Shown here piece after piece: positions 1 through 64,000 of a DNA stretch of 64,000 nucleotides (positions are counted from its first letter, which is position 1; the number at the start of each line of letters is the position of its first letter). Both the position numbers and the translations under genes were made by a program. Source of the stretch: Selenomonas ruminantium subsp. lactilytica TAM6421 (lineage in GTDB: Bacteria; Bacillota; Negativicutes; Selenomonadales; Selenomonadaceae); the NCBI RefSeq assembly GCF_000284095.1, contig NC_017068.1:2480001-2544000 (forward strand). Direction: 5' to 3'. The notes beneath the pieces were generated by a model. That model saw nothing but the letters and a program-made list of their open reading frames with translations, was not told the DNA's origin and made no database searches.

Positions 1-1454
1 AATTTTGGCTTTTTTTCAAAGTTCAATCTCTTCAGCCATTCCTCATGATATATATACTTTCCATTAGCTTTACGATATTCCACCAGCAGTCCATTTCTAT
101 TGCCCATGAAAAATATGGAGTCTCCCCATTCTGCCATGGGACCAAATGCACCATATCTTTCCAAATTTGGTTCCCATACTTTCTTTTCACAGGAAATTTT
201 CGTTAAACTTTCTGAAGTTATATCATACTCAAGAAAGGCCTCATTGGAAAACAGTGGAGGCATAATTATCTTATGTCCATCTTTGACTGGCAACAGATAA
301 TCCAGCCCCCAATCTGTAAGTTCTTCACTATTTGGTAACCGACATAGAACTTTCACCTTATCAGTATCCAAATCAGCCTCGCATAGTACACCAAACACAT
401 TTCTAACCGTGTATGTGAAATATATCTTTTGTCCATCGCGACATAATTCTCCAACCTGTGGACATTTAGGTAAATTCTTGAGATTACTATAGGGTGGATC
501 AATAACAGTTCTTACTGCACTACGCCCCCAGACTTTCCTAGGATTTCCAAAAGTCACATCTGAATATTCTAAGGCTCTTCCTACCTCTCCACTTTTATCA
601 TATATTGTGCTAGGAGACTCTAGAAATTTCCTTTTGACCTCTTCAAATGATAATTTCAAATCATTAGACAGCAATGCAACAGCCTTATCAAGTTCCTTAT
701 CAACCAACCACCAAACAGCACTATCTTTCCTTTCTTGTGTCAGGTAGATTAGATTCTCTATTAAAGTTACCGCGTGCTGACCAACAGACAGAAGTGTCTG
801 CGGCTGAATACATAACAATGCTACTTTCTTACCATATATAATTTCTTCCCACTCTTTAGGCAGTTTCGCTGACGTAGATTCCACAAAAGCATTTTCCAAC
901 CAAATCTCTAGAGACTGACCATAATTCACAAATGTGTACAGTGCAGCAAATTTGCCGGTTTCTTTAAACTTAACTTCATAAGGAGAAACATCTCCATAAT
1001 ATACATCTCCCCATGCCAATGCCCTATTAAAGTCCATACTTTCATCATGCACTGCCGTAGCAAGATGTATTTGCAGTGTCCACATATATGTCCGTTCAAG
1101 TTTTTTACGCTCATTTTCATCATCTACCGCTTCTATGAGCTTTCTAAGCGAACCATCATCAAACCACCAAAGCACAACACCTCGCATATTACTAGTACTG
1201 CATCCCAGTGCACTTAGCAAATTAATATAACTCTGTGCCCGTTCTATTATACTCGCATGATATTTAGCCTGGAAGTTAACACCAGCGTAAAAGACTACTA
1301 CTAACTTTTCATTAGCATAACTCAACCATGATTCCGGTAACGTATGCATAATCTTCAACTCATTTACATCCTTAGGAGCAATACTTATCCTATCTAACGA
1401 TAGCAATAACTCCGACCATCCTAGCCTTTTTATGTTCAATTCATTTATTATCAT
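1..1454 (-). CDS. Partial surface-glycan protein: two glycosyltransferase-like modules plus a propeller-like C-terminal part
   Basis: One unbroken frame reads from an ATG at 1454 leftward off the window edge: 484 codons, no stop, so the C-terminus is missing. I checked the frame codon by codon. Two copies of one module are visible. The first (about residues 45-190) has VVLWWFDDG and then RALAWGDVYYGD. The second (about 225-325) has SAVWWLVDKE and then RALEYSDVTFGN. Both resemble the C-terminal half of the CDP-glycerol-transferase-like protein at 11.7-13.0 kb (AFWWRPHPL, AIAWSDAYYGD). The second copy has lost the GD..S pattern. From about residue 335 the sequence turns into short beta-rich segments (DGQKIYFTYT, DGHKIIMPP, GDSIFFMGN) like beta-propeller blades. 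It starts 20 bases after the preceding gene, in the same operon. The substrate is unknown; a role in decorating or polymerising the surface glycan is inference. Confidence 0.75.
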   Translation of the reverse strand, partial: MIINELNIKRLGWSELLLSLDRISIAPKDVNELKIMHTLPESWLSYANEKLVVVFYAGVNFQAKYHASIIERAQSYINLLSALGCSTSNMRGVVLWWFDDGSLRKLIEAVDDENERKKLERTYMWTLQIHLATAVHDESMDFNRALAWGDVYYGDVSPYEVKFKETGKFAALYTFVNYGQSLEIWLENAFVESTSAKLPKEWEEIIYGKKVALLCIQPQTLLSVGQHAVTLIENLIYLTQERKDSAVWWLVDKELDKAVALLSNDLKLSFEEVKRKFLESPSTIYDKSGEVGRALEYSDVTFGNPRKVWGRSAVRTVIDPPYSNLKNLPKCPQVGELCRDGQKIYFTYTVRNVFGVLCEADLDTDKVKVLCRLPNSEELTDWGLDYLLPVKDGHKIIMPPLFSNEAFLEYDITSESLTKISCEKKVWEPNLERYGAFGPMAEWGDSIFFMGNRNGLLVEYRKANGKYIYHEEWLKRLNFEKKPK

Positions 1455-1474
1455 AGGTTATTCACTACTCTCAA

Positions 1475-3472
1475 CTAAAACATTATGCAATCAACTGTTC
1501 TTCTTGCCATATTCACTGTATACTTATTATCATTAAACAAGTTAATAATATGCCGAGCTAACCAATCACAATTAGGTATACTTTTTTCACTAAAGTATCC
1601 ATTCCCCAACCCTAGATAATGCTTACTAGCAAAAAGTCCCGCTTGAAACAACTTTTTCATGCACTCATCTTGATTCCTTACTAATACGTTATACCGCCAG
1701 TCATGCATCCCATCAGGCAATGCATTAGGCAATTTCTTGTAAATTTTATTAATAGCAGCCTTATGTGTCACAATATGTGCTAGTTCTGTAAGCACTTCCT
1801 GCTCATAATCTTCCCCCGGCATCTGTGCCGGATCTGTCCAGTTATCTAGCAAAATATCCCACTCTGCACTTTTATGTTCCGCATGACATCTCTTTATAGA
1901 AGCATCAAAAGCCACATCTGCAGCCTCTGTATCTCCCTCCAAATGATACCTTTCATATTTCCACGTTTTTTTCAAGAATGCGAATGCCCCCTTGCCTACG
2001 CATACTGGCTTAGTATTACCCGTGCTATAGATAGTAAGATCTGCCTGACAATCCTCCCCTCGCCAATCTGGCAGTGCAAGGCAACGGTCATCAACAATGA
2101 TAACTGAAGGAAATCTCTTTCTTACTTCTTGGAAAAATTCACTATGATCTCCCATTTCACCATAGGTACGGTTATAATGAAGAACTTTGATATCTGGTCT
2201 AGATACAAGAAAAGACAATATTTCATCTTCATCAGGTACCCACGTGCCAAACTCTATATCACAAAAAAGGAAATCCATGCCTGCTTTTTTGTATATAGCT
2301 GGCACACACTCGCAAATGTTAGCAGGCATCAAAACAGTACCTTGAATATGATTTGAAAGAATAAAATTATAGAGAATTGCAGATGCTCTGATGCCTATAA
2401 TTCTTCTGCATTCTTTACTTGCGCTGTGGCGCGCTTTGCGCTGTGGCGCGGCCAGAATCTTTGCAATCCTAGCCGCGCCCTTGCCATCAAATACTCCAGC
2501 AAATTGAGCCCTCGCAAAATTTCGATTTTCAATATCCAAAAAATACAACAGGAAGTGTTCTATCCTTTGGCAAACTTTCTCCGACTCCTTACGAAAATCT
2601 CCTGCATATGGAGCCAACCCTTTTTCGTCCATGATATGGCATTGATTCAAATGATTATCCACAAAAGCAAAACTGATACAGGGAATACCTACTGTCATTG
2701 CCTCACTCATGGAACTAGAGCCGGGGGCAATACAAATATCGCAGGAAGCGTACAGTGCTCCCATATCCTTAGTCCATCCCTGCAAACGAATACAATCATA
2801 CTGTGCTGAAAACTCCTGAAGTTCCTCCAGATAATCTTTTTCGTAATACAGCCCGCACTGAACGATTAATTCCAAGGCAAGCAATTGCTTGTCCTGCACT
2901 ATTCTTTTCAACAGAGCCAGTTCTATGTGCAAAGGGTCTGTGGCTCCTGTGGTGATAAGTATCCGTCTTGCTTTTAAACGCAAATGCTTAACCTTGGCAT
3001 GCAATATTTCTTCCCGCACTGGATAGTAAGCCGGCCCGATATACAGTTCAGTTTTGCTTGTCAGCAGACCTTGATAGGATTCCTTCCCCGCCTCCAAATT
3101 GTAGTTGATTATGTTTGCAATAGGGTAATCGAAAGCATAGAGGTCATCCATATAGCAAGCATTATGCGCCGCATCAGACAATAGAGCCATTGCTTTGCTA
3201 TCAATGCGGTAGGTATCTATAAAAACAGTGGCCTGCTCTTGCCCTTTCAGCCATTCAGCAGCCTCTGTAGCGTCCCAGCCTAAAGGCTCGGCTATCTTTT
3301 CCAGCTGATGCAAAGGATATCCTTGTTCCCTGACTGCACCTGCATCCGCATCCGGCGCCAGAAGGAAACACACTTCTTCCCCTCGCCGCCTGAGTTCATG
3401 GGCAATGGCAAAACAGCGCATATAATGCCCCATGCCTATTTTTCCATTGCCGTCCGCCCTGATAACCACCAT
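1475..3472 (-). CDS. pseG: PseG-type UDP-sugar hydrolase fused to a DegT/DnrJ/EryC1-type PLP domain
   Basis: A 665-residue fusion. Residues 1 to about 340 are PseG, which removes UDP from UDP-2,4-diacetamido-2,4,6-trideoxy-L-altrose in pseudaminic acid synthesis. The nucleotide-sugar signature GMGHYMRC near residue 13 carries the expected catalytic His, and PGSSSMSEAM near 250 marks the C-terminal Rossmann lobe. Residues about 352-665 match the sugar aminotransferase fold (GTVLMPANICECVPA, then FCDIE, then IIVDDRCLA). The stretch STGNTKPVCVGKGAFAFL aligns with the Schiff-base region of PseC, placing Lys488 where the PLP lysine belongs, so the domain may be active. I chose ATG 3472 because GAGGTGG lies just upstream; a longer start at 3496 has no ribosome site. 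The domain junction is encoded by a GC-rich 15-bp direct repeat. Single-domain PseG proteins are about 270-340 residues. What the extra domain acts on is unknown. Confidence 0.87.
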   Translation of the reverse strand: MVVIRADGNGKIGMGHYMRCFAIAHELRRRGEEVCFLLAPDADAGAVREQGYPLHQLEKIAEPLGWDATEAAEWLKGQEQATVFIDTYRIDSKAMALLSDAAHNACYMDDLYAFDYPIANIINYNLEAGKESYQGLLTSKTELYIGPAYYPVREEILHAKVKHLRLKARRILITTGATDPLHIELALLKRIVQDKQLLALELIVQCGLYYEKDYLEELQEFSAQYDCIRLQGWTKDMGALYASCDICIAPGSSSMSEAMTVGIPCISFAFVDNHLNQCHIMDEKGLAPYAGDFRKESEKVCQRIEHFLLYFLDIENRNFARAQFAGVFDGKGAARIAKILAAPQRKARHSASKECRRIIGIRASAILYNFILSNHIQGTVLMPANICECVPAIYKKAGMDFLFCDIEFGTWVPDEDEILSFLVSRPDIKVLHYNRTYGEMGDHSEFFQEVRKRFPSVIIVDDRCLALPDWRGEDCQADLTIYSTGNTKPVCVGKGAFAFLKKTWKYERYHLEGDTEAADVAFDASIKRCHAEHKSAEWDILLDNWTDPAQMPGEDYEQEVLTELAHIVTHKAAINKIYKKLPNALPDGMHDWRYNVLVRNQDECMKKLFQAGLFASKHYLGLGNGYFSEKSIPNCDWLARHIINLFNDNKYTVNMARRTVDCIMF

Positions 3473-3497
3473 GGCTGAATCCCACCTCTGCTGCAAA

Positions 3498-4190
3498 TCA
3501 CTTTTTCAGCGTAATCAGGAAATCCTGATCCTGATAGCTGCCATTCTCATGTGTCTGAGTCACTGTATCCACCGTAATCTCACTAAAATCGGCAAAAAGC
3601 TCCTGCACCTCATCCCTTGTGAAGAAATGCATAAGCATACCGTCCTCCTTAGCTGCGGACTTGGCTGTCTCCTGTTCCTCCAGCATGAAAGTACGTTCCT
3701 CAACCTCTTTTGCATCGCGCCTTTTGGCATCTTGACAGCGGTAATCTTCCACAGTCCTTATGAGCACCAATGCCAAAGCATTTTTTTTCAGCACCCTGTA
3801 TATTTCTCGCACACTTTCTTTGATATGTGTCTTGTCCATATAGTAAAGGACGCCCCAGCAGATCAGACCATCAAAATAATCATCTTCAAAAGGCAGGTTG
3901 TAGGTTGTGGTCTCTATAATGTTGCCAACAAACTGGCTGTAATCCAGTTGCTCCAGTATATCTTTTGTATAGGACACGGCAGAAGCAGAGAAATCCCCTC
4001 CGTATGGAACGATGTTCGTATCGGCAAGATAAATCACATGCCGTCCCGCTCCACAACCTAAATCCAATATTTTTTCCTTTCCATTACAAATAAAATTTTT
4101 ACGCACGAAGCGTATGACATTTTCAGCAGGATATTTAATGCGATGCCTTGCTTCCTTATAAAGTTCATTCCATAGTTTTCTATTTTCCAT
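3498..4190 (-). CDS. Class I SAM-dependent methyltransferase
   Basis: A 230-residue methyltransferase. The SAM-binding motif I is plain (ILDLGCGAGRHVIYLA, near residue 39), followed by the acidic turn (YGGDFSASAV) and a motif resembling Methyltransf_11 post-I (LPFEDDYFDGLICWGVLYY). It starts inside the end of the upstream FrhB-like gene (11-base overlap) and stops 25 bases before the pseG fusion, so it is translated as part of the glycan operon. Because it sits between a redox-type protein and PseG, an O- or N-methylation of the finished or activated sugar is a fair inference; the substrate cannot be read from sequence. It differs from the second methylase at 8.9-9.6 kb. Confidence 0.85.
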   Translation of the reverse strand: MENRKLWNELYKEARHRIKYPAENVIRFVRKNFICNGKEKILDLGCGAGRHVIYLADTNIVPYGGDFSASAVSYTKDILEQLDYSQFVGNIIETTTYNLPFEDDYFDGLICWGVLYYMDKTHIKESVREIYRVLKKNALALVLIRTVEDYRCQDAKRRDAKEVEERTFMLEEQETAKSAAKEDGMLMHFFTRDEVQELFADFSEITVDTVTQTHENGSYQDQDFLITLKK

Positions 4191-5286
4191 TTGTTGACCT
4201 TTCCTCCATGATTAGTTCGTATGCTGATTTGAAACCTTCATCCCATACTTTTTGCTGAAATTTCTCCCATATAGCAGGGCGCATCTTAGACTGAAACAAA
4301 TCCTTAGAACTACATACGCCCTCTTCCAAAGTCACTGGAAAGACGTTGTTGCCCTTGGAAACTTCAGACAGGATTTTTTCCGCTTTTTCAGTCAAAGTCA
4401 CCACCATAGAAATGCCACGGTCATCATCCATGTTTTGCTTGATCTTATTAATGTTCCAGGCGTCTCCGATGTAAAAATCCCCGGCATGTTCCCTCTTACG
4501 GAAAGGACAGTCATAGCAAGCCTGATTAAGAGAGTAGTTATTTAGGAATACAAACATATAGGAATCGTTTGTATTCCTAAACGAAGACAAATATTCATCG
4601 TGGGCGTACTGTATTTTCATTTGTGCTTCCCACCAACCACGTCGCTTGTAACGGAAATGCACATAGCGTATTACATCCTCATGTCCATGATAATCTCGCA
4701 AATACGACTGCCAAATATGCACTGCAGGCACACCGTGGCAAAACACCTCTAGTGTCAGCAGATTTTCATAATCCTGCCCCAAACAGCCATGCAAGCCAGC
4801 TATCTGGCAGGGAGTTCCCGCATAAAGAACCAAACGCCCCGAACGCAAATCTTCTTCCACCTCGTGGAAGGTATTGCATGTATCTGCCTGTATGTACTTG
4901 CTCTCCATGCACTGATAGATATCATCCGGGTTCTTTATCCGCACCATGTTGACCGCAGTATATTCGTTGCACCATGCTGCGCCATACACCACACCATGCT
5001 TAGAGAAGACATAATCGGATAAGGCCTTGAAAAAACCTCCTGACGAGGAAACGCCCCTATCAAAGAAATTATTGTTCACAAACAGATCAGCTTTCCTCAT
5101 GGAATGCTGGGGAATAACAGCCTTGCCAGCCACCGGACAGACTCTCTCACAAGCACCACACTCAGTACACAGTTCTCTATCTATGCGTGGCTTCAATCCT
5201 CCCGTCTCTTCCTTCAAGGCTATAGCTCCCATAGGACAAGCCACCCTACAGGCACCACAGCCGGTGCATTTCTCATCTGCAACCAT
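4180..5286 (-). CDS. FrhB/FdhB-family (coenzyme F420 hydrogenase beta-like) ferredoxin-domain protein
   Basis: A 368-residue protein. Two ferredoxin-type clusters at the N-terminus (CTGCGACRVACP and CTECGACERVCP, residues about 8-55) should bind two 4Fe-4S centres. They are followed by the FrhB/FdhB N- and C-terminal domains (LVLYAGTPCQIAGL, then CHGVP, and CYDCPFRKREHAGDFYIGDAW). Proteins of this family in glycan clusters often stand next to polysaccharide pyruvyltransferase-like proteins, as here; their reaction there is not established. F420 itself is not expected in this organism, so flavin or ferredoxin electron transfer is more likely. Start: ATG 5286 sits six bases after GGAGGG and overlaps the upstream stop by 14 bases; a TTG one codon earlier is less likely. 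Confidence 0.85.
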   Translation of the reverse strand: MVADEKCTGCGACRVACPMGAIALKEETGGLKPRIDRELCTECGACERVCPVAGKAVIPQHSMRKADLFVNNNFFDRGVSSSGGFFKALSDYVFSKHGVVYGAAWCNEYTAVNMVRIKNPDDIYQCMESKYIQADTCNTFHEVEEDLRSGRLVLYAGTPCQIAGLHGCLGQDYENLLTLEVFCHGVPAVHIWQSYLRDYHGHEDVIRYVHFRYKRRGWWEAQMKIQYAHDEYLSSFRNTNDSYMFVFLNNYSLNQACYDCPFRKREHAGDFYIGDAWNINKIKQNMDDDRGISMVVTLTEKAEKILSEVSKGNNVFPVTLEEGVCSSKDLFQSKMRPAIWEKFQQKVWDEGFKSAYELIMEERSTNGK

Positions 5287-6388
5287 CAAGAGCCCTCCTC
5301 AGCTTATCCCGAGATTCTTCTATATCAACCTTCATATATTTCCCAACAGTCTCAAAATCTATTGCCGTCTTATAAATTTCCTCTATCTCGTTTGCCTGAT
5401 GAGCAATACGGCCAAGCAAGCCAAACTTCTTTAAGATACCTTCCTTACGTGGATTCTCCAAATTGTCATTGTAAGTAATGAACGGTCGCTGGAATTTCAA
5501 GGAAAAAGCTGTGCCATGGAAGGAATGGGTTAGGACAAAAGAAGCATTGGCAATAAGCGAAAGCCATTCACGAGGGCCTACATCCACCACATTTTCGATA
5601 TAATCTGCAAACCGGGGCTGCATCATGCCAAATAGAGCAACCTTCAGCCCCGTAAGGCGATGAAGTTCCTCAAGCATGGGCAGCATATGCTCCATTTCTT
5701 CATCCAAAGTAGCATAACAAGCAATATAGTCTCCCCTACTGCATTCTCCGAAAGAAGACTCTCTGGCAACTGCCTCCCAATCCTCCCTACTCACCAGGAG
5801 GGTTGGATCTAACATCACGCCAATCCTATCCTTCATATGCGGCAAATGCTCAGACAGATAATCAGCCCCTGCTTGCTCCCTAATGTAAACTTGACGGAAT
5901 TTTTCTATATGCTGTGCATAGTTTCCCAACTTCTCCCACTTGCAACGACCAATAGAAGAAGCCAACGCTACCTTATTGTGAGAATCCGTAAAAGCCAGAA
6001 AGTATGCACTGGAAGCCATGCGAAAATTCACATTCCAGATTTGGTCGCTGCCAGTGGCATAGATATCATAATCCGTGTTTCCTTTCAGTTCCTCCTCAGA
6101 ACTGTACAGGCGCGGACTAAGATTGTATAAAGGCAACCAGCTTTCAAAAGCTGCTTTTCGCCTCACTAACTCCCCGCGAAATCTTTTCGCAATCTCAGCA
6201 TCTTCTTCAGATGGCTTATATAGCTTATATGAACGGTTGTTATCAACACGCGGATGTCTGAAATCAATAAGTTCACATTCATAACCCAATGCCTCAATAT
6301 TTTTCTGTCCTGCATACGACTGCAACATCGAGCCATAATTGAACCAGTTATGCAATGTAATAATGCCAACCCTTTTCTTCTCCATCAT
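5273..6388 (-). CDS. Polysaccharide pyruvyltransferase family protein
   Basis: About 371 residues, of the PS_pyruv_trans family (CsaB/WcaK type). It begins with the typical GIITLHNWFNYGSMLQSYA and has YATGSDQIWNVNF near residue 115, then LTHSFHGTAFSLKFQRPFI near residue 288. The S-F-H-G region is the family's most conserved part. Known members transfer pyruvate from PEP to sugar hydroxyls, but many in glycan clusters act on unknown substrates. It is preceded by AGGAG with two adjacent ATG codons (6388 and 6385), either of which could start it. Its end overlaps the FrhB-like gene, the usual pairing of these two families, which suggests the two proteins work together on one sugar. Confidence 0.87.
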   Translation of the reverse strand: MMEKKRVGIITLHNWFNYGSMLQSYAGQKNIEALGYECELIDFRHPRVDNNRSYKLYKPSEEDAEIAKRFRGELVRRKAAFESWLPLYNLSPRLYSSEEELKGNTDYDIYATGSDQIWNVNFRMASSAYFLAFTDSHNKVALASSIGRCKWEKLGNYAQHIEKFRQVYIREQAGADYLSEHLPHMKDRIGVMLDPTLLVSREDWEAVARESSFGECSRGDYIACYATLDEEMEHMLPMLEELHRLTGLKVALFGMMQPRFADYIENVVDVGPREWLSLIANASFVLTHSFHGTAFSLKFQRPFITYNDNLENPRKEGILKKFGLLGRIAHQANEIEEIYKTAIDFETVGKYMKVDIEESRDKLRRALDGCR

Positions 6389-6423
6389 GTCCACTCCTGC
6401 TAAAATATGAGATGAGCATTTTA

Positions 6424-7182
6424 TCAGACATGATATGTCTGATGTATATTTAACATTTCAGTCCAAGCCAGCCAGTGCTCCGTCATGCAGGAAGCAATCT
6501 TGGCCGTGTCTTCTGCTCCGATATTGAAAAGAACGTCCAAAACCGAAAGATATGGAACAAATTGTCCAGTACTATTATTATATTGTCTATAAGGTATAGG
6601 AACCGCATCCTGGAAATACACTGGAATATCACGCAACGGGAAAACACCATCTTCATTCATATAGGGAAACGAACCGTGTGCTTGATAAAAGCTGTCCGCA
6701 TGAACTTCATGCAAAAGATTCTTCACAAGTTCTGAGCGCGCTCCTATAGCGTGAAGTTCAGAACTCCGTATAAATTCAGTTTTAGCTCCTATAAGAGAAC
6801 TTATGCATTCTATCAACTCCATATTTTGTTTTGCTAAATTTTCTTTAGGCTGCACTATCAATGGCTCTATTTTGTCTTTATATGCTGAGAAATATGGCGT
6901 TTTGTGATAGTTTAATTCTATACTTTTCCACAACTTGGTACGCCACGGCAAGTCCTCCCGGATTTCGACCTCATTTATTTTCTGCTGATATACGCCCTTT
7001 TTCTTGACTGGAACTGTAATGTCAGTAACATTTTGTTTTCCAAAAAGCAATCTGTTTCTTTGATGGTAGCTTTTTCGAACAAACTGAAAATCATCACAAA
7101 AGACGAATAAATCCACTTTCATTATCAGTTCAAAATATCCAAGCCAAGGAAGAAAAGTCGGCTGCATCATCGCTACTTTCAC
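6424..7182 (-). CDS. WbqC family protein
   Basis: A 252-residue WbqC-like protein. The N-terminus (MKVAMMQPTFLPWLGYFEL) and the following DDFQFVRKSYHQRNRL are diagnostic of the family, with TDITVPVKK next. WbqC genes recur in O-antigen and other glycan clusters. The biochemical role is unproven, though a transferase-type role in amino-sugar modification has been suggested from context. Translation appears to start at GTG 7182, nine bases after GGAG, immediately downstream of the pseI stop, so it is coupled to pseI. Base composition is clearly AT-rich compared with the housekeeping genes from 13.2 kb rightward. Confidence 0.85.
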   Translation of the reverse strand: MKVAMMQPTFLPWLGYFELIMKVDLFVFCDDFQFVRKSYHQRNRLLFGKQNVTDITVPVKKKGVYQQKINEVEIREDLPWRTKLWKSIELNYHKTPYFSAYKDKIEPLIVQPKENLAKQNMELIECISSLIGAKTEFIRSSELHAIGARSELVKNLLHEVHADSFYQAHGSFPYMNEDGVFPLRDIPVYFQDAVPIPYRQYNNSTGQFVPYLSVLDVLFNIGAEDTAKIASCMTEHWLAWTEMLNIHQTYHV

Positions 7183-7188
7183 TTTATC

Positions 7189-8220
7189 TCACTCCACAAG
7201 TTCCCACGAAAGAGGTGTTCCAAAGGCAATGTCAACTTTCGCCGTCTTGCCCAACACCTGGGGCAGGTATTTGGGTGGCAAGCCATCATATGGACGTATG
7301 CTACGAACGTTCTCATTAGTAAGTATCGTCCCTGCCGGAATATCCTGCACTGCAAAAAGGCTACGGCGGCACTTGTACTCCTCTGCCTCTGCTTCAGTTG
7401 GCCCATACTGGACTTTTCCCCGCATCAATGCCGCTTTTTGCACCGCATCTACCATAGCCTTAAACTCTGCAGGCTCCATCGAAAAGGCTGAATCCTGGCT
7501 TTTTTCCTGCCTTGAAAGGCAAAAATGCTTTTCAATTACACATGCTCCCTGGGCAACAGCCATCACATCCGCTATATATCCCATGCTATGGTCAGAAAGC
7601 CCCAAAGGTACACCAAAAGCCTGCATATCGGTTAAAGTAGCAAGATTTAGATTTTCTGGATTAGTAGGGTACTCACTGCAACATTTCAATAAAACGACAT
7701 CGTCATTGCCCACTCGATGGCAAGCCTTCAATGCATCTTGAATTTCTTCCTTTGTCCCCATTCCACAACTTATAATCATGGTCTTGCCGAGTCTTGCTGC
7801 ATATTCAATCAAAGGAATATCCACTAGCTCAAAAGACGCAACCTTATAAGCTTCGCAGTTCATTCCAGACAAAAAATCAACTGCCGTAGAGTCAAAAGGT
7901 GTACTCAAAAAGTCCAAGCCAAGCTTCTCACAGTATTCCTTAATCCTAGGCTGCCATTCCCAAGGAGTGAAAGCCTCCATATAAAGGTCATGAAGATTAT
8001 AACCATCCCACAATCCTCCATGGATTTGAAAACAAGGAGCATCACAATCAATAGTAATAGTATCCGCTGTATATGTTTGTATTTTGAGGCAATCTGCACC
8101 AGCCTCTTTTGCCGCTTCTACAATCGCCATCGCTCTTTCTAATTTTCCAGCATGGTTGGCACTCATCTCTGCTATGATGTAGATACCACCCCTATTTATC
8201 TTTTCATGTAGTTGAAACAT
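7189..8220 (-). CDS. pseI: Pseudaminic acid synthase PseI
   Basis: A 343-residue NeuB-family enzyme that condenses 2,4-diacetamido-2,4,6-trideoxy-L-altrose with PEP to give pseudaminic acid. The TIM-barrel synthase domain occupies residues about 1-270 (IYIIAEMSANHAG, DCLKIQTYTADT, FLSTPFD, YKVASFEL, GLSDHSMG, VIEKHF). The last 60 or so residues form the SAF/antifreeze-like cap (SLFAVQDIPAGTILTNENVRS). The AEMSANHAG start is typical of PseI rather than sialic or legionaminic acid synthases. GAGGCGAGT precedes the ATG. It lies directly downstream of pseF, which uses its product. Confidence 0.93.
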   Translation of the reverse strand: MFQLHEKINRGGIYIIAEMSANHAGKLERAMAIVEAAKEAGADCLKIQTYTADTITIDCDAPCFQIHGGLWDGYNLHDLYMEAFTPWEWQPRIKEYCEKLGLDFLSTPFDSTAVDFLSGMNCEAYKVASFELVDIPLIEYAARLGKTMIISCGMGTKEEIQDALKACHRVGNDDVVLLKCCSEYPTNPENLNLATLTDMQAFGVPLGLSDHSMGYIADVMAVAQGACVIEKHFCLSRQEKSQDSAFSMEPAEFKAMVDAVQKAALMRGKVQYGPTEAEAEEYKCRRSLFAVQDIPAGTILTNENVRSIRPYDGLPPKYLPQVLGKTAKVDIAFGTPLSWELVE

Positions 8221-8227
8221 ACTCGCC

Positions 8228-8908
8228 TCATTCCTTTTGCTGCATTAATTGAAATTTCAATTCCGCCAGCTTCCAGTCTGATGGATTATCTATATCTTGC
8301 ACCTCAAGTTCCGGCAAAATATAAGGTGCGATGCGATCATCTCTGAATTCCATTTCGTCAGACAGCCTGTAAAAAGCAAATTGCCCTGCATCATGATAGA
8401 CCGGCTCCAAATCTTGACTGCGAGTTGTATAAAATTCAGGGTAAGCGTAAACAAGATATCCATCACGAATGACGTTACTTCGCTGAGGGGGAAATGAATA
8501 CTCTGCTACCGCCAATACCTGCTCAATATCTCCACTTAATATTTTGTGTGCCTGCCTTAGTTTCTCTCCACTCACAAAAGGGGCAGTAGCATACAAGCAA
8601 CACATCTCTTGAAAAAATCTCCCCCGAGCTCTATATGCATCAAGCACCTCACGCAAAACATCATCCACCGTACTACAATCGTCAGATGTGTCATCACTAC
8701 GAAAAAAAGGAACCTGTGCTCCAAAGGACTGCGATATATCAGCTATCTCAGTGTCATCAGTAGAAACGATAACCTCTTCAAAAAGATTACTTTCTAAAGC
8801 TGCAATGATACTATAAGCTATAATAGGCTTACCACAAAAACTTCTAATATTTTTTCTTGGTATACGCTTACTCCCTCCACGAGCGGGAATAATTGCAATA
8901 GCGCTCAA
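8228..8908 (-). CDS. pseF: CMP-pseudaminic acid cytidylyltransferase PseF
   Basis: A 226-residue nucleotidyltransferase that activates pseudaminic acid with CTP. The nucleotide-binding loop IPARGGSKRIPRKNIRSF near residue 7 is typical of the CMP-sialate/CMP-pseudaminate synthetase family, and VSTDDTEIA near 48 is the metal-site region. The start codon is TTG (8908-8906), ten bases after GGAGG; no ATG fits the conserved N-terminus. Eight bases separate it from pseI. Together with pseB, pseC, pseG and pseI it supplies all pathway steps but the N-acetyltransferase. Confidence 0.92.
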   Translation of the reverse strand: MSAIAIIPARGGSKRIPRKNIRSFCGKPIIAYSIIAALESNLFEEVIVSTDDTEIADISQSFGAQVPFFRSDDTSDDCSTVDDVLREVLDAYRARGRFFQEMCCLYATAPFVSGEKLRQAHKILSGDIEQVLAVAEYSFPPQRSNVIRDGYLVYAYPEFYTTRSQDLEPVYHDAGQFAFYRLSDEMEFRDDRIAPYILPELEVQDIDNPSDWKLAELKFQLMQQKE

Positions 8909-8934
8909 ATGTTATACACCTCCGCTTGGAACTG

Positions 8935-9561
8935 CTATTCATTGTATTTCTTTTCCATAAGGAACCAAGTATTATCCCCCAAAGGAAAATTAACATCACG
9001 ATGGTAGAAAAATCCATAATCAATTGATCGCAAATCTGGAAAAATATCTAGCATTTCTCCCGCAAAATCACGTTTGAACAGGCGATGCTCATATCCTCTG
9101 TATGCCACCTCTACGGGCGTAGGGTTATAATACTCCGACACCAGAACATAACGTTTGCTGTTCTTATAAAGTTTTTCATACACAATTGGAAGTTTGTCTG
9201 GATTTATATGAATCATGACCCCATTAGTAAATGTCAAATCATATTTCTTATCTTCATTAAAATCATATATTGATTCATTATAAATTGTAACTCCAGGGAT
9301 ATTTCTGGCTATAGAAGCTGCTTTTTTATTTATCTCCACACCATACAATTGGGCATCTGGTAAAAGTATATTCAACGTGTGGAAATTCATACCAACATTG
9401 CATCCTAATTCCAATACAGAATCGATACCCTCCCGATTTTTCAGAATATTAGCCCAGAGTAACATTCGCCTTGCTACAATACCTTTATAATTATTTCTAT
9501 CAACATATTCATTGCCAAATTCTCCCGCCCAAAACTCCTCTTGTTCTGTTAAATATGACAT
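8935..9561 (-). CDS. Pseudaminic acid biosynthesis-associated methylase
   Basis: A 208-residue protein. The N-terminus (QEEFWAGEFGNEYVDRN) matches the family named pseudaminic acid biosynthesis-associated methylase (TIGR03587), and the SAM site SVLELGCNVGMNFHTL near residue 49 supports this. This family travels with pse genes but its substrate is not known; methylation of a Pse derivative is inference. It lies between pseC (13 bases) and pseF (26 bases) in the same reading direction. Strongly AT-rich. Confidence 0.88.
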   Translation of the reverse strand: MSYLTEQEEFWAGEFGNEYVDRNNYKGIVARRMLLWANILKNREGIDSVLELGCNVGMNFHTLNILLPDAQLYGVEINKKAASIARNIPGVTIYNESIYDFNEDKKYDLTFTNGVMIHINPDKLPIVYEKLYKNSKRYVLVSEYYNPTPVEVAYRGYEHRLFKRDFAGEMLDIFPDLRSIDYGFFYHRDVNFPLGDNTWFLMEKKYNE

Positions 9562-9574
9562 ATGCTTATCCCCT

Positions 9575-10722
9575 TTATTTCAACACTTCCAGTAATCTCT
9601 TCACTATCATCTCCTGCTCCTCGTCAGTTAAACCGTAATACAATGGCAACGTGACTGCCTCCTTGTAATACTCTAAAGCAGCAGGATATTCTTCAACACA
9701 ATATCCTTGTTTTTTATAATACGGCTGCGTATGCACAGGAATATAATGAAGATTGAGCGTAATGCCTCGCTCACGCATTTCCTTAAATATCTGTTGCCTG
9801 CTTTTCTTGACCTTGCTGAAATCAACTCTAACCACATATATATGCCAAGAAGGCTCTGCCCCTTCCAGCACATACGGCGTACGCACAGGCAAGTCAGCCA
9901 GCAAGCTTTCATACCGTGCCGCCAGTTCCCGCCTTCTGGCTACAAACTCATCCACACGCTTCATCTGGCTGTAACCCAGGGCCGCCTGTATGTCCGTCAT
10001 GCGATAATTGAATCCTAATTCCAGTTGCTGATAGTACCAAGGCCCATCCGCTTCATGAGTCATCAAATCAGGATTTCTTGTAATGCCATGGCTTCTAAAC
10101 AGCAGCAATCTCTGATAAAGACCTTCATTATTGGTCAAAACCATGCCGCCTTCGCCAGTGGTCACTATTTTCACCGGATGGAAACTGAATACCGCCATAT
10201 CGGAAAATTCACAGCATCCTACTTTTTTTCCGAGATAATCAGCTCCCATGGCATGACAAGCATCTTCCATTACCATGAAGCCGTATTCCTGCGCCAGCTC
10301 ATGAATGCGCTTCATATCGCAGGACTGCCCCGCCAAATGCACAGGTACCACCATTTGGGGCCTCCGCTTGGCACTGCGCAACTTTTCCTCCAACACTTCC
10401 ACACTCATGTTATAAGTGTTGGCATCAATATCCACAAAATCAACATCCGCCCCACAGTAACGAGCACAGTTGGCAGAAGCCACAAAGGTAATAGGGCTTG
10501 TCCAAAGCACATCCCCCTTGCCAAGGCCAGCAGCCAGACAAGCTATATGCAGTGCCGCCGTACCATTGGAAACTGCCACGGCATACTTAGCACCGCAATA
10601 CTCTGCCACACGCTTTTCAAAACGCTCTATCGTAGGGCCCTGGGTGAGGAAGTCTGAACGAAGAACCTTTACGACCTCTTGTATATCATCCTCGCTTATA
10701 CTCTGTTTGCCATAGTAAATCA

Positions 10723-10723
<1 letters not shown>
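9575..10723 (-). CDS. pseC: UDP-4-amino-4,6-dideoxy-N-acetyl-beta-L-altrosamine transaminase PseC
   Basis: A 382-residue DegT/DnrJ/EryC1 aminotransferase of usual length. It places the 4-amino group on the PseB product using glutamate and PLP. Visible features are the PLP-lysine region FSFHPVKIVTTGEGGM (Lys185), VMEDACHAMGA (about 151-161, cofactor Asp) and NGTAALHIA near residue 53. The start ATG overlaps the pseB stop codon, so the two are translationally coupled. This is the in-cluster relative of the PLP domain fused to PseG at 1.5-2.4 kb. Confidence 0.93.
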
Positions 10724-12988
<2,265 letters not shown>

Positions 12989-13147
12989 TACCTTCACCCT
13001 CTTAGATAGTAATCTATTCCTGATGTTCATATGGATCATGAAAGAAGATTATTGCCGCAATTCAATCCAATTTTCTGTTTCTATAGTCTAAATTTTCGAC
13101 ATTAATCGATTTTTCCCTTCTTTTTTCGACTTACTTTCAGGCATCAC

Positions 13148-13194
13148 AAAAGCGGCTATCCGCTCTTGCCCTGTGGGCACGGCGGATAGCCGCT
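13148..13194 (-). terminator. Rho-independent terminator after the purine permease gene
   Basis: A 13-bp perfect stem (AGCGGCTATCCGC pairing with GCGGATAGCCGCT) is extended inward by GTGCCC/GGGCA. On the minus strand it is followed by TTTTGT. It begins 17 bases after the permease stop and separates that gene from the glycan operon. Confidence 0.85.
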
Positions 13195-13210
13195 GGAATA
13201 GCTTATGGAC

Positions 13211-14542
13211 TTAGGAACGCATAAACAGGTTAATCATGAAAGCGATGCTGACGAGCCACATGATGGGGCTGACTTCCCTTGCCTTGCCGGACAGGGATTT
13301 CATGAACGCGTAGCTGATGAAACCGAAAGCGAAGCCGTTGGCGATGGACGAGGTCATTGGCATCATGATGATGGTCAGGAAGGCAGGCAGGCCGTCGGTG
13401 AAGTCGGCGAAATTCACCTTGCCAACTTCAGACATCATCAGGGCGCCGACGAGGATCAGCGGCGGTGCCGTGGCAAAGCCTGGCACGAGGCCAATCAGCG
13501 GTGCAAACAGCAGGGACACGAGGAAGAGTACGGCAACGGTCACAGCCGTGAGGCCGGTCTTGCCGCCCGCTGCGATACCGGCAGCGCTTTCGATATAGGA
13601 CGTAACCGTGGAAGTACCGAAGACTGCGGAGAAGATCGTACCCACAGCATCGGTATTCAGGGCTTTGTCGAGATTCTCGATCTCGCCGTTCTTCTTGACG
13701 AGATTGGCCTTAGCCGTGAGACCAATCAAGGTACCCATGTTATCGAAGAGTTCGACGACCGTGAAGGTGAAGATGATGGACAGGATACCGTAGTTCCAGG
13801 CACCCATGATATCCAGCTTGCCGAAGGTTTCACCCATATGCGGCAGGCTCGTGCTGACCACATCGGAGAACGCATGCGGAACCGGGGAATAGCCCAGCAC
13901 CATGGAAAGGACCGTCGTAGCGATGATACCGATCAGGATGGAGCCCTGCACGTCACGGGCCATCAGTACACCAGTGAGCACGAGGCCGAACAGGGACATC
14001 GCCGTTTCCGGCTTAGTCACATGGCCAAGCGTGATGAAGGTAGCGGGATCGCTGACGATCAGGCCGGTGCCTTTAAGACCGATAAACGCGATGAATAAGC
14101 CGATACCCACGCCGATAGCCACGCGCAGATTCTGCGGCACGGCGTTGATGATGGCCTGACGCACATGGCTGATGGTCAGGATCAAAAACAGCAAACCAGA
14201 GAAGAATACTGCGCCCAGCGCTACCGTCCAGTGGAGTCCTAACACACCGCAGACGTAGTAAGCGAAGAACGCATTGAGCCCCATGCCCGGTGCCAAAGCC
14301 ACCGGGTAATTGGCGAACACGCCCATCATCATCGTGGACAGCGCCGCAATCCAGATGGTGGATGCAATGGCAGCCTCTTTAGGCACGCCGGCATCGGCGA
14401 GGATGTTCGGGTTGACGAACATGATATACGCCAAGGCGATAAAGGTGGTGAAACCAGCGATAATCTCCGTGCGTACCGTGGTTCCCTTTTCCGAGAGCTT
14501 AAAGAACCGCTCCAGGAAAGACTGACTTGCTTGAACTTGCAT
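13211..14542 (-). CDS. NCS2-type purine (hypoxanthine/guanine/adenine) permease, AzgA/PbuG subfamily
   Basis: A 443-residue inner-membrane permease with about 12 hydrophobic helices. The N-terminus (TEIIAGFTTFIALAYIMFVNPNIL) and the motif APGMGLNAFFAYYV near residue 84 are characteristic of the AzgA/PbuG/PbuO branch of the nucleobase-cation symporters. It should import hypoxanthine, guanine or adenine with protons. GGAGGC precedes the ATG by about 12 bases. A guanine-type purine riboswitch aptamer lies 90-160 bases upstream, so expression should fall when guanine or hypoxanthine is plentiful. Closed by the hairpin at 13.15 kb. GC content is clearly higher than in the glycan cluster to its left. 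Confidence 0.92.
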   Translation of the reverse strand: MQVQASQSFLERFFKLSEKGTTVRTEIIAGFTTFIALAYIMFVNPNILADAGVPKEAAIASTIWIAALSTMMMGVFANYPVALAPGMGLNAFFAYYVCGVLGLHWTVALGAVFFSGLLFLILTISHVRQAIINAVPQNLRVAIGVGIGLFIAFIGLKGTGLIVSDPATFITLGHVTKPETAMSLFGLVLTGVLMARDVQGSILIGIIATTVLSMVLGYSPVPHAFSDVVSTSLPHMGETFGKLDIMGAWNYGILSIIFTFTVVELFDNMGTLIGLTAKANLVKKNGEIENLDKALNTDAVGTIFSAVFGTSTVTSYIESAAGIAAGGKTGLTAVTVAVLFLVSLLFAPLIGLVPGFATAPPLILVGALMMSEVGKVNFADFTDGLPAFLTIIMMPMTSSIANGFAFGFISYAFMKSLSGKAREVSPIMWLVSIAFMINLFMRS

Positions 14543-14593
14543 AAAAAATAATAGCCTCCTCTTTCTTAGCAGGCGGACTCATAAGTCACCGCA

Positions 14594-14624
14594 AGAAAAA
14601 GGAAGCTTCAACTGTCAATGCTTC
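14594..14624 (-). terminator. Riboswitch expression-platform hairpin
   Basis: Just after the aptamer on the minus strand a GAAGC/GCTTC hairpin is followed by CTTTTTC. The preceding CAAGGAAAAC, which includes the 3' strand of aptamer helix P1, can also pair with the downstream CTTTTTCTTG. P1 formation and this longer pairing therefore exclude each other, as expected for a ligand-controlled terminator. The exact switch is inference. Confidence 0.55.
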
Positions 14625-14630
14625 GTTTTC

Positions 14631-14698
14631 CTTGTAGACTGTGACAATTTACGGTTGCCTGTAGAAACGCCCATACCATATTCATGGGCTTATACAAG
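14631..14698 (-). promoter_or_regulatory. Purine riboswitch aptamer (guanine/hypoxanthine class)
   Basis: Minus-strand sequence shows all parts of a purine aptamer in order: P1 CTTGTA/TACAAG, J1/2 TAAG, P2 CCCAT/ATGGG with loop GAATATGG, J2/3 GTTTCTAC, P3 GGCAA/TTGTC with loop CCGTAAA, then GTCT before the P1 3' strand. The specificity base equivalent to position 74 is C, which selects guanine or hypoxanthine rather than adenine. It lies upstream of a purine permease, a common target of this riboswitch. Confidence 0.88.
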
Positions 14699-14763
14699 AA
14701 ATTAACGATAACAGAATAGCAAAAAACAGGACATATGTCAATTTATTAGAAAATTTATCCTTT

Positions 14764-16077
14764 TCACATTGCCGCCACTTTGGCAAAGGCGATTTCTGCC
14801 GCTGCAATGGTGCGCTCGATATCTTCGTCCGTATGGGCGCCGCTCATGAAGAGGGTTTCGAACTGGGACGGGGCCAAGTAGATGCCCTGTTCGAGCATGG
14901 CCTTGAACCAGACTTTGAATTTCTCCTGGTCGGCGTTGCAGGAGTCCTCGTAGTTCAGCACATCCTTGTCGCTGAAGAAGATGCCGAACATGGAACCGGC
15001 CTGATGGGCCTGGATGGTAACGCCGGCTTCTTTGGCTTTTTCCAGCCAGCCCAGCAGCAGTTTCTTCGTCTTTAAGGTCAGCTCACGGCTGTAGTCAGCC
15101 TTGCCTTCTTCGGGTTCGGCGGTGATGATCTGCAGGGTTGCGAGGCCTGCGGTCATGGCCAACGGGTTGCCCGAGAGGGTGCCAGCCTGATAGACCGGGC
15201 CGGACGGGGAAACTTTGGCCATGATATCCTTGCGGCCGCCATAGGCTGCCACGGGCAGGCCGCCGCCGATGATCTTGCCAAGGCAGGTCAGATCCGGCGT
15301 GATGCCATAAGCCGCCTGCGCACCGCCTAAGGAAGCCCGGAAGCCGCACATGACTTCATCAAAGATCAGCAATGCGCCATGTTTTTCAGTGAGTTCACGG
15401 AGCTTATGCAGATAACCCTGCTGAGGCAGGACGAGGCCCATATTGCCGGCCACCGGCTCGACAATGACAGCGGCTACCTGGTCGCCCACTTCTTCCATTA
15501 CTTTCGTAATGGCGTCCACATCATTGTAAGGCACGGAAATGGTATCCTGTGCCGTGCCCTTGGTCACGCCCGGCGAACTCGGCACGCCGAAGGTGGCCAT
15601 GCCGGAACCGGCGTTTACGAGCAGGCTGTCGCTATGGCCGTGGTAGCAGCCAATGAATTTCACGATCTTTTCCCGCCCCGTATAGCCGCGTGCCAGACGC
15701 AAAGCGCTCATGGTGGCTTCGGTGCCGGAGTTGACCATGCGGATGGTTTCGATAGACGGATAAACCTCCATCACGAGTTTGGCCAGTTCCGACTCAATGC
15801 AGGTCGGTGCGCCATAGCTCGTGCCACGGGTTGCGGCTTCCTGCAAAGCCTTGACGACTTTGGGATGGGCATGGCCCACAACCATCGGGCCCCAGGAGCC
15901 TACATAGTCGATGTATTCATTGCCGTCGATATCGTAAATCTTATCCCCTAAAGCATGGTCGATGAACGGCGGATTGCAGTCCACGCTCTTGTAGGAACGC
16001 ACGGGGCTGTTGACGCCGCCGGGCATAAGTTCCTTGGCTTCAGCAAAAGCAGCAGCGGATTTTTCCAGGTTCAGCAT
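14764..16077 (-). CDS. hemL: Glutamate-1-semialdehyde 2,1-aminomutase HemL
   Basis: A 437-residue PLP enzyme that converts glutamate-1-semialdehyde to 5-aminolevulinate. The PLP lysine is Lys268 in [34 protein letters not shown] (about 115-130) and FDEVMCGFR (about 239-247) are conserved class III aminotransferase features; [11 protein letters not shown] near residue 18 is typical of HemL. Last gene of the tetrapyrrole operon; its start abuts the hemB stop. With HemA it forms the C5 route to 5-aminolevulinate. Confidence 0.96.
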
Positions 16078-17057
16078 CAGTTTTCCTCCTTCAGCCAGCG
16101 AGCCACATCCATAGCATGATAGGTGATGATGATATCAGCACCGGCGCGTTTCATGGAAAGCAGAGTTTCCATAACGATGCGCTTTTCATCAATCCAACCG
16201 TTCTTGGCGGCAGCCTTGACCATGGCATATTCACCGCTGACATTGTAAACAGCCACCGGATGATGGATATGGTCACGCACCTGACGGACTACATCGAGGT
16301 AAGCCAGAGCCGGCTTCACCATGATGATGTCAGCGCCTTCGGCAATATCGAGGTCTACTTCCTTGATGGCTTCATGGGCATTGGCCGGGTCCATCTGATA
16401 CTGGCGGCGGTCACCGAAAGCCGGTGCGCTATCAGCCGCATCACGGAAGGGACCATAATAGCCCGAAGCGTATTTGACCGCATAGCTCATGATGGATACA
16501 TTCTGGAAGCCATTTTCGTCCAAAGCCTCACGGATGGCAGCCACACGGCCATCCATCATATCGGAAGGCGCGATGATGTCTACACCACACTGGGCCTGGG
16601 ATACGGCCACCTTCTGCAGGAGCTTCAGCGTCGCATCGTTATCCACATAATGACCTTCGAGATGTCCGCAATGACCGTGGTCGGTGTATTCGCACATGCA
16701 GACATCGCCCACGATCATAAGTTCCGGAATCTCGGCCTTAATAGCCTTGATGGCCCGCTGCACGGGGCTCGTCATATCCCAGGCGCTGCTGCCGTCGGCA
16801 TCCTTGTATTCGGGAATGCCAAATACTTCTACGGAAGGGATACCCAGTTCCCAGCACTTTTTGGCGGTCTTGACGGCTTCATCCACCGACAGATGGAAAC
16901 ATCCCGGCATGGAAGGGATTTCCTCGCGGACTTTTTCGCCCGGCACCACAAACAGAGGATAGACAAAATCCTTTACCGACAGGCTGGTCTCGCGCACCAT
17001 GGCACGCATAGCGGGGCTGATGCGCATACGGCGCGGACGGAGTTTCTGTTCATACAT
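16077..17057 (-). CDS. hemB: Delta-aminolevulinic acid dehydratase (porphobilinogen synthase) HemB
   Basis: About 326 residues; joins two 5-aminolevulinate molecules into porphobilinogen. The zinc-type cysteine cluster [14 protein letters not shown] (Cys120, Cys122, Cys130) and both active-site lysines are present: Lys195 in [15 protein letters not shown] and Lys248 in [12 protein letters not shown]. So it is a zinc-dependent form. Start chosen at ATG 17057, nine bases after AGGAG; an in-frame ATG at 17066 abuts the AGGAG and cannot be used. It stops on the hemL start. Confidence 0.96.
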
Positions 17058-17072
17058 GACTAACATCTCCTA

Positions 17073-18581
17073 TTATTTGCAAATGGCTTCTACCAAGCCA
17101 TCAATGGTATATTCTTCTGCTACGATGTCCGGCTCAATGCCCAAAGATTTAGCCGTATCGGCAGTGATGGGGCCGATGCAGGCGGTCTTGACATCCTTCA
17201 AGAGGTCTGCCGAACCGATGATTTCCACGAGATTCTTGACCGTGGAAGAACTCGTGAAGGTCACCATATCAAACTGGCCGTCTTTGATTTCAGCAGCCAG
17301 CGCTTCGCCGTCCACCTGACCGCAGACCGTGCGGTAAGCGGCGGCGACTTCGACTTCGGCGCCCATTTCCCGTAAAGTTTCCGGCAGGATTTCCCGAGCT
17401 TCTTCAGCACGGGGAATCAGGATTTTCGCATGGGGCGGCAGTTTGCCCTTCAGGGCTTCCAGCACACCTTCTGCCCGGTATTCAGCCGGAACTACATCGG
17501 CGTTCAAGCCGTATTGATGGAGTTTCTCTGCCGTAGCCGAACCGATTGCGGCAATCTTAGCATAGCCCAGAGCACGGGCATCCTTGCCGGCCTTGAACAG
17601 GCGGGCAAAAAAACGGCCTACGCCATTGGCGCTCGTGAAGATCAGCCAGTGATAATCCTGCAGATGGTCAATGGACTTATCGAGCGCCGCATAGTTGTCA
17701 GCCGGATCAGCCATAGAAATTGCCGGCGCTTCGAATACCTCTGCTCCGAGGTTCTCCAATTTCGCCGTAAGCTTGGATGCCTGACTGCGTGCTCTGGTTA
17801 CGAGAATCCGCTTGCCAAACAGAGGTCGTTGGGAGAGATTATCGAACCACTGCAGGCTGTCGCGCAGCTTGACCACTTCACCTACGATAAAGATGGCCGG
17901 CGGCTTGATGCCGTTCTTGGCCACATCTTCGGCGGCCTTGCCCACGGTGGTCACAAGCGTGCGCTGTTCCGGTTTCGTGCCCCAGCGGATTACAGCGGCC
18001 GGAGTATCGGCACTGCGGCCGTTTTCAATCAATTTGCTCGTGATATGCGGCAGGTTGGCTACGCCCATCAGGAATACCAGCGTATCCACGCCCGTGGCCA
18101 GATGTTCCCAGCGCATGTTACTCTTGCCCTTGGTGGGATCTTCATGACCTGTCACCACAGCAAAGGATGTGGCCACCGCCCGATGGGTTACAGGAATGCC
18201 CGCATAAGCCGGCACGGAAATGGCCGAAGTGATGCCTGGCACGATTTCGAAGGGCAGGTTGTTTTCCCGCAGCAGCAGGCCTTCCTCGCCGCCCCGGCCA
18301 AAGACGAAGGGATCGCCGCCCTTGAGGCGTACGACGCATTTGCCTTCTTTTGCCTTGTCCACCAACAGCTGATTGATGTCTTCCTGTTTCATCGTGTGAT
18401 TGCTGGAGGCCTTGCCCACATAGATGTATTCGGCATCGTCCGGGGCCCAGCGCAGGATGCGGTCATCAGCCAGACGGTCATAGACGACAACGTCTGCCAT
18501 CTTGAGGCAATCCACTGCCTTCATGCTGATAAGCCGGTAATCTCCGGGGCCTGCACCTACTAAATAAACCATTCCTGCCAT
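17073..18581 (-). CDS. cobA-hemD: Uroporphyrinogen-III C-methyltransferase / uroporphyrinogen-III synthase fusion
   Basis: A 502-residue two-domain enzyme. Residues 1-245 are the SUMT (CobA) methyltransferase: VYLVGAGPGDYRLIS at the N-terminus, VVYDRLA, VRLKGGDPFVFGRGGEE and GIPVTHR. They make precorrin-2 from uroporphyrinogen III. Residues about 255-500 are HemD, which closes hydroxymethylbilane to uroporphyrinogen III (RILVTRARSQASKL, WLIFTSANGVGRFF, MVTFTSSSTVKNLV). This fusion is known in anaerobic Firmicutes and channels uroporphyrinogen III toward sirohaem and cobalamin. It lies between hemC and hemB. Confidence 0.95.
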   Translation of the reverse strand: MAGMVYLVGAGPGDYRLISMKAVDCLKMADVVVYDRLADDRILRWAPDDAEYIYVGKASSNHTMKQEDINQLLVDKAKEGKCVVRLKGGDPFVFGRGGEEGLLLRENNLPFEIVPGITSAISVPAYAGIPVTHRAVATSFAVVTGHEDPTKGKSNMRWEHLATGVDTLVFLMGVANLPHITSKLIENGRSADTPAAVIRWGTKPEQRTLVTTVGKAAEDVAKNGIKPPAIFIVGEVVKLRDSLQWFDNLSQRPLFGKRILVTRARSQASKLTAKLENLGAEVFEAPAISMADPADNYAALDKSIDHLQDYHWLIFTSANGVGRFFARLFKAGKDARALGYAKIAAIGSATAEKLHQYGLNADVVPAEYRAEGVLEALKGKLPPHAKILIPRAEEAREILPETLREMGAEVEVAAAYRTVCGQVDGEALAAEIKDGQFDMVTFTSSSTVKNLVEIIGSADLLKDVKTACIGPITADTAKSLGIEPDIVAEEYTIDGLVEAICK

Positions 18582-18629
18582 TCTTTATGTCATCCCTTTT
18601 CTTTATTAATAGAGTTACCGCAAAAACGA

Positions 18630-18676
18630 CACCTCATCCACCGCTTCGCGGTCCCCCTTCCCCTCAAGGGGAAGGC
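18630..18676. repeat. Dispersed palindromic repeat, copy 1
   Basis: CACCTCATCCACCGC, TTCGCGG, then CCTTCCCCTC and AAGGGGAAGGC. ACCGC/GCGGT and CCTTCCCCT/AGGGGAAGG each form a hairpin. It fills the space between the hemC stop and the cobA-hemD start. Related copies lie at 24382, 33915 and 60240. Confidence 0.7.
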
Positions 18677-18677
18677 T

Positions 18678-19622
18678 TTAATTGGCTGCCTCTTGTAGCA
18701 GTCCGAGTTCTTGCAAAATTGATTTTCCGCCGGCGGCGAGGAGTTTTTCGGCCAGTGTTACGCCGAGTTTTTCCGCGTCTTCGACCTTGCCGCTGATTTT
18801 GTCACGGTAGAGGCGCTGGCCGTCAAGTGAAGCAATCACGGCTTCTACCTGAATCTCTTCTTTTTCGGCGGGTACAGCATAGACGCCGACGGGGACCTGA
18901 CAGCCACCTTCTACGCGCCCCAGGAAGGCGCGCTCGGCCTTGGCACAGTGTACTGTGGCTTCGTCATTGAGGAAGGCAAGCATTTCCCGCATTTCTGCAT
19001 CATCCTCACGGGTTTCGATTGCCAAGGCGCCCTGCCCCACAGCAGGCAGTACCATTTCTTGCGGCAGCACCTCGGTAATGCGCTCGCCGAAGCCCAGACG
19101 TTTGAGGCCGGCTACGGCGAGGATGATGGCATCGAAGTTCTCGCTTTCGAGCTTGGCCAGTCTTGTATTCACATTGCCCCGCAGGTCGCAGATATTGAGG
19201 TCCGGGCGGGCATGCAAAAGCTGTGCCTTGCGGCGCAGGCTGGAAGTACCTACTTTTGCGCCACAAGGCAACGCGTCAAATGTCTTGAATTTGGGACTGA
19301 CCACGGCATCACCAGGGTCGAAACGCTTGGTGATAGCGGCGAGGCATAAGCCTGCGGGCAACTCCGTGGGCATATCCTTGAGGCTGTGCACCGCCAAATC
19401 GATGCCGCCGTCCAGCATGTCCATTTCGAGCTCTTTGGTAAAGAGCCCCTTGCCGCCAATCTTGGCCAGGGGGGCATCGAGAATCTTATCCCCCTTGGTG
19501 GTCATCAGTTTCAGTTCTACGGTAAGTCCCGGATATTCTTCCTCCAAACGGCCTTTTACGTATTCTGCCTGCCATAACGCCAGCTTACTGCTGCGCGTAC
19601 CGATAACAATCGTGTTCTTCAC
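18678..19622 (-). CDS. hemC: Hydroxymethylbilane synthase HemC
   Basis: A 314-residue porphobilinogen deaminase. The dipyrromethane-cofactor cysteine is Cys241 in RVEGGCQVPVG. GTRSSKLALWQ at the N-terminus, AVHSLKDMP (about 77-85) and VGTSSLRRKAQL (about 124-135) line the active site. It polymerises four porphobilinogens to hydroxymethylbilane for the HemD domain next door. Its start lies inside the end of hemA (38-base overlap), so translation is coupled. A palindromic repeat begins two bases after its stop. Confidence 0.95.
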   Translation of the reverse strand: MKNTIVIGTRSSKLALWQAEYVKGRLEEEYPGLTVELKLMTTKGDKILDAPLAKIGGKGLFTKELEMDMLDGGIDLAVHSLKDMPTELPAGLCLAAITKRFDPGDAVVSPKFKTFDALPCGAKVGTSSLRRKAQLLHARPDLNICDLRGNVNTRLAKLESENFDAIILAVAGLKRLGFGERITEVLPQEMVLPAVGQGALAIETREDDAEMREMLAFLNDEATVHCAKAERAFLGRVEGGCQVPVGVYAVPAEKEEIQVEAVIASLDGQRLYRDKISGKVEDAEKLGVTLAEKLLAAGGKSILQELGLLQEAAN

Positions 19623-20901
19623 TGTTTGCCGTCTCTCCTATCGTATCCAGTTTAAAAAGCGCCCGCATGGCTTCGATGTAAAATTCTTCTTGTTCCGTGC
19701 CTGCGGCGGAATTGAGTTTCATCATGGGCATGCGCAGGATCTTGCGCACGATCATGCGGCTCATATGCTCCACCTGCCGCCACTGCTCTTCATTAAGGTC
19801 CGGCAGTTTGGAGCTGGCCCGCTTGACCTCCCGGGCGCGGATGCGCTCACAGCGGTCGGAGAGCCTGGCCATCAACGGACGGAAGGACAGATACTGGAAG
19901 CGCTCCATGATGGAATCCACTTCCTCCTGCACGATCTTTTCGGCCTGCTTGGCTTCGTGGCGGCGCTCTTCGATATGCTCGTCCACCACTTCTTCCAATG
20001 CGTCGATATTATAAAGGGTTACGCCCTTGATTTCTCCGACTTCCGGATCCACGTCACGGGGCACGGCAATATCAATCAGGAAGAGCTGCCGGCTCTTGCG
20101 CTTGGTCATCAGCTGGCGGGTTTCCCATGGCTTGATCACATAGTGGGGCGCACCTGTGGAAGTCACGATCACATCCACATCCACGGCCCGCTTCATAGCC
20201 TCCTCAAAAGGCACGGCTTCACCATTGAACTGCGCGGCCAAAAGCTCCGCCCGCTCGATATGGCGGTTGGTCACATAGATTTTCTTCACGCCATGGGATA
20301 TGAGATGCTGGGCCGTAAGTTCAGCCATCTTCCCGGCGCCGAAAATCAGCGCACTGGCCTCATGAAGTTCACCCAAGGCCTCACGTGCCAGTTCTACGGC
20401 CGCATAGCTCACGGATACGGAGTTGAACTGGATGCGGGTTTCTGTGCGCACCCGCTTGCCCGTGGCAATGGCCCGATGGAACAGGGTGTTGAGCACCGTG
20501 CTCGTCGTGCCCGCCTCCCGGCTCATGGCATAGGCTTCCTTGACCTGCGAAAGGATCTGTCCTTCGCCCAATACCAGCGAGTCAAGGCTCGATGCCACCC
20601 GAAACAGGTGGTCGATGCATTCTTCATCGGCATAGTGATAGAGATATTCGTCAATATTTTCCTCATTGCCCGTGAGGTCGAAGAGGAACTGCTTCAAGGT
20701 GGCTAAATCCCGATCTGCCTTCTCCACCACAGCATACATCTCGCTGCGGTTGCAGGTGGATAATACCACCGCTTCCAGAATCCCTTCATACTCCCCTAAA
20801 TTGGCCAAACCGCTTTTTACAGCCGCTTTGGGAATGGAAAAACGCTCACGCACATCAACGGGCGCCGTCTTGTGGTTGAGCCCCAGCATCAATAATTCCA
20901 T
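19585..20901 (-). CDS. hemA: Glutamyl-tRNA reductase HemA
   Basis: A 438-residue enzyme that reduces glutamyl-tRNA to glutamate-1-semialdehyde, first step of the C5 pathway. The nucleophile Cys50 lies in VVLSTCNRSEMY; GLNHKTAPVDVRERF near residue 7 is the family N-terminus; ALIFGAGKMAELTAQHL begins the NADPH-binding domain; the last 120 or so residues are the dimerisation helices. It overlaps sirC by 47 bases upstream and hemC by 38 downstream, unusually long overlaps that tie the three products together in translation. Confidence 0.95.
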   Translation of the reverse strand: MELLMLGLNHKTAPVDVRERFSIPKAAVKSGLANLGEYEGILEAVVLSTCNRSEMYAVVEKADRDLATLKQFLFDLTGNEENIDEYLYHYADEECIDHLFRVASSLDSLVLGEGQILSQVKEAYAMSREAGTTSTVLNTLFHRAIATGKRVRTETRIQFNSVSVSYAAVELAREALGELHEASALIFGAGKMAELTAQHLISHGVKKIYVTNRHIERAELLAAQFNGEAVPFEEAMKRAVDVDVIVTSTGAPHYVIKPWETRQLMTKRKSRQLFLIDIAVPRDVDPEVGEIKGVTLYNIDALEEVVDEHIEERRHEAKQAEKIVQEEVDSIMERFQYLSFRPLMARLSDRCERIRAREVKRASSKLPDLNEEQWRQVEHMSRMIVRKILRMPMMKLNSAAGTEQEEFYIEAMRALFKLDTIGETANSEEHDCYRYAQQ

Positions 20902-21526
20902 TTCTTACCTCTTCCTCCGCCTGGTCTAACTGACCAGCTCTCACTAAATCAATCACACGCTGCGTCAGCGCCTGCCGCCAAAGCCGTTCATGCTCCCGGC
21001 TGCCCCCCGGCCTCCCCTTTACTTCCTGACGCAATACTGCTAACCGTTCCAAAAAATCTCCGAATTCTTCCGGGTATTCCAGCTCCAGCCGCTCACGCAG
21101 GAGCTTGGCAAAGGCAGGGCTCACGCCGCCGGTGGATATGGTCAGCAGCATATCGCCCCGCGCCACTTTCGAAGGCACAGAAAAATCCGTCCGTTCCGGT
21201 GCCGTGGCAGCATTGACCAATGCGCCGATTTCCTTAGCCTCGGCAATGGCGGTAAGATTCGCAATCTTATCGTTGGCCGTACAGAACACCAATAGCGGCT
21301 GCAGATGCAGCAGCATGCCCGGGTGATAATCGCTCTTCTGCCAGTTCAATTGGCCGCTCAGGGCCAGCTTCTGCAAGCCCTCTGACAGCTGGGGTGCAAT
21401 GATGGTAACCTTCGCTCCGGCCGCCAGCAGATCCTTGACCTTGCGCCCGGCCACCTGACCGCCGCCAATGACCACACAAACTTTATCAGTCAAATCGAGA
21501 TTCAGCGGATACAGCACCGTAATCAC
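20855..21526 (-). CDS. sirC: Precorrin-2 dehydrogenase / sirohydrochlorin ferrochelatase-type protein
   Basis: A 223-residue protein related to the N-terminal half of CysG and to Met8p. YPLNLDLTDKVCVVIGGGQVAGRKVKDLL is the family start with its NAD-binding GGGQVA, and VNAATAPERTDFSVPSKVARGD is the conserved region around residues 107-128. It oxidises precorrin-2 to sirohydrochlorin; whether it also inserts metal cannot be told from sequence. First gene of the tetrapyrrole operon. A TATAAT (minus strand, 21597-21592) lies 66 bases upstream of its ATG. With CobA it commits uroporphyrinogen III to corrinoid or sirohaem. Confidence 0.9.
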   Translation of the reverse strand: MITVLYPLNLDLTDKVCVVIGGGQVAGRKVKDLLAAGAKVTIIAPQLSEGLQKLALSGQLNWQKSDYHPGMLLHLQPLLVFCTANDKIANLTAIAEAKEIGALVNAATAPERTDFSVPSKVARGDMLLTISTGGVSPAFAKLLRERLELEYPEEFGDFLERLAVLRQEVKGRPGGSREHERLWRQALTQRVIDLVRAGQLDQAEEEVRNGIIDAGAQPQDGAR

Positions 21527-21591
21527 CTTCCAAATTTATTTCGTGAATACCTCTCAATTACGAATCGGATTCATATTTTTCTACTATTCCT

Positions 21592-21597
21592 ATTATA
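21592..21597 (-). promoter_or_regulatory. Probable -10 box of the tetrapyrrole operon
   Basis: A TATAAT hexamer on the minus strand within AAGGTATAATAGG, immediately after the terminator of the upstream regulator gene. No good -35 box is visible at 17 bases, where the terminator T-run lies. Confidence 0.45.
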
Positions 21598-21612
21598 CCT
21601 TATACAGACACG

Positions 21613-21649
21613 AAAAAAAAGCAGAAATCCATAAAAAACGGACTTCTGC
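21613..21649 (-). terminator. Rho-independent terminator after the NarL-type regulator
   Basis: Minus strand: GCAGAAGTCC, loop, GGATTTCTGC, then eight T residues. The 10-bp stem has one G-T pair. It starts 20 bases after the regulator stop. Confidence 0.9.
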
Positions 21650-21668
21650 CTAAGGATATTTTCCACCC

Positions 21669-22340
21669 TTATTCCAAGGAAATGATCTTGTTCTTCAACA
21701 CATAGACCAAGGCCTGGGTACGGTCCTCCACCTTGAGTTTCCGCAGGACTCTGGTCATATGATTCTTGACGGTCTTTTCGCTGAGTCCCAGGGCCTTGGC
21801 AATATCCTGATTGGAAAAGCCCTTGGCCACGCATTCCAGCACATCCATCTCCCGAGAGGTCAGACGCTCGCCCCGGCTCTCGTCGAGGATTTCCCTGGCC
21901 CGGTTCTCCACATCATCAGTAACCGTGGCACTGCCGAAGAGACGTTCTGCCAGCTCCGGATAAACGAAGGCATCGCCGCCATTAACCACATGGATGGCCT
22001 TGATGAGCACCGCTGGTTCCACATCTTTCAGCAGATAGCCCAGCGCACCGTTTTTCAGCATTTCCAGCACGTAATTGTCGCTGTCGTGAATGGTCAGGGC
22101 AATGATGCGGGTTTCGCATTCCGCTTGTTTGAGCTGCTTGACTACGTCCAGGCCGCTCATCCCCGGCATATTGATGTCCAGCAGCAGCACATCCGGCTGC
22201 AACATCAGGGTACGGGCCACCGCTTCCTGGCCATCCTCAGCCTCGCCGATAACCTCAAAACCGTCCTCGAAATTCAGGACACGCTTGATGCCCTGTCGCA
22301 GCAACGCGTGGTCGTCTGCTATCAAAATCTTAATGGCCAT
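21669..22340 (-). CDS. NarL/FixJ-type response regulator
   Basis: A 223-residue two-component regulator. The receiver domain (IKILIADDHALLRQG, phosphoacceptor Asp55 in LLLDINMPG) spans 1-120. The LuxR-type helix-turn-helix lies at about 160-220 (LTSREMDVLECVAKGFSNQDIAKALGLSEKTVKNH). No histidine kinase gene is adjacent, so the partner is elsewhere. It sits 62 bases downstream of the secretin gene, with AT-rich sequence holding two TATAAT-like boxes between, so it may have its own promoter. Target genes unknown. Confidence 0.93.
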   Translation of the reverse strand: MAIKILIADDHALLRQGIKRVLNFEDGFEVIGEAEDGQEAVARTLMLQPDVLLLDINMPGMSGLDVVKQLKQAECETRIIALTIHDSDNYVLEMLKNGALGYLLKDVEPAVLIKAIHVVNGGDAFVYPELAERLFGSATVTDDVENRAREILDESRGERLTSREMDVLECVAKGFSNQDIAKALGLSEKTVKNHMTRVLRKLKVEDRTQALVYVLKNKIISLE

Positions 22341-22401
22341 AATCTATTCCCCTTTACAAGTCTTCATAACTGATATGCATGCACATTATAACATAATTAT
22401 A

Positions 22402-23721
22402 TCACAACACATGGGCCTTTAGGAATATCATGACTTCGGATTCCGTATGATTATGCTGGGTATTTCGGAACAACATGCGGAAAAAGGGCAGGTCTCCCAG
22501 CAAAGGCACCTTGCTCATGGTGCGGGATTCCTCGCTGCTGATCAGGCCGCCAATCACCATGGTCTCCCCGTCCCGCAGCCGCACGATGGTATCGGCACTG
22601 CGCCGGTTGAACCGATAGGCCTTCAGATCCGTCACAAATTCCGGCGTGCTGACCTCCGTATGTACTTCCGTTGTAATCTGGCCGTCGCTGTTGACCCGCG
22701 GCGTGCAGCGCAGGATGATTCCCGCCTGCCGATAAGTCACCGTATTGGTCGTACTGTTTTCGGCTACCGTCTGGGTTGGCACCGGCACATCGCCACCGAT
22801 ATTGATGATGGCTTCATGTCCCTGAATGGTGGTGATATTGGGTCTGGCCAGGATTTTCGCCTTGCCATCTGTCACCAGGGCATTGAGCTTCGCACCAAAG
22901 TAGAATTCAAAGGGATAGCCCTCCGGCCCTCTGCCGAAACGGATAATGCCGGGGATATTATCCCCTTTGCCGTTATAACGGCGCTTGGTTTCCACCTCTA
23001 CCCGCTCATTGCTCTTGCCGGCATTGCGATAGGTTTTGCTATGCTCTGGATACTGGGGCAGCTTTGACCATTCCCATTCAATGCCCAGATTCTTCGCCGC
23101 ATTGCGGGAAATAGCTACGACTTCCGCCTCAATGCTGACCTGCTTAGCAGGGATATCCACCTGCTGCATGGCCTGCTGTACCTTCTGGGCCTCTGCATCC
23201 GTACCGTAAAAAAGCACCGCACCAGCGGATTCATCCACCATGACACGGGAAACTGGATTTTTCTGTTCCGCAGTCACTTTTGACTTACCTGTACTACTCT
23301 TTAGTTTCGTCGTTTGGGACTTTTCTCCTCCTGCAAAAAGAGATAAATTTGCCACTTTTGCTAAATCCTCCGGCCGGGCATACTGCGCTTTGTACATATG
23401 TACCCGCCGCAGGGTATTGCTTTGGGCTGGTGTCGTCACCACATAGACACCCGCATATTTTTCCAACAATAGTCCCTTGGATGCTGCCAAGAGTTCCAGA
23501 ATCTTCTCCGGTTCCTCTTTCACATTGACCGTGACTGTGCCGCCGATATTATCTGCCAACAGCAGATTGAAGCCGCCCATGCGGGCCACTGACATCAGCA
23601 CGGCCCCGGTGGCCGCATTTTCCACATGCAGGCGCACCGGCGCTGCCAGCCCATCAGCATGTCCGAACAGAAAAAAACATAATCCCATAACGAAAATCTT
23701 TCTGACTGTCTTATGCATCAT
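22402..23721 (-). CDS. Secretin (type II/III secretion or type IV pilus outer-membrane channel)
   Basis: A 439-residue secretin, shorter than PilQ or GspD. It has a signal peptide (FVMGLCFFLFGHADGLAA), an N-terminal STN-like domain (about 30-105, with GGFNLLLADNIGGTVTVN) and one N1-like subdomain (RVMVDESAGAVLFYGT). The C-terminal secretin domain is about 185-439 (QVSIEAEVVAISRNAAKNLGI, then VPVPTQ, then GETMVIGGLISSEESR and VPLLGDLPFFRMLF). It should form a ring in the outer membrane. A PilP/GspC-like gene overlaps its start by four bases, but no pilus ATPase, PilM/N/O or pilin gene is nearby. This gene is the main evidence in the window for a diderm envelope. Confidence 0.9.
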   Translation of the reverse strand: MMHKTVRKIFVMGLCFFLFGHADGLAAPVRLHVENAATGAVLMSVARMGGFNLLLADNIGGTVTVNVKEEPEKILELLAASKGLLLEKYAGVYVVTTPAQSNTLRRVHMYKAQYARPEDLAKVANLSLFAGGEKSQTTKLKSSTGKSKVTAEQKNPVSRVMVDESAGAVLFYGTDAEAQKVQQAMQQVDIPAKQVSIEAEVVAISRNAAKNLGIEWEWSKLPQYPEHSKTYRNAGKSNERVEVETKRRYNGKGDNIPGIIRFGRGPEGYPFEFYFGAKLNALVTDGKAKILARPNITTIQGHEAIINIGGDVPVPTQTVAENSTTNTVTYRQAGIILRCTPRVNSDGQITTEVHTEVSTPEFVTDLKAYRFNRRSADTIVRLRDGETMVIGGLISSEESRTMSKVPLLGDLPFFRMLFRNTQHNHTESEVMIFLKAHVL

Positions 23722-24281
23722 TTCGCCCCCATCTGCATCATGGCCAGCGGCAAATGACGCACCTGTCCAGCTCTTGCCACCGTCACCGACTCAGCTCCCA
23801 CATCCGTAACCTGCCAGCCGTCCACCATCTCACCACAGCCAGCTGTCACCGTACTGTTTCCCGTCCGCAAAAGCGCCAGCCGCCCGCCGGCACCTTCCAC
23901 AATACCACAGAGAATAATATTGGCCTGCCTTACTTTGGGCACGGGCACGTTCTGCTTCTTTGCCACCGGCGTGACGGCAGCTCGTTCTGTTGCCGTTGCC
24001 GGCAGCGGCTTCTGCTCCTCCCTGCCGGCCTCGGCAATCTCCCCCTCCCGTTCATGGAGCAGGGAAAAGGGATTGCGCAGTTCCTGTGACGCATTGGCCT
24101 GCTGCAATCCCTTGATTTCCGGCGGCTCCGCTGGCTGCTCCTCCCTGTGCTTGTCAGACTGCAGCACCGGGGCCGGCTCCTCTGCCGCCCCGGCATAATA
24201 GGCCCCTGCTCCCCCGGCCAATAATAGAAAAACACTGCCAAAAATCACGGGCTTGCGCCATTTCGCATCCTGTAAATCCAT
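23718..24281 (-). CDS. PilP/GspC-like inner-membrane partner of the secretin
   Basis: About 187 residues. One membrane segment (about 10-30, PVIFGSVFLLLAGGAGAYYAG) is followed by a Pro/Glu-rich linker. A C-terminal beta domain (about 120-187: ANIILCGIVEGAGGRLALLR, then GCGEMVDGWQVTDVGAESVTV) has the pattern of PilP and GspC homology regions, which bridge the inner membrane to a secretin. Assignment rests on this layout and on overlap with the secretin gene (ATGA). Start ATG 24281 follows AAGAAGG; an upstream in-frame ATG at 24335 would put extra residues before the membrane anchor and lacks a ribosome site. Confidence 0.68.
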   Translation of the reverse strand: MDLQDAKWRKPVIFGSVFLLLAGGAGAYYAGAAEEPAPVLQSDKHREEQPAEPPEIKGLQQANASQELRNPFSLLHEREGEIAEAGREEQKPLPATATERAAVTPVAKKQNVPVPKVRQANIILCGIVEGAGGRLALLRTGNSTVTAGCGEMVDGWQVTDVGAESVTVARAGQVRHLPLAMMQMGAK

Positions 24282-24381
24282 ACTTTCGCCTTCTTTGTCC
24301 ACGACTGATGGAATATGATTTTCTTTATTATACACCTGTTATGGACATTTTTCCACTATTGTATTATTCTTTAACACCAGC

Positions 24382-24416
24382 CACCTCATCCACTACCTTC
24401 CCCTCAAGAGAAAGGC
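24382..24416. repeat. Dispersed palindromic repeat, degenerate copy 2
   Basis: CACCTCATCCAC, then CTTCCCCTC and AAGAGAAAGGC. It keeps both ends of the repeat found at 18630 and 33915 but has lost the central CGC..GCGGT hairpin. Confidence 0.6.
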
Positions 24417-24455
24417 CTGGCATTCTCAATGACGTTTATTATTAATACGTACTAA

Positions 24456-24537
24456 GCCCCAGGGGCTGGCGATGTTTTTTCGGAGCGTTTGACGACTTGC
24501 GTCTCAGCGCAGAAAAAATATTGCCAGCCCCTGGGGC
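24456..24537. repeat. Long inverted repeat / 82-base hairpin
   Basis: Two 26-base arms (GCCCCAGGGGCTGGC at the outer ends, GAAAAAA at the inner) match in about 24 of 26 positions around a 30-base centre that itself holds GACG/CGTC and GCG/CGC pairs. It ends 31 bases before the sstT stop, so on the minus strand it could act as a terminator, but its size and symmetry suggest a mobile palindrome or a structured RNA. Confidence 0.75.
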
Positions 24538-24568
24538 GTCTTAGCAGCACGATATAGATCAGCCTATA

Positions 24569-25816
24569 TTAATTTTTCAGCACCATATCCGCATCGGTCA
24601 GGGTGCCGTCTTTTGCTTTCTTGGTAAGTTCCGCCGTTGCCGTAAACAGCACGTCACTGGAACTGTTCAGGGCCGTTTCGCAGGAATCCTGCAGTACGCC
24701 GATGATGAAACCGACGCCAACCACCTGCATGGCGATATCATTGCTGATACCGAAGGACGAACAGGCCACGGGAATCAGCAGCAGGGAACCGCCGGCCACG
24801 CCGGATGCACCGCAGGCACCAACCGTAGCGATGATGCAGAGCAGCAGGGCCGTGGGCAGGTCAACGTCAATGCCCAGCGTATGAGCACAGGCCAGGGACA
24901 GCACCGCAATGGTGATGGCCGCGCCGCTCATATTGATGGTGGCTCCCAGCGGAATGGAAACGGAATACGTATCCTTATGCAGGCCCAGGCGCTCACAGAG
25001 CTCCATATTGACCGGAATATTGGCTGCCGAACTTCTCGTGAAGAAGGCATAGAGACCGCTTTCCCGCAAGGTGGTCAGCACTAGCGGATAAGGATTGCGA
25101 TGAATGTGCATATAGACAATCAACGGGTTCATGATCAAAGCTACTGAGAAGAACGCCCCTAGGAGCACCGCCAGCAGATGGAAGTAACCCATGATGGCCT
25201 CGGCGCCATTCGTGCCGATGGCATCTGCCACCAGGCCCATGATGCCGAATGGTGCCAGGCGGATTACCCACTGCACCAGCTTCGTCACAGCCTTGGCAAA
25301 ATCATTCAAAGCTTCCTTCGTACTGTCCGAAGCGCTGTGCAGAGCCAGCCCCGTCAGCACACCCCAGGCCAGGATGCCGATGTAATTGGCGCTGGCAATG
25401 GCATGGATGGGATTATCCACCACATTCAGCACTAGATTGTGCAGGACTTCCAAGATGCCACTGGGCGGCGTGAGCTTAGCATCTGCCAGCTGCAGCTGCA
25501 AGGTGGTCGGAAAGGCAAAGGAATACGCTACCGCCACTAAGGATGCAAAGAATGTAGCCAGCACATAAAGCCGGACAATGGGCTTCATGGAGGCGCTGGC
25601 ATCTGCATTTTTCTGGGCCATGGCGTTCATGACCAGCACGAACACCAATACCGGAGCCACACCTTTCAAAGCCCGGACGAACAAATCACCGAATATGGCC
25701 ACCAACGGCACCATTCCCGGTGCAGCCAGGGCGATGATGATACCAATTACTAAACCAACTGCGATTAGCTTGATCAGGGCAGTTTCCATATATTTTCTGC
25801 CAACTTTTCTAAACAT
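24569..25816 (-). CDS. sstT: Serine/threonine:sodium symporter SstT
   Basis: A 415-residue dicarboxylate/amino acid:cation symporter (DAACS) with about eight hydrophobic helices and re-entrant loops. [18 protein letters not shown] and the glycine/serine-rich [21 protein letters not shown] are the transport-core motifs, and the overall sequence matches SstT, which takes up L-serine and L-threonine with Na+. GGAGGGGG precedes the ATG by six bases. Upstream are a TATAAT and a perfect 12-bp palindrome. Monocistronic by appearance. Confidence 0.93.
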
Positions 25817-25871
25817 GCTAATCCCCCTCCTTCAAAAAAATTCTTGTATTACGATAAGTGCGTTCACCTAT

Positions 25872-25896
25872 ATTATACATGTGTTAGTATATACTA
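25872..25896 (-). promoter_or_regulatory. Probable sstT promoter with palindromic operator
   Basis: On the minus strand the perfect palindrome TAGTATATACTA (25896-25885) lies eight bases upstream of TATAAT (25877-25872), about where the -35 box would be. A regulator bound there would block polymerase. No good -35 hexamer is present, so activation or repression through the palindrome is plausible but unproven. Confidence 0.4.
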
Positions 25897-25959
25897 TACT
25901 TTACACTTTGGCAAGAGAATATGACAAAAATGTTTCTTCACGGCGAACTATTGCCATTA

Positions 25960-26000
25960 AAACAAGAAAACTGCGTACACATTTCTCGAATATGTACGCA
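25960..26000 (-). terminator. Terminator after rfbD
   Basis: Minus strand: TGCGTACA and TGTACGCA arms with a short A/T-rich centre, followed by GTTTTCTTGTTTT. It begins 28 bases after the rfbD stop. Confidence 0.7.
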
Positions 26001-26027
26001 TCTGAAGGACAGTATAGGGTTATATTA

Positions 26028-26885
26028 TCACAATATCGCTTCATTTTGTAATTCAATCAGATAACGGCCTACCGCATCCTGCCAACGGGGCAGCAGTTTG
26101 AAACCATTCTCTGTAAGTTTTCCCGTATCCATGCGGGAATTCTTCGGCCGCACAGCCTTGGTGGGATAGGCAGATGAGTCAACGGGCGTAACCGTGACCT
26201 CACGGCCAGCCTGCCGGAATACCTCGGCAGCCAGCTCAGCCCAGGAACAGAAGCCTTCATTGGTGGCATGATAAACACCATAACGCTCTGTATGTACCAT
26301 ATCCGCCAGCAGTACCGCCAGATCACGGGTATAAGTCGGCGAACCAATCTGATCGCTTACTACGGTGAGTTCCTTGTGGCTCTTGGCCAGATTCAGCATG
26401 GTGCGGATAAAGTTCTTGCCATGGATGCCGAACACCCAGGAGATGCGCACGATGAAATACTTCGTCAGCAGTTCCTGCACAGCCTCTTCCCCGGCCAGCT
26501 TGGAACGTCCATAGGCGTTTTGTGGCCCCTTGGGTGCATCCACAGCATAAGGCTCCTCCCCATCCCCAGGGAACACATAGTCCGTGCTGATATAGACCAT
26601 CTTGGCACCGATTTCAGCGCAGGCCTGAGCAACATGGCGCGTGCCTTCCGCATTGATGGCCTGACAGAGTTCCGGTTCCTCCTCCGCCTTATCCACAGCC
26701 GTATAAGCAGCACAATGGATCACCACATCCGGCTGATAATCCTTGATATATTTTTCCGTGGCAGCACCATCCGTCAGGGAAAAGTCCTTGCTGGACACGC
26801 CCTGCACCTCCACTCCACGGCTTAAGAATTCATTTACACAATCATGGCCTAATTGACCTGTCACCCCTGTGACCAAAACCTTCAT
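26028..26885 (-). CDS. rfbD: dTDP-4-dehydrorhamnose reductase RfbD
   Basis: About 285 residues; reduces dTDP-4-keto-L-rhamnose to dTDP-L-rhamnose with NADPH. VLVTGVTGQLGHD is the Rossmann loop, DVVIHCAAYTAVDKAEEEP the family signature near residue 57, and YISTDYVFPGD with YGRSKLAGE the catalytic Thr/Tyr-Lys region. Start ATG 26885 follows GGAGAGGA; a longer in-frame start at 26933 is unlikely. It stands alone here; rfbA, B and C are not in the window, so rhamnose synthesis is completed elsewhere. Confidence 0.92.
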   Translation of the reverse strand: MKVLVTGVTGQLGHDCVNEFLSRGVEVQGVSSKDFSLTDGAATEKYIKDYQPDVVIHCAAYTAVDKAEEEPELCQAINAEGTRHVAQACAEIGAKMVYISTDYVFPGDGEEPYAVDAPKGPQNAYGRSKLAGEEAVQELLTKYFIVRISWVFGIHGKNFIRTMLNLAKSHKELTVVSDQIGSPTYTRDLAVLLADMVHTERYGVYHATNEGFCSWAELAAEVFRQAGREVTVTPVDSSAYPTKAVRPKNSRMDTGKLTENGFKLLPRWQDAVGRYLIELQNEAIL

Positions 26886-26957
26886 TAAAAATTCATCCTC
26901 TCCATACATTCCGCTTAGTTCAGCATCTCTCAATGTTTATGTAAATTCTACACAAAT

Positions 26958-26986
26958 GAAAAAATTCCTGCCTTGGCAGGAATTTT
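26958..26986 (-). terminator. Terminator after the sensor kinase
   Basis: Minus strand: AATTCCTGCC, AA, GGCAGGAATT, then TTTTC. A perfect 10-bp stem 13 bases after the kinase stop. Confidence 0.9.
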
Positions 26987-26996
26987 CCTAAGATCT

Positions 26997-28445
26997 CTAT
27001 ATCAATGGTATCTTCAAATGTATAGTTGTCCCTTTGCCCAAGGCACTGCTCATGGTTATTTCAATCCCATGCTGCTCGGCAATCCAGCTGGCAATGGAGA
27101 GCCCCAGGCCGGTGCCGCTGACACCCTGAGCCTTGGTACGGGAAGTGTCCACCCGGTAGAAGCGCTCAAAGACCTTCTGCTGATCCTCCGGCGCAATGCC
27201 GATGCCGTTATCGGCTAGGTCCACCAGCATGAATTTTCCCTGCTCCTCCTCAACATAACGGGAAGTCACGGTAATCCGCCCGCCTGCCGGGGTGTATTTC
27301 TTGCTGTTGTCCAGGAAGATACGGAACATCTGCCGCACGGTCACCAGATCGCCATACATCAGGCCATCATCATTCTGCAGGAGTTCTACGGAATGTTCCT
27401 TGGTCACCAGCTGCATTTTCTTCATGACGTCGGCCAACAGTTCGCTTAGCTCGATATTCTCCTTGTGCAGCACCTGACGTTTCTGATCTGCCCGGGCCAA
27501 AAACAGCAGTTTTTCAATCAGCTGCTGCATATTCTCCGCTTCTGAGCGGATGGAGGAAATGCCCTCATCCAGCACCTCAGCATCGTCCCGGCCCCAACGG
27601 GACAGAAGATCCGAATAGCCCAGAATGACCGTTACCGGCGTGCGCAGTTCATGGGAGGCATCTGACACGAAACGCTGCTGCTGCTTGAAGCCCGCCTCCA
27701 GGCGGTTCAGCATATGATTGAAGGTCTCTGCCAATTCCATGAGCTCATCCCGGGCCGGCGGTACCGGCAGGCGGCAATCCATCTTCTCCACCTCGATCTT
27801 CCGGGCCGTGACAATCATGTCCCGAATGGGCTGCAAGATACGACGGCTGACAAAGAAACCGCCCAAGAGCGCCAGAAAGAACCCCAAAATGGTCATCAGG
27901 AACAGGATTTTCTGCAGGGTTTCCAAAAAATGCTTCTCCGCCGTGATGGTCTTGAAGAAGTGCATCTGATAGATCTGACCGCGGTACTCCACATCCATGC
28001 GGGCATGATAGAAGGTGGCATTGCGGAACTGCAGCACCTGCATCTTCTTATTGGCCCAGAAGGGCGGATTCTTGACCTTATGTTCCTCGATTCGCTTCAA
28101 CGAAGGGAATCGGCTGTCATTTTCGTAGACGATCTGACCGGTCATATCGGTGATACGCAGCACCACCCCGGGCCAGACAATATCATCACGGCCAAAGTCA
28201 GAGTCGATGGAACGTCCCTGCTCCAGCACCTCCAGCACGTGATTCATACTCATTTCCAGTTCCACTTCAGCCTGATGGTAGAAGGAAAAGAATACCCCCA
28301 GGCCTGTCAGGGTACTGGTCAGGATCAGCACCAGCAGCAGCACTGCCGCATAGAAACAGGTTATTTTCGTAGAAATCTGCGCATAGCGCAGGCGGTCGAA
28401 CATAAGCCTCGGATGGCGCAGCCAGGCTTTAATCCCGAATAGCAT
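26997..28445 (-). CDS. Membrane sensor histidine kinase (HAMP-HisKA-HATPase)
   Basis: 482 residues. Two membrane segments (about 28-55 and 178-200) flank a roughly 120-residue extracytoplasmic sensor. A HAMP linker follows (about 200-252), then HisKA with the phosphoacceptor His265 in FVSDASHELRTPVTVILGYS, then the ATPase domain (DNSKKY N-box, DNGIGIAPED G1, GTGLGLSI G2). Its start lies inside the stop of the OmpR-type regulator gene (17-base overlap), so the two form one system. The sensor part has no recognisable fold; the ArlS/CssS-like layout suggests envelope stress or surface control, as inference. Confidence 0.92.
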   Translation of the reverse strand: MLFGIKAWLRHPRLMFDRLRYAQISTKITCFYAAVLLLVLILTSTLTGLGVFFSFYHQAEVELEMSMNHVLEVLEQGRSIDSDFGRDDIVWPGVVLRITDMTGQIVYENDSRFPSLKRIEEHKVKNPPFWANKKMQVLQFRNATFYHARMDVEYRGQIYQMHFFKTITAEKHFLETLQKILFLMTILGFFLALLGGFFVSRRILQPIRDMIVTARKIEVEKMDCRLPVPPARDELMELAETFNHMLNRLEAGFKQQQRFVSDASHELRTPVTVILGYSDLLSRWGRDDAEVLDEGISSIRSEAENMQQLIEKLLFLARADQKRQVLHKENIELSELLADVMKKMQLVTKEHSVELLQNDDGLMYGDLVTVRQMFRIFLDNSKKYTPAGGRITVTSRYVEEEQGKFMLVDLADNGIGIAPEDQQKVFERFYRVDTSRTKAQGVSGTGLGLSIASWIAEQHGIEITMSSALGKGTTIHLKIPLI

Positions 28446-29121
28446 AACCTATGCCCCGCACCGTATGAATGTATTTCTCCTGAAACCGTTCATCGATTTT
28501 AGAGCGCAGATAGCGGATATAGACATCCACCACATTGGTATCCCCGTTGTAATCATATCCCCAGACCGCCTGCAGTATCTGCTCGCGGCTCAGCACGTTG
28601 CGCTTGTTGCGCAACAGGTATTCCAGCAGGGTGTATTCCTTCTTGGTCAGCTGCACGAACTCGCCCTTTACCCGCACTTCAAAGCGGCTGGGAATCATGA
28701 TGAGATCCTTGACCGTCAGGCGCTCGTTCTCGTCCACATCGTCGGGGCGTTCCTTGTAGTGGCTGCGCAGGGCGCGGCGGATACGGGCCAGAAGCTCCTG
28801 CATGTCAAAGGGCTTCGTGATGTAATCATCGGCCCCCAGATCAAGGCCCGATACCATATCGGATACATCATCACGGGCCGTCAGCATGATGATGGGCACA
28901 TCGGAAATCTCCCGCACCTTGCGGCAGATTTCCATGCCATCCATCTCCGGCAGCATGACATCCAGCAATACCAGGTCGAAATCTCCCTGCACGATGCGGT
29001 CCAGAGCCTTGCGGCCATTATCCTCTGTAGCTGTCTCGTACCCCTCATGTTCCAACTCGATCTGCAAAAAACGGGCAATCCGCCGTTCATCCTCCACGAT
29101 AAAAATCCTTGGCTTAACCAT
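28429..29121 (-). CDS. OmpR/PhoB-type response regulator
   Basis: About 230 residues. Receiver domain with IFIVEDERRIARFL, phosphoacceptor Asp54 in LVLLDVMLPEMDG, and the conserved Lys in DYITKPFDMQELLARI. A winged helix follows (about 130-228; LLEYLLRNKRNVLSREQIL, NVVDVYIRYLRSKID). ATG 29121 follows AGGAGGG by eight bases; a longer frame to 29208 has no ribosome site. Partner of the kinase encoded immediately downstream. Confidence 0.93.
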   Translation of the reverse strand: MVKPRIFIVEDERRIARFLQIELEHEGYETATEDNGRKALDRIVQGDFDLVLLDVMLPEMDGMEICRKVREISDVPIIMLTARDDVSDMVSGLDLGADDYITKPFDMQELLARIRRALRSHYKERPDDVDENERLTVKDLIMIPSRFEVRVKGEFVQLTKKEYTLLEYLLRNKRNVLSREQILQAVWGYDYNGDTNVVDVYIRYLRSKIDERFQEKYIHTVRGIGYAIRD

Positions 29122-29169
29122 CCACTTTCCCTCCTGCTTCGTTGCGTATACATACATAATATAACGAAA

Positions 29170-29192
29170 GGCAAGGTTTGAAAAGCCTTGCC
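29170..29192 (-). terminator. Terminator after the FlK-like thioesterase gene
   Basis: Minus strand GGCAAGG, nine-base loop, CCTTGCC, then TTTCGTT. Twenty bases after the thioesterase stop and upstream of the two-component genes. Confidence 0.65.
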
Positions 29193-29211
29193 CGTGAATT
29201 ATAATCAAAAA

Positions 29212-29607
29212 TTAATGTTTGGCCTGCGCCTTGCTGAGGAACTTTTCCTTCTGCACGGCAAAACGCTCATGAGTGCCTACACCGATCTCTTCGGCATCGT
29301 CAAAGGCCCGCACCGTAAAGGTCACCTTACGGCCTTCCACAGCCGTGACCTCCGCTTCCGCCCGCACCTTCATGCCCACAGGCGTAGCTGCCTTATGGGC
29401 CACATGGAGGCTGATACCCACAGTAGTCCAACCCTCGGGCACGAGGCTTTCGAGAGTTTCCGTGGCGGCCTTTTCCATCAGGCAGGTCATGGCCGGCGTC
29501 GCATAGACAGGCAGGGAACCGCTGCCCATGGCGCGGGCGGTTTTCTCCTGGGTGACTTCTTCGGTAACAACATTCTGCAAACCAACTTTTACATCTGTAA
29601 GTTCCAT
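29212..29607 (-). CDS. FlK-like hot-dog-fold thioesterase
   Basis: A 131-residue hot-dog protein close to the fluoroacetyl-CoA thioesterase family. Visible are VYATPAMTCLMEKAA near residue 34 (the Thr and Glu positions of the FlK triad), VAHKAATPVGMKVRAEAEV near 69 (His) and GVGTHERFAV near the C-terminus. In non-fluoroacetate organisms such proteins hydrolyse an unknown short acyl-CoA. It lies 27 bases downstream of a LysR regulator on the same strand. Substrate assignment is not possible. Confidence 0.8.
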   Translation of the reverse strand: MELTDVKVGLQNVVTEEVTQEKTARAMGSGSLPVYATPAMTCLMEKAATETLESLVPEGWTTVGISLHVAHKAATPVGMKVRAEAEVTAVEGRKVTFTVRAFDDAEEIGVGTHERFAVQKEKFLSKAQAKH

Positions 29608-29634
29608 AATCGGGTTCCCCTTTCACCTTTGAGA

Positions 29635-30525
29635 CTATCTTTTGCCAGTCCCTAAAAACATTTCCCGGAAGAGCTCGATCAGATGCTCCGCCGAGGAAGA
29701 TAACGTGCGATTCTTGAGCCAGGCAATCACGGTATGGGTGCTCATCTCCGGCTCCACCAGCTTCTTGTAGATCAGATTGCCATCGGTCAGCAGGGTTTTG
29801 GAAGACACCGGCAACAGGGCCATGCCCATGCCCATCTTGGCCAGCAGCAGATCCTGCACGATACTGTCGCTGACACAGACGATCTTCGGCTCAAAGCCCA
29901 GCTTGCGGCAGTTGGCGATAAACACCGACTGCCAGCGCAGCGGCACGATGATGGGCTGGTCCCTAAGTTCTGATAGTTCCACCTTCGTGCTGTCAGCCCC
30001 GATTTCCTGCTCTTTGTTCATGATAAGCACCAACGGTTCATTGGGCAGCACGATGGACTCATAGACCTTGGAATCCACCTGCGTGCGGGTGATGCCGATC
30101 TCAATCACCCTGTTGTCGAGCAGTTCCAGGATACGGGCGCCCTCCGCTTCCCAGATCTGATAGGTCACATTGGGGTAGCGGGAATGGAACTCCGAGATCA
30201 GCTCCGGCAGCAAAAGTGCTCCGGAGGTCGTGATCGTGCCCAGCCGGACGGAACCGGCAATACCGGAGCCAATCTCCGTGATTTCCCGCACCGTGCCATC
30301 CACCATGCCCAGGATATGCTCGACGCGGGTGTACATCACCCGGCCGGCATCCGTAAGCCGGATACGGCGGCTGCCACGCTCGAAGAGCTGCACACCCAGA
30401 GAGCTTTCGAGCCGCTTCATCTGCCGCGATAAGGCAGGCTGGGCAATATCCAGCCTCTGCGCCGCATGACTGATATTTCCTTCCTCAACAATGGCGTAAA
30501 ACGCCCGCATATCCTTGATATCCAT
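29635..30525 (-). CDS. LysR-family transcription regulator
   Basis: About 296 residues. An N-terminal winged helix-turn-helix (MRAFYAIVEEGNISHAAQRLDIAQPALSRQ pattern, residues 6-35) is followed by the effector-binding domain (GSVRLGTITTSGALLLPELI, then IIVPLRWQSVF and LLAKMGMGMALLP). ATG 30525 follows AAGAGG by six bases. Its short gap to the thioesterase gene suggests joint transcription, unusual for a LysR gene, whose target is more often divergent. The divergently read neighbour is the diguanylate cyclase at 30.75 kb. Confidence 0.92.
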   Translation of the reverse strand: MDIKDMRAFYAIVEEGNISHAAQRLDIAQPALSRQMKRLESSLGVQLFERGSRRIRLTDAGRVMYTRVEHILGMVDGTVREITEIGSGIAGSVRLGTITTSGALLLPELISEFHSRYPNVTYQIWEAEGARILELLDNRVIEIGITRTQVDSKVYESIVLPNEPLVLIMNKEQEIGADSTKVELSELRDQPIIVPLRWQSVFIANCRKLGFEPKIVCVSDSIVQDLLLAKMGMGMALLPVSSKTLLTDGNLIYKKLVEPEMSTHTVIAWLKNRTLSSSAEHLIELFREMFLGTGKR

Positions 30526-30670
30526 TTCCTGCCTCTTTCTCAATCTATATCCCAAACTTCATAGTTAGTATAACCATTTAGATTCATTATACTTTTTTTG
30601 ACAATATAGAGCAATGTTTTTTAAAAAAAGTTATAAAACCCCTAACAGTGGCAGCTGGCAGCAGAGATAA

Positions 30671-30694
30671 AAATCTGCCTTTGGCAGGTTTTTT
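30671..30694 (+). terminator. Leader hairpin with T-run before the diguanylate cyclase gene
   Basis: AATCTGCC, TTT, GGCAGGTT followed by TTTT on the plus strand, 58 bases before the start codon. As nothing is encoded upstream on this strand, it may act as an attenuator of the downstream gene. A TTGACA at 30598 lies upstream, without a clear -10 box. Confidence 0.5.
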
Positions 30695-30751
30695 GCTGTT
30701 TGCATGGAATATACACATAGAAGAAATGCCGCTATAAGAGGAGGCTTTCCT

Positions 30752-32410
30752 ATGCATTCCATTCGTACCAGATTCACCCTGCTGACGGTACTATCCATCA
30801 TCATTGCCCTGAGCATTGCAACGCTGATTGGCGTTTTCTCCATTCGGGAGCTGGGCAAGAGCGATACCGATCAGATGCTGCATCTGAAATGCACCACGGG
30901 GGCCATGCATCTGGAATCCTATTTTGACAGCGTGGAACATTCCACGGACACAGTTGCTACGCTTGTACAGGACAGCTTTGATGACATGCCTTACGACCAA
31001 TTGGAAAATCAGGTCGAACATACCCGTCAGCTGTTCAATAAAGTTGCGGCCAACACCCATGGTGTGCTGACCTACTATTTCCGGATTGATCCGGAATTCT
31101 CACCGACGGTAAAAGGCTTTTGGTATGTAAAAACAGACGAAGACAACTTTCGCGAACATCTCGTAACCGACCTGACCCAATACAATACCAATATCCCTGC
31201 CGCCCCCAAATGGTTCACCATCCCCAAGATGCTCGGCAAGAGCATCTGGCTGCCTCCCTATGATACCGAAAATCTGGGCACCCGGGTGATTTCCTACAAC
31301 GTGCCGATTTACTGGCAGAAGCAATTCGTGGGAGTAATCGGCATGGAAATCGACTATGAGACACTGGCTCAGGAGGCAGGCAAGATCAGACTCTTTGAGC
31401 ATGGCTATGCCTTCATCCTCGATGCGGATTCCAATATCGTCTATCATCCGCAGATGGATTCCGTCCTGCAATACGGCGAGAAAGTAGCCATGGGGGCCCC
31501 AGACCAGGTTATCGGCGACCAGCATATCCACTATCATTTCAACGGTATCAACAAGGAAGCCGTCTGGCTCCCCCTGAGCAATGGCATGCAGCTTTACGTA
31601 ACCGTTCCATTAGCGGAAATCAACAGCGGCTGGCAAACCCTGATCCGGCGCATCCTCTTCGCTGCGCTGATCATCCTGCTGCTTGTCAGCTTCATCATGC
31701 TGCGCTTTGCCGAGCGCATCACCAAACCGCTCCGCGACCTCACGGAATCGGCCAGGCAGGTTGCCGCCGGCAATTATGAGATTGCACTGGATTATAACGA
31801 AAACGATGAGGTTGGACTACTAACCCAGACCTTCAAACAGCTCATCAAGCAAACACAGGAACATATCAACCACCTCAACCGGCAGGTTTATATCGATGCG
31901 ATGACCTCCGTCCATAACAAAGCCAGCTATGAGTCCTATATACAAAAATTACAGGAACAACTGGAAAATCCCGAAAATACATTAGAATTTGCCGTGGGCG
32001 TTTTTGATTGCGACAATCTCAAATACATCAACGATGTATTTGGCCATGACAAAGGCGATGTGTATATCAAGACTGCCAGCCAGTTGATCTGCCGCACATT
32101 CAAGCACAGTCCCGTGTTCCGCATCGGCGGAGATGAATTTGCCGTCCTCCTGCGGGGGGAAGATTTCCAGAACAGGGATGAGCTGTTCCGCCTCTTCCGG
32201 CAAAAGCGGGAGGAGCTCTGTGCTGCAGCCGTTTCCGACTGGGAACAGGCACATGTGACCATGGGGCTGGCCGTATACGATGCGCAGCTTGACTCCCATG
32301 TAATTGACGTTGCCCGCCGGGCAGACCAATGCATGTATGAAAACAAGCGCCTGCGCAAGGAAAAACAACGTCGAATGAAAGAGTCTACGAAAACAAAAGC
32401 AGACGGCTGA
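30752..32410 (+). CDS. Cache-HAMP-GGDEF diguanylate cyclase
   Basis: A 552-residue membrane protein and the only plus-strand protein gene. Layout: a membrane helix (about 8-30), a large extracytoplasmic Cache-type sensor (about 35-290, with YFRIDPEFSPTVKGFWYVK and VIGMEIDYETLAQEAGK), a second helix (about 300-320), HAMP (about 322-375) and GGDEF (about 395-545). The active-site motif is RIGGDEF, so it should make cyclic di-GMP; no EAL domain follows. AGGAGG lies seven bases before ATG 30752. Its stop codon lies inside a terminator stem shared with the convergent rng gene. The sensor ligand is unknown. Confidence 0.92.
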   Translation: MHSIRTRFTLLTVLSIIIALSIATLIGVFSIRELGKSDTDQMLHLKCTTGAMHLESYFDSVEHSTDTVATLVQDSFDDMPYDQLENQVEHTRQLFNKVAANTHGVLTYYFRIDPEFSPTVKGFWYVKTDEDNFREHLVTDLTQYNTNIPAAPKWFTIPKMLGKSIWLPPYDTENLGTRVISYNVPIYWQKQFVGVIGMEIDYETLAQEAGKIRLFEHGYAFILDADSNIVYHPQMDSVLQYGEKVAMGAPDQVIGDQHIHYHFNGINKEAVWLPLSNGMQLYVTVPLAEINSGWQTLIRRILFAALIILLLVSFIMLRFAERITKPLRDLTESARQVAAGNYEIALDYNENDEVGLLTQTFKQLIKQTQEHINHLNRQVYIDAMTSVHNKASYESYIQKLQEQLENPENTLEFAVGVFDCDNLKYINDVFGHDKGDVYIKTASQLICRTFKHSPVFRIGGDEFAVLLRGEDFQNRDELFRLFRQKREELCAAAVSDWEQAHVTMGLAVYDAQLDSHVIDVARRADQCMYENKRLRKEKQRRMKESTKTKADG

Positions 32411-32433
32411 CCAATGTCAGCCGTCTGCTTTTG
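32394..32433. terminator. Bidirectional terminator between convergent genes
   Basis: An 18-bp perfect stem (CAAAAGCAGACGGCTGAC with GTCAGCCGTCTGCTTTTG) around CAAT. The stop codon of the diguanylate cyclase gene (32408-32410) is inside the left arm, and rng ends nine bases to the right. The A-run and T-run at the two stem ends allow termination in both directions. Confidence 0.9.
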
Positions 32434-32441
32434 CTATTCAT

Positions 32442-33884
32442 TCAGTTTTGCTGCAGGATGGAATAATTCTCAGGATGCATGCCCGGTGCCGCTGTGACCT
32501 TGATATCCATGGCAAATTCAGCCGCCAGGTTCATAAGCAGCTGATTGTGCCGCAGTTCTTCGGCCACGGTCTCATGGACTTCAATCTCATAGCCATCTTC
32601 GGCATGGGATTTATGCTCCATGCGGCGGATATCGGCCGCAATGCGGATGCTGACCGTTTCCGGCGATTCCACCCGGCCCCGGCCATGACAGATGGGACAT
32701 TCACTGTAGATGATGCTGTCGAGGTTCTGCCGGGATTTCTTGCGGGTGATTTCCACCAGGCCCAGGCTCGTGATATCCACGATATTGGTTTTGGTCGGAT
32801 CGAGCTTGGCCAGCTCCCGCAGGTGCAAGAGCAAATTCTCCTTCTGCTCCTCTTTTTCCATATCGATGAAATCCACGATGATGATGCCGCCGATATCCCG
32901 CAGGCGCAGCTGCCGCATGATTTCCTCGGCGGCCTCCTGATTGGTGGCATAGACGGTTTCACCTAAGTTCGTGCTGCCCGTGTACTTGCCGGTATTCACA
33001 TCGATTACCGTCAGGGCTTCGGTCTTATCGAGCACGAGAAAGCCTCCGGATGGCAGTTCCACCGTCCGGCTGCCGAGATTCGCCACTTCTTCGTCAAGTC
33101 CATAAGCCTTGAACAGCGGCTCCTTGTCCTCATAGAACTTGATCTTGGGCAAAAGTTCCGGAGACAGCAGCTTCACGAAATCATGCACACGCTGATAGAC
33201 GGCCTGGTCATCAATCAGCATCTCCGCCACCTCAGCGGTCAGATTATCCCGTACGATGCGGATGATCAGATCCGCATCCCGGTAAAGGAGATTGGCTCCC
33301 TTGCTTTTCATCTTGAAACGGGACATAAGCGAATGCCAGAGCTTGGCCAGATATTCTACATCCTCCCGCAGGGCTTCTTCGCTGGCCCCGGCCGCCACAG
33401 TGCGGATGATCAGTCCCATGCCCTCAGGGCAGATGCGCGAAGCGATATCATGCAGCCGGGTGCGCTCCGCCTCCTCTTCGATGCGCCGCGACATCCCAAT
33501 ATAGGCCGCCGTGGGCAAAAGCACCACATGCCGCCCCGGAAGCGTGATATGCGTGGTCGCCCGCGGCCCCTTGGAACCGATCGCGTCCTTCACGATCTGC
33601 ACGGGAATCTGCTGCCCAATATGGATCTTCTGCGGCTTGGAGAGTGCCTGCTTCATATCCGCCGGCATCCCATCGCCGATATACATGAACGCATTCTTCC
33701 CGGTCCCAATATCCACAAACGCTGCCTGCATCCCCGGCAGCACATTCTGCACCTGTCCTTTATAGATATTGCCGACCAGATGACTATGAGTCGCACGCTC
33801 TACTTCGATGGAGGACAGCTTGCCGTCCTCCATCACAGCGACCTTCATCTCCTCAGGTACGACAGTTACAAGTATAGATTTCAT
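32442..33884 (-). CDS. rng: Ribonuclease G/E family endoribonuclease
   Basis: A 480-residue RNase E/G catalytic protein without the long C-terminal scaffold of RNase E. The S1 domain spans about 35-120 (NIYKGQVQNVLPGMQAAFVDIG). The DNase I-like core carries the metal-binding pair DVNTGKY and IIIVDFIDM. The zinc link CPICHGRGRVES near residue 405 marks tetramerisation. It cuts single-stranded RNA, as in 16S rRNA 5' maturation and mRNA turnover. It lies downstream of the radical SAM gene, with a repeat-rich gap between. Confidence 0.94.
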   Translation of the reverse strand: MKSILVTVVPEEMKVAVMEDGKLSSIEVERATHSHLVGNIYKGQVQNVLPGMQAAFVDIGTGKNAFMYIGDGMPADMKQALSKPQKIHIGQQIPVQIVKDAIGSKGPRATTHITLPGRHVVLLPTAAYIGMSRRIEEEAERTRLHDIASRICPEGMGLIIRTVAAGASEEALREDVEYLAKLWHSLMSRFKMKSKGANLLYRDADLIIRIVRDNLTAEVAEMLIDDQAVYQRVHDFVKLLSPELLPKIKFYEDKEPLFKAYGLDEEVANLGSRTVELPSGGFLVLDKTEALTVIDVNTGKYTGSTNLGETVYATNQEAAEEIMRQLRLRDIGGIIIVDFIDMEKEEQKENLLLHLRELAKLDPTKTNIVDITSLGLVEITRKKSRQNLDSIIYSECPICHGRGRVESPETVSIRIAADIRRMEHKSHAEDGYEIEVHETVAEELRHNQLLMNLAAEFAMDIKVTAAPGMHPENYSILQQN

Positions 33885-33914
33885 CCATTCACCTCCCCTA
33901 AGTCAATCATTTTA

Positions 33915-33995
33915 CACCTCATCCACCGCTACGCGGTCCCCTCCCGGGGAGTCCACCGGACTCCCGCGGCTTCGCCGCCCCCTCAAGGGGAAGGC
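33915..33995. repeat. Dispersed palindromic repeat, copy 3 (long form)
   Basis: CACCTCATCCACCGC, TACGCGG, an inserted part with GGGGAGTCC/GGACTCCC and GCGGC/GCCGC hairpins, and CCTCAAGGGGAAGGC at the end. Same outer sequences as copy 1, with an added central palindrome of about 35 bases. Confidence 0.7.
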
Positions 33996-34035
33996 TTATA
34001 CTTCTGAATCGAAGCCCATAAATCTATATCGTTGC

Positions 34036-34135
34036 CCAGCGCTCAAGGATGAGCGCTGGTGGCTTTAAATCCCGTGATGGGATTTTGAGCCACGTTTTCT
34101 TTTGGGTACTTTTCTTTGCGCCAAAGAAAAGTACC
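34036..34135. repeat. Row of three hairpins between rng and the radical SAM gene
   Basis: Three inverted repeats in 100 bases: CCAGCGCTCA/TGAGCGCTGG (34036-34059), GTGGCT/AGCCAC with AAATCCC/GGGATTT inside (34059-34093), and the perfect 14-bp GGTACTTTTCTTTG/CAAAGAAAAGTACC (34105-34135). No T-run follows the last on the minus strand, so it is not a typical terminator. Confidence 0.65.
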
Positions 34136-34144
34136 ACGCACGAA

Positions 34145-36757
34145 TTATACAAGTTCCACAAGCCTTTTACCATTAGAAAGCATCGCTGTGCGAACAATCT
34201 TCGCCTCTGTAGCTTTTACAGGCATCTCAAACTGTTCCACCAAAGCCGCAATAACCTCGCTAGGTTTCACGCTGCCGCTATCCGTAATCGCAATATCAAT
34301 AGCCAAGATCAACTCATTCCCTTCGCAGGAAATCGCTACCGGCTGCTTCATATACTTCTTCAGCTCAATATCGCGTTTCTTCTTCGGCGTAACACGCTGA
34401 TAATTCACTTCACCGGCTTCATTGTACTTCTTCACTGCCGCTTCGGCAAGGGCATAATCCCCATAGAGCGGCATATAAGCTGCATATTTGGCTTCATCAG
34501 CCTGTGCCATCATAGCTTTCTGCTTGGTCTTGACTTCACGAAGCTCCTTGAGCTCCACGCCCGGCGGCAGCTGGGCCTTCAATTTATCGAATACTTCCGG
34601 CTGGCAGACGGGTTTCAGGAGTTCGAACTCCATATACTCGGCGACGCTTGTCACGCCGAGTGACAGGGCCGACGCAAAGGACACCTTCATATGATGGTTG
34701 AAGCCCTCGGAGTAAGCCATCGGCAGACCGGAGCGCTTGAAGGCGCGGATAAAGATATTGGCATAGTCCAGATGGGAAACATAGCGCAGATCTTCGCCTT
34801 TGGTGATTTCGGCCCGGAACTTATACAGAGTGCGGGGACGGCCGGAATCCTTGGGATCGCGATGGACTTTCTTCGGCAGTTCCGGCGACTGATAGCCCCG
34901 CGCGGCCTCTTCCTTGGCATAATCCATCACATGGACGCCCAGATTCGGACAGATACCGCAGGCTGAGCACTTGCCCCGGCGGCAGTCTTCCGTCAAGGCC
35001 TCGTTCATGGCCTTCTGCCATTCCCGCAACAGGAATTCCTTATTCACGCCCGGCGAAGTGATTTCCCAGGGCAGTGCTTCATTGAAGTCACGGGTACGGC
35101 GGCTGTAATAGCTGCCATCAATGCCGCATTTTTCCATGGCTTCCAGCCAGATCTCATGATGATACAGATCCGTCCAGCCATCGAATTTAGCACCATCCTG
35201 CCAAGCCTGATAGAGGACTTTGCTCAGACGACGGTCACCCCGGGCAAATACGCCCTCAATCACAGACAGACGGGCATCGTGGTAATTAAACGTAATGGCC
35301 CGGTCGGTGATATGCTCCTTCAGCAGTTCCTGACGGCGCTGGAATTCCTCGATGGGCAGCTGGCCGAACCACTGGAAGGGCGTATAGGGTTTCGGCACAA
35401 AGCAGGACACGGACACCGTGACCTTGACGCCCCGCTTGCCCTTGATTTCCGTATAGAGATCCACGACTTTTTTCGCCAGCTTGGCAATGCCGATAACGTC
35501 TTCATCGGTTTCCGTGGGCAGACCCATCATGAAGTAGAGCTTGACCTGCTTCCAGCCTTGCTTGAAGGCCGAAGCACAGGCGTTCATAAGGTTTTCCTCG
35601 GTTACGCCCTTGTTGATCACATCCCGCAGGCGCTGGGTGCCGGCTTCCGGCGCAAAGGTCAGACCGGATTTCCGCACCTGCTGCATCTTGTGGGCCAAAT
35701 CGATGGAGAAGGAGTCAATGCGCAGGGAGGGCAGGGAGAAGCTGACCTCTTCGTCCTTGAAATCCATCATCAGGTCGTCAACCAGACGGCCTAAGCAGGA
35801 ATAATCCGCCGAAGACAGGGAAGTCAGGCTCATTTCATTGTAGCCCGTGCTGTCCACGAGCTGACGGGCCATCTGCTTGAGATTTTCCTCGGTGCGTTCC
35901 CGGGCCGGGCGATAGCAGATGCCCGCCTGACAGAAACGGCACCCCCGGGAGCAGCCACGGAAGAGTTCCAGCATGGCGCGGTTATGGACGATATCCATAG
36001 AAGGTACCAATGGATGCTCGACACTTGTGGCCTCGTCCATATTCCTGCAGACACGCTTGAAGATCACAGACTTAGCCTTATCATGCAGCGGTTCCAGCTT
36101 TTCGTAGTGGCCGGCCGCCGTGTATTTCGGCTCATAGAAGGAGGGCACATAGACGCCATCCAGTGTCAGCAGGCGCTCCAGGAAACCACGCCGGCCGCCG
36201 GGACGCCCTGCCTGCTTCCACTGGATAAAGGCATGCGCGACTTCCACAATGACCTCTTCCGCCTCACCGACGATGAAGAAGTCAAAGAAGTCCGCAATGG
36301 GCTCCACGTTGTAGACGCAGGGGCCGCCCCCCACCACGAAGGGCATATCCTCACCGCGCTCTTTGGCCCAGAGGGGAATCCCCGCCAGATCCAGCATATT
36401 GAGCACATTGGAGTAGATCATCTCATACTGCAGGGAGAAACCGAAGAAATCGAACTTTGAAAGTTCCTGCTTCGTTTCCAGGGAGAACAGCGGAATATTG
36501 CGGCTGCGCATCTCCGCTTCCATATCCGTCCAGGGTGCATAGACACGCTCAGCAGCAATCCGCTCTTCCCGATTCAGGATCTCATAGAGAATCGCCAGGC
36601 CTAAGTTGCTCATCCCTACTTCATAGACGTCAGGCAGAGCCAAGGCAAAGGTGCAGTCCACCTTATCCCAATCCTTGACCACTGCATTCCATTCGCCGCC
36701 GGTATAACGGGACGGCTTCAATACCGACTGGAGCACCTCATGATTGAGTTGTACCAT
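34145..36757 (-). CDS. TIGR03960-family radical SAM protein fused to TIGR03936/DUF2344 domain
   Basis: 870 residues. An N-terminal cobalamin-binding-like region (about 20-200, DVYEVGMSNLGLAILYEIL) precedes the radical SAM barrel with cluster motif RGCSRGCRFCQAG (about 268-280). A roughly 230-residue DUF2344 domain ends the protein (KFRAEITKGEDLRYVSHLDYANIF, AYSEGFNHHMKVSFASAL). A cysteine set CRRGKCSACGICPN joins the two halves. The family is conserved next to rng and ribosomal protein genes in Firmicutes; a role in modifying tRNA or rRNA is suspected but unproven. In some genomes the two parts are separate genes. Confidence 0.9.
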   Translation of the reverse strand: MVQLNHEVLQSVLKPSRYTGGEWNAVVKDWDKVDCTFALALPDVYEVGMSNLGLAILYEILNREERIAAERVYAPWTDMEAEMRSRNIPLFSLETKQELSKFDFFGFSLQYEMIYSNVLNMLDLAGIPLWAKERGEDMPFVVGGGPCVYNVEPIADFFDFFIVGEAEEVIVEVAHAFIQWKQAGRPGGRRGFLERLLTLDGVYVPSFYEPKYTAAGHYEKLEPLHDKAKSVIFKRVCRNMDEATSVEHPLVPSMDIVHNRAMLELFRGCSRGCRFCQAGICYRPARERTEENLKQMARQLVDSTGYNEMSLTSLSSADYSCLGRLVDDLMMDFKDEEVSFSLPSLRIDSFSIDLAHKMQQVRKSGLTFAPEAGTQRLRDVINKGVTEENLMNACASAFKQGWKQVKLYFMMGLPTETDEDVIGIAKLAKKVVDLYTEIKGKRGVKVTVSVSCFVPKPYTPFQWFGQLPIEEFQRRQELLKEHITDRAITFNYHDARLSVIEGVFARGDRRLSKVLYQAWQDGAKFDGWTDLYHHEIWLEAMEKCGIDGSYYSRRTRDFNEALPWEITSPGVNKEFLLREWQKAMNEALTEDCRRGKCSACGICPNLGVHVMDYAKEEAARGYQSPELPKKVHRDPKDSGRPRTLYKFRAEITKGEDLRYVSHLDYANIFIRAFKRSGLPMAYSEGFNHHMKVSFASALSLGVTSVAEYMEFELLKPVCQPEVFDKLKAQLPPGVELKELREVKTKQKAMMAQADEAKYAAYMPLYGDYALAEAAVKKYNEAGEVNYQRVTPKKKRDIELKKYMKQPVAISCEGNELILAIDIAITDSGSVKPSEVIAALVEQFEMPVKATEAKIVRTAMLSNGKRLVELV

Positions 36758-36814
36758 TTATTTTCTTCCTCCATACATCTTTCATTCAGCTCATACACAT
36801 ATAAGATTTAAGAG

Positions 36815-36835
36815 AAGGCTCCCGAAAGGAGCCTT
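36815..36835 (-). terminator. Hairpin after rodA
   Basis: Minus strand AAGGCTCC, TTTCG-type loop, GGAGCCTT, followed by CTCTTAAATC. Three bases after the rodA stop. The T-run is weak, so read-through to the radical SAM gene is likely. Confidence 0.6.
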
Positions 36836-36837
36836 CC

Positions 36838-37941
36838 CTAAAATTCCAGTTTCTTTTTTCTAAGTTGGATATTCAGCAATATCGCAATCGCCATGATATT
36901 CGTCGTCAGCGAGCTGACGCCATAACTCATGAGCGGCAAGGGGATACCGGTTACCGGCATGATGCCCAAAGTCATGCCCACATTGACCAGCACATGGAAG
37001 GCCAGCATGGACGTGATGCCCACGGCCAGCAGACGGCCGAAGATATCACTGGCGTCCTTGGCGATCTGCACGCCGCGCCAGAGTACCACGAGATACAGCA
37101 GGAGCAGACACACAACGCCGATAAAGCCCAGTTCCTCACCCACCACGGCAAAGATGAAGTCCGTGTGGTTCTCCGGCAAAAAGTTCAACTGGCTCTGAGT
37201 GCCCTCAAAGAGCCCCTTGCCAAAGAGCATACCGGAGCCAATGGCAATCTTGGACTGGATGATATGATACCCCGATCCTAACGGATCCACATTGGGATCC
37301 ATAAAGACCATGATACGCATCTTCTGATAATCCTTCAGGAAATGCCAGAGTATCGGCATCATGGCAATGCCGGCAGCAAAGAGCCCTCCCAGCAATCGCA
37401 GATTGATACCGCAGACAAAGACCATGCCCAGGAAGATGGCCATGAATACCAGCGATGTGCCCAAATCCGGCTGCTTCAAAACCAGCAGGAAGGGCAGGCC
37501 CACATAAGCCGCTACCGGCAAAAGATCATGCAGCGTATTGAGCTTGCCCACACGGGTCTCCAGCATGGTGGCCAAAGACACGATCATGATGATCTTGGAA
37601 AACTCCGAAGGCTGGATGCTGATGGGCCCGATGGAAATCCAGCGCTGGGCACCCAATGCCGATTGTCCCACCAACATGACGGCTACCAGCATGATCAGGT
37701 TGAAGATATAGAGCTTGTTGCCGTAGCCCTGCAGCACCTTATAATCGAAGTTCATCAAAAAAGCTGCAAAAGCGATATTCACCACCGCAAAGATACCCTG
37801 GCGAGCCACGAACCAATACCGCTCCTCACCGGGAGTATTGACATGGGTAGCACTGCCGATGATCACCAGACTCATGATGATGATGCCGGCGGTTGCCGCC
37901 AGCAGTGTAATGTCTGTACGGCGTAAAATGGATTTAGTCAT
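36838..37941 (-). CDS. rodA: Rod shape-determining peptidoglycan polymerase RodA
   Basis: A 367-residue SEDS-family glycosyltransferase with about ten membrane helices. It polymerises lipid II glycan chains along the side wall with PBP2. QRWISIGPISIQPSEFSKI (about 119-137), KQPDLGTSLVF (about 175, with the catalytic Asp region) and PLMSYGVSSLTTNI near the C-terminus are SEDS hallmarks. Placement downstream of mreBCD-mrdA-minCDE gives one morphology transcription unit. Confidence 0.94.
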   Translation of the reverse strand: MTKSILRRTDITLLAATAGIIIMSLVIIGSATHVNTPGEERYWFVARQGIFAVVNIAFAAFLMNFDYKVLQGYGNKLYIFNLIMLVAVMLVGQSALGAQRWISIGPISIQPSEFSKIIMIVSLATMLETRVGKLNTLHDLLPVAAYVGLPFLLVLKQPDLGTSLVFMAIFLGMVFVCGINLRLLGGLFAAGIAMMPILWHFLKDYQKMRIMVFMDPNVDPLGSGYHIIQSKIAIGSGMLFGKGLFEGTQSQLNFLPENHTDFIFAVVGEELGFIGVVCLLLLYLVVLWRGVQIAKDASDIFGRLLAVGITSMLAFHVLVNVGMTLGIMPVTGIPLPLMSYGVSSLTTNIMAIAILLNIQLRKKKLEF

Positions 37942-37962
37942 TTCTGTTGTTCAACTCTTCCC

Positions 37963-38229
37963 TCAGCCCTTGTCATGCTTCATGCTGCTGACGGGGATAT
38001 TGGCTACAAGAGCCACAGAATCATCATCATTGGCCAGGGAAATTTCCATATCATGCTGGTTGATTTCCATGTAATTGGAAATCACCTTGATGATATCATT
38101 CTTCAGATTATCCATGACTTCAGGGGAAATATTTGCACGATCATGGATAAGCACCACTTTCAGGCGGTCATGGGCGATTTTCCCTGACTGCTCCTTCTTG
38201 CCAAATATTTTCATCAATGCGTCCAACAT
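37963..38229 (-). CDS. minE: Cell division topological specificity factor MinE
   Basis: About 88 residues. The MinD-contact region (about 18-30: AHDRLKVVLIHDR) and the dimerisation domain (ISPEVMDNLKNDIIKVISNYMEIN) are clear. It drives MinD off the membrane and sets MinCD oscillation. ATG 38229 follows AGGAGGGG by seven bases and gives the usual amphipathic start (MLDALMKIFGKK); a longer start to 38274 lacks a ribosome site. MinE is frequent in Negativicutes and absent from B. subtilis. Confidence 0.94.
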   Translation of the reverse strand: MLDALMKIFGKKEQSGKIAHDRLKVVLIHDRANISPEVMDNLKNDIIKVISNYMEINQHDMEISLANDDDSVALVANIPVSSMKHDKG

Positions 38230-38240
38230 ATAACCCCTCC

Positions 38241-39029
38241 TTATCTTCTGAACATATGCTTGAGACGAGTCCACCAGCCTTCTTTATGGAAGTCCATAAA
38301 GGGCACATCCTCACCCAGCATACGCGACACGATATTGCGGTAAGCCTGCCCTGCCTGGCTGTCATCGGAAGCCACACAGGGCTCACCTTTGTTGGCTGCC
38401 GTAACGACCTTGATGTCATCAGGCACCTGACCGATGCAGTCCAGCGACAGGATATCGTTGATATCGTCCATATCCAGCATCTCGCCACTTTCCACCATGG
38501 AGGGACGGATACGGTTGACAATCAGTTTGATATTATCCTTGTCAGCGCGGCCCAGCTCGCCGATGATCTTATCCGCATCGCGGACAGCGGCGATTTCCGG
38601 CATGGTCACCACGAGAGCCGTATCCGCAGCAGCGATTGCTGTCTTGAAGCCCTGCTCGATGCCGGCTGGGCAGTCGATCAGGATATAGTCAAACTCGCGG
38701 CGCAGCTCATCGCAGAGCTTCACCAGCTGTTCGGGATTTACCGACATCTTATCCTTTACCTGGGAAGTCGGCAGCAAAAAGAGGTTTTCATATTTCTTAT
38801 GACGAACCAGCGCTTTCTTGAAAGCCACCCGGCCTTCCGTCACGTCAATCAGGTCATACATGATGCGGTTTTCCAGGCCCAGCATCAAATCGAGGTTCCG
38901 CAGGCCCGTATCGGTATCCACCAGAACAACCTTCTTGCCCCGCATAGCCAGTCCCATACCTAAGTTAGCCGTGGTCGTAGTCTTGCCAACACCGCCTTTG
39001 CCAGAGGTAATTACGTAGATTTCACTCAT
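38241..39029 (-). CDS. minD: Septum site-determining ATPase MinD
   Basis: A 262-residue deviant Walker ATPase. SGKGGVGKTTTTANLG (residues 9-24) is the P-loop, DTDTGLRNLDLMLG the switch region, LIDCPAGIEQG the second metal region, and the C-terminal amphipathic membrane helix is WWTRLKHMFRR. It recruits MinC to the membrane. ATG 39029 overlaps the minC stop by four bases, and minE starts 12 bases after its stop. Confidence 0.96.
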   Translation of the reverse strand: MSEIYVITSGKGGVGKTTTTANLGMGLAMRGKKVVLVDTDTGLRNLDLMLGLENRIMYDLIDVTEGRVAFKKALVRHKKYENLFLLPTSQVKDKMSVNPEQLVKLCDELRREFDYILIDCPAGIEQGFKTAIAAADTALVVTMPEIAAVRDADKIIGELGRADKDNIKLIVNRIRPSMVESGEMLDMDDINDILSLDCIGQVPDDIKVVTAANKGEPCVASDDSQAGQAYRNIVSRMLGEDVPFMDFHKEGWWTRLKHMFRR

Positions 39030-39703
39030 ATTGTCTTATCCTGCCTTTCTATTGGTTCGATTACGATTTGACCATCTTTTATGGAAGCGCGCTCTGCGCG
39101 GTCGGTCTTTTCCATTTCGTCCGGGGAACGGGCGATCAGATTGGATATCCGAATCTGGGTGGGCATCAGGTGGTCGGCAATGATAAATGCCGTACTGTCA
39201 CCATAGGCCCCGGCATGCACCATGCCACGGCAGGTGCCGCGGATGTCGATGCTGCCTCCGGCGATGATCTGGGCACCGGGATTGACGTTGCCGCAGACCA
39301 GCACCGAGGATTTCGTGCGGATCTCCTGTCCGCCCCGCAGCGTCTTGTTGACCACCACCATCTCCTGAGGCTTTAGGTCCTCAGGCTCATTGACCGGTGG
39401 CGATGCCGGCTGGGGTGTAGGTGCCGGTGCCTTTGTTTCCGGCTTCTGTACCTTTTCTGCCTCCGGCTTCTGGGTACGGCAGATCAGGCCATACTCATGG
39501 AACAGATGCTGAAGTTCATCTCTTTCGCTGCCCATGAACACATCCCGGGGAATCAGCACCAAGGTGCCCCGCAAAAAGAAGGTGGTGCCAGACTCAAGTT
39601 TCTGCCTCAGATTCTCCCGCACATCTTCAAAGGATGCCTCCGGGGCAAAGCTCAGCTGTAACCCAAGGGAAGTTCCCTTGATTTTTACAATATCTTCACT
39701 CAT
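39026..39703 (-). CDS. minC: Septum site-determining protein MinC
   Basis: 225 residues; inhibits FtsZ assembly away from mid-cell. The N-terminal domain (about 1-85) is followed by a Pro-rich linker (about 90-115, PAPTPQPASPP). The C-terminal beta-helix is about 118-210 (GGQEIRTKSSVLVCGNVNPGAQIIAGGSIDIRGTCRG region), with the conserved RGTCRGMVHAGA. Overlaps minD by four bases. Confidence 0.94.
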   Translation of the reverse strand: MSEDIVKIKGTSLGLQLSFAPEASFEDVRENLRQKLESGTTFFLRGTLVLIPRDVFMGSERDELQHLFHEYGLICRTQKPEAEKVQKPETKAPAPTPQPASPPVNEPEDLKPQEMVVVNKTLRGGQEIRTKSSVLVCGNVNPGAQIIAGGSIDIRGTCRGMVHAGAYGDSTAFIIADHLMPTQIRISNLIARSPDEMEKTDRAERASIKDGQIVIEPIERQDKTI

Positions 39704-39735
39704 GGCTGCCCTCGTTTCTATATCATATAGTCTAC

Positions 39736-41544
39736 TTACTGTTTTTTCTGCCCATCAGCTGCTTGCTTGGCCGGATCCGGTTTATTGAGGCCGAACCAGG
39801 CTTCCAGAATCTTGCGGCCAATCGGCACCGCGGATTGGGAACCGAAACCACCCTGTTCCACAATGACAGCTACCACGATGTTCGGATCTCCAAAGGGACC
39901 ATAGGCCACAAACCAGCCGTGGTCACGGCCATGGGGATTTTCTGCCGTACCGGTCTTGCCGGCGATCTCAATGGGGAATCCCTTGAAGATGCTGGCAGCG
40001 GTACCATACTTGGTAACATCATGGAGACCGGCCTGCACCAGCTGGATATCCTCCGCCGGTACATCCAACGTGCCCAGAAGCTCCGGCGTGAATTCCTTCA
40101 CCGTCTTGCCATCGGGGCCTACGATGCGGCTGACCAGATGGGGCTTGTAACGCTTGCCATCAGCAGCAATCTCCCCCATGACCATGGCGGCCTGCAGCGG
40201 CGTCACCAGATTGAAGCCCTGACCGATAGCCGCATCGAAGGTTTCCGAGAGATACCATTCGCCATCCTCGAAGTTCTTCTCCTTATAACGGCGGTTAGCC
40301 ACCAGACCATCGGATTCATAGGGCAGGTCAATACCCGTGATCTTGCCCAGGCCGAACATGCGGGCGTATTTTTCCAACCGGTCAATGCCCAGGCGGTTGC
40401 CCATCTCATAGAAATAGACGTTATCGGAATGGGCCATGGCCTGCTGGAAATTGATCAGGCCCAAGGCCTCGCCCTCAGCATTGCCCTTGGGGATGATCCA
40501 GTGATGACCACTGTCCATGATGAGCTCCGAAGGCGTTACCACCCCTTCGGTCAGCGCAGCTGTACCCGTGATGATCTTGAAGGTGGACCCCGGCGGATAT
40601 TCACCGGTGATGGCCTTGTTATCCATGGGATGGTAAGGATTGTTATTGAGCTTGTTCCAATCCTTGGCGGAAATGCCATGGGCAAAGAGGTTCGGATCAA
40701 AGGCCGGCCGGCTCACCATGGCATAGATTTCCCCTGTCATGGGATTCATGGCCACAGCGGCCGCGGCATTGGCATGGATCTGCTTGAGCTGCTCATCCAC
40801 AGCCTTTTCCGCCGCCGTCTGGAGATCCTTATCGATGGTCAGATACAGGTCATCCCCCGGCGTCGGCGGCTTATTGCCGATGATCTGCACGGGCTTACCC
40901 GTCACATCGACTTCCACCTGCTGGCCGCCGTTCTCACCGCGCAGTTCCTTATCGTAAATCTTTTCCAGGCCGAACTTGCCGATGATATCACCGCTCTTAT
41001 AGCCCTCATCCTTTTTCTTCTCCAGCTCCATGTCGTTGATCTCACTGACATAGCCATAGGTATGAGCCGCTTCTTCCTTATTCATGTAGTCGCGGATGGG
41101 CTGTACCTCGATGATGACACCGGGGTAAATATTCTTCTGTTCTTCGATGATGGTAACGATGTCCGGTGTCACATCCGCCTTGATGCGGATGGGGTCAAAG
41201 CCGGTATGGGCTTCGATCTTCTTGTTGATTTCCTCCACCGGCACCTTCAAGAGTTCCGACAGACGCTCCACGACCACCGGATCGATCTTGGTCATCACCG
41301 GCATCAGGGATACGGCAAAGCCCGGACGATTCTGCACCAGCAGCTGCCCATTGCGGTCAAAAAATGTCCCACGGGGCGCCATGGTGGGAATGATACGGAT
41401 GCGGTTTCCCTCCGCCAGCCTTGCATAATGCTCACCATCGTAGATCTGCAGATAGCCCGCCCGTCCGATCAGGACAGCAATGACCAGCACGGACAACCAA
41501 CCCAGGACATTTATTCTGCCGCCATATTCGTCATTTTCGACCAA
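39736..41544 (-). CDS. mrdA: Penicillin-binding protein 2 (elongasome transpeptidase)
   Basis: A 602-residue class B PBP. An N-terminal membrane anchor (LSVLVIAVLIGRAGYLQIY) is followed by a dimerisation/pedestal domain (about 55-230) and the transpeptidase. Active-site motifs are STFK (in YPPGSTFKIITGT), SDN (in MAHSDNVYFYEMG) and KTG (in IAGKTGTAENP). It crosslinks side-wall peptidoglycan with RodA. The mreD gene ends 42 bases upstream; minC begins 32 bases downstream of its stop. Confidence 0.95.
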   Translation of the reverse strand: MVENDEYGGRINVLGWLSVLVIAVLIGRAGYLQIYDGEHYARLAEGNRIRIIPTMAPRGTFFDRNGQLLVQNRPGFAVSLMPVMTKIDPVVVERLSELLKVPVEEINKKIEAHTGFDPIRIKADVTPDIVTIIEEQKNIYPGVIIEVQPIRDYMNKEEAAHTYGYVSEINDMELEKKKDEGYKSGDIIGKFGLEKIYDKELRGENGGQQVEVDVTGKPVQIIGNKPPTPGDDLYLTIDKDLQTAAEKAVDEQLKQIHANAAAAVAMNPMTGEIYAMVSRPAFDPNLFAHGISAKDWNKLNNNPYHPMDNKAITGEYPPGSTFKIITGTAALTEGVVTPSELIMDSGHHWIIPKGNAEGEALGLINFQQAMAHSDNVYFYEMGNRLGIDRLEKYARMFGLGKITGIDLPYESDGLVANRRYKEKNFEDGEWYLSETFDAAIGQGFNLVTPLQAAMVMGEIAADGKRYKPHLVSRIVGPDGKTVKEFTPELLGTLDVPAEDIQLVQAGLHDVTKYGTAASIFKGFPIEIAGKTGTAENPHGRDHGWFVAYGPFGDPNIVVAVIVEQGGFGSQSAVPIGRKILEAWFGLNKPDPAKQAADGQKKQ

Positions 41545-41586
41545 AAATTATCTCTCCCATAAAAAAGGCACCCTAAGGTGCCTTAA

Positions 41587-42087
41587 TCAATTTGTATCTT
41601 TTAAGCTGAGTTTCTTATCCAATTGATAGGTCAGATAATGCACCGGATAGGCAAACGCCAGCTGGTAGATCAGCATGGGCAGCAATGTAACCTGCACGTT
41701 GCTGATCGGATTAAAGCGATAACCTAATAATACCATAAGTAACGCTAAAATAAAATAGTTAAACGTCGTTACCCCTAAAGATGCGAACACTGGCAGGAAA
41801 AACTGTTCCTTGTAAACCCGATTGGCAAAACGTCCGCAGATATTCCCAATGATCAGATGGGTGAAGGCATGAATGCCGAAAAAAGTTCCCGTGGCCAGAT
41901 CCATCATCAATCCTGTGATAAAGCCCATCAAGGTGCCCTTTTCCGTCCCCTTCAAAAAAGCATAGGACACGGTCAGCAGCAACATGAAATCCGGACTGAT
42001 GCCATGATAGGCAATCAGTGGAAAAAATGAAGTCTGCAGCACATAGAGCATCACGACGAAGATGGCCAGCTTGCAATAGCCGCTCAT
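41587..42087 (-). CDS. mreD: Rod shape-determining membrane protein MreD
   Basis: A 166-residue protein with five or six hydrophobic helices and the order and size of MreD (SFFPLIAYHGISPDFMLLLTVSYAFLKGTEKGTLMGFITGL pattern, residues about 20-60). It joins MreC to the elongation machinery. Overlaps the mreC stop by four bases. The sequence is weakly conserved in this family, so position supports the call. Confidence 0.92.
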   Translation of the reverse strand: MSGYCKLAIFVVMLYVLQTSFFPLIAYHGISPDFMLLLTVSYAFLKGTEKGTLMGFITGLMMDLATGTFFGIHAFTHLIIGNICGRFANRVYKEQFFLPVFASLGVTTFNYFILALLMVLLGYRFNPISNVQVTLLPMLIYQLAFAYPVHYLTYQLDKKLSLKDTN

Positions 42088-43025
42088 TGCTGCGCCTCCG
42101 CTTTATCAGCTGCCTGTGCCTGCGGGTCCGTCTCTGTGCCTGGCGTCTGTGGCGGCGGTTTGATGGGTTCCGGCGGTGCCTCACGGGAGGCGGTAATCAC
42201 CAGTACATCTTCCAGCTTCTGGAAGTCCACCGCCGATTCCAATACGCCGATCTTCAACAGGCCGCCATCATCATTTTTGAGACTGCTCACCAGCCCCACG
42301 ATAATGCCCTTAGGGAAGATGCCGCCAAAACCAGAGGTGACGATGACATCCCCTTCAACCACATCCGCATTCTTGGGAATGTTCACCATCTGCGGCATAG
42401 TAGGATTATCCATATCGCCCTGCACAATGCCCGTTACCCGGGATTCTGCCCGCTGGACGATGGTCCCTACTGAGGAGCGAGGATCTAAGATCAGCTGTAC
42501 CTTGGAAGAATTCGGTCCGGCTTCCACCACCCGGCCTACAAGCCCCTGCGGTGTCACCACCGGCATATCCTCTTTGACGCCACTGGCCGTGCCCCGGTCA
42601 ATGACGATCATCCGGGACCAGGTATCCGACTCCCGGCCAATCACCCGGGCAGCTACCATATCAAACTGACGGGCAGACTGAGTATAGCCCACCATGGCCC
42701 GCAAGCGTTCATTTTCTGCCAGAGCTTCGTTGGCCTGCAGGTTTATCCCCCGCAGCTGCTCCACTTCATTGCGCAGCATCTTGTTCTGCTCATAAAGCGT
42801 AGCCATCTCCCAGACTGCCCCAGTGACATAATGGACTTCATTGGCAACCCAGGACACAGCCTGCTGGAAGGGGGATAACACCAGCGAAACGGCCTGGCTG
42901 CTCACCGGTGCCTGGAAACGGCCCCGGGCCGCAAAAAATATGATGCAAAAGAGGCTGATGGTGACAAACACCATGGCCCAGCCTTTGCGTCCGTCTTCCT
43001 TATCTCTTCTTACACGATTACTCAT
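42084..43025 (-). CDS. mreC: Rod shape-determining protein MreC
   Basis: 313 residues: a short cytoplasmic start, one membrane helix (about 17-35), a coiled coil (about 65-105, ATLYEQNKMLRNEVEQLRGIN) and two beta-barrel domains (ARVIGRESDTWSRMIVIDRGT; VVTPQGLVGRV; VIVTSGFGGIFPKGIIVG). An acidic, Pro-rich tail ends it. It scaffolds PBP2 and RodA. Starts eight bases after the mreB stop. Confidence 0.95.
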   Translation of the reverse strand: MSNRVRRDKEDGRKGWAMVFVTISLFCIIFFAARGRFQAPVSSQAVSLVLSPFQQAVSWVANEVHYVTGAVWEMATLYEQNKMLRNEVEQLRGINLQANEALAENERLRAMVGYTQSARQFDMVAARVIGRESDTWSRMIVIDRGTASGVKEDMPVVTPQGLVGRVVEAGPNSSKVQLILDPRSSVGTIVQRAESRVTGIVQGDMDNPTMPQMVNIPKNADVVEGDVIVTSGFGGIFPKGIIVGLVSSLKNDDGGLLKIGVLESAVDFQKLEDVLVITASREAPPEPIKPPPQTPGTETDPQAQAADKAEAQQ

Positions 43026-43033
43026 TTTTTATA

Positions 43034-44074
43034 TCAGCTTCTCAGCTTCTTGCTGGTCATAACCACGCGCTTCAGCAGTTCGATGTTCTCCAGGGAACGG
43101 CCCGTACCTTCACCTACGCAGGAGAGGGCATCTTCGGAAACCAGCACCGGCATGCCCGTCTCATGGGACAGCAGCTTGTCCAGATTCGTCAGCAGCGCAC
43201 CGCCGCCGGTCATCATGATGCCATGGTCCATAACGTCTGCTGCCAGTTCAGGCGGCGTCTTCTCCAGCGTGCCCTTCACCGCATCGATAATCTTGTAAAT
43301 GGGATCGTTGAGGGCTTCGCGGATTTCCTTGGCCTGAATGGTCAAAGTCTTCGGCAGACCGGAAACCAGGTCACGGCCACGGATTTCCATGGTCTTGTCA
43401 GCTTCCGGCGTCACGATAGCCGTACCGATGGTCACCTTGATGGCTTCTGCCGTGCGCTCACCGATCATAAGGTTGTACATGCGCTTGATATACTGCACGA
43501 TGGCGCTGTCCATCTCATCACCACCGATACGGATGGAGCAGCTCACTACGATACCGCCCAAAGAGATCACAGCGATTTCCGTGGTGCCGCCGCCGATATC
43601 AACCACCATGCTGCCGGTAGCTTCTTCCACCGGCAGGCCTGCACCGATAGCTGCAGCCATGGGTTCTTCAATCAAATAAGCTTCGCGGGCACCGGCCTGC
43701 TGGGCTGCATCGATTACGGCACGCTTCTCCACTTCTGTAACACCGGAGGGAACGCCGACCACCACGCGGGGACGCACAAAGGATTTCGTGTTCATAGCCT
43801 TGCGGATGAAGTATTTCAGCATGGCCTGCGTCACATCAAAGTCTGCGATAACGCCATCCTTCATGGGACGAATGGCGATGATGTTGCCCGGCGTACGGCC
43901 AATCATCTGTTTTGCTTCCTCACCCACAGCCAGCACATCGCCCGTGTCGCTCTTGATTGCCACTACGGAAGGTTCACGCAGCACAATGCCTCTGCCCTTC
44001 ACATGCACCAGCGTATTAGCCGTGCCCAGGTCAATACCCATATCGTGCGAAAAACCACCAAACAGACTCCACAT
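43034..44074 (-). CDS. mreB: Rod shape-determining actin MreB
   Basis: About 346 residues of the actin fold. [20 protein letters not shown] is phosphate loop 1, [20 protein letters not shown] loop 2, and [15 protein letters not shown] the adenosine motif. It forms membrane filaments that guide wall growth. The start is ambiguous: ATG 44074 lies 12 bases after GGGAG, while TTG 44083 lies only three bases after it. I chose the ATG, which also fits family N-termini. First gene of mreBCD-mrdA-min-rodA. Confidence 0.95.
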
Positions 44075-44144
44075 TTTGTCCAAAAACTCCCTTCAGATAA
44101 CCATATATCTACGCCGCAAGTTCCACAGCGTACATTGTCAAAAT

Positions 44145-44183
44145 AAAAATAACTACCTTATTGTAACACAAGATAGTTATTTT
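44145..44183 (-). terminator. Terminator after radC
   Basis: Minus strand AAAATAACTA, 18-base loop, TAGTTATTTT followed by TATTTT. It lies between radC and mreB, which suggests mreB has its own promoter; a TTGACA follows at once on the minus strand but no clear -10 box does. Confidence 0.6.
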
Positions 44184-44221
44184 GATAACAGGCAAACTAT
44201 TTTTTTTTCAGATTTTTTTCT

Positions 44222-44911
44222 TTAATGTATAAGCCCCTGCTCCTTGAAGCTCGTAAAGCGTTCATTCCCCAGCACCACATGATCCAGCACGGGGATGTCC
44301 ATGATTTTTCCTGCCTTGACCATGCGTTCGGTGACGGCGATATCCTCCCGGCTGGGGGTGGGATCGCCGCTGGGGTGATTGTGCAGTAGGATCATAGAGG
44401 CTGCCGCATAATCGATGGCCGCCCGGAACACCTCCCGGGGATGTACCACAGAAGCCGATAAACTCCCCACGGACACCTCCGGCATCCCTAAGATATGATT
44501 CTTGGTATTCAGCAGCAGCACCGCAAAATGCTCCTTCTGCTCGAAACGATAACGGGGCATGGCGTAATGCGCCACGTCCTCCGGCCCATGGATGATCTCA
44601 ATTTTTGCCGCCTGCTGGACAGAGAGCCGCCGCCCCAGCTCAATCGCCGCCTGCAAGGTCAGGGCCTTCACCTTGCCGATGCCATCGATCTTTGCCAGTT
44701 CCGCCACGGAAATATGCACCATACCGGCCAGTCCCTGCTCCTTGATATGGGCTAAGATCTCCTCAGCAATGCGCAGCACGGATTTTTTCTTTGTACCGCT
44801 GCGCAGCAAAATGGCCAAAAGCTCTGCATTGCTCAGGGCCGCCGCACCGCAAAGCAGTAATTTTTCCCTGGGACGCTCCTCAGGGGGCAAATCCCTCACC
44901 ATAATCGCCAT
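44222..44911 (-). CDS. radC: RadC/JAB-domain protein
   Basis: A 229-residue RadC. A helix-hairpin-helix-type N-terminus (LAKIDGIGKVKALTLQAAIELG) precedes the JAB/MPN metalloprotease-like domain with LLHNHPSGDPTPSRED, the family's metal-binding signature. Despite the name, a DNA repair role is not established. Its start overlaps the end of maf by 32 bases. The maf-radC-mreB order is conserved in Firmicutes. Confidence 0.94.
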   Translation of the reverse strand: MAIMVRDLPPEERPREKLLLCGAAALSNAELLAILLRSGTKKKSVLRIAEEILAHIKEQGLAGMVHISVAELAKIDGIGKVKALTLQAAIELGRRLSVQQAAKIEIIHGPEDVAHYAMPRYRFEQKEHFAVLLLNTKNHILGMPEVSVGSLSASVVHPREVFRAAIDYAAASMILLHNHPSGDPTPSREDIAVTERMVKAGKIMDIPVLDHVVLGNERFTSFKEQGLIH

Positions 44912-45470
44912 ACAAATTCACGCCTGCCTTTCGCGCCAACCGGACCGTCGCATTAAGGGGCAAGCCCACCACATTGGTGAAGGAACCATGGATGCCCACG
45001 ATGAACTCCGCTGCTGCCCCCTGGATGGCATAGGCGCCAGCCTTGTCCATAGGCTCCCCGCTCTGCACATAGCGCTCGATTTCCGTATCAGCCAGCTGGG
45101 CAAACTCCACCTCAGTAACCACCACATCAGTGAAAAGGTGTTCGTTATTCACCCAGGCAATGCCAGTGAGCACCTGATGTGTCCTGCCGGAAAATTCCTT
45201 CAGCATCCGCACTGCATCCTCGCGGCTGTCCGGTTTTCCATAGGTATGCCCGTCCAAAGCCACCACCGTATCGGCGCCCAAAACCGCCTGATTGGGATGG
45301 ATGCGCGCCACAGCCAGCGCCTTGGCCGCCGCATTCTTTTCCACAAGCTCTGCGGGACTTAAGGTATCGCCGGACAACTCCTCGGCTGCGCTGATACGGA
45401 TATCGAAACGGGCCTTGATCTGCTGGAGGAGTTCTTTTCTCCGCGGTGAACCCGATGCCAAAATAAACAT
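44880..45470 (-). CDS. maf: Maf family nucleoside triphosphate pyrophosphatase
   Basis: About 196 residues. FILASGSPRRKELLQQI is the Maf N-terminal signature; VLGADTVVALDGHTYGKP (about 68-85) and GAYAIQGAAAEFIVGIHGSFTNVVGLPL are the other conserved blocks. It hydrolyses non-canonical or modified nucleotides (dTTP/UTP type) to monophosphates. ATG 45470 follows AGGAG by eight bases; a longer frame to 45515 is not supported. Confidence 0.94.
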   Translation of the reverse strand: MFILASGSPRRKELLQQIKARFDIRISAAEELSGDTLSPAELVEKNAAAKALAVARIHPNQAVLGADTVVALDGHTYGKPDSREDAVRMLKEFSGRTHQVLTGIAWVNNEHLFTDVVVTEVEFAQLADTEIERYVQSGEPMDKAGAYAIQGAAAEFIVGIHGSFTNVVGLPLNATVRLARKAGVNLYGDYGEGFAP

Positions 45471-45486
45471 AATACAATCTCCTTTC

Positions 45487-45759
45487 TTAGTAACGGCGGA
45501 ATAATACCAGGGCAATGACGATGCCCAGGATGCTCATGAGATTCGGCGCAAAGGCCAGGCCAATGGTCAGCTGGATTACATAAAGATTGATGGTGAATGC
45601 CGATGTATCAAATACGGGAAAGGTATTCACCAGATAGGGCATAACACCGCTTAAGGCCTCAACGCCTGTCAGCAGTTGTCCCAAAATTCCCCCCAGGATT
45701 GCGCCAATCACCACAAAGAGAATGGCCATGCCATAACCACGCCCGCCAAATTTTGCCAA
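45487..45759 (-). CDS. DUF4321 domain membrane protein
   Basis: About 90 residues with two hydrophobic helices (MAILFVVIGAILGGILGQLL and a C-terminal one ending in LFRRY). The family is found next to maf and radC in Firmicutes and has no known function. The start is most likely TTG 45759: AGGAGG lies eight bases before it, and LAKFGGRGYG fits family N-termini. A longer frame from 45825 would add a basic extension with no ribosome site. Confidence 0.82.
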   Translation of the reverse strand: MAKFGGRGYGMAILFVVIGAILGGILGQLLTGVEALSGVMPYLVNTFPVFDTSAFTINLYVIQLTIGLAFAPNLMSILGIVIALVLFRRY

Positions 45760-45835
45760 GAAAAACTCCTCCTTCAATGTACAGGCTTTCGCTTTTTTGC
45801 CAAAAAGTCCTGCCAATAAAAACATTTAGTTAAAA

Positions 45836-45872
45836 ATATGGCTCATAAATTCCACCGGAATTTATGAGCCAT
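45836..45872 (-). terminator. Terminator after the ArsB/NhaD-like gene
   Basis: A 17-bp perfect stem (TATGGCTCATAAATTCC with its complement) around a three-base loop, followed on the minus strand by TTTTTAAC. Seven bases after the permease stop. Confidence 0.92.
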
Positions 45873-45879
45873 ACACCGG

Positions 45880-47157
45880 TCAAATCAGGTACCGGATATA
45901 AACATACACCGTTGACAGTACAATCGTCAAGAGCATGATGGGAAAACCTATCTTGAAATAATTGATGAAGGTGATCTTCACGCCGCGTTCTGCTGCCAGA
46001 CCGGCCACAATCAGGTTAGCCGAAGCACCGACCAGGGTACCGTTGCCCCCCAGACAGGCGCCCAGCGCCAGACTCCACCAGATAGGTTCCAGATTGCTGA
46101 CACCCATGGCCCCCATATTCTGGATCAGCGGAATCATCGTCGCCACGAAGGGGATGTTATCCAGCACCGACGAAACGATCGCACTGAGCCAGAGCACCAG
46201 CAGAGACGTAGCGGTCACATCACCGCCGGTGAGCTCCACCGCATGGCTGGCCATGCTGCCGATAATGCCCGTTTCAATCAGACCGCCCACGGCAATGAAC
46301 AGACCGATAAAGAAGAAGATCGTCGCCCATTCCACGGACTTCATGGAGCTTTCCACCAAATGATGGCTGCCGCCTGCCAAAAGCAGCAGCAGGAAGCCGC
46401 CCGTCAAGGCAATCATCGAGGATTCGATATGGGTGAAGGAATGGGTGAAGAAACCCAGGATGACCAAGCCCAATACAAACAGCGACTTCTTCAGCAGGCG
46501 ACGGTCCTTCAGGGACTTATGCTCATCCATGGCCATGAGTTCAGCCTGCAGTTCCGGCTTAGTATGAAGCCCTTTCTTGTAAATGATTTCCACCAGGAAA
46601 ATCACGATGATCAGGTTCAGGATGGCAATAGGTGCCAGATTTTCAATGAAAGCCACAAAGGTCAATTCCTTGACCGCACTGCCGATCATGATATTCGGCG
46701 GATCGCCGATAAGAGTTGCCGTGCCACCGATATTGGAGGCGATGATCTGGGTTAGCAGGAACGGATTTGCCTTCAGATGAAGTTTCTGAGTTATGCTGAA
46801 GGTCACCGGCACCATCAACAGCACTGTGGTCACGTTGTCCAAAAAGGCGGAAAACACCGCCGTGATCAGCGCCAGATAGATGAGAATCCGCTTTGGTTCC
46901 GCCTTGGCCACCTTGGCCGCCTTGATGGCCACGAAGTCAAAGAGCCCCGTGTGACTGGTAACACCAACCAGCACCATCATGCCCACCAGCAGCCCTAGTG
47001 TGTTGAAGTCCACATGATGCAGTGCCGTCTCCTGAGACAGAATGCCCAGCAGAATCATCGAGGTAGCGCCCAGCATAGCCGCCACCGTACGATGGATCTT
47101 CTCCGACACGATCACCATATACATGAAAATAAAGATAATCCCCGCTAAAACGTCCAT
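45880..47157 (-). CDS. ArsB/NhaD-type (SLC13/IT superfamily) ion permease
   Basis: A 425-residue membrane protein with about 11 helices. It shows the ArsB/NhaD pattern: FLDNVTTVLLMVPVTFSITQKL near residue 105, ASNIGGTATLIGDPPNIMIGSA near 140, SSVLDNIPFVATMIPLI near 320 and LGGNGTLVGASANLIVAGLA near 380. Members export arsenite or exchange Na+/H+, and others carry carboxylates. No arsenic genes are adjacent, so Na+/H+ exchange is as likely. It starts 24 bases after the FIST-GGDEF gene. Confidence 0.88.
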   Translation of the reverse strand: MDVLAGIIFIFMYMVIVSEKIHRTVAAMLGATSMILLGILSQETALHHVDFNTLGLLVGMMVLVGVTSHTGLFDFVAIKAAKVAKAEPKRILIYLALITAVFSAFLDNVTTVLLMVPVTFSITQKLHLKANPFLLTQIIASNIGGTATLIGDPPNIMIGSAVKELTFVAFIENLAPIAILNLIIVIFLVEIIYKKGLHTKPELQAELMAMDEHKSLKDRRLLKKSLFVLGLVILGFFTHSFTHIESSMIALTGGFLLLLLAGGSHHLVESSMKSVEWATIFFFIGLFIAVGGLIETGIIGSMASHAVELTGGDVTATSLLVLWLSAIVSSVLDNIPFVATMIPLIQNMGAMGVSNLEPIWWSLALGACLGGNGTLVGASANLIVAGLAAERGVKITFINYFKIGFPIMLLTIVLSTVYVYIRYLI

Positions 47158-47181
47158 TACGTTCCTCCCTGTAAAATAAAT

Positions 47182-48936
47182 TTAATGCACAACCACATTA
47201 TTCTTCCCGCGGATCTGCTTGGCCTCATAGAGAGCGCCATCAGCCCGCTTGAATAAGGTATCCGGCGTATCATCCGAAGCAGCCGTCACCACGCCGATAC
47301 TGGTGGTGACCATGGAACCATCCTCCAGGACAGCCTGTTCGTTGATCAAACGACCTACCCGCTCCGCAATGATCCTGGCCCGTTCGATCCCGGAGCCTGG
47401 CAGAACCACGAAGAATTCATCGCCGCCCCAGCGCCCGGGGACATCGGACCCCCGGCGGGTATTCATCTGCAGGATATTGGCAATCTTCTTCAAGGTATCG
47501 TCACCGACAGCATGACCATAACTGTCATTGATTACCTTGAAATCGTCCACATCCATCATCAATACCGATAAGGGCTCATTGAGTTTCTGGGCACGCTTCA
47601 GGAGTTCCCGCAGATTGGCTTCCGTTTCCCCGCGATTGAAGAGTCCTGTAAGCCGGTCGATCTGGGCCAGATGCTTGAGCTTCCGGTTGGACTCCTCCAG
47701 TTCTTGGGACGTGGTTTCAATGAAATGCACCAGTCTGGTCATCAAAGTGCGATGCTGATTGAGCTTGGGGCGTGGCGGCACCACATTGGACTGCCGTCCC
47801 AGGCTCAAGCCCTCACGCATGCCGATGGTCACCAGGGTCATATTGGAAACCATGATTTCCCCGTTCTCATTGCGCATGAACTCACCATAGGCATAGAAGC
47901 CTGCCGAGGAGGCCAAATGTTTGCTGATGGCCAGCTCCTTTTCCGTATCACTGCCCAACAGCATCCAACGGGCCACGCAGCTGACGACGAAGATGGCCTC
48001 CGGCTTGAAGCTGGCCATCTTCTCCTGCAGGGACATAGCGTTGTCGATGATCTCGCCCGGATCGCCATAAGCCAGCCGCACCTGCTCGCCCACCCGGAAA
48101 TCAGCGCCAAACATCATGCTGCCATCATCGCGGCAGCGGCGGGGATGACGGGCCAGCGTAGTGCCATGACGTTCAAAGTAAAAGGGAAACGTCAGGGCCT
48201 CCACCAAAAAGCTCTCCGTATTCCGGATGCCCAGATATTTCTCAAAGACCTCCAAGGGCGGACGGCCATCCAGTTCTTGCAGGCAGAAATCCCCATCCAT
48301 CCTGGTCACCGTCATGGTGCGGCCCAAGGGCTTCCAGCCGAAACTGGACTTGGCCTGCACATGGAGATCCTTGCCACTGAAAACCGCCACCACCACACCA
48401 TGGCGGATCTGCTCCTTATGGGTAAAGACCAGACCGTTCTTCCCTAAGCTGCCATCATCGGCCAGCCCGCCAAAGAAGACAATCTTCCGGCGGGAGGCAG
48501 ACAACTGCTTGAAAAAGGGATTGATATCCAAATGGAAGCCGGCAGAGATCACCTCCACTGCCGCCGCTTCCTTGTCAGCCTGCAGAATAGAGAGCAGATC
48601 CCGGCCCGCCGTATTGCTTTTCCTCTCCTGGAAATCATAAGCAAATACCCGCACCGCAGCCTTCTCAAAGAAGGTGAAGTTCACCACAACGCCCTGATCC
48701 AGCAGCCTGCCATTGACCAATTCACCACTGGAGACAGCACCGATGATCTGCGCTTCCGGAAATACAGCCTGTACGCCTTTCTGAATATCGGTCAGCATCT
48801 GTACCTTACTGGTGTCCATGAACACGGACACCAACACACTGGACAGCGCCGGCATCTGCCGGCTTTCCTCCCGCACCTGCTCCACGCAATCTTGCAACTC
48901 TTTGATTGTATTTATCGCAAAGGGGAATTGTTTCAT
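47182..48936 (-). CDS. FIST sensor-diguanylate cyclase
   Basis: 584 residues: FIST N (about 30-220), FIST C (about 225-370) and GGDEF (about 425-584), with no membrane helix. FIST domains are small-ligand sensors, possibly for amino acids. VVFFGGLADDGSLGKNGLVF-type and GWKPLGRTMTVTRMDGD segments mark FIST N/C. The cyclase site is RWGGDEFFVVLPG, intact, preceded by the substrate-site DVDDFKVINDSYGH. Cytoplasmic, so it should turn an internal signal into cyclic di-GMP. Its neighbour downstream is the ArsB/NhaD permease. Confidence 0.9.
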   Translation of the reverse strand: MKQFPFAINTIKELQDCVEQVREESRQMPALSSVLVSVFMDTSKVQMLTDIQKGVQAVFPEAQIIGAVSSGELVNGRLLDQGVVVNFTFFEKAAVRVFAYDFQERKSNTAGRDLLSILQADKEAAAVEVISAGFHLDINPFFKQLSASRRKIVFFGGLADDGSLGKNGLVFTHKEQIRHGVVVAVFSGKDLHVQAKSSFGWKPLGRTMTVTRMDGDFCLQELDGRPPLEVFEKYLGIRNTESFLVEALTFPFYFERHGTTLARHPRRCRDDGSMMFGADFRVGEQVRLAYGDPGEIIDNAMSLQEKMASFKPEAIFVVSCVARWMLLGSDTEKELAISKHLASSAGFYAYGEFMRNENGEIMVSNMTLVTIGMREGLSLGRQSNVVPPRPKLNQHRTLMTRLVHFIETTSQELEESNRKLKHLAQIDRLTGLFNRGETEANLRELLKRAQKLNEPLSVLMMDVDDFKVINDSYGHAVGDDTLKKIANILQMNTRRGSDVPGRWGGDEFFVVLPGSGIERARIIAERVGRLINEQAVLEDGSMVTTSIGVVTAASDDTPDTLFKRADGALYEAKQIRGKNNVVVH

Positions 48937-48985
48937 CTTTCCTTATACCTTTTAAAAAACCTTCCTAATCCTGACAACACAGCCC

Positions 48986-49951
48986 TCATTCCTGCTCGGC
49001 CTTGTTGTCACGCAAAAATAATTTCAACAGCTCCTCTTGCGGATCCTTATGCTCGTGAATAATCGCATAGACCGTCCCGCAAATGGGCAGTTCCAGCTGA
49101 TACTCCCGGGCAATGTCCATCAAGGCCTCCACTGTGTATACGCCTTCGGCCAATTTCGTGAAGCTTTTGCCCCGGATGAAATCCTCACCAAAGCAGCGAT
49201 TATGGCTAAAGTGGGAGAACAGAGTGGCTTCATAATCCCCCAAATGGGACAGGCCGTACACCGTCATCTTATCTCCGCCCATCTTCTCAATCAGACGGGA
49301 GAGTTCCCGGGTGCCCCGGGCCATCAAAGCACCTTTGAGGCTGCTGTAGTTCAGGCCGTCCAACATCCCCGCTGCCAGGCCCATGACATTTTTCGCCGCT
49401 GCACCGATTTCCGTCCCCAACAGATCCTCACCGTAATAAAAACGGATCAACGGGCTGGCAAAGGCCGTGACCAAATCCTTGGTCAGCTGCATTTCCTTGG
49501 ACGCAATCACCATGCAGTTGGGAATCTCCCGCACAAAATCCTGCACATGACCGGGCCCCACCCAGACAGCTGTCTTCAGGTCTGTGCCCAGTTCCTCTGC
49601 CATAATGGTGGTCAGCCGCTTACCTGTACCGATTTCCAGCCCCTTCATGCAAAGCACAAACTTCTTCTGCGTCAAATCCGGCAGAAATTTTAACTGCTGG
49701 CAGAATTCCCGCAGTTTCTGGGCGCTGATGGAAATGATGACAATATCGGCAAAGGCCACCACCCCGGCCAGATCATCCGTAAGTTCCACCGCATCAGGCA
49801 GTGTCAGATACTCATTCTTCCGCGTTGCCTGCAAAGCGGCCAAATGCTTCGAGCCCTTACGTCCCCAAAGCATCACCTGATGACCAATACGCTGGGCATA
49901 CCAGGCATGAAAGGAGCCCCAACGGCCACAGCCTAATACTGCAATCTTCAT
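48986..49951 (-). CDS. gpsA: NAD(P)-dependent glycerol-3-phosphate dehydrogenase-like protein
   Basis: A 321-residue GpsA-family protein. The Rossmann loop is IAVLGCGRWGSFHAWY, and the catalytic-lysine region GAAAKNVMGLAAGMLDGLN is retained. Elsewhere it departs from ordinary GpsA: GLSHLGDYEATLFSHFSHNRCFGEDF replaces the usual GLGDLxxT..S.SRN..G block. It may be a divergent second copy or act on another polyol phosphate. Its ATG overlaps the tcdA stop by four bases, so it is the third gene after ftsZ and tcdA. Confidence 0.82.
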   Translation of the reverse strand: MKIAVLGCGRWGSFHAWYAQRIGHQVMLWGRKGSKHLAALQATRKNEYLTLPDAVELTDDLAGVVAFADIVIISISAQKLREFCQQLKFLPDLTQKKFVLCMKGLEIGTGKRLTTIMAEELGTDLKTAVWVGPGHVQDFVREIPNCMVIASKEMQLTKDLVTAFASPLIRFYYGEDLLGTEIGAAAKNVMGLAAGMLDGLNYSSLKGALMARGTRELSRLIEKMGGDKMTVYGLSHLGDYEATLFSHFSHNRCFGEDFIRGKSFTKLAEGVYTVEALMDIAREYQLELPICGTVYAIIHEHKDPQEELLKLFLRDNKAEQE

Positions 49952-50694
49952 TTCTCTGCCTCCCCGAAATTACCAGTCAGATCCTTCACCACTTCACTGG
50001 CGATAAGCAGCCCCGCCACCGAAGGTGTGAAGGAAATGCTGCCCGGTGCCGTGCGACCGGCACTACCTTTCTTCTCTGCCACACCATCAGCCGGCAAAAT
50101 CACCTGCCGCGGCTGCTCGGTGGAATACACCACCTTCAGCTTCCTTACGCCCTGTTCTTTCAACTTCTTGCGCATAACCCGGGCCAAAGGATCCACACTT
50201 GTCTTATAGATATCCGTAATTTCGAACCGGGCAGGATCCAGCTTATTGCCGGCCCCCATACTGGCCATGACGGGAATATGTCGTTTTTGGCATTCCACTG
50301 CCAGGCTGACCTTCCCCGCCACTGTATCGATGGCATCCACCACATAATCGTAGCTGGTAATAAAAAATCTGTCGGCATTATCCGGCAGATAAAAATCATT
50401 GATTACGGTTACCTGCGCCGCAGGATTGATATCCAGAATGCGCTCCCGCATTACCTCGGTCTTCATTCGTCCCACTGTGGAGCTCAAAGAATGGAGCTGC
50501 CGGTTGATATTGGTCAGACTGATCTCATCATTGTCCACCAATACCAGATGGCCGACACCGGCTCGTGCCAGTGCCTCCACGGTAAAGGAACCTACGCCTC
50601 CTACACCGAACACCGCTACCGTTGCAGCTGCCAGGTGTTTCAAGCCCTGCTGCCCCAGCAACAATTCCGTGCGGGAAAATCTATGTATACTCAA
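49948..50694 (-). CDS. tcdA: tRNA threonylcarbamoyladenosine dehydratase TcdA
   Basis: About 248 residues of the ThiF/MoeB E1-like family. VAVFGVGGVGSFTVEALARAGVG (ATP site) and LVDNDEISLTNINRQLHS are diagnostic, with YDYVVDAIDTVAGKVSL next. It cyclises t6A37 in tRNA to ct6A. The start is probably TTG 50694: the resulting N-terminus SIHRFSRTELLLGQQG matches the B. subtilis relative YrvM, AGAGGA lies 12 bases upstream, and this avoids overlap with ftsZ. A frame open to 50766 is not supported. Confidence 0.92.
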   Translation of the reverse strand: MSIHRFSRTELLLGQQGLKHLAAATVAVFGVGGVGSFTVEALARAGVGHLVLVDNDEISLTNINRQLHSLSSTVGRMKTEVMRERILDINPAAQVTVINDFYLPDNADRFFITSYDYVVDAIDTVAGKVSLAVECQKRHIPVMASMGAGNKLDPARFEITDIYKTSVDPLARVMRKKLKEQGVRKLKVVYSTEQPRQVILPADGVAEKKGSAGRTAPGSISFTPSVAGLLIASEVVKDLTGNFGEAEK

Positions 50695-50713
50695 ATCGAT
50701 CGCTATTCCTCTC

Positions 50714-51859
50714 TTAATGCTTATCCTGATCCAGCCCATCCGCCAACTTAAAGGCAGGAATCGCAAAAGGCTGTGCTGCCTCTGCTTTAGGCTTGCTCAT
50801 GAAAGACGGCGTATCCAGCTGGAACGTCTCCTTCTGCAAGGTCTCCTGCTTGATGGCGCTTTCCGGTACCTTGACTGTCGGTGCCTTCATGACCACACTG
50901 TCGGCAAAGTCCGTGGCAATGATGGTTGCCTGCACTTTCCCCTTCATGCTTTCATCCTGCACCGTGCCCAGAATGATATTGACCTCCGGATCCGTATGCT
51001 TGACGATATATTGGGAAGCCTCATCCACATCATAAAGGCTCAGGGTGCTGTCACCTGTCAGATTGAGGATAATGCCCCGGGCACCGGACAGATCCTTGTC
51101 CACCAAGGGGCTTTCTGCAGCTATCTTCACAGCATCCACCGCACTGCGGTCACTGACACCGATGCCCAGCAGGGCATCACTGGACTCACTCTGACGGAAG
51201 ATTGTCGTGACATCGGCGAAATCCACATTGATCACACCGGTAGTGAGGATCAGCTCCGCCACACAGTTGATGGCCTGCTTCAAAATATTATCCGCACATT
51301 CAAAGGCCTGTACCAGGGACATGCGGCGATTTTCCGGCAGCTTGGACAGATTATCGTTTTCCACGGCAATCAAGGCATCCATCTGGGACTGCATCATCGT
51401 AATGCCATCCTGAGCAGCTTTCTTCTTCCGATTTCCTTCAAAAGAAAAGGGCACTGTCACTACGCCCACGGAAAGAATGCCCATTTCCTTGGCCAGCCGG
51501 GCAACAATCGGGGCTGCGCCGGTACCGGTACCACCGCCCATGCCCGCCGTAACAAAGACCATGTCTGCGCCATTCATGGCGGCCTGCAATTTGGCCGTAT
51601 CATTCTTGGCGGCCTGTTCACCCAGCTGGATATTGCCGCCAGTTCCCCGGCCCCGTGTCAGTACTTCACCGATCTGGATGCAGTTCACGCCGACTTCCGC
51701 TACCCGCTGCAATTGTTTGGCATCCGTATTCACAGCATAAAGCTCAATATCCAAATCATTGTGCTGGCCCATGCGCATGAGTACGCTGTTGCCGCCACCG
51801 CCCACGCCGAATACTTTTATCTTAACTTTTGGTTTTACAAGTGTATCATCTGTGGTCAT
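50714..51859 (-). CDS. ftsZ: FtsZ family GTPase, divergent
   Basis: About 381 residues of the tubulin/FtsZ fold. Nucleotide-binding loops are FGVGGGGNSVLMRM, AVNTDAKQL, LTRGRGTGGN and the tubulin signature AGMGGGTGTGAAP. The T7 synergy loop GVINVDFADVTTIF keeps its acidic residues, so GTP hydrolysis is expected. The C-terminal tail has IPAF, reminiscent of the FtsZ peptide that binds FtsA/ZipA/MinC, but continues with KLADGLDQDKH. It is not beside ftsA or murein genes, and several loops differ from ordinary FtsZ, so it may be a second, specialised copy. ATG 51859 follows GAGAGGGG. Confidence 0.88.
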   Translation of the reverse strand: MTTDDTLVKPKVKIKVFGVGGGGNSVLMRMGQHNDLDIELYAVNTDAKQLQRVAEVGVNCIQIGEVLTRGRGTGGNIQLGEQAAKNDTAKLQAAMNGADMVFVTAGMGGGTGTGAAPIVARLAKEMGILSVGVVTVPFSFEGNRKKKAAQDGITMMQSQMDALIAVENDNLSKLPENRRMSLVQAFECADNILKQAINCVAELILTTGVINVDFADVTTIFRQSESSDALLGIGVSDRSAVDAVKIAAESPLVDKDLSGARGIILNLTGDSTLSLYDVDEASQYIVKHTDPEVNIILGTVQDESMKGKVQATIIATDFADSVVMKAPTVKVPESAIKQETLQKETFQLDTPSFMSKPKAEAAQPFAIPAFKLADGLDQDKH

Positions 51860-51989
51860 GAAGCATTCCCCTCTCTTGGGAACCATTCTGGTTCCTAGGC
51901 TCAATCTTATTTACCATTCGTCATAACCAGAGCAGATTCCTGCCCACCTAGTGAAAATTTTACCACATCAGCCATATATATGTAAATAG

Positions 51990-52030
51990 AAAGAGCAGGG
52001 ACACCCCCAGGCGCCCCTGCCCCACTCTTT
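51990..52030 (-). terminator. GC-rich hairpin after the short hydrophobic frame
   Basis: Minus strand AAAGAG...GCAGGG, loop, CCCTGCTCTTT, then CTATTTAC, with unpaired GGGG inside. It lies 17 bases after the 19-residue frame and 130 bases before ftsZ, so it probably ends a short transcript. Confidence 0.6.
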
Positions 52031-52047
52031 GCCATCCATCCACAGAC

Positions 52048-52107
52048 TCAGCTAAAGAGAGCTACTGCCAAACATGCCAATACAATTTTCAAGCTGTCAA
52101 GCTTCAC
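52048..52107 (-). CDS. Candidate 19-residue hydrophobic peptide (type I toxin-like or leader)
   Basis: GTG at 52107 follows TAAGGAG by eight bases and opens a 19-codon frame, MKLDSLKIVLACLAVALFS, ending in TGA. After a charged start the peptide is one membrane-spanning stretch. A GC-rich hairpin follows 17 bases later and a TTTACA...AAAATT pair lies upstream, so this could be a complete small gene. The peptide has the form of type I toxin-antitoxin toxins and other small membrane peptides, or it may be a leader for ftsZ. No antisense RNA is evident from sequence. I do not recognise the family. Confidence 0.5.
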   Translation of the reverse strand: MKLDSLKIVLACLAVALFS

Positions 52108-52212
52108 GATACACACTCCTTACCGCGCTTCCAGCAAAATTTTCGCATCTAGCGTAACTATGTAAACCGTTACCATGATTATACACTTGCCCCATAAAAA
52201 TAGCAATATAAT

Positions 52213-52241
52213 TTGACTTTTTTGCGGATTTCTGCTACGAT
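52213..52241 (+). promoter_or_regulatory. tRNA-Ser operon promoter
   Basis: TTGACT (52213-52218), 17-base spacer, TACGAT (52236-52241). The first tRNA base is 15 bases after the -10 box, as expected for a tRNA promoter. Confidence 0.65.
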
Positions 52242-52255
52242 TATATTGCTTTTAC

Positions 52256-52344
<89 letters not shown>

Positions 52345-52347
52345 TAT

Positions 52348-52438
52348 GGAGTGGTACTCAAGAGGCTGAAGAGGACGGTTTGCTAAATCGTTAGGCTGGG
52401 TAACCGGTGCGGAGGTTCGAATCCTCTCCACTCCGCCA
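52348..52438 (+). tRNA. tRNA-Ser (anticodon GCU)
   Basis: Acceptor stem GGAGTGG/CCACTCC, anticodon loop TTGCTAA (anticodon GCT), long variable arm (TAGGCTGGGTAACCGGTGC) and encoded CCA. Reads AGC/AGU. Same transcript as the preceding tRNA. Confidence 0.95.
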
Positions 52439-52450
52439 CTTTGCATTATC

Positions 52451-52475
52451 GCCTTCCCTAAGGGAAGGCTTTTTT
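52451..52475 (+). terminator. Terminator after the two tRNA-Ser genes
   Basis: GCCTTCCCT, A, AGGGAAGGC followed by six T residues, 13 bases after the second tRNA. Confidence 0.92.
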
Positions 52476-52509
52476 CGTGCCACAAAATAAATCTATTTAT
52501 GTAAACAGC

Positions 52510-52533
52510 AAAAAGGCCCCGCATTGCGAGGCC
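52510..52533 (-). terminator. Terminator after the tRNA-Thr pair
   Basis: Minus strand GGCCTCGC, AAT, GCGGGGCC followed by TTTTT. Twelve bases downstream of the second tRNA-Thr in its direction of reading. Confidence 0.88.
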
Positions 52534-52544
52534 ATGGATCTCAA

Positions 52545-52620
52545 TGGAGCTGATTATAGGATTCGAACCTACGACCTGCTCATTACGAATGAGCTGCTCT
52601 ACCAACTGAGCTAAATCAGC
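52545..52620 (-). tRNA. tRNA-Thr (anticodon CGU), copy 1
   Basis: Minus strand: acceptor GCTGATT/AATCAGC, D arm AGCTCAGTTGGTAGAGC, anticodon stem GCTCA/TGAGC with loop TTCGTAA (anticodon CGT), T arm with GTTCGAATC, encoded CCA. Reads ACG. Identical to the copy at 52628. Confidence 0.94.
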
Positions 52621-52627
52621 GAAAATA

Positions 52628-52703
52628 TGGAGCTGATTATAGGATTCGAACCTACGACCTGCTCATTACGAATGAGCTGCTCTACCAACTGAGCTAAATC
52701 AGC
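52628..52703 (-). tRNA. tRNA-Thr (anticodon CGU), copy 2
   Basis: Identical in all 76 bases to the neighbouring copy, seven bases apart. First transcribed of the two. The pair is an 83-base tandem duplication. Confidence 0.94.
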
Positions 52704-52772
52704 AATTTCATCAGTTCGTGACTGACAAAATATATTATATGCGAAAGCCGGTGCTTCTGTCAATATCTTTTT

Positions 52773-53342
52773 TTAAAATCTTTTCAGCCCGAACCAGCCG
52801 TCCTTGTCGTTCCAGAAAACCTGGGCACGCCAATCCATCCTGCCGCGGCTGTCATAGCTCGTAACGACCAACTGCTGATTCTCAATGGTGGTTTTCAGCT
52901 GATGCCATCTATCCGTACGGAACCCCAGATTGGCAAAGCTGTTCCAGGATACGTAGGTAGTCCAGACGCCACTGCTGTGCTTGCCCACCAACCAATAACC
53001 ACAGCTCTTGCCCTGACGGTCAGCTGCAATCTCATAGAGGCGCATGGCTGGATCTGCCGTCTCAATTGCCCGCACACTGTAGCTTACGCCTGTATAGATG
53101 CCATCGAAGCTGTTGAAGGAAAGATAATCCTCCGCACCATCCGCACTCATCAGCCGCAGGACCTTGCCATCAGTGACGAACTTCACCTTGTTGCCCTCCT
53201 GGTCGCTGGCCGTCACCGTTTTATCGCCAATGGTCATGGCCTTGCTTACGCCGGTGACATTCATGGCACTAGCCACAGATCCTCCCCCAACCAATGCCGA
53301 TACCAACAACGCACAGCCTAAAGCCTTTCCCCAACGATTCAT
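52773..53342 (-). CDS. Secreted hypothetical protein
   Basis: About 189 residues. A signal peptide (MNRWGKALGCALLVSALVG, cleavage likely after SVASA) is followed by about 160 residues of mature protein rich in Tyr and Trp. Segments such as GYWLVGKHSSGVWTTYVSW and WRAQVFWNDKDGWFGLKRF suggest a beta-rich fold. I do not recognise the family. ATG 53342 follows AAAGGGTG; a frame open to 53441 would put residues ahead of the signal peptide. It lies alone between the tRNA-Thr genes and the GGGtGRT gene terminator. Confidence 0.8.
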   Translation of the reverse strand: MNRWGKALGCALLVSALVGGGSVASAMNVTGVSKAMTIGDKTVTASDQEGNKVKFVTDGKVLRLMSADGAEDYLSFNSFDGIYTGVSYSVRAIETADPAMRLYEIAADRQGKSCGYWLVGKHSSGVWTTYVSWNSFANLGFRTDRWHQLKTTIENQQLVVTSYDSRGRMDWRAQVFWNDKDGWFGLKRF

Positions 53343-53452
53343 AATCCAAACACCCTTTCTCCAATTGACTACTTGTAATAATTCTGCATGCCAGCCTGAA
53401 ATCCTGCTATCTGTCCAGAAAATTTCTCTTCCCGCAGCCACCGTGGCACAAA

Positions 53453-53493
53453 AAAGGACTCACAATCCTTTTGAAAAGAATTGTGAGTCCTTT
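53453..53493 (-). terminator. Terminator after the GGGtGRT gene
   Basis: Minus strand AAAGGACTCACAATT-type 15-bp stem (one mismatch) followed by TTTTTTG. 33 bases after the stop, and likely the end of the transcript that includes the NifU-like gene. Confidence 0.92.
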
Positions 53494-53525
53494 GGCCATC
53501 ATGCCAGCAGGCAATCAAGCTTTAA

Positions 53526-54527
53526 TTATTTGCTCATAGCTTCCTGTACAGCAACAGCTACAGCAACGGTCATACCAACCATCGGGTTGTTACCAGCGCC
53601 GATGAGGCCCATCATGTCAACGTGAGCCGGAACGGAGGAAGAACCTGCGAACTGAGCATCACCATGCATACGGCCCATGGTATCAGTCATACCATAGGAA
53701 GCCGGGCCAGCGGCCATGTTGTCCGGATGGAGCGTACGGCCCGTACCGCCGCCGGAAGCAACGGAGAAGTACTTCTTGCCGTTTTCGATGCAGTCTTTCT
53801 TGTAGCAGCCTGCAACCGGATGCTGGAAGCGGGTCGGGTTGGTGGAGTTACCAGTGATGGAGATATCAACCTTCTCAAGCTTCATGATAGCAACGCCTTC
53901 CTGTACGGATTCAGCGCCGTAGCAGCGAACCTTGGAACGGAGGCCATCGCTGTAAGCGATCTCGTTCACAACGTTAACTTTGTCAGCCTTGAAGTCGTAT
54001 TCCGTTTCCACGAAAGTGAAACCGTTGATACGGCTGATGATCTGAGCAGCGTCTTTGCCGAGGCCGTTCAGGATAACGCGCAGGGGGTTCTTACGAACCT
54101 TGTTAGCCGTCTGAGCGATACCGATAGCACCTTCAGCAGCTGCGAAGGATTCGTGACCAGCCAGGAATGCGAAGCAGCCAGCTTCTTCGGACAGAAGCAT
54201 AGCGCCGAGGTTACCATGGCCCAGACCTACTTTACGATGGTCAGCAACGGAACCCGGTACGCAGAAAGCCTGGAGGCCTTCGCCGATAGCTTTGGCAGCA
54301 TCAGCAGCAGCCGTGCAGCCCTTCTTGATAGCGATAGCAGCGCCGAGGGTATAAGCCCATTTTGCATTCTCGAATGCGATCGGCTGCAGGTCGCCTACGA
54401 TGTCGTAAGCTTTTACGCCCTTTTCATCGCAGATGGTCTTTGCTTCTTCAATGGAAGCAATACCATACTTTTTGCAAACTTCATTAATCTGGTCAATACG
54501 GCGTTCGTAGCCTTCGAATAATGACAT
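53526..54527 (-). CDS. GGGtGRT family protein
   Basis: About 333 residues of the family named for its GGGTGRT motif, here in VASGGGTGRTLHPDNMA near residue 255. Other conserved-looking blocks are FAFLAGHESFAAAEGAIGIAQ, VRCYGAESVQEGVAIM and HVDMMGLIGAGNNPMVGM. It occurs in anaerobes next to a NifU-like protein, as here. An Fe-S-linked role is inferred from that pairing; the reaction is unknown. ATG 54527 is nine bases after AGAGAGGA; the ATG at 54536 overlaps the ribosome site. Codon use is highly biased, like the glycolytic genes beside it, which suggests strong expression. Confidence 0.93.
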   Translation of the reverse strand: MSLFEGYERRIDQINEVCKKYGIASIEEAKTICDEKGVKAYDIVGDLQPIAFENAKWAYTLGAAIAIKKGCTAAADAAKAIGEGLQAFCVPGSVADHRKVGLGHGNLGAMLLSEEAGCFAFLAGHESFAAAEGAIGIAQTANKVRKNPLRVILNGLGKDAAQIISRINGFTFVETEYDFKADKVNVVNEIAYSDGLRSKVRCYGAESVQEGVAIMKLEKVDISITGNSTNPTRFQHPVAGCYKKDCIENGKKYFSVASGGGTGRTLHPDNMAAGPASYGMTDTMGRMHGDAQFAGSSSVPAHVDMMGLIGAGNNPMVGMTVAVAVAVQEAMSK

Positions 54528-54576
54528 TCTATTCATTCCTCTCTTTTACTTACAGAAATATCGCGGAAAGTGTTTC

Positions 54577-55272
54577 TTATTCTTCACGCGGATCGATCGT
54601 CTTGACAGCGTCAGCGAAACGGCCCTTGGTGCTGGTGTTGGCTTTGATAGCTTCGTTAGCATCTTTGCCAGCACGTACAGCTTCCATAACCTTGCCCAGC
54701 TGAACAACTTCGTAACCGATTACGCGGTTTTCTTTGTCCAGGCCGAGTTTCGTTACATAGCCTTCTGCAAGTTCGAGGTAACGGGGACCCTTCTTGAGGG
54801 TGCTGTACAGCGTACCCGTCTGGCTGCGGAGACCTTTACCCAGGTCATCAAGGCCAGCGCCGATGGGCAGACCGTCATCGGAGAATGCAGTCTGAGAACG
54901 ACCGTAAGCAATCTGCAGGAAGAGTTCGCGCATAGCGGTGTTGATGGCATCGCATACGAGGTCAGTGTTCAGAGCTTCGAGAACCGTCAGGCCCGGCAGG
55001 ATTTCTGCTGCCATAGCTGCGGAATGAGTCATACCGGAGCAGCCGATGGTTTCAACGAGAGCTTCCTGGATGATGCCTTCCTTGACGTTCAGGGTCAGCT
55101 TGCAGGCACCCTGCTGAGGTGCGCACCAGCCGATACCGTGAGTCAGGCCGCTGATGTCCTGCACGTTCTTGGATTTTACCCATTTGCCTTCTTCAGGAAT
55201 GGGAGCAGCACCATGGTGTACTTCCTGGGCTACGCATGCCATGTCTTCCACTTTTTGTGAATAAGCAATCAT
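54577..55272 (-). CDS. NifU-like Fe-S cluster assembly scaffold (GGGtGRT-associated)
   Basis: A 231-residue protein with an IscU/NifU N-terminal-type domain. Three cysteines in the expected places (GWCAPQQGAC and ETIGCSGMTHSAAM region, then LVCDAINTAMRELFLQIAYGR) could hold a transient cluster. It is longer than ordinary IscU (about 130), with a 90-residue extension (GPRYLELAEGYVTKLGLDKEN). It lies 49 bases upstream of the GGGtGRT gene and about 120 bases after gpmI. A dedicated scaffold for the GGGtGRT protein is inference. Confidence 0.88.
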   Translation of the reverse strand: MIAYSQKVEDMACVAQEVHHGAAPIPEEGKWVKSKNVQDISGLTHGIGWCAPQQGACKLTLNVKEGIIQEALVETIGCSGMTHSAAMAAEILPGLTVLEALNTDLVCDAINTAMRELFLQIAYGRSQTAFSDDGLPIGAGLDDLGKGLRSQTGTLYSTLKKGPRYLELAEGYVTKLGLDKENRVIGYEVVQLGKVMEAVRAGKDANEAIKANTSTKGRFADAVKTIDPREE

Positions 55273-55306
55273 TGTTCGTATTCCTCTCTTTTTCTAAAAT
55301 ATAATA

Positions 55307-55371
55307 CTTGAGGATCTTCCTCGGGCAAGGGGCTAGCATAGGCAGGCGGATGCCTGCCCTCCTTGCTCAAG
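55307..55371 (-). terminator. Nested hairpin between gpmI and the NifU-like gene
   Basis: Three nested pairings: CTTGAG/CTCAAG outermost, GCAAGG/CCTTGC, and GGCAGGC/GCCTGCC innermost with a four-base loop. No T-run follows at once on the minus strand, so it may be a partial terminator or an RNA-processing stem. Confidence 0.5.
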
Positions 55372-55393
55372 GGAGACTGCCTCTATCCGCTGA

Positions 55394-56923
55394 TTAAAGT
55401 TCCACCAGATTCTTGCCCGTCATTTCAGCCGGGATCTCCACGCCTGCCAGCGTCAGGAGAGTCGGGGCGATATCGCAGAGGGCACCATCCTGTACGGATT
55501 TCACGCGGTCAGATACCACGATGAAGGGTACGGGGTTGGTGGTGTGCTTGGTGAAGGGCTGGTCGTTTTCATAGTCCATCATCTTGTCGGCATTGCCGTG
55601 GTCAGCAGTGATGCAGACCTCGCCGCCAACTTCGCGGATGGCATCCACAAAACGGCCTACGCAAGTGTCCACGGTTTCCACAGCCTTGATAACAGCCGGG
55701 AATACGCCCGTGTGGCCAACCATGTCGCAGTTTGCATAGTTGAGGATGATGAAGTCGTATTTGCCGGATTTGATGGCCTCTACAACTTTATCCGTAACTT
55801 CCACAGCGCTCATTTCCGGCTGGAGGTCGTAAGTAGCAACCTTCGGGGACGGAACGAGGATGCGATCTTCACCCTTGTAGGGTTCTTCCACGCCGCCGTT
55901 GAAGAAGAACGTAACATGTGCGTACTTCTCGGTTTCGGCAATGCGCAGCTGCGTCATGCCCTTGTTCTGGATGATCTCACCCAGCGTGTTGTTGATGGAT
56001 TCAGGCGGGAAAGCTACGAGAGCGTTCATGCCGTCTTCATACTGGGAGAACGTAGCGAAGGGAACCTTGAGGTTCTCATCGCGTTCGAAGCCGTCAAAGG
56101 TCTCATCCACGAAGGAGTGAGTCAGCTGACGGGCACGGTCCGGACGGAAGTTGAAGAAGATGGCGCCGTCGCCGTTCTTCATGCCTTCATAGCCCTTGAC
56201 CACGAAAGGAACAACGAATTCATCGTTGACTTCATTGTCATAGCTTGCCTTGAGGCCGGCTACAGCGCTGTCAGCGCTGACGCCTTCGGCATGAGCGATA
56301 GCTTCATAAGCCTTGACCACGCGTTCCCAACGGTTGTCGCGGTCCATAGCATAGTAACGGCCGCTGACAGTTGCGATGCAGCCTACGCCGATCTCTTTGC
56401 ACTTGGCTTCGAGTTCTTCGAGATAAGGCTGAGCACTCTGGGGCGGCACATCACGGCCATCGAGGAATGCATGCACATACACTTCCTTGATGTCGTTTTT
56501 CTTGGCCATTTCCAGCAGAGCATAGAGGTGATCCTGATGGCTGTGTACGCCACCCGGAGAAACGAGGCCCATCAGATGCAGGGCACCGTTCTGCTCTTTC
56601 ACACCGTTCACGATGGACATCAGCGCTTCGTTCTTGAAGAAGTCGCCATTCTTGATGTCGCGGGTGATGCGGGTCAGCTGCTGATAGATGATGCGGCCGA
56701 CACCGATGTTGGTATGACCAACTTCGGAGTTGCCCATCTGACCGTCAGGCAGGCCGACGTATTCGCCGGAAGCCTGCAGCTGGCTGGTCTTATAGTTTGC
56801 AAGAAGTCCGTCGAGTACCGGCGTGTTGGCTACCTGTACAGCGTTGTTCTTGTCGGTTTTGTCACCGAGGCCGCAGCCATCCATGATGATGAGGGCCACA
56901 GGTGCATTTTTAAGAGTTGCCAT
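55394..56923 (-). CDS. gpmI: 2,3-bisphosphoglycerate-independent phosphoglycerate mutase
   Basis: A 509-residue alkaline-phosphatase-superfamily enzyme of glycolysis, converting 3- to 2-phosphoglycerate with Mn2+. LIIMDGCGLGDKTD (Asp15) and QMGNSEVGHTNIGVG (phosphoserine Ser66) form the first metal site; VCITADHGNADKM and FTKHTTNPVPF supply the rest. Last of the gap-pgk-tpiA-gpmI run; enolase is not next to it, its place being taken by the NifU-like gene. Confidence 0.97.
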   Translation of the reverse strand: MATLKNAPVALIIMDGCGLGDKTDKNNAVQVANTPVLDGLLANYKTSQLQASGEYVGLPDGQMGNSEVGHTNIGVGRIIYQQLTRITRDIKNGDFFKNEALMSIVNGVKEQNGALHLMGLVSPGGVHSHQDHLYALLEMAKKNDIKEVYVHAFLDGRDVPPQSAQPYLEELEAKCKEIGVGCIATVSGRYYAMDRDNRWERVVKAYEAIAHAEGVSADSAVAGLKASYDNEVNDEFVVPFVVKGYEGMKNGDGAIFFNFRPDRARQLTHSFVDETFDGFERDENLKVPFATFSQYEDGMNALVAFPPESINNTLGEIIQNKGMTQLRIAETEKYAHVTFFFNGGVEEPYKGEDRILVPSPKVATYDLQPEMSAVEVTDKVVEAIKSGKYDFIILNYANCDMVGHTGVFPAVIKAVETVDTCVGRFVDAIREVGGEVCITADHGNADKMMDYENDQPFTKHTTNPVPFIVVSDRVKSVQDGALCDIAPTLLTLAGVEIPAEMTGKNLVEL

Positions 56924-56955
56924 GTTTTTTATATGCTCCTTCTAAGAAACACAGA

Positions 56956-57705
56956 TTAGAAGTTTACGATAGCGCTGAAATCTTCAGCCTTCAGGGAAGC
57001 ACCGCCTACGAGAGCGCCGTCAACGTTCGGCTGCTGCATGAGGTCTTTGATCGTAGCCGGTTTCACGCTGCCGCCGTACTGGATGCGGATAGCGTCAGCT
57101 GCCGTCTGGTCGAATTTCTTGGCAACAGCTTCACGGATAGCCTTGCAGACTTCTTCAGCCTGTTCGAAGGTAGCCGTCTTGCCCGTGCCGATAGCCCAGA
57201 TCGGTTCATAAGCGATAACGAGTTTTGCAACTTCGGAAGCTTCGAAACCTTCGAGAGCAGCATTGATCTGAGCCACAACGTGGTCGATGTAAGTGCCAGC
57301 TTCGCGGATTTCCAGGGATTCACCGCAGCAGATGATCGGCGTGATGCCAGCAGCAAAAGCAGCACGAGCGCGCTTGTTTACGCCTTCATCCGTTTCACCG
57401 AAGTAGTCACGGCGTTCGCTGTGGCCAAGTACAACGTAATCTACGCCGATTTCGTTGAGCATGCCCGTGGAGATTTCGCCCGTGAAAGCACCTTTTGCTT
57501 CCCAATGAACGTTCTGTGCGCCAACATGGATGTTGGTGCCTTTAACAGCTTCGCAAACGGAAGAAAGAGCCGTAGCCGTCGGGCAAACCACAACGTCTAC
57601 CGTAGCATCCTTAACGAGAGGAGCCAGAGCCTTAACCAGCTCAACGCCTTCCTTGATCGTGTTGTTCATCTTCCAGTTGCCTGCAATAATCGGAGTTCTA
57701 GCCAT
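56956..57705 (-). CDS. tpiA: Triosephosphate isomerase
   Basis: 249 residues, normal length. The catalytic Lys12 (AGNWKMN), His95 (VLGHSERR) and Glu167 ([12 protein letters not shown]) are all present, and the phosphate-binding YGGSVKP is intact. Interconverts dihydroxyacetone phosphate and glyceraldehyde 3-phosphate. Starts 34 bases after pgk and precedes gpmI by 32. Confidence 0.97.
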
Positions 57706-57739
57706 TATAATAGCCTCCCATATATTATTATTTTATATT

Positions 57740-58933
57740 TTACTTATCTGCAATAGCTGCCACGCCCGGCATCTCTTTGCCTTCGAGGAATTCGAGGGTT
57801 GCGCCGCCGCCCGTGGAAACGTGGGAAATCTTGTCCGTGAGGCCAGTCTTCTTCAGAGCTGCTACGGAGTCACCGCCGCCAACGATGGAGATAGCGCCTT
57901 CTTCCGTTGCCTTAGCAACAGCTTCAGCCACAGCCAGGGTGCCTTTAGCGAAAGCGTCGAATTCGAATACGCCCATAGGACCGTTCCAAACAACCGTCTT
58001 AGCGCCTTTGAGGGCTTCAACGTATTTTTCGGAAGTCTTGTCACCGGAATCCAGTGCCTGCCAGCCATCGGGAACTTTGTCCACGTCTACCATCTGGGTG
58101 TTGGCATCAGCAGCGAACTTGTCAGCGATAACCAGGTCAACCGGCAGGATTACTTCTACGCCCTTGTCTTCTGCTTTCTTCAGCAATTCGCGAGCCAGGT
58201 CATACTTGTCCGGTTCGCAGAGGGATGCACCGATGGGCAGGCCTTTAGCTGCATCAAAGGTATGAGCCATGCCGCCGCCGATGATGATCTTGTCGACTTT
58301 ATCGATCATGTTGCTGATTACGCCGATCTTATCGGAAACCTTAGCGCCGCCGATGATGGCAACAAACGGATGCTGCGGAGCTTCCAGCGTCTTGCCGATG
58401 TAGTTGATTTCTTTTTCCATCAGGAAACCGGCAACAACTTCCACATACTGAGCGATACCAGCGTTGGAAGCATGGCCGCGGTGGGATACACCGAAAGCGT
58501 CGTCAACAGCTACATCAGCGAGGCTTGCCAGCTGTTTTGCAAATTCCGGATCATTTTTCTTTTCGGCTTTGTGATAACGGAGGTTTTCCAGCAGCAGGAC
58601 TTCGCCAGCCTTGAGGTCAGCAGCAGCTTTTTCAGCAACTTCGCCCACGCAGTCAGAAGCCCATTTCACATCTTTGCCCAGGAGTTCGGACAGATGAGCA
58701 ACGAGGTGCTTCGTGGAGAACTGGGGTTCACGAGCTTCGGTCGGACGGCCGATATGGCAAGCCAGGATTACAGCAGCGCCGTTGTCCAGCAGGTAGTTGA
58801 TGGTCGGCAGCGTGCGAACCATACGGGTGTCGTTGGTGATGTTCTGATTTTCATCGAAGGGTACGTTATAGTCAACGCGGACAAATACTTTTTTACCTTT
58901 GACGTCAATATCTTTCAGGGTTTTCTTATCCAT
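57740..58933 (-). CDS. pgk: Phosphoglycerate kinase
   Basis: 397 residues. RVDYNVPFDENQNITNDTR near the N-terminus, LACHIGRPTEAREPQFS and the C-terminal GGGDSVAALKKTGL with HVSTGGGATLEFLEGK are the substrate and nucleotide sites. It makes ATP from 1,3-bisphosphoglycerate. ATG 58933 follows GGAGG by seven bases; a longer in-frame start to 58993 would run through the intergenic hairpin and is rejected. Confidence 0.97.
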   Translation of the reverse strand: MDKKTLKDIDVKGKKVFVRVDYNVPFDENQNITNDTRMVRTLPTINYLLDNGAAVILACHIGRPTEAREPQFSTKHLVAHLSELLGKDVKWASDCVGEVAEKAAADLKAGEVLLLENLRYHKAEKKNDPEFAKQLASLADVAVDDAFGVSHRGHASNAGIAQYVEVVAGFLMEKEINYIGKTLEAPQHPFVAIIGGAKVSDKIGVISNMIDKVDKIIIGGGMAHTFDAAKGLPIGASLCEPDKYDLARELLKKAEDKGVEVILPVDLVIADKFAADANTQMVDVDKVPDGWQALDSGDKTSEKYVEALKGAKTVVWNGPMGVFEFDAFAKGTLAVAEAVAKATEEGAISIVGGGDSVAALKKTGLTDKISHVSTGGGATLEFLEGKEMPGVAAIADK

Positions 58934-58956
58934 TTGTAAACCTCCACAATAATAAA

Positions 58957-58993
58957 TTGAGGCCCGGCCCAAGTTTGCCAGGCCGGACCTCAA
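58957..58993 (-). terminator. Hairpin between gap and pgk
   Basis: TTGAGG and CCGGCC pair with GGCCGG and CCTCAA across single-base bulges. On the minus strand ATTTATTATT follows. It may be an attenuating terminator or a stem that stabilises the separate gap mRNA. Confidence 0.55.
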
Positions 58994-59032
58994 TAGATCT
59001 TCGTAGTATGAAGTTATGCTACAGTCAAATAA

Positions 59033-60043
59033 TTAGCCGAGTTCAGCGAAGTATTTGATCGTACGAACCATCTGGCTCGTGTAGCTGTTTTCGTTGTCGT
59101 ACCAGGATACAACCTGTACCTGCGTGCCACCTTCAACCGGGTTAACCATGGTCTGCGTAGCATCGAACAGGGAACCGAAACGCATGCCAACGATATCGCT
59201 GGATACGATTTCTTCTTCGTTGTAACCGAAGGATTCCGTAGCTTCCTTCTTCATCTGAGCGTTGATCTGTTCAACCGTAACGTCGCCCTTGACAACAGCG
59301 TTCAGGATCGTCGTGGAACCAGTCGGGGTCGGAACGCGCTGTGCAGCACCGATCAGTTTGCCCTTCAGTTCAGGAATTACGAGGCCGATAGCTTTAGCAG
59401 CACCCGTGGAGTTCGGAACGATGTTGCAAGCTGCTGCACGGCTGCGACGGAGGTCGCCTTTACGCTGCGGGCCATCCAGAGTCATCTGGTCGCCAGTGTA
59501 AGCGTGGATCGTGCACATGATACCGGACTGGATCGGAGCCAGGTCATTCAGAGCCTTAGCCATCGGAGCCAGGCAGTTCGTCGTGCAGGAAGCAGCGGAG
59601 ATAACCTTGTCTTCCTTCGTCAGGGTTTCATGGTTAACGTTGTATACGATAGTCGGGAGGTCGTTACCAGCCGGAGCGGAGATAACAACTTTCTTAGCGC
59701 CTGCAGCCAGATGTGCAGAAGCCTTTTCTTTGGAAGTGTAGAAACCAGTGCATTCGAGAACTACGTCTACATCATGCTTGCCCCAAGGAATGTCTTTTGC
59801 ATCCTTTTCAGCGTAGATTTTGATTTCTTTGCCGTTAACGGTGATGCTGTCTTCGCCAGCCTCTACCTTGTCAGCGTACTTGTACTTGCCCTGCGTGGAA
59901 TCATACTTCAGCAGGTGTGCGAGCATTTTCGGGCTCGTGAGGTCGTTGATTGCAACTACTTCATAACCCTCTGCATCGAACATCTGACGGAAAGCGAGAC
60001 GGCCAATACGGCCAAAACCATTGATAGCAACTTTTACTGCCAT
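59033..60043 (-). CDS. gap: Glyceraldehyde-3-phosphate dehydrogenase, type I
   Basis: 336 residues. NAD loop [14 protein letters not shown]; the catalytic Cys153 in [17 protein letters not shown] near residue 33 indicates NAD preference. A strong consensus promoter lies 50-80 bases upstream, and codon use is extremely biased, both signs of high expression. First gene of the glycolytic run. AGGGGG lies about ten bases before the ATG. Confidence 0.97.
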
Positions 60044-60093
60044 TTGAAAAATACCCCCTAAATTTTTTAGAAGTTTCAGTTCTTACAGAGACT

Positions 60094-60123
60094 ATAATAC
60101 AATAACTCCCCCGCAAATGTCAA
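60094..60123 (-). promoter_or_regulatory. Sigma-A-type promoter of gap
   Basis: Minus strand TTGACA (60123-60118), 18-base spacer, TATTAT (60099-60094). A perfect -35 box; leader of roughly 45 bases before the gap ATG. Confidence 0.8.
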
Positions 60124-60237
60124 TCTTTTTATCATAAATTACAGCAATTATTCTATGAATGCATCACATTTTTTTCAAAAAATTCTCAACGAATAAATAA
60201 TAAGTGTTTTCGGATGAAAAATAGGGGTGGAAGTAAT

Positions 60238-60263
60238 AAAAAAGCCTCCCCCTATGGGGGAGG
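60238..60263 (-). terminator. Terminator after the SCIFF maturase (within a repeat element)
   Basis: Minus strand CCTCCCCC, ATA, GGGGGAGG, C, TTTTTTATT. Perfect 8-bp GC stem with six T residues. It forms the distal end of the palindromic element that follows scfB. Confidence 0.85.
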
Positions 60264-60359
60264 TGGCACACGTAAGTGTGACAAAAGGGGCTTAGTCAAT
60301 TTCCTTCCTTAAGCCCCTTCCACCGCTTACGCGGTTTCCCTCCCCCAAAAGGGGAGGCT
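60240..60359. repeat. Compound palindromic element, 120 bases
   Basis: Bounded by inverted AGCCTCCCC and GGGGAGGCT ends. Inside are CCTCCCCC/GGGGGAGG, CACAC/GTGTG, AAGGGGCTTA/TAAGCCCCTT and ACCGC/GCGGT hairpins. The right part (CCACCGCTTACGCGG, then TCCC, then AAAAGGGGAGGC) is related to the repeats at 18630 and 33915. Confidence 0.7.
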
Positions 60360-60385
60360 GTAGTCATCATAAATGATATTTATGC

Positions 60386-61786
60386 TTATGCTCTTTCGGC
60401 TTCTTTTTCCATTTTCTCCAGTTCCAGCATGGCCTGCACATAGATGGCACATTCCAGACGCTTCTTCTGGATCTCGCAACCCACTTCGTAGGGCTGGCGG
60501 ATATCGCCATGGAAGAGATCCGCATTGGCATGGCAGCCGCCGGAGCAGAAGAATCTCGACCAGCAGTCGCGGCATTTTTCCTTGTTGAGCACATGGCTTT
60601 CCCGGAAGTACTGGGGCAGTTTCATGTCCGTTACGCCCTCATCGAGGCTGCCCAAACGATAGCCTTCTCGGCCTACGAACTGATGGCAGGGATAGAGGTC
60701 ACCATTTTCCGCCACAGCGAAATACTCATGACCAGCACCGCAGCCAGACAGGCGCTTGGCCACGCAGGGGCCGTTGGAAAGATCCATATTGAAATGGAAG
60801 AAGAAGAAGCCCTTGCCCTCGTGATGGCGTTTCATATAAGCTTCGGTGAGCTTGTCGTATTCCGCATAGATGCGCGGCAGGTCTTCCTCCGTGAAGCCCA
60901 GCGGGCTGTCCTTCAGCACAACCGGTTCCATGGACAGGATATCGAAGCCCTCATCATTCATGGAGAGCACGTCCTTGGTGAAGTCCATATTGTTCTTCGT
61001 GTAGGTGCCGCGCAGGTAGGTGTAGACACCGCGGTAGTCCCAATCGCCGCCCTTGCGGGAATCCAGGCATTTATGGAAGTTCTTGATGGCCCGGTCATAG
61101 GAACCATTGCCGCCCACATCCGGACGCATGGCATCATGGACTTCCTTGCGGCCATCGAGAGACAGCACCAGCGAGAAGTCATTGTCATTGAGCCATTTGA
61201 TGTTTTCATCATTCAATAAGAGGCCATTGGTGGTCAGCGTCAGCTTGAACTTCTTGCCCGTTTCCTTTTCGCGCTGGCGGGCGTATTCCGTCACCGCCTT
61301 GACGGTCTTCATGTTGATCAGCGGTTCACCGCCGAAGAAGTCCATCTCAAGATGCTTGCGGGGACCGCTGCTCTTTATGAGGAAGTCAACAGCCTTTTTA
61401 CCCGTCTCGGGACTCATGATGGCCCGTTCCTGACCGTAGCTGCCACCATCGCCGAAGCAGTATTTGCAGCGCAGGTTGCAGTCCTGGGCAATCATCAGGC
61501 ACAGGGATTTCACGAGCCCCTTCTGCTTGAACGTCGGCGGCACATCAATGTCCGGGGCAAAGAGTTCGCCGGCATCCATCAGCGCATGGAGTTCATCCAG
61601 AGCTTCTTCCAGATCTGCCTTCTTATAGCTGTCCTGCCAAGCAGCGACGACAGCGGCATCATTTTCTCCGTCAAAGGTATCCATGATATCATAGATCATT
61701 TTATCGATAACGTGCACAGCACCGCTGTTGATATCCAATAATATATAGGTACCATTCTGCACGAATTTATGAATCTTAGCTTTCAT
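60386..61786 (-). CDS. scfB: SCIFF ranthipeptide maturase (radical SAM/SPASM)
   Basis: 466 residues. The radical SAM cluster motif is IAQDCNLRCKYCFGDGG near residue 100. The SPASM region near the C-terminus carries many cysteines (GCGAGHEYFAVAENGDLYPC; CRDCWSRFFCSGGCHANADL; VGCEIQKKRLEC) for two auxiliary clusters. It forms thioether links in the SCIFF peptide encoded 80 bases upstream; the C. thermocellum relative CteB links a Cys to a Thr. The first 90 residues are a RiPP-recognition-like domain (HKFVQNGTYILLDINSGAVHVID). A terminator separates it from the precursor gene. Confidence 0.95.
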   Translation of the reverse strand: MKAKIHKFVQNGTYILLDINSGAVHVIDKMIYDIMDTFDGENDAAVVAAWQDSYKKADLEEALDELHALMDAGELFAPDIDVPPTFKQKGLVKSLCLMIAQDCNLRCKYCFGDGGSYGQERAIMSPETGKKAVDFLIKSSGPRKHLEMDFFGGEPLINMKTVKAVTEYARQREKETGKKFKLTLTTNGLLLNDENIKWLNDNDFSLVLSLDGRKEVHDAMRPDVGGNGSYDRAIKNFHKCLDSRKGGDWDYRGVYTYLRGTYTKNNMDFTKDVLSMNDEGFDILSMEPVVLKDSPLGFTEEDLPRIYAEYDKLTEAYMKRHHEGKGFFFFHFNMDLSNGPCVAKRLSGCGAGHEYFAVAENGDLYPCHQFVGREGYRLGSLDEGVTDMKLPQYFRESHVLNKEKCRDCWSRFFCSGGCHANADLFHGDIRQPYEVGCEIQKKRLECAIYVQAMLELEKMEKEAERA

Positions 61787-61825
61787 TATAACTCCTAACT
61801 AACACAAAGCAGAAATAAAAGTAAA

Positions 61826-61850
61826 AAGCCCTCCCCAAGGGGAAGGCCCA
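61826..61850 (-). terminator. Terminator between the SCIFF precursor and its maturase
   Basis: Minus strand GGGCCTTCCCC, TT, GGGGAGGGC followed by TTTTT. Sixteen bases after the precursor stop and 40 before the maturase start, so it probably gives more precursor than enzyme. Confidence 0.85.
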
Positions 61851-61865
61851 TAATAAAGCAATTGC

Positions 61866-62003
61866 TTACTTTTCGCAAACCTGATTGCCTACCGTGCAGG
61901 AAGTCTTGCACGCGGACTGGCAGGAAGCCTGGCATTCGCCGCAACCGCCGGTTTTCAGGGTCTTCTGCATGGATGGTTTGTTGACCGTCTTGATGTGTTT
62001 CAT
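61866..62003 (-). CDS. scfA: SCIFF ranthipeptide precursor
   Basis: A 45-residue precursor of the Six-Cysteines-in-Forty-Five family. It begins MKHIKTVNK and ends CGECQASCQSACKTSC then TVGNQVCEK, with Cys at 21, 24, 28, 32, 36 and 43. Cys32 and Thr37 occupy the positions that CteB joins in the C. thermocellum peptide. The second of two adjacent ATG codons (62003) gives the family length and a seven-base gap to GGAGGG; the first (62006) would add one Met. The peptide is linked to signalling in some clostridia; its role here is unknown. Confidence 0.95.
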   Translation of the reverse strand: MKHIKTVNKPSMQKTLKTGGCGECQASCQSACKTSCTVGNQVCEK

Positions 62004-62041
62004 CATCTAGCCCTCCTATCAAAAAATAGAATCTTCTACAT

Positions 62042-62070
62042 AGTATAACGCGAAATACACGATAACACAA
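62042..62070 (-). promoter_or_regulatory. Promoter of the SCIFF gene
   Basis: Minus strand TTGTGT (62070-62065), 17-base spacer, TATACT (62047-62042). The leader to the start codon would be about 30 bases. Confidence 0.65.
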
Positions 62071-62107
62071 GGGAATTATAAGAAAATTCGCCGAAAATTA
62101 TTTCAGG

Positions 62108-63034
62108 TTATTTCAGGAACCCGTTGACGATCTGCTCCTCGGCTTCTTTTTCCGTCAGTCCCAAGGTCATCAGCTTGATGAGCTGGTCGCCGGCAATCTT
62201 GCCGATAGCGGCCTCATGCACAAGCATGGCATCTACATTATTGGCCTCCAGCGACGGTACCGCCAAGATACGGCCTTCATCCATGATGATGGAATCGCAT
62301 TCCGTATGACCATGGCAGGCGGCATTGCCCACAATGCGCAGATCCAGCTTCTGATAGGACTTATCCTTGGCCACACCGCGGGACACCACATCGGCACTGG
62401 CATTTTCGCCATCCAGTGACACCTCGTATTCACTGTAAGCATACTGCGTGCCATGAGTCATCAGGCGTTCCCGCACAATCAGGCTGGCATCGGCCTTGAG
62501 ATTGGCCTTGGTGGTGCGGCTGGTGGAATCCACGCCCTTGATCTGCACCATTTCCATCTCCATGGAGCTGCCCGCTTCCATGGTTACTTCCGTGACCGGG
62601 TTCAGGATGCGCTGGCCATCGCCCTGACCGGAGCCATAATGCTTCTCCACATATTTGACCTTGGCATTCTCGCCTACAAAGAAGCGATGCACACCGTCAT
62701 GTTCCGAATCCTGATGACCGCAGTTGTCGATGCCGCAGCCGGCCACAATCACCACATCAGCCCCTTCGCCGATATAGAAGTCATTGTAGACTGTTTCCTT
62801 CAGGCCGCTTTCGCTCATGACCACCGGAATATGCACGCTTTCATTCTTGGTGCCGGGTTTGATGCGGATATCGATGCCGCTGCCATCCTCCTTGGAGGTT
62901 ATCTCGATATTGGCACTGCTGCTGCGGCCTACCGATTTGCCGTTGGCCCGCAGGTTATACGCCCCCTGGGGCACATCATGGAGGTCTGCCACCTCCAACA
63001 GCAGTCTTCTCTGTATTTCATCCATTTTTACCAT
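62108..63034 (-). CDS. SufB/SufD-like Fe-S cluster scaffold (minimal SUF/SMS type)
   Basis: A 308-residue SufBD-core protein, much shorter than SufB (about 465-490). It has the right-handed beta-helix pattern and the C-terminal block HGHTECDSIIMDEGRILAVP, then VDAMLVHEAAIGKI, which carries the conserved Glu and His of the family. GCGIDNCGHQDSEHDGVHRF supplies extra Cys and His. Only one such gene accompanies the SufC-like ATPase, as in the two-gene minimal SUF-like (SMS) systems of archaea and some anaerobes. No SufS, SufU or SufE is adjacent. GGAGAGG lies seven bases before the ATG. Confidence 0.88.
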   Translation of the reverse strand: MVKMDEIQRRLLLEVADLHDVPQGAYNLRANGKSVGRSSSANIEITSKEDGSGIDIRIKPGTKNESVHIPVVMSESGLKETVYNDFYIGEGADVVIVAGCGIDNCGHQDSEHDGVHRFFVGENAKVKYVEKHYGSGQGDGQRILNPVTEVTMEAGSSMEMEMVQIKGVDSTSRTTKANLKADASLIVRERLMTHGTQYAYSEYEVSLDGENASADVVSRGVAKDKSYQKLDLRIVGNAACHGHTECDSIIMDEGRILAVPSLEANNVDAMLVHEAAIGKIAGDQLIKLMTLGLTEKEAEEQIVNGFLK

Positions 63035-63049
63035 AGAGCGACCTCTCCT

Positions 63050-63778
63050 TTATTGAAACTTCCGGCACATGGGCATGCTGACCTCAGTGTCCATGATCTT
63101 GGGCAGAATAATATTCCCCGGACCCTGCTCCTGTACCCGGCCATCGGCCAGCACGATGATTTCATCGGCAATCTGCAGGATGCGTTCCTGATGGGAAATG
63201 ATGATAATGGAACTTTCCTGGATCTCATTGCGCATTTTCTCAAAGATGCGGATGAGGTTCTGGAAACTCCAAAGGTCAATACCTGCCTCCGGCTCATCAA
63301 AGATGGACAGATTCGTCTTGCGGGCCAGGATCGTAGCAATCTCAATGCGCTTGAGTTCGCCGCCGGACAGGGAGCTGTTCACTTCCCGGTTCAGATAATC
63401 ATTGGCACAGAGCCCTACCTCCGAGAGATAATCGCAAGCCTTGATATGGGAAATCTTCTTGCCGGCAGCCAGTCGCAGCAGGTCAATGACCTGCAGGCCA
63501 CGAAAACGCACCGGCTGCTGGAAGGCAAAGCTGATGCCCATCTGTGCTCTCTCGGTAATACTTTTATCGGTAATATCCTGTCCATCCAAATAAATCCGGC
63601 CGGAGGTGGGCTGCTCAATGCCCGCAATGATCTTGGCCAGTGTGGATTTACCACTGCCATTAGGCCCCGTGATGACCACAAATTTCCGATTGTCCACAGT
63701 CAGGCTCAGGTCCTGAATGATATCCACCTGACTGTCGCCCTCGGTTACATGGAAGGAAATATTCTTCAATTCCAGCAT
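63050..63778 (-). CDS. SufC-like ABC ATPase of Fe-S cluster assembly
   Basis: A 242-residue cytosolic ABC ATPase: Walker A GPNGSGKSTLAK near residue 39, Q-loop FAFQQPVRFRG, signature LSGGELKRIEIA, Walker B LSIFDEPEAGID, H-loop IIISHQERIL. The sequence around the signature and the EPEAGID tail resembles SufC. It lies 15 bases upstream of the SufB-like gene and should power cluster assembly on that scaffold. A TATAAT lies about 55 bases upstream, overlapping the terminator of the next gene. Confidence 0.9.
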   Translation of the reverse strand: MLELKNISFHVTEGDSQVDIIQDLSLTVDNRKFVVITGPNGSGKSTLAKIIAGIEQPTSGRIYLDGQDITDKSITERAQMGISFAFQQPVRFRGLQVIDLLRLAAGKKISHIKACDYLSEVGLCANDYLNREVNSSLSGGELKRIEIATILARKTNLSIFDEPEAGIDLWSFQNLIRIFEKMRNEIQESSIIIISHQERILQIADEIIVLADGRVQEQGPGNIILPKIMDTEVSMPMCRKFQ

Positions 63779-63845
63779 ATTTCAGCTCTCCCTTTTGATA
63801 TACGAAATTTATTTCATTAACGCTCTTTATAATTATACCACGCAA

Positions 63846-63890
63846 AAAGCCCACTTGCCTATAAGAAAATAGGTCAAGCAGGCTTTTCTT
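63846..63890. terminator. Hairpin terminator between the right-edge gene and the SufC-like gene
   Basis: AAGCC, CTTG and CCTAT pair with ATAGG, CAAG and GGCTT across small bulges. T-rich ends flank it on both strands (TTTTCTT plus, TTTTTG minus). It follows the right-edge reading frame. Confidence 0.75.
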
Positions 63891-63920
63891 TATGATTTTA
63901 TCCTTTTTCAGTGGATTAGA

Positions 63921-64000
63921 TCAAAAAAATTCATCCGTGGCCATAACCACCTGAAAAGACCCCACGGAACTGTGTACCCGCAGCCGCAGCTGATTACTGC
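63921..64000 (-). CDS. C-terminal end of a protein cut by the right window edge
   Basis: The minus strand has an open frame from the window edge to TGA at 63921-63923, ending NQLRLRVHSSVGSFQ then VVMATDEFF. The terminator-like hairpin 31 bases later supports a real gene end. Only 25 residues are visible, too few to name a family. Confidence 0.5.
   Translation of the reverse strand, partial: SNQLRLRVHSSVGSFQVVMATDEFF

Follow-up and report, generated by a model that had tools for sequence, protein, structure and literature searches.

The window analysed here is the whole 64,000-nt stretch of Selenomonas ruminantium subsp. lactilytica TAM6421 (contig NC_017068.1, positions 2,480,001 to 2,544,000). 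Judged by its sequence matches, it carries what is almost certainly a complete and ordinary SCIFF ranthipeptide system, encoded on the minus strand and composed of the following features:

62042..62070, minus strand: predicted scfA promoter, TTGTGT (62070–62065), 17 nt, TATACT (62047–62042), in a conserved block
62011..62017, minus strand: scfA ribosome binding site AGGAGGG, recognised by sequence and conserved in 9 loci of the genus
61866..62003, minus strand: scfA, SCIFF precursor (matches to TIGR03973 and PF13165; canonical 45-aa start at the second ATG)
61816..61849, minus strand: predicted intrinsic terminator between scfA and scfB, 10-pair stem (61849–61826) and T-rich tail, conserved in its presence
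60386..61786, minus strand: scfB, radical SAM/SPASM SCIFF maturase (TIGR03974, PDB 5wgg/5why, CteB cysteines)

Read from the first of two tandem ATGs (at 62006), the scfA open reading frame covers 61866–62006 of the minus strand and encodes 46 aa; the second ATG, at 62003, gives the 45-aa numbering used here. In this numbering the peptide contains C21, C24, C28, C32, C36, and C43, the six cysteines that the preliminary description had counted, together with T34 and T37. ScfA scored 88.7 bits against TIGR03973 (curated cut-off 50) and 88.5 bits against PF13165 (cut-off 27), and it was the one SCIFF match in the whole genome. ScfB reached 590.7 bits against the maturase model TIGR03974 (curated cut-off 425), and the look-alike model NF040492 (not_ScfB) found no support in it (548.7 against a required 855). 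The protein also matched PDB entries 5wgg and 5why over residues 3–453 (E 2.1e-155) and contained the Radical_SAM (50.1, cut-off 29.5) and SPASM (22.4, cut-off 21.5) domains; an N-terminal RRE is suggested by the alignment. The two genes lie 79 nt apart, and the training rule given in PMC5300114 places the maturase within 500 bp of the precursor. SCIFF is an already known system, and with both proteins far above the curated cut-offs, this copy had been correctly spotted.

The closest known system is CteA/CteB of Clostridium thermocellum (thermocellin; PDB 5wgg, 5why), whose maturase is 52% identical to ScfB (231/444 positions). A cysteine occurs in either protein at 15 alignment columns, 13 of which, including the CX3CX2C motif, are common to both; the columns that differ are S229/C231 and C240/V242. 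The peptides of 74 Clostridia loci, which were picked out by their similarity to CteB and do not form a fair sample, include some from Acetivibrio, though not CteA itself. At residues 21–37 they are as in the window peptide except for Thr in place of Ala26, and at residue 39, where the window has Gly, 63 of the 74 have Ala. The window system also differs from CteA/CteB in its diderm host class and in its gene neighbours.

By description, it can likewise be compared to Tte1186a/Tte1186 of Caldanaerobacter, for which PMC8326336 and PMC8172795 describe a SCIFF precursor with a Cys32–Thr37 link. The position of the thioether is disputed within these same accounts, as Cys32–Thr37 in vitro and Cys32–Thr34 on co-expression. 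Both candidate acceptors, Thr34 and Thr37, are present in the window ScfA and were invariant in all the peptides examined. The Cys32/Thr37 pair singled out in the preliminary description is therefore there as residues, but Thr34 is an alternative to it as the site of linkage. Freyrasin (PapA/PapB, Paenibacillus polymyxa) is likewise a ranthipeptide whose maturase is a related radical SAM protein, and it is described as containing six Cys–Asp thioethers (PMC8172795); ScfB scored 271.2 bits against the PapB model, below the cut-off of 340. By analogy with these relatives, and with Cys32, Thr34, and Thr37 all present, the window peptide would be expected to carry the radical non-alpha thioether typical of ranthipeptides.

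Spread of the pair and its genomic surroundings

The occurrence of SCIFF in a Negativicute, which the preliminary description had treated as an oddity, turned out to be the rule in the class. The precursor was found in 341 of 380 Negativicute genomes and 97 of 102 genera, and in 227 of the 234 good genomes (completeness 90% or more, contamination 5% or less). Four of the 341 genomes had two matches, and the rest had one. Among sampled Clostridia genomes at least 90% complete, 169 of 196 carried SCIFF. The maturase gene was detected in 342 of the 380 Negativicute genomes (E up to 1e-60). At this threshold, and with 19 and 18 unlisted negatives identified by subtraction, both genes were present in 330 genomes, scfA only in 11, scfB only in 12, and neither in 27. 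Genomes less than 90% complete accounted for 8 of the 11 scfA-only and 10 of the 12 scfB-only cases. In the literature searched, no paper paired SCIFF, or ranthipeptide, with Negativicutes. The present analysis adds the spread of SCIFF through the Negativicutes examined, the recurrent promoter–terminator unit, the separation of the two genes in genus g11, and the absence from this genome of the export and output machinery that has been proposed.

A tree was built of 131 ScfB proteins, with 35 of the 73 Clostridia rows drawn at random, and the 96 Negativicute rows fell on one side of a branch with a support of 100. Its root is not fixed, and when the tree was divided at its midpoint, 12 Negativicute rows (families f32–f35) fell on the Clostridia side. 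Most families grouped together, f12 and f17 did not, and 37 of the 127 inner branches were open. On this tree, the idea that the lineage recently acquired the system from the Clostridia sampled was rejected; within the limits of an unfixed root, the tree fits an old and mainly vertical descent.

Scanning with family libraries identified GAPDH, a SufB-like protein, and a SufC-like ABC ATPase among the products of the genes adjoining the window locus. As the preliminary description had stated, no exporter or protease was recognised among the neighbours scanned in this way. The SufB-like (308 aa) and SufC-like (242 aa) genes occupy 62108–63778 and score below the curated SufB, SufD, and SufC cut-offs. 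A conserved tie to this upstream pair was considered and rejected, since among 53 large loci only the window's own has it; GAPDH was found by tblastn in 12 of the 53. When the four nearest ORFs to either side were considered, the preceding genes in 37 large Negativicute loci were YvcK-like in 17, WhiA-like in 16, and deacetylase-like in 13, and GAPDH followed in 9. Within the same span, a SecD/SecF-like gene was seen after scfB in 47 of the 74 Clostridia loci. The SecD/SecF-, YvcK-, WhiA-, and deacetylase-like names (GAPDH excepted) are ones that we presume from the appearance of the sequences. Among the clusters listed, no neighbour cluster was common in both classes. An Rfam RNA in the region was also rejected, as the sole match, to a microRNA model, reached 22.8 bits against a threshold of 53.5. 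Just after scfB, at 60238–60362, lies an imperfect palindromic element that recurs 13 more times in the genome, mostly as partial matches, and is thus a dispersed repeat; it may also end scfB transcripts.

A different arrangement was found in genus g11. In all 16 of the g11 loci first fetched (L002–L004, L006–L011, L014, L015, L020, L021, L028, L030, and L031), there was no scfB in the stretch around scfA, which mostly extended 1.5 kb to each side and whose downstream part was limited to about 330 nt in L003 and to about 720 nt in L014; L240 and L247 are further g11 loci listed. When 22 g11 genomes, selected for carrying scfA, were searched, scfB exceeded the cut-off in 19. In the 16 genomes for which both positions are known, the genes were on different contigs in 13, apart on the same contig in two (with scfB upstream in G155 and two ORFs between the genes in G166), and adjacent in one (G202). 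Because 19 of the 22 keep scfB even though it is mostly apart from scfA, the pair appears to be largely kept in g11 without linkage, and these separated genes provide a natural experiment on the requirements of the pair. A hairpin was present within 120 nt after the separated scfA in 15 of the 16 loci at a loose threshold (shuffles 21/80) and in 14 of 16 at −12 kcal/mol. Genome G187 holds a fragment of scfB. Genome G177, which is 99% complete, has scfA and no scfB over the cut-off; the core of this scfA is intact (locus L238, G177:C10:20000–32000), making it a candidate for either an orphan precursor or an assembly gap.

Promoter, terminator, and transcription unit

A block that includes the −35 and −10 hexamers and continues as far as the ribosome binding site was conserved in the nine aligned loci of the genus, even where the sequence further upstream differs, as between the window genome and its relative G244. 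A generic promoter scan did not list this promoter, because its −35 hexamer matches the consensus at 3/6 positions and the scan needs 4/6 per hexamer. Two promoter forms, written after viewing some Negativicute sequences and with no use of the Clostridia loci, were counted class by class. The looser form, TTG-N18 to N21-TANAAT, occurred in 75 of 111 Negativicute scfA upstream regions (shuffles 45/2220), in 0 of 110 stretches further upstream, and once before scfB in 96 loci; the strict form, CTTG[CT], occurred in 49 of 111 (shuffles 1/2220). This leaves 36 of the 111 regions without the looser form and 62 without the strict one. In Clostridia, the looser form was present upstream of scfA in 24/74 (shuffles 74/1480; before scfB 5/74) and the strict form in 12/74 (shuffles 4/1480). 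A plain consensus score separated only weakly, 10 points or more being reached by 13% of 112 upstream regions and by 3% of shuffles; the promoter in the window scored 8.5. Nevertheless, the block conserved in the genus and the class-wide promoter form together support the earlier proposal that the precursor has its own promoter, which by its sequence would be of the sigma-70 type.

The preliminary description had also pointed to a strong terminator before scfB, and a terminator in this position recurs across both classes well beyond shuffled sequences. A terminator was counted as strict if its hairpin, on the sense strand, scored −12 kcal/mol or lower and was followed immediately by a T run. 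Such a terminator was found between scfA and scfB in 87 of 96 distinct Negativicute intergenic regions (shuffles 23/480) and in 62 of 74 Clostridia ones (shuffles 21/370). Counts on the other strand were 15/96 and 13/74, respectively, and those in equal stretches upstream of scfA were 7/96 and 2/74; nine Negativicute and 12 Clostridia intergenic regions had no strict terminator. At the loose threshold the figures rose to 91/96 for Negativicutes (shuffles 153/480) and 68/74 for Clostridia (shuffles 110/370), and the strict count is preferred because the shuffles often score at that threshold. The internal terminator is thus real in the sense meant by the preliminary description, but it is no speciality of this genome, being the usual layout in loci of both classes. 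Within one genus, the intergenic region is 263 nt in L025 and 65 nt in L024 (genomes G239 and G240), and the longer one contains an inverted repeat, recognised by eye, and no scored terminator.

Flanked by a promoter of its own and an intrinsic terminator, scfA has the layout of a short unit of one gene, and these sequence features make a transcription unit biased toward the precursor very probable. In such a unit, scfB would be made mostly by read-through past the terminator, and the peptide would therefore stay in excess over the enzyme. It is rather improbable that scfA and scfB are instead independent transcription units, the terminator being complete and scfB having a weak promoter of its own. 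The 10 pairs of the stem would suit such an arrangement, as would genus g11, in which scfB lies mostly elsewhere and would have to be transcribed without scfA. However, the scfA-type promoter forms occur before scfB in only 0, 1, and 3 of 96 Negativicute loci and in 0, 5, and 6 of 74 Clostridia loci, and 101 of 117 Negativicute loci keep the two genes adjacent, the median gap being 82 nt (both counts include the four repeat loci L001, L016, L022, and L024). For the precursor-biased unit, the steps that would follow are those known for relatives (PMC8326336): the ScfA leader would dock on the N-terminal RRE of ScfB, and ScfB would then join Cys32 to Thr34 or Thr37 in a radical non-alpha thioether.

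Constraint on the peptide core and the role of SCIFF

Conservation was assessed in 113 Negativicute peptides, the four repeat loci having been dropped. They represent 112 of the 341 genomes with SCIFF; one genome contributes both L027 and L199. Residues 27–37 (SCQSACKTSCT) were invariant in all 113 and in all 74 Clostridia peptides. The first peptide filter had demanded SACKTSC; a filter artefact was rejected as the source of this invariance when the search was repeated with the window ScfA and without that demand, as SACKTSC was present in all 193 loci hit. Six Clostridia loci had no usable scfA: the core was cut by a contig end in L165 and L168, and no core was found in the stretch examined of L119, L156, L161, and L167, the maturase starting 162 nt (L156) and 147 nt (L161) from the end of the stretch. 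Of 2576 core codons compared with those of the window, 940 differed silently and 66 changed the residue; selection acts on the peptide.

The core was also compared with ribosomal protein S12 in 24 Negativicutes and four Clostridia (G384, with no S12 match, and G383 were left out). Among the 24 Negativicutes, the mean pairwise identity of the core (C21–C43) was 93.1% against 88.3% for S12, and in 232 of 276 pairs the core was the more similar of the two. Comparisons between classes gave 87.5% and 81.6%, and 89 of 96 pairs favoured the core. Even so, the minimum for a pair was lower for the core (78.3%) than for S12 (81.3%). The whole of ScfA was less similar than its core (76.2% in Negativicutes, against the same 88.3% for S12, and 65.5% between classes) because the leader is loose (60.5% and 42.5%, respectively).

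The role of SCIFF is described as unsettled in the reviews consulted. According to the account in PMC8102284, when the genes for the precursor and the radical SAM enzyme were disrupted in C. beijerinckii, expression of sporulation genes fell strongly and that of the agr locus rose, and deletion work in a solventogenic Clostridium (Chen et al. 2020) was presented as quorum sensing. The preliminary description had called for a search for a distant exporter, and this was carried out for the double-glycine peptidase type, together with Spo0A and AgrB, by model searches of the window genome and of 66 genomes, a subset of the 341 that bear SCIFF. The C39 peptidase had 0 matches in the window genome and none in 34 of the 66; Spo0A was not found in the window genome or in 41 of the 66; and AgrB was not found in the window genome and was above the cut-off in four of the 66. 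With none of the three in this genome, double-glycine export and the Clostridium sporulation and Agr effects are unlikely to be its role here. In SCIFF genomes without those genes, the C. beijerinckii effects cannot be what the system has in common.

A signalling role between cells like that proposed for solventogenic clostridia, with the modified peptide leaving the cell through some general export route, therefore seems unlikely, even though the C. beijerinckii disruption phenotype speaks for it and a GG precedes the first core cysteine in 106/113 Negativicute and 58/74 Clostridia peptides. This glycine pair is changed in the other 7/113 and 16/74 (e.g., FESC, YADC), and the C39, Spo0A, and AgrB searches weigh in the same direction. 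Moreover, peptide signals usually show species specificity, which the invariant core does not offer. An antibacterial peptide that shapes gut communities, as suggested in PMC7738495 for pig-gut isolates with sactipeptide-like clusters containing a SCIFF motif, is highly improbable, since SCIFF occurs across the class, almost always as one copy per genome, its core hardly varies, the scan of adjacent genes recognised neither an exporter nor an immunity family, and the review PMC8326336 takes the wide spread as an argument against an antimicrobial role.

From the absence of one exporter type and from the conservation, we give roughly even weight to the proposal that the peptide acts inside the cell, most likely on a conserved partner. 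The comparison of genomes suggests that the thioether product would serve a conserved role with no need for a C39 exporter, sporulation, or Agr. As a whole, the locus is likely to be best explained by an ordinary SCIFF system with a precursor-biased unit and a probable intracellular action. More tentatively, SCIFF may be a core intracellular thioether peptide of anaerobic Bacillota and no secreted natural product, its core as strongly constrained as a ribosomal protein, its excess arising from the promoter–terminator unit, and the peptide bound to a conserved partner or metal. If this is true, the Negativicutes without C39 exporters, Spo0A, and Agr would expose the primary role of SCIFF; since SCIFF is near-universal in the class and yet many genomes are without sporulation, Agr, or C39, the Negativicutes are a good group in which to find that role.

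Some variation around the core was seen in particular families. In f32 and f33 (loci L048, L052, L053, L059, L090, and L094), the glycine pair is changed to EG, ES, AD, or AG, and the ScfA of family f32 has a longer tail after the last cysteine.
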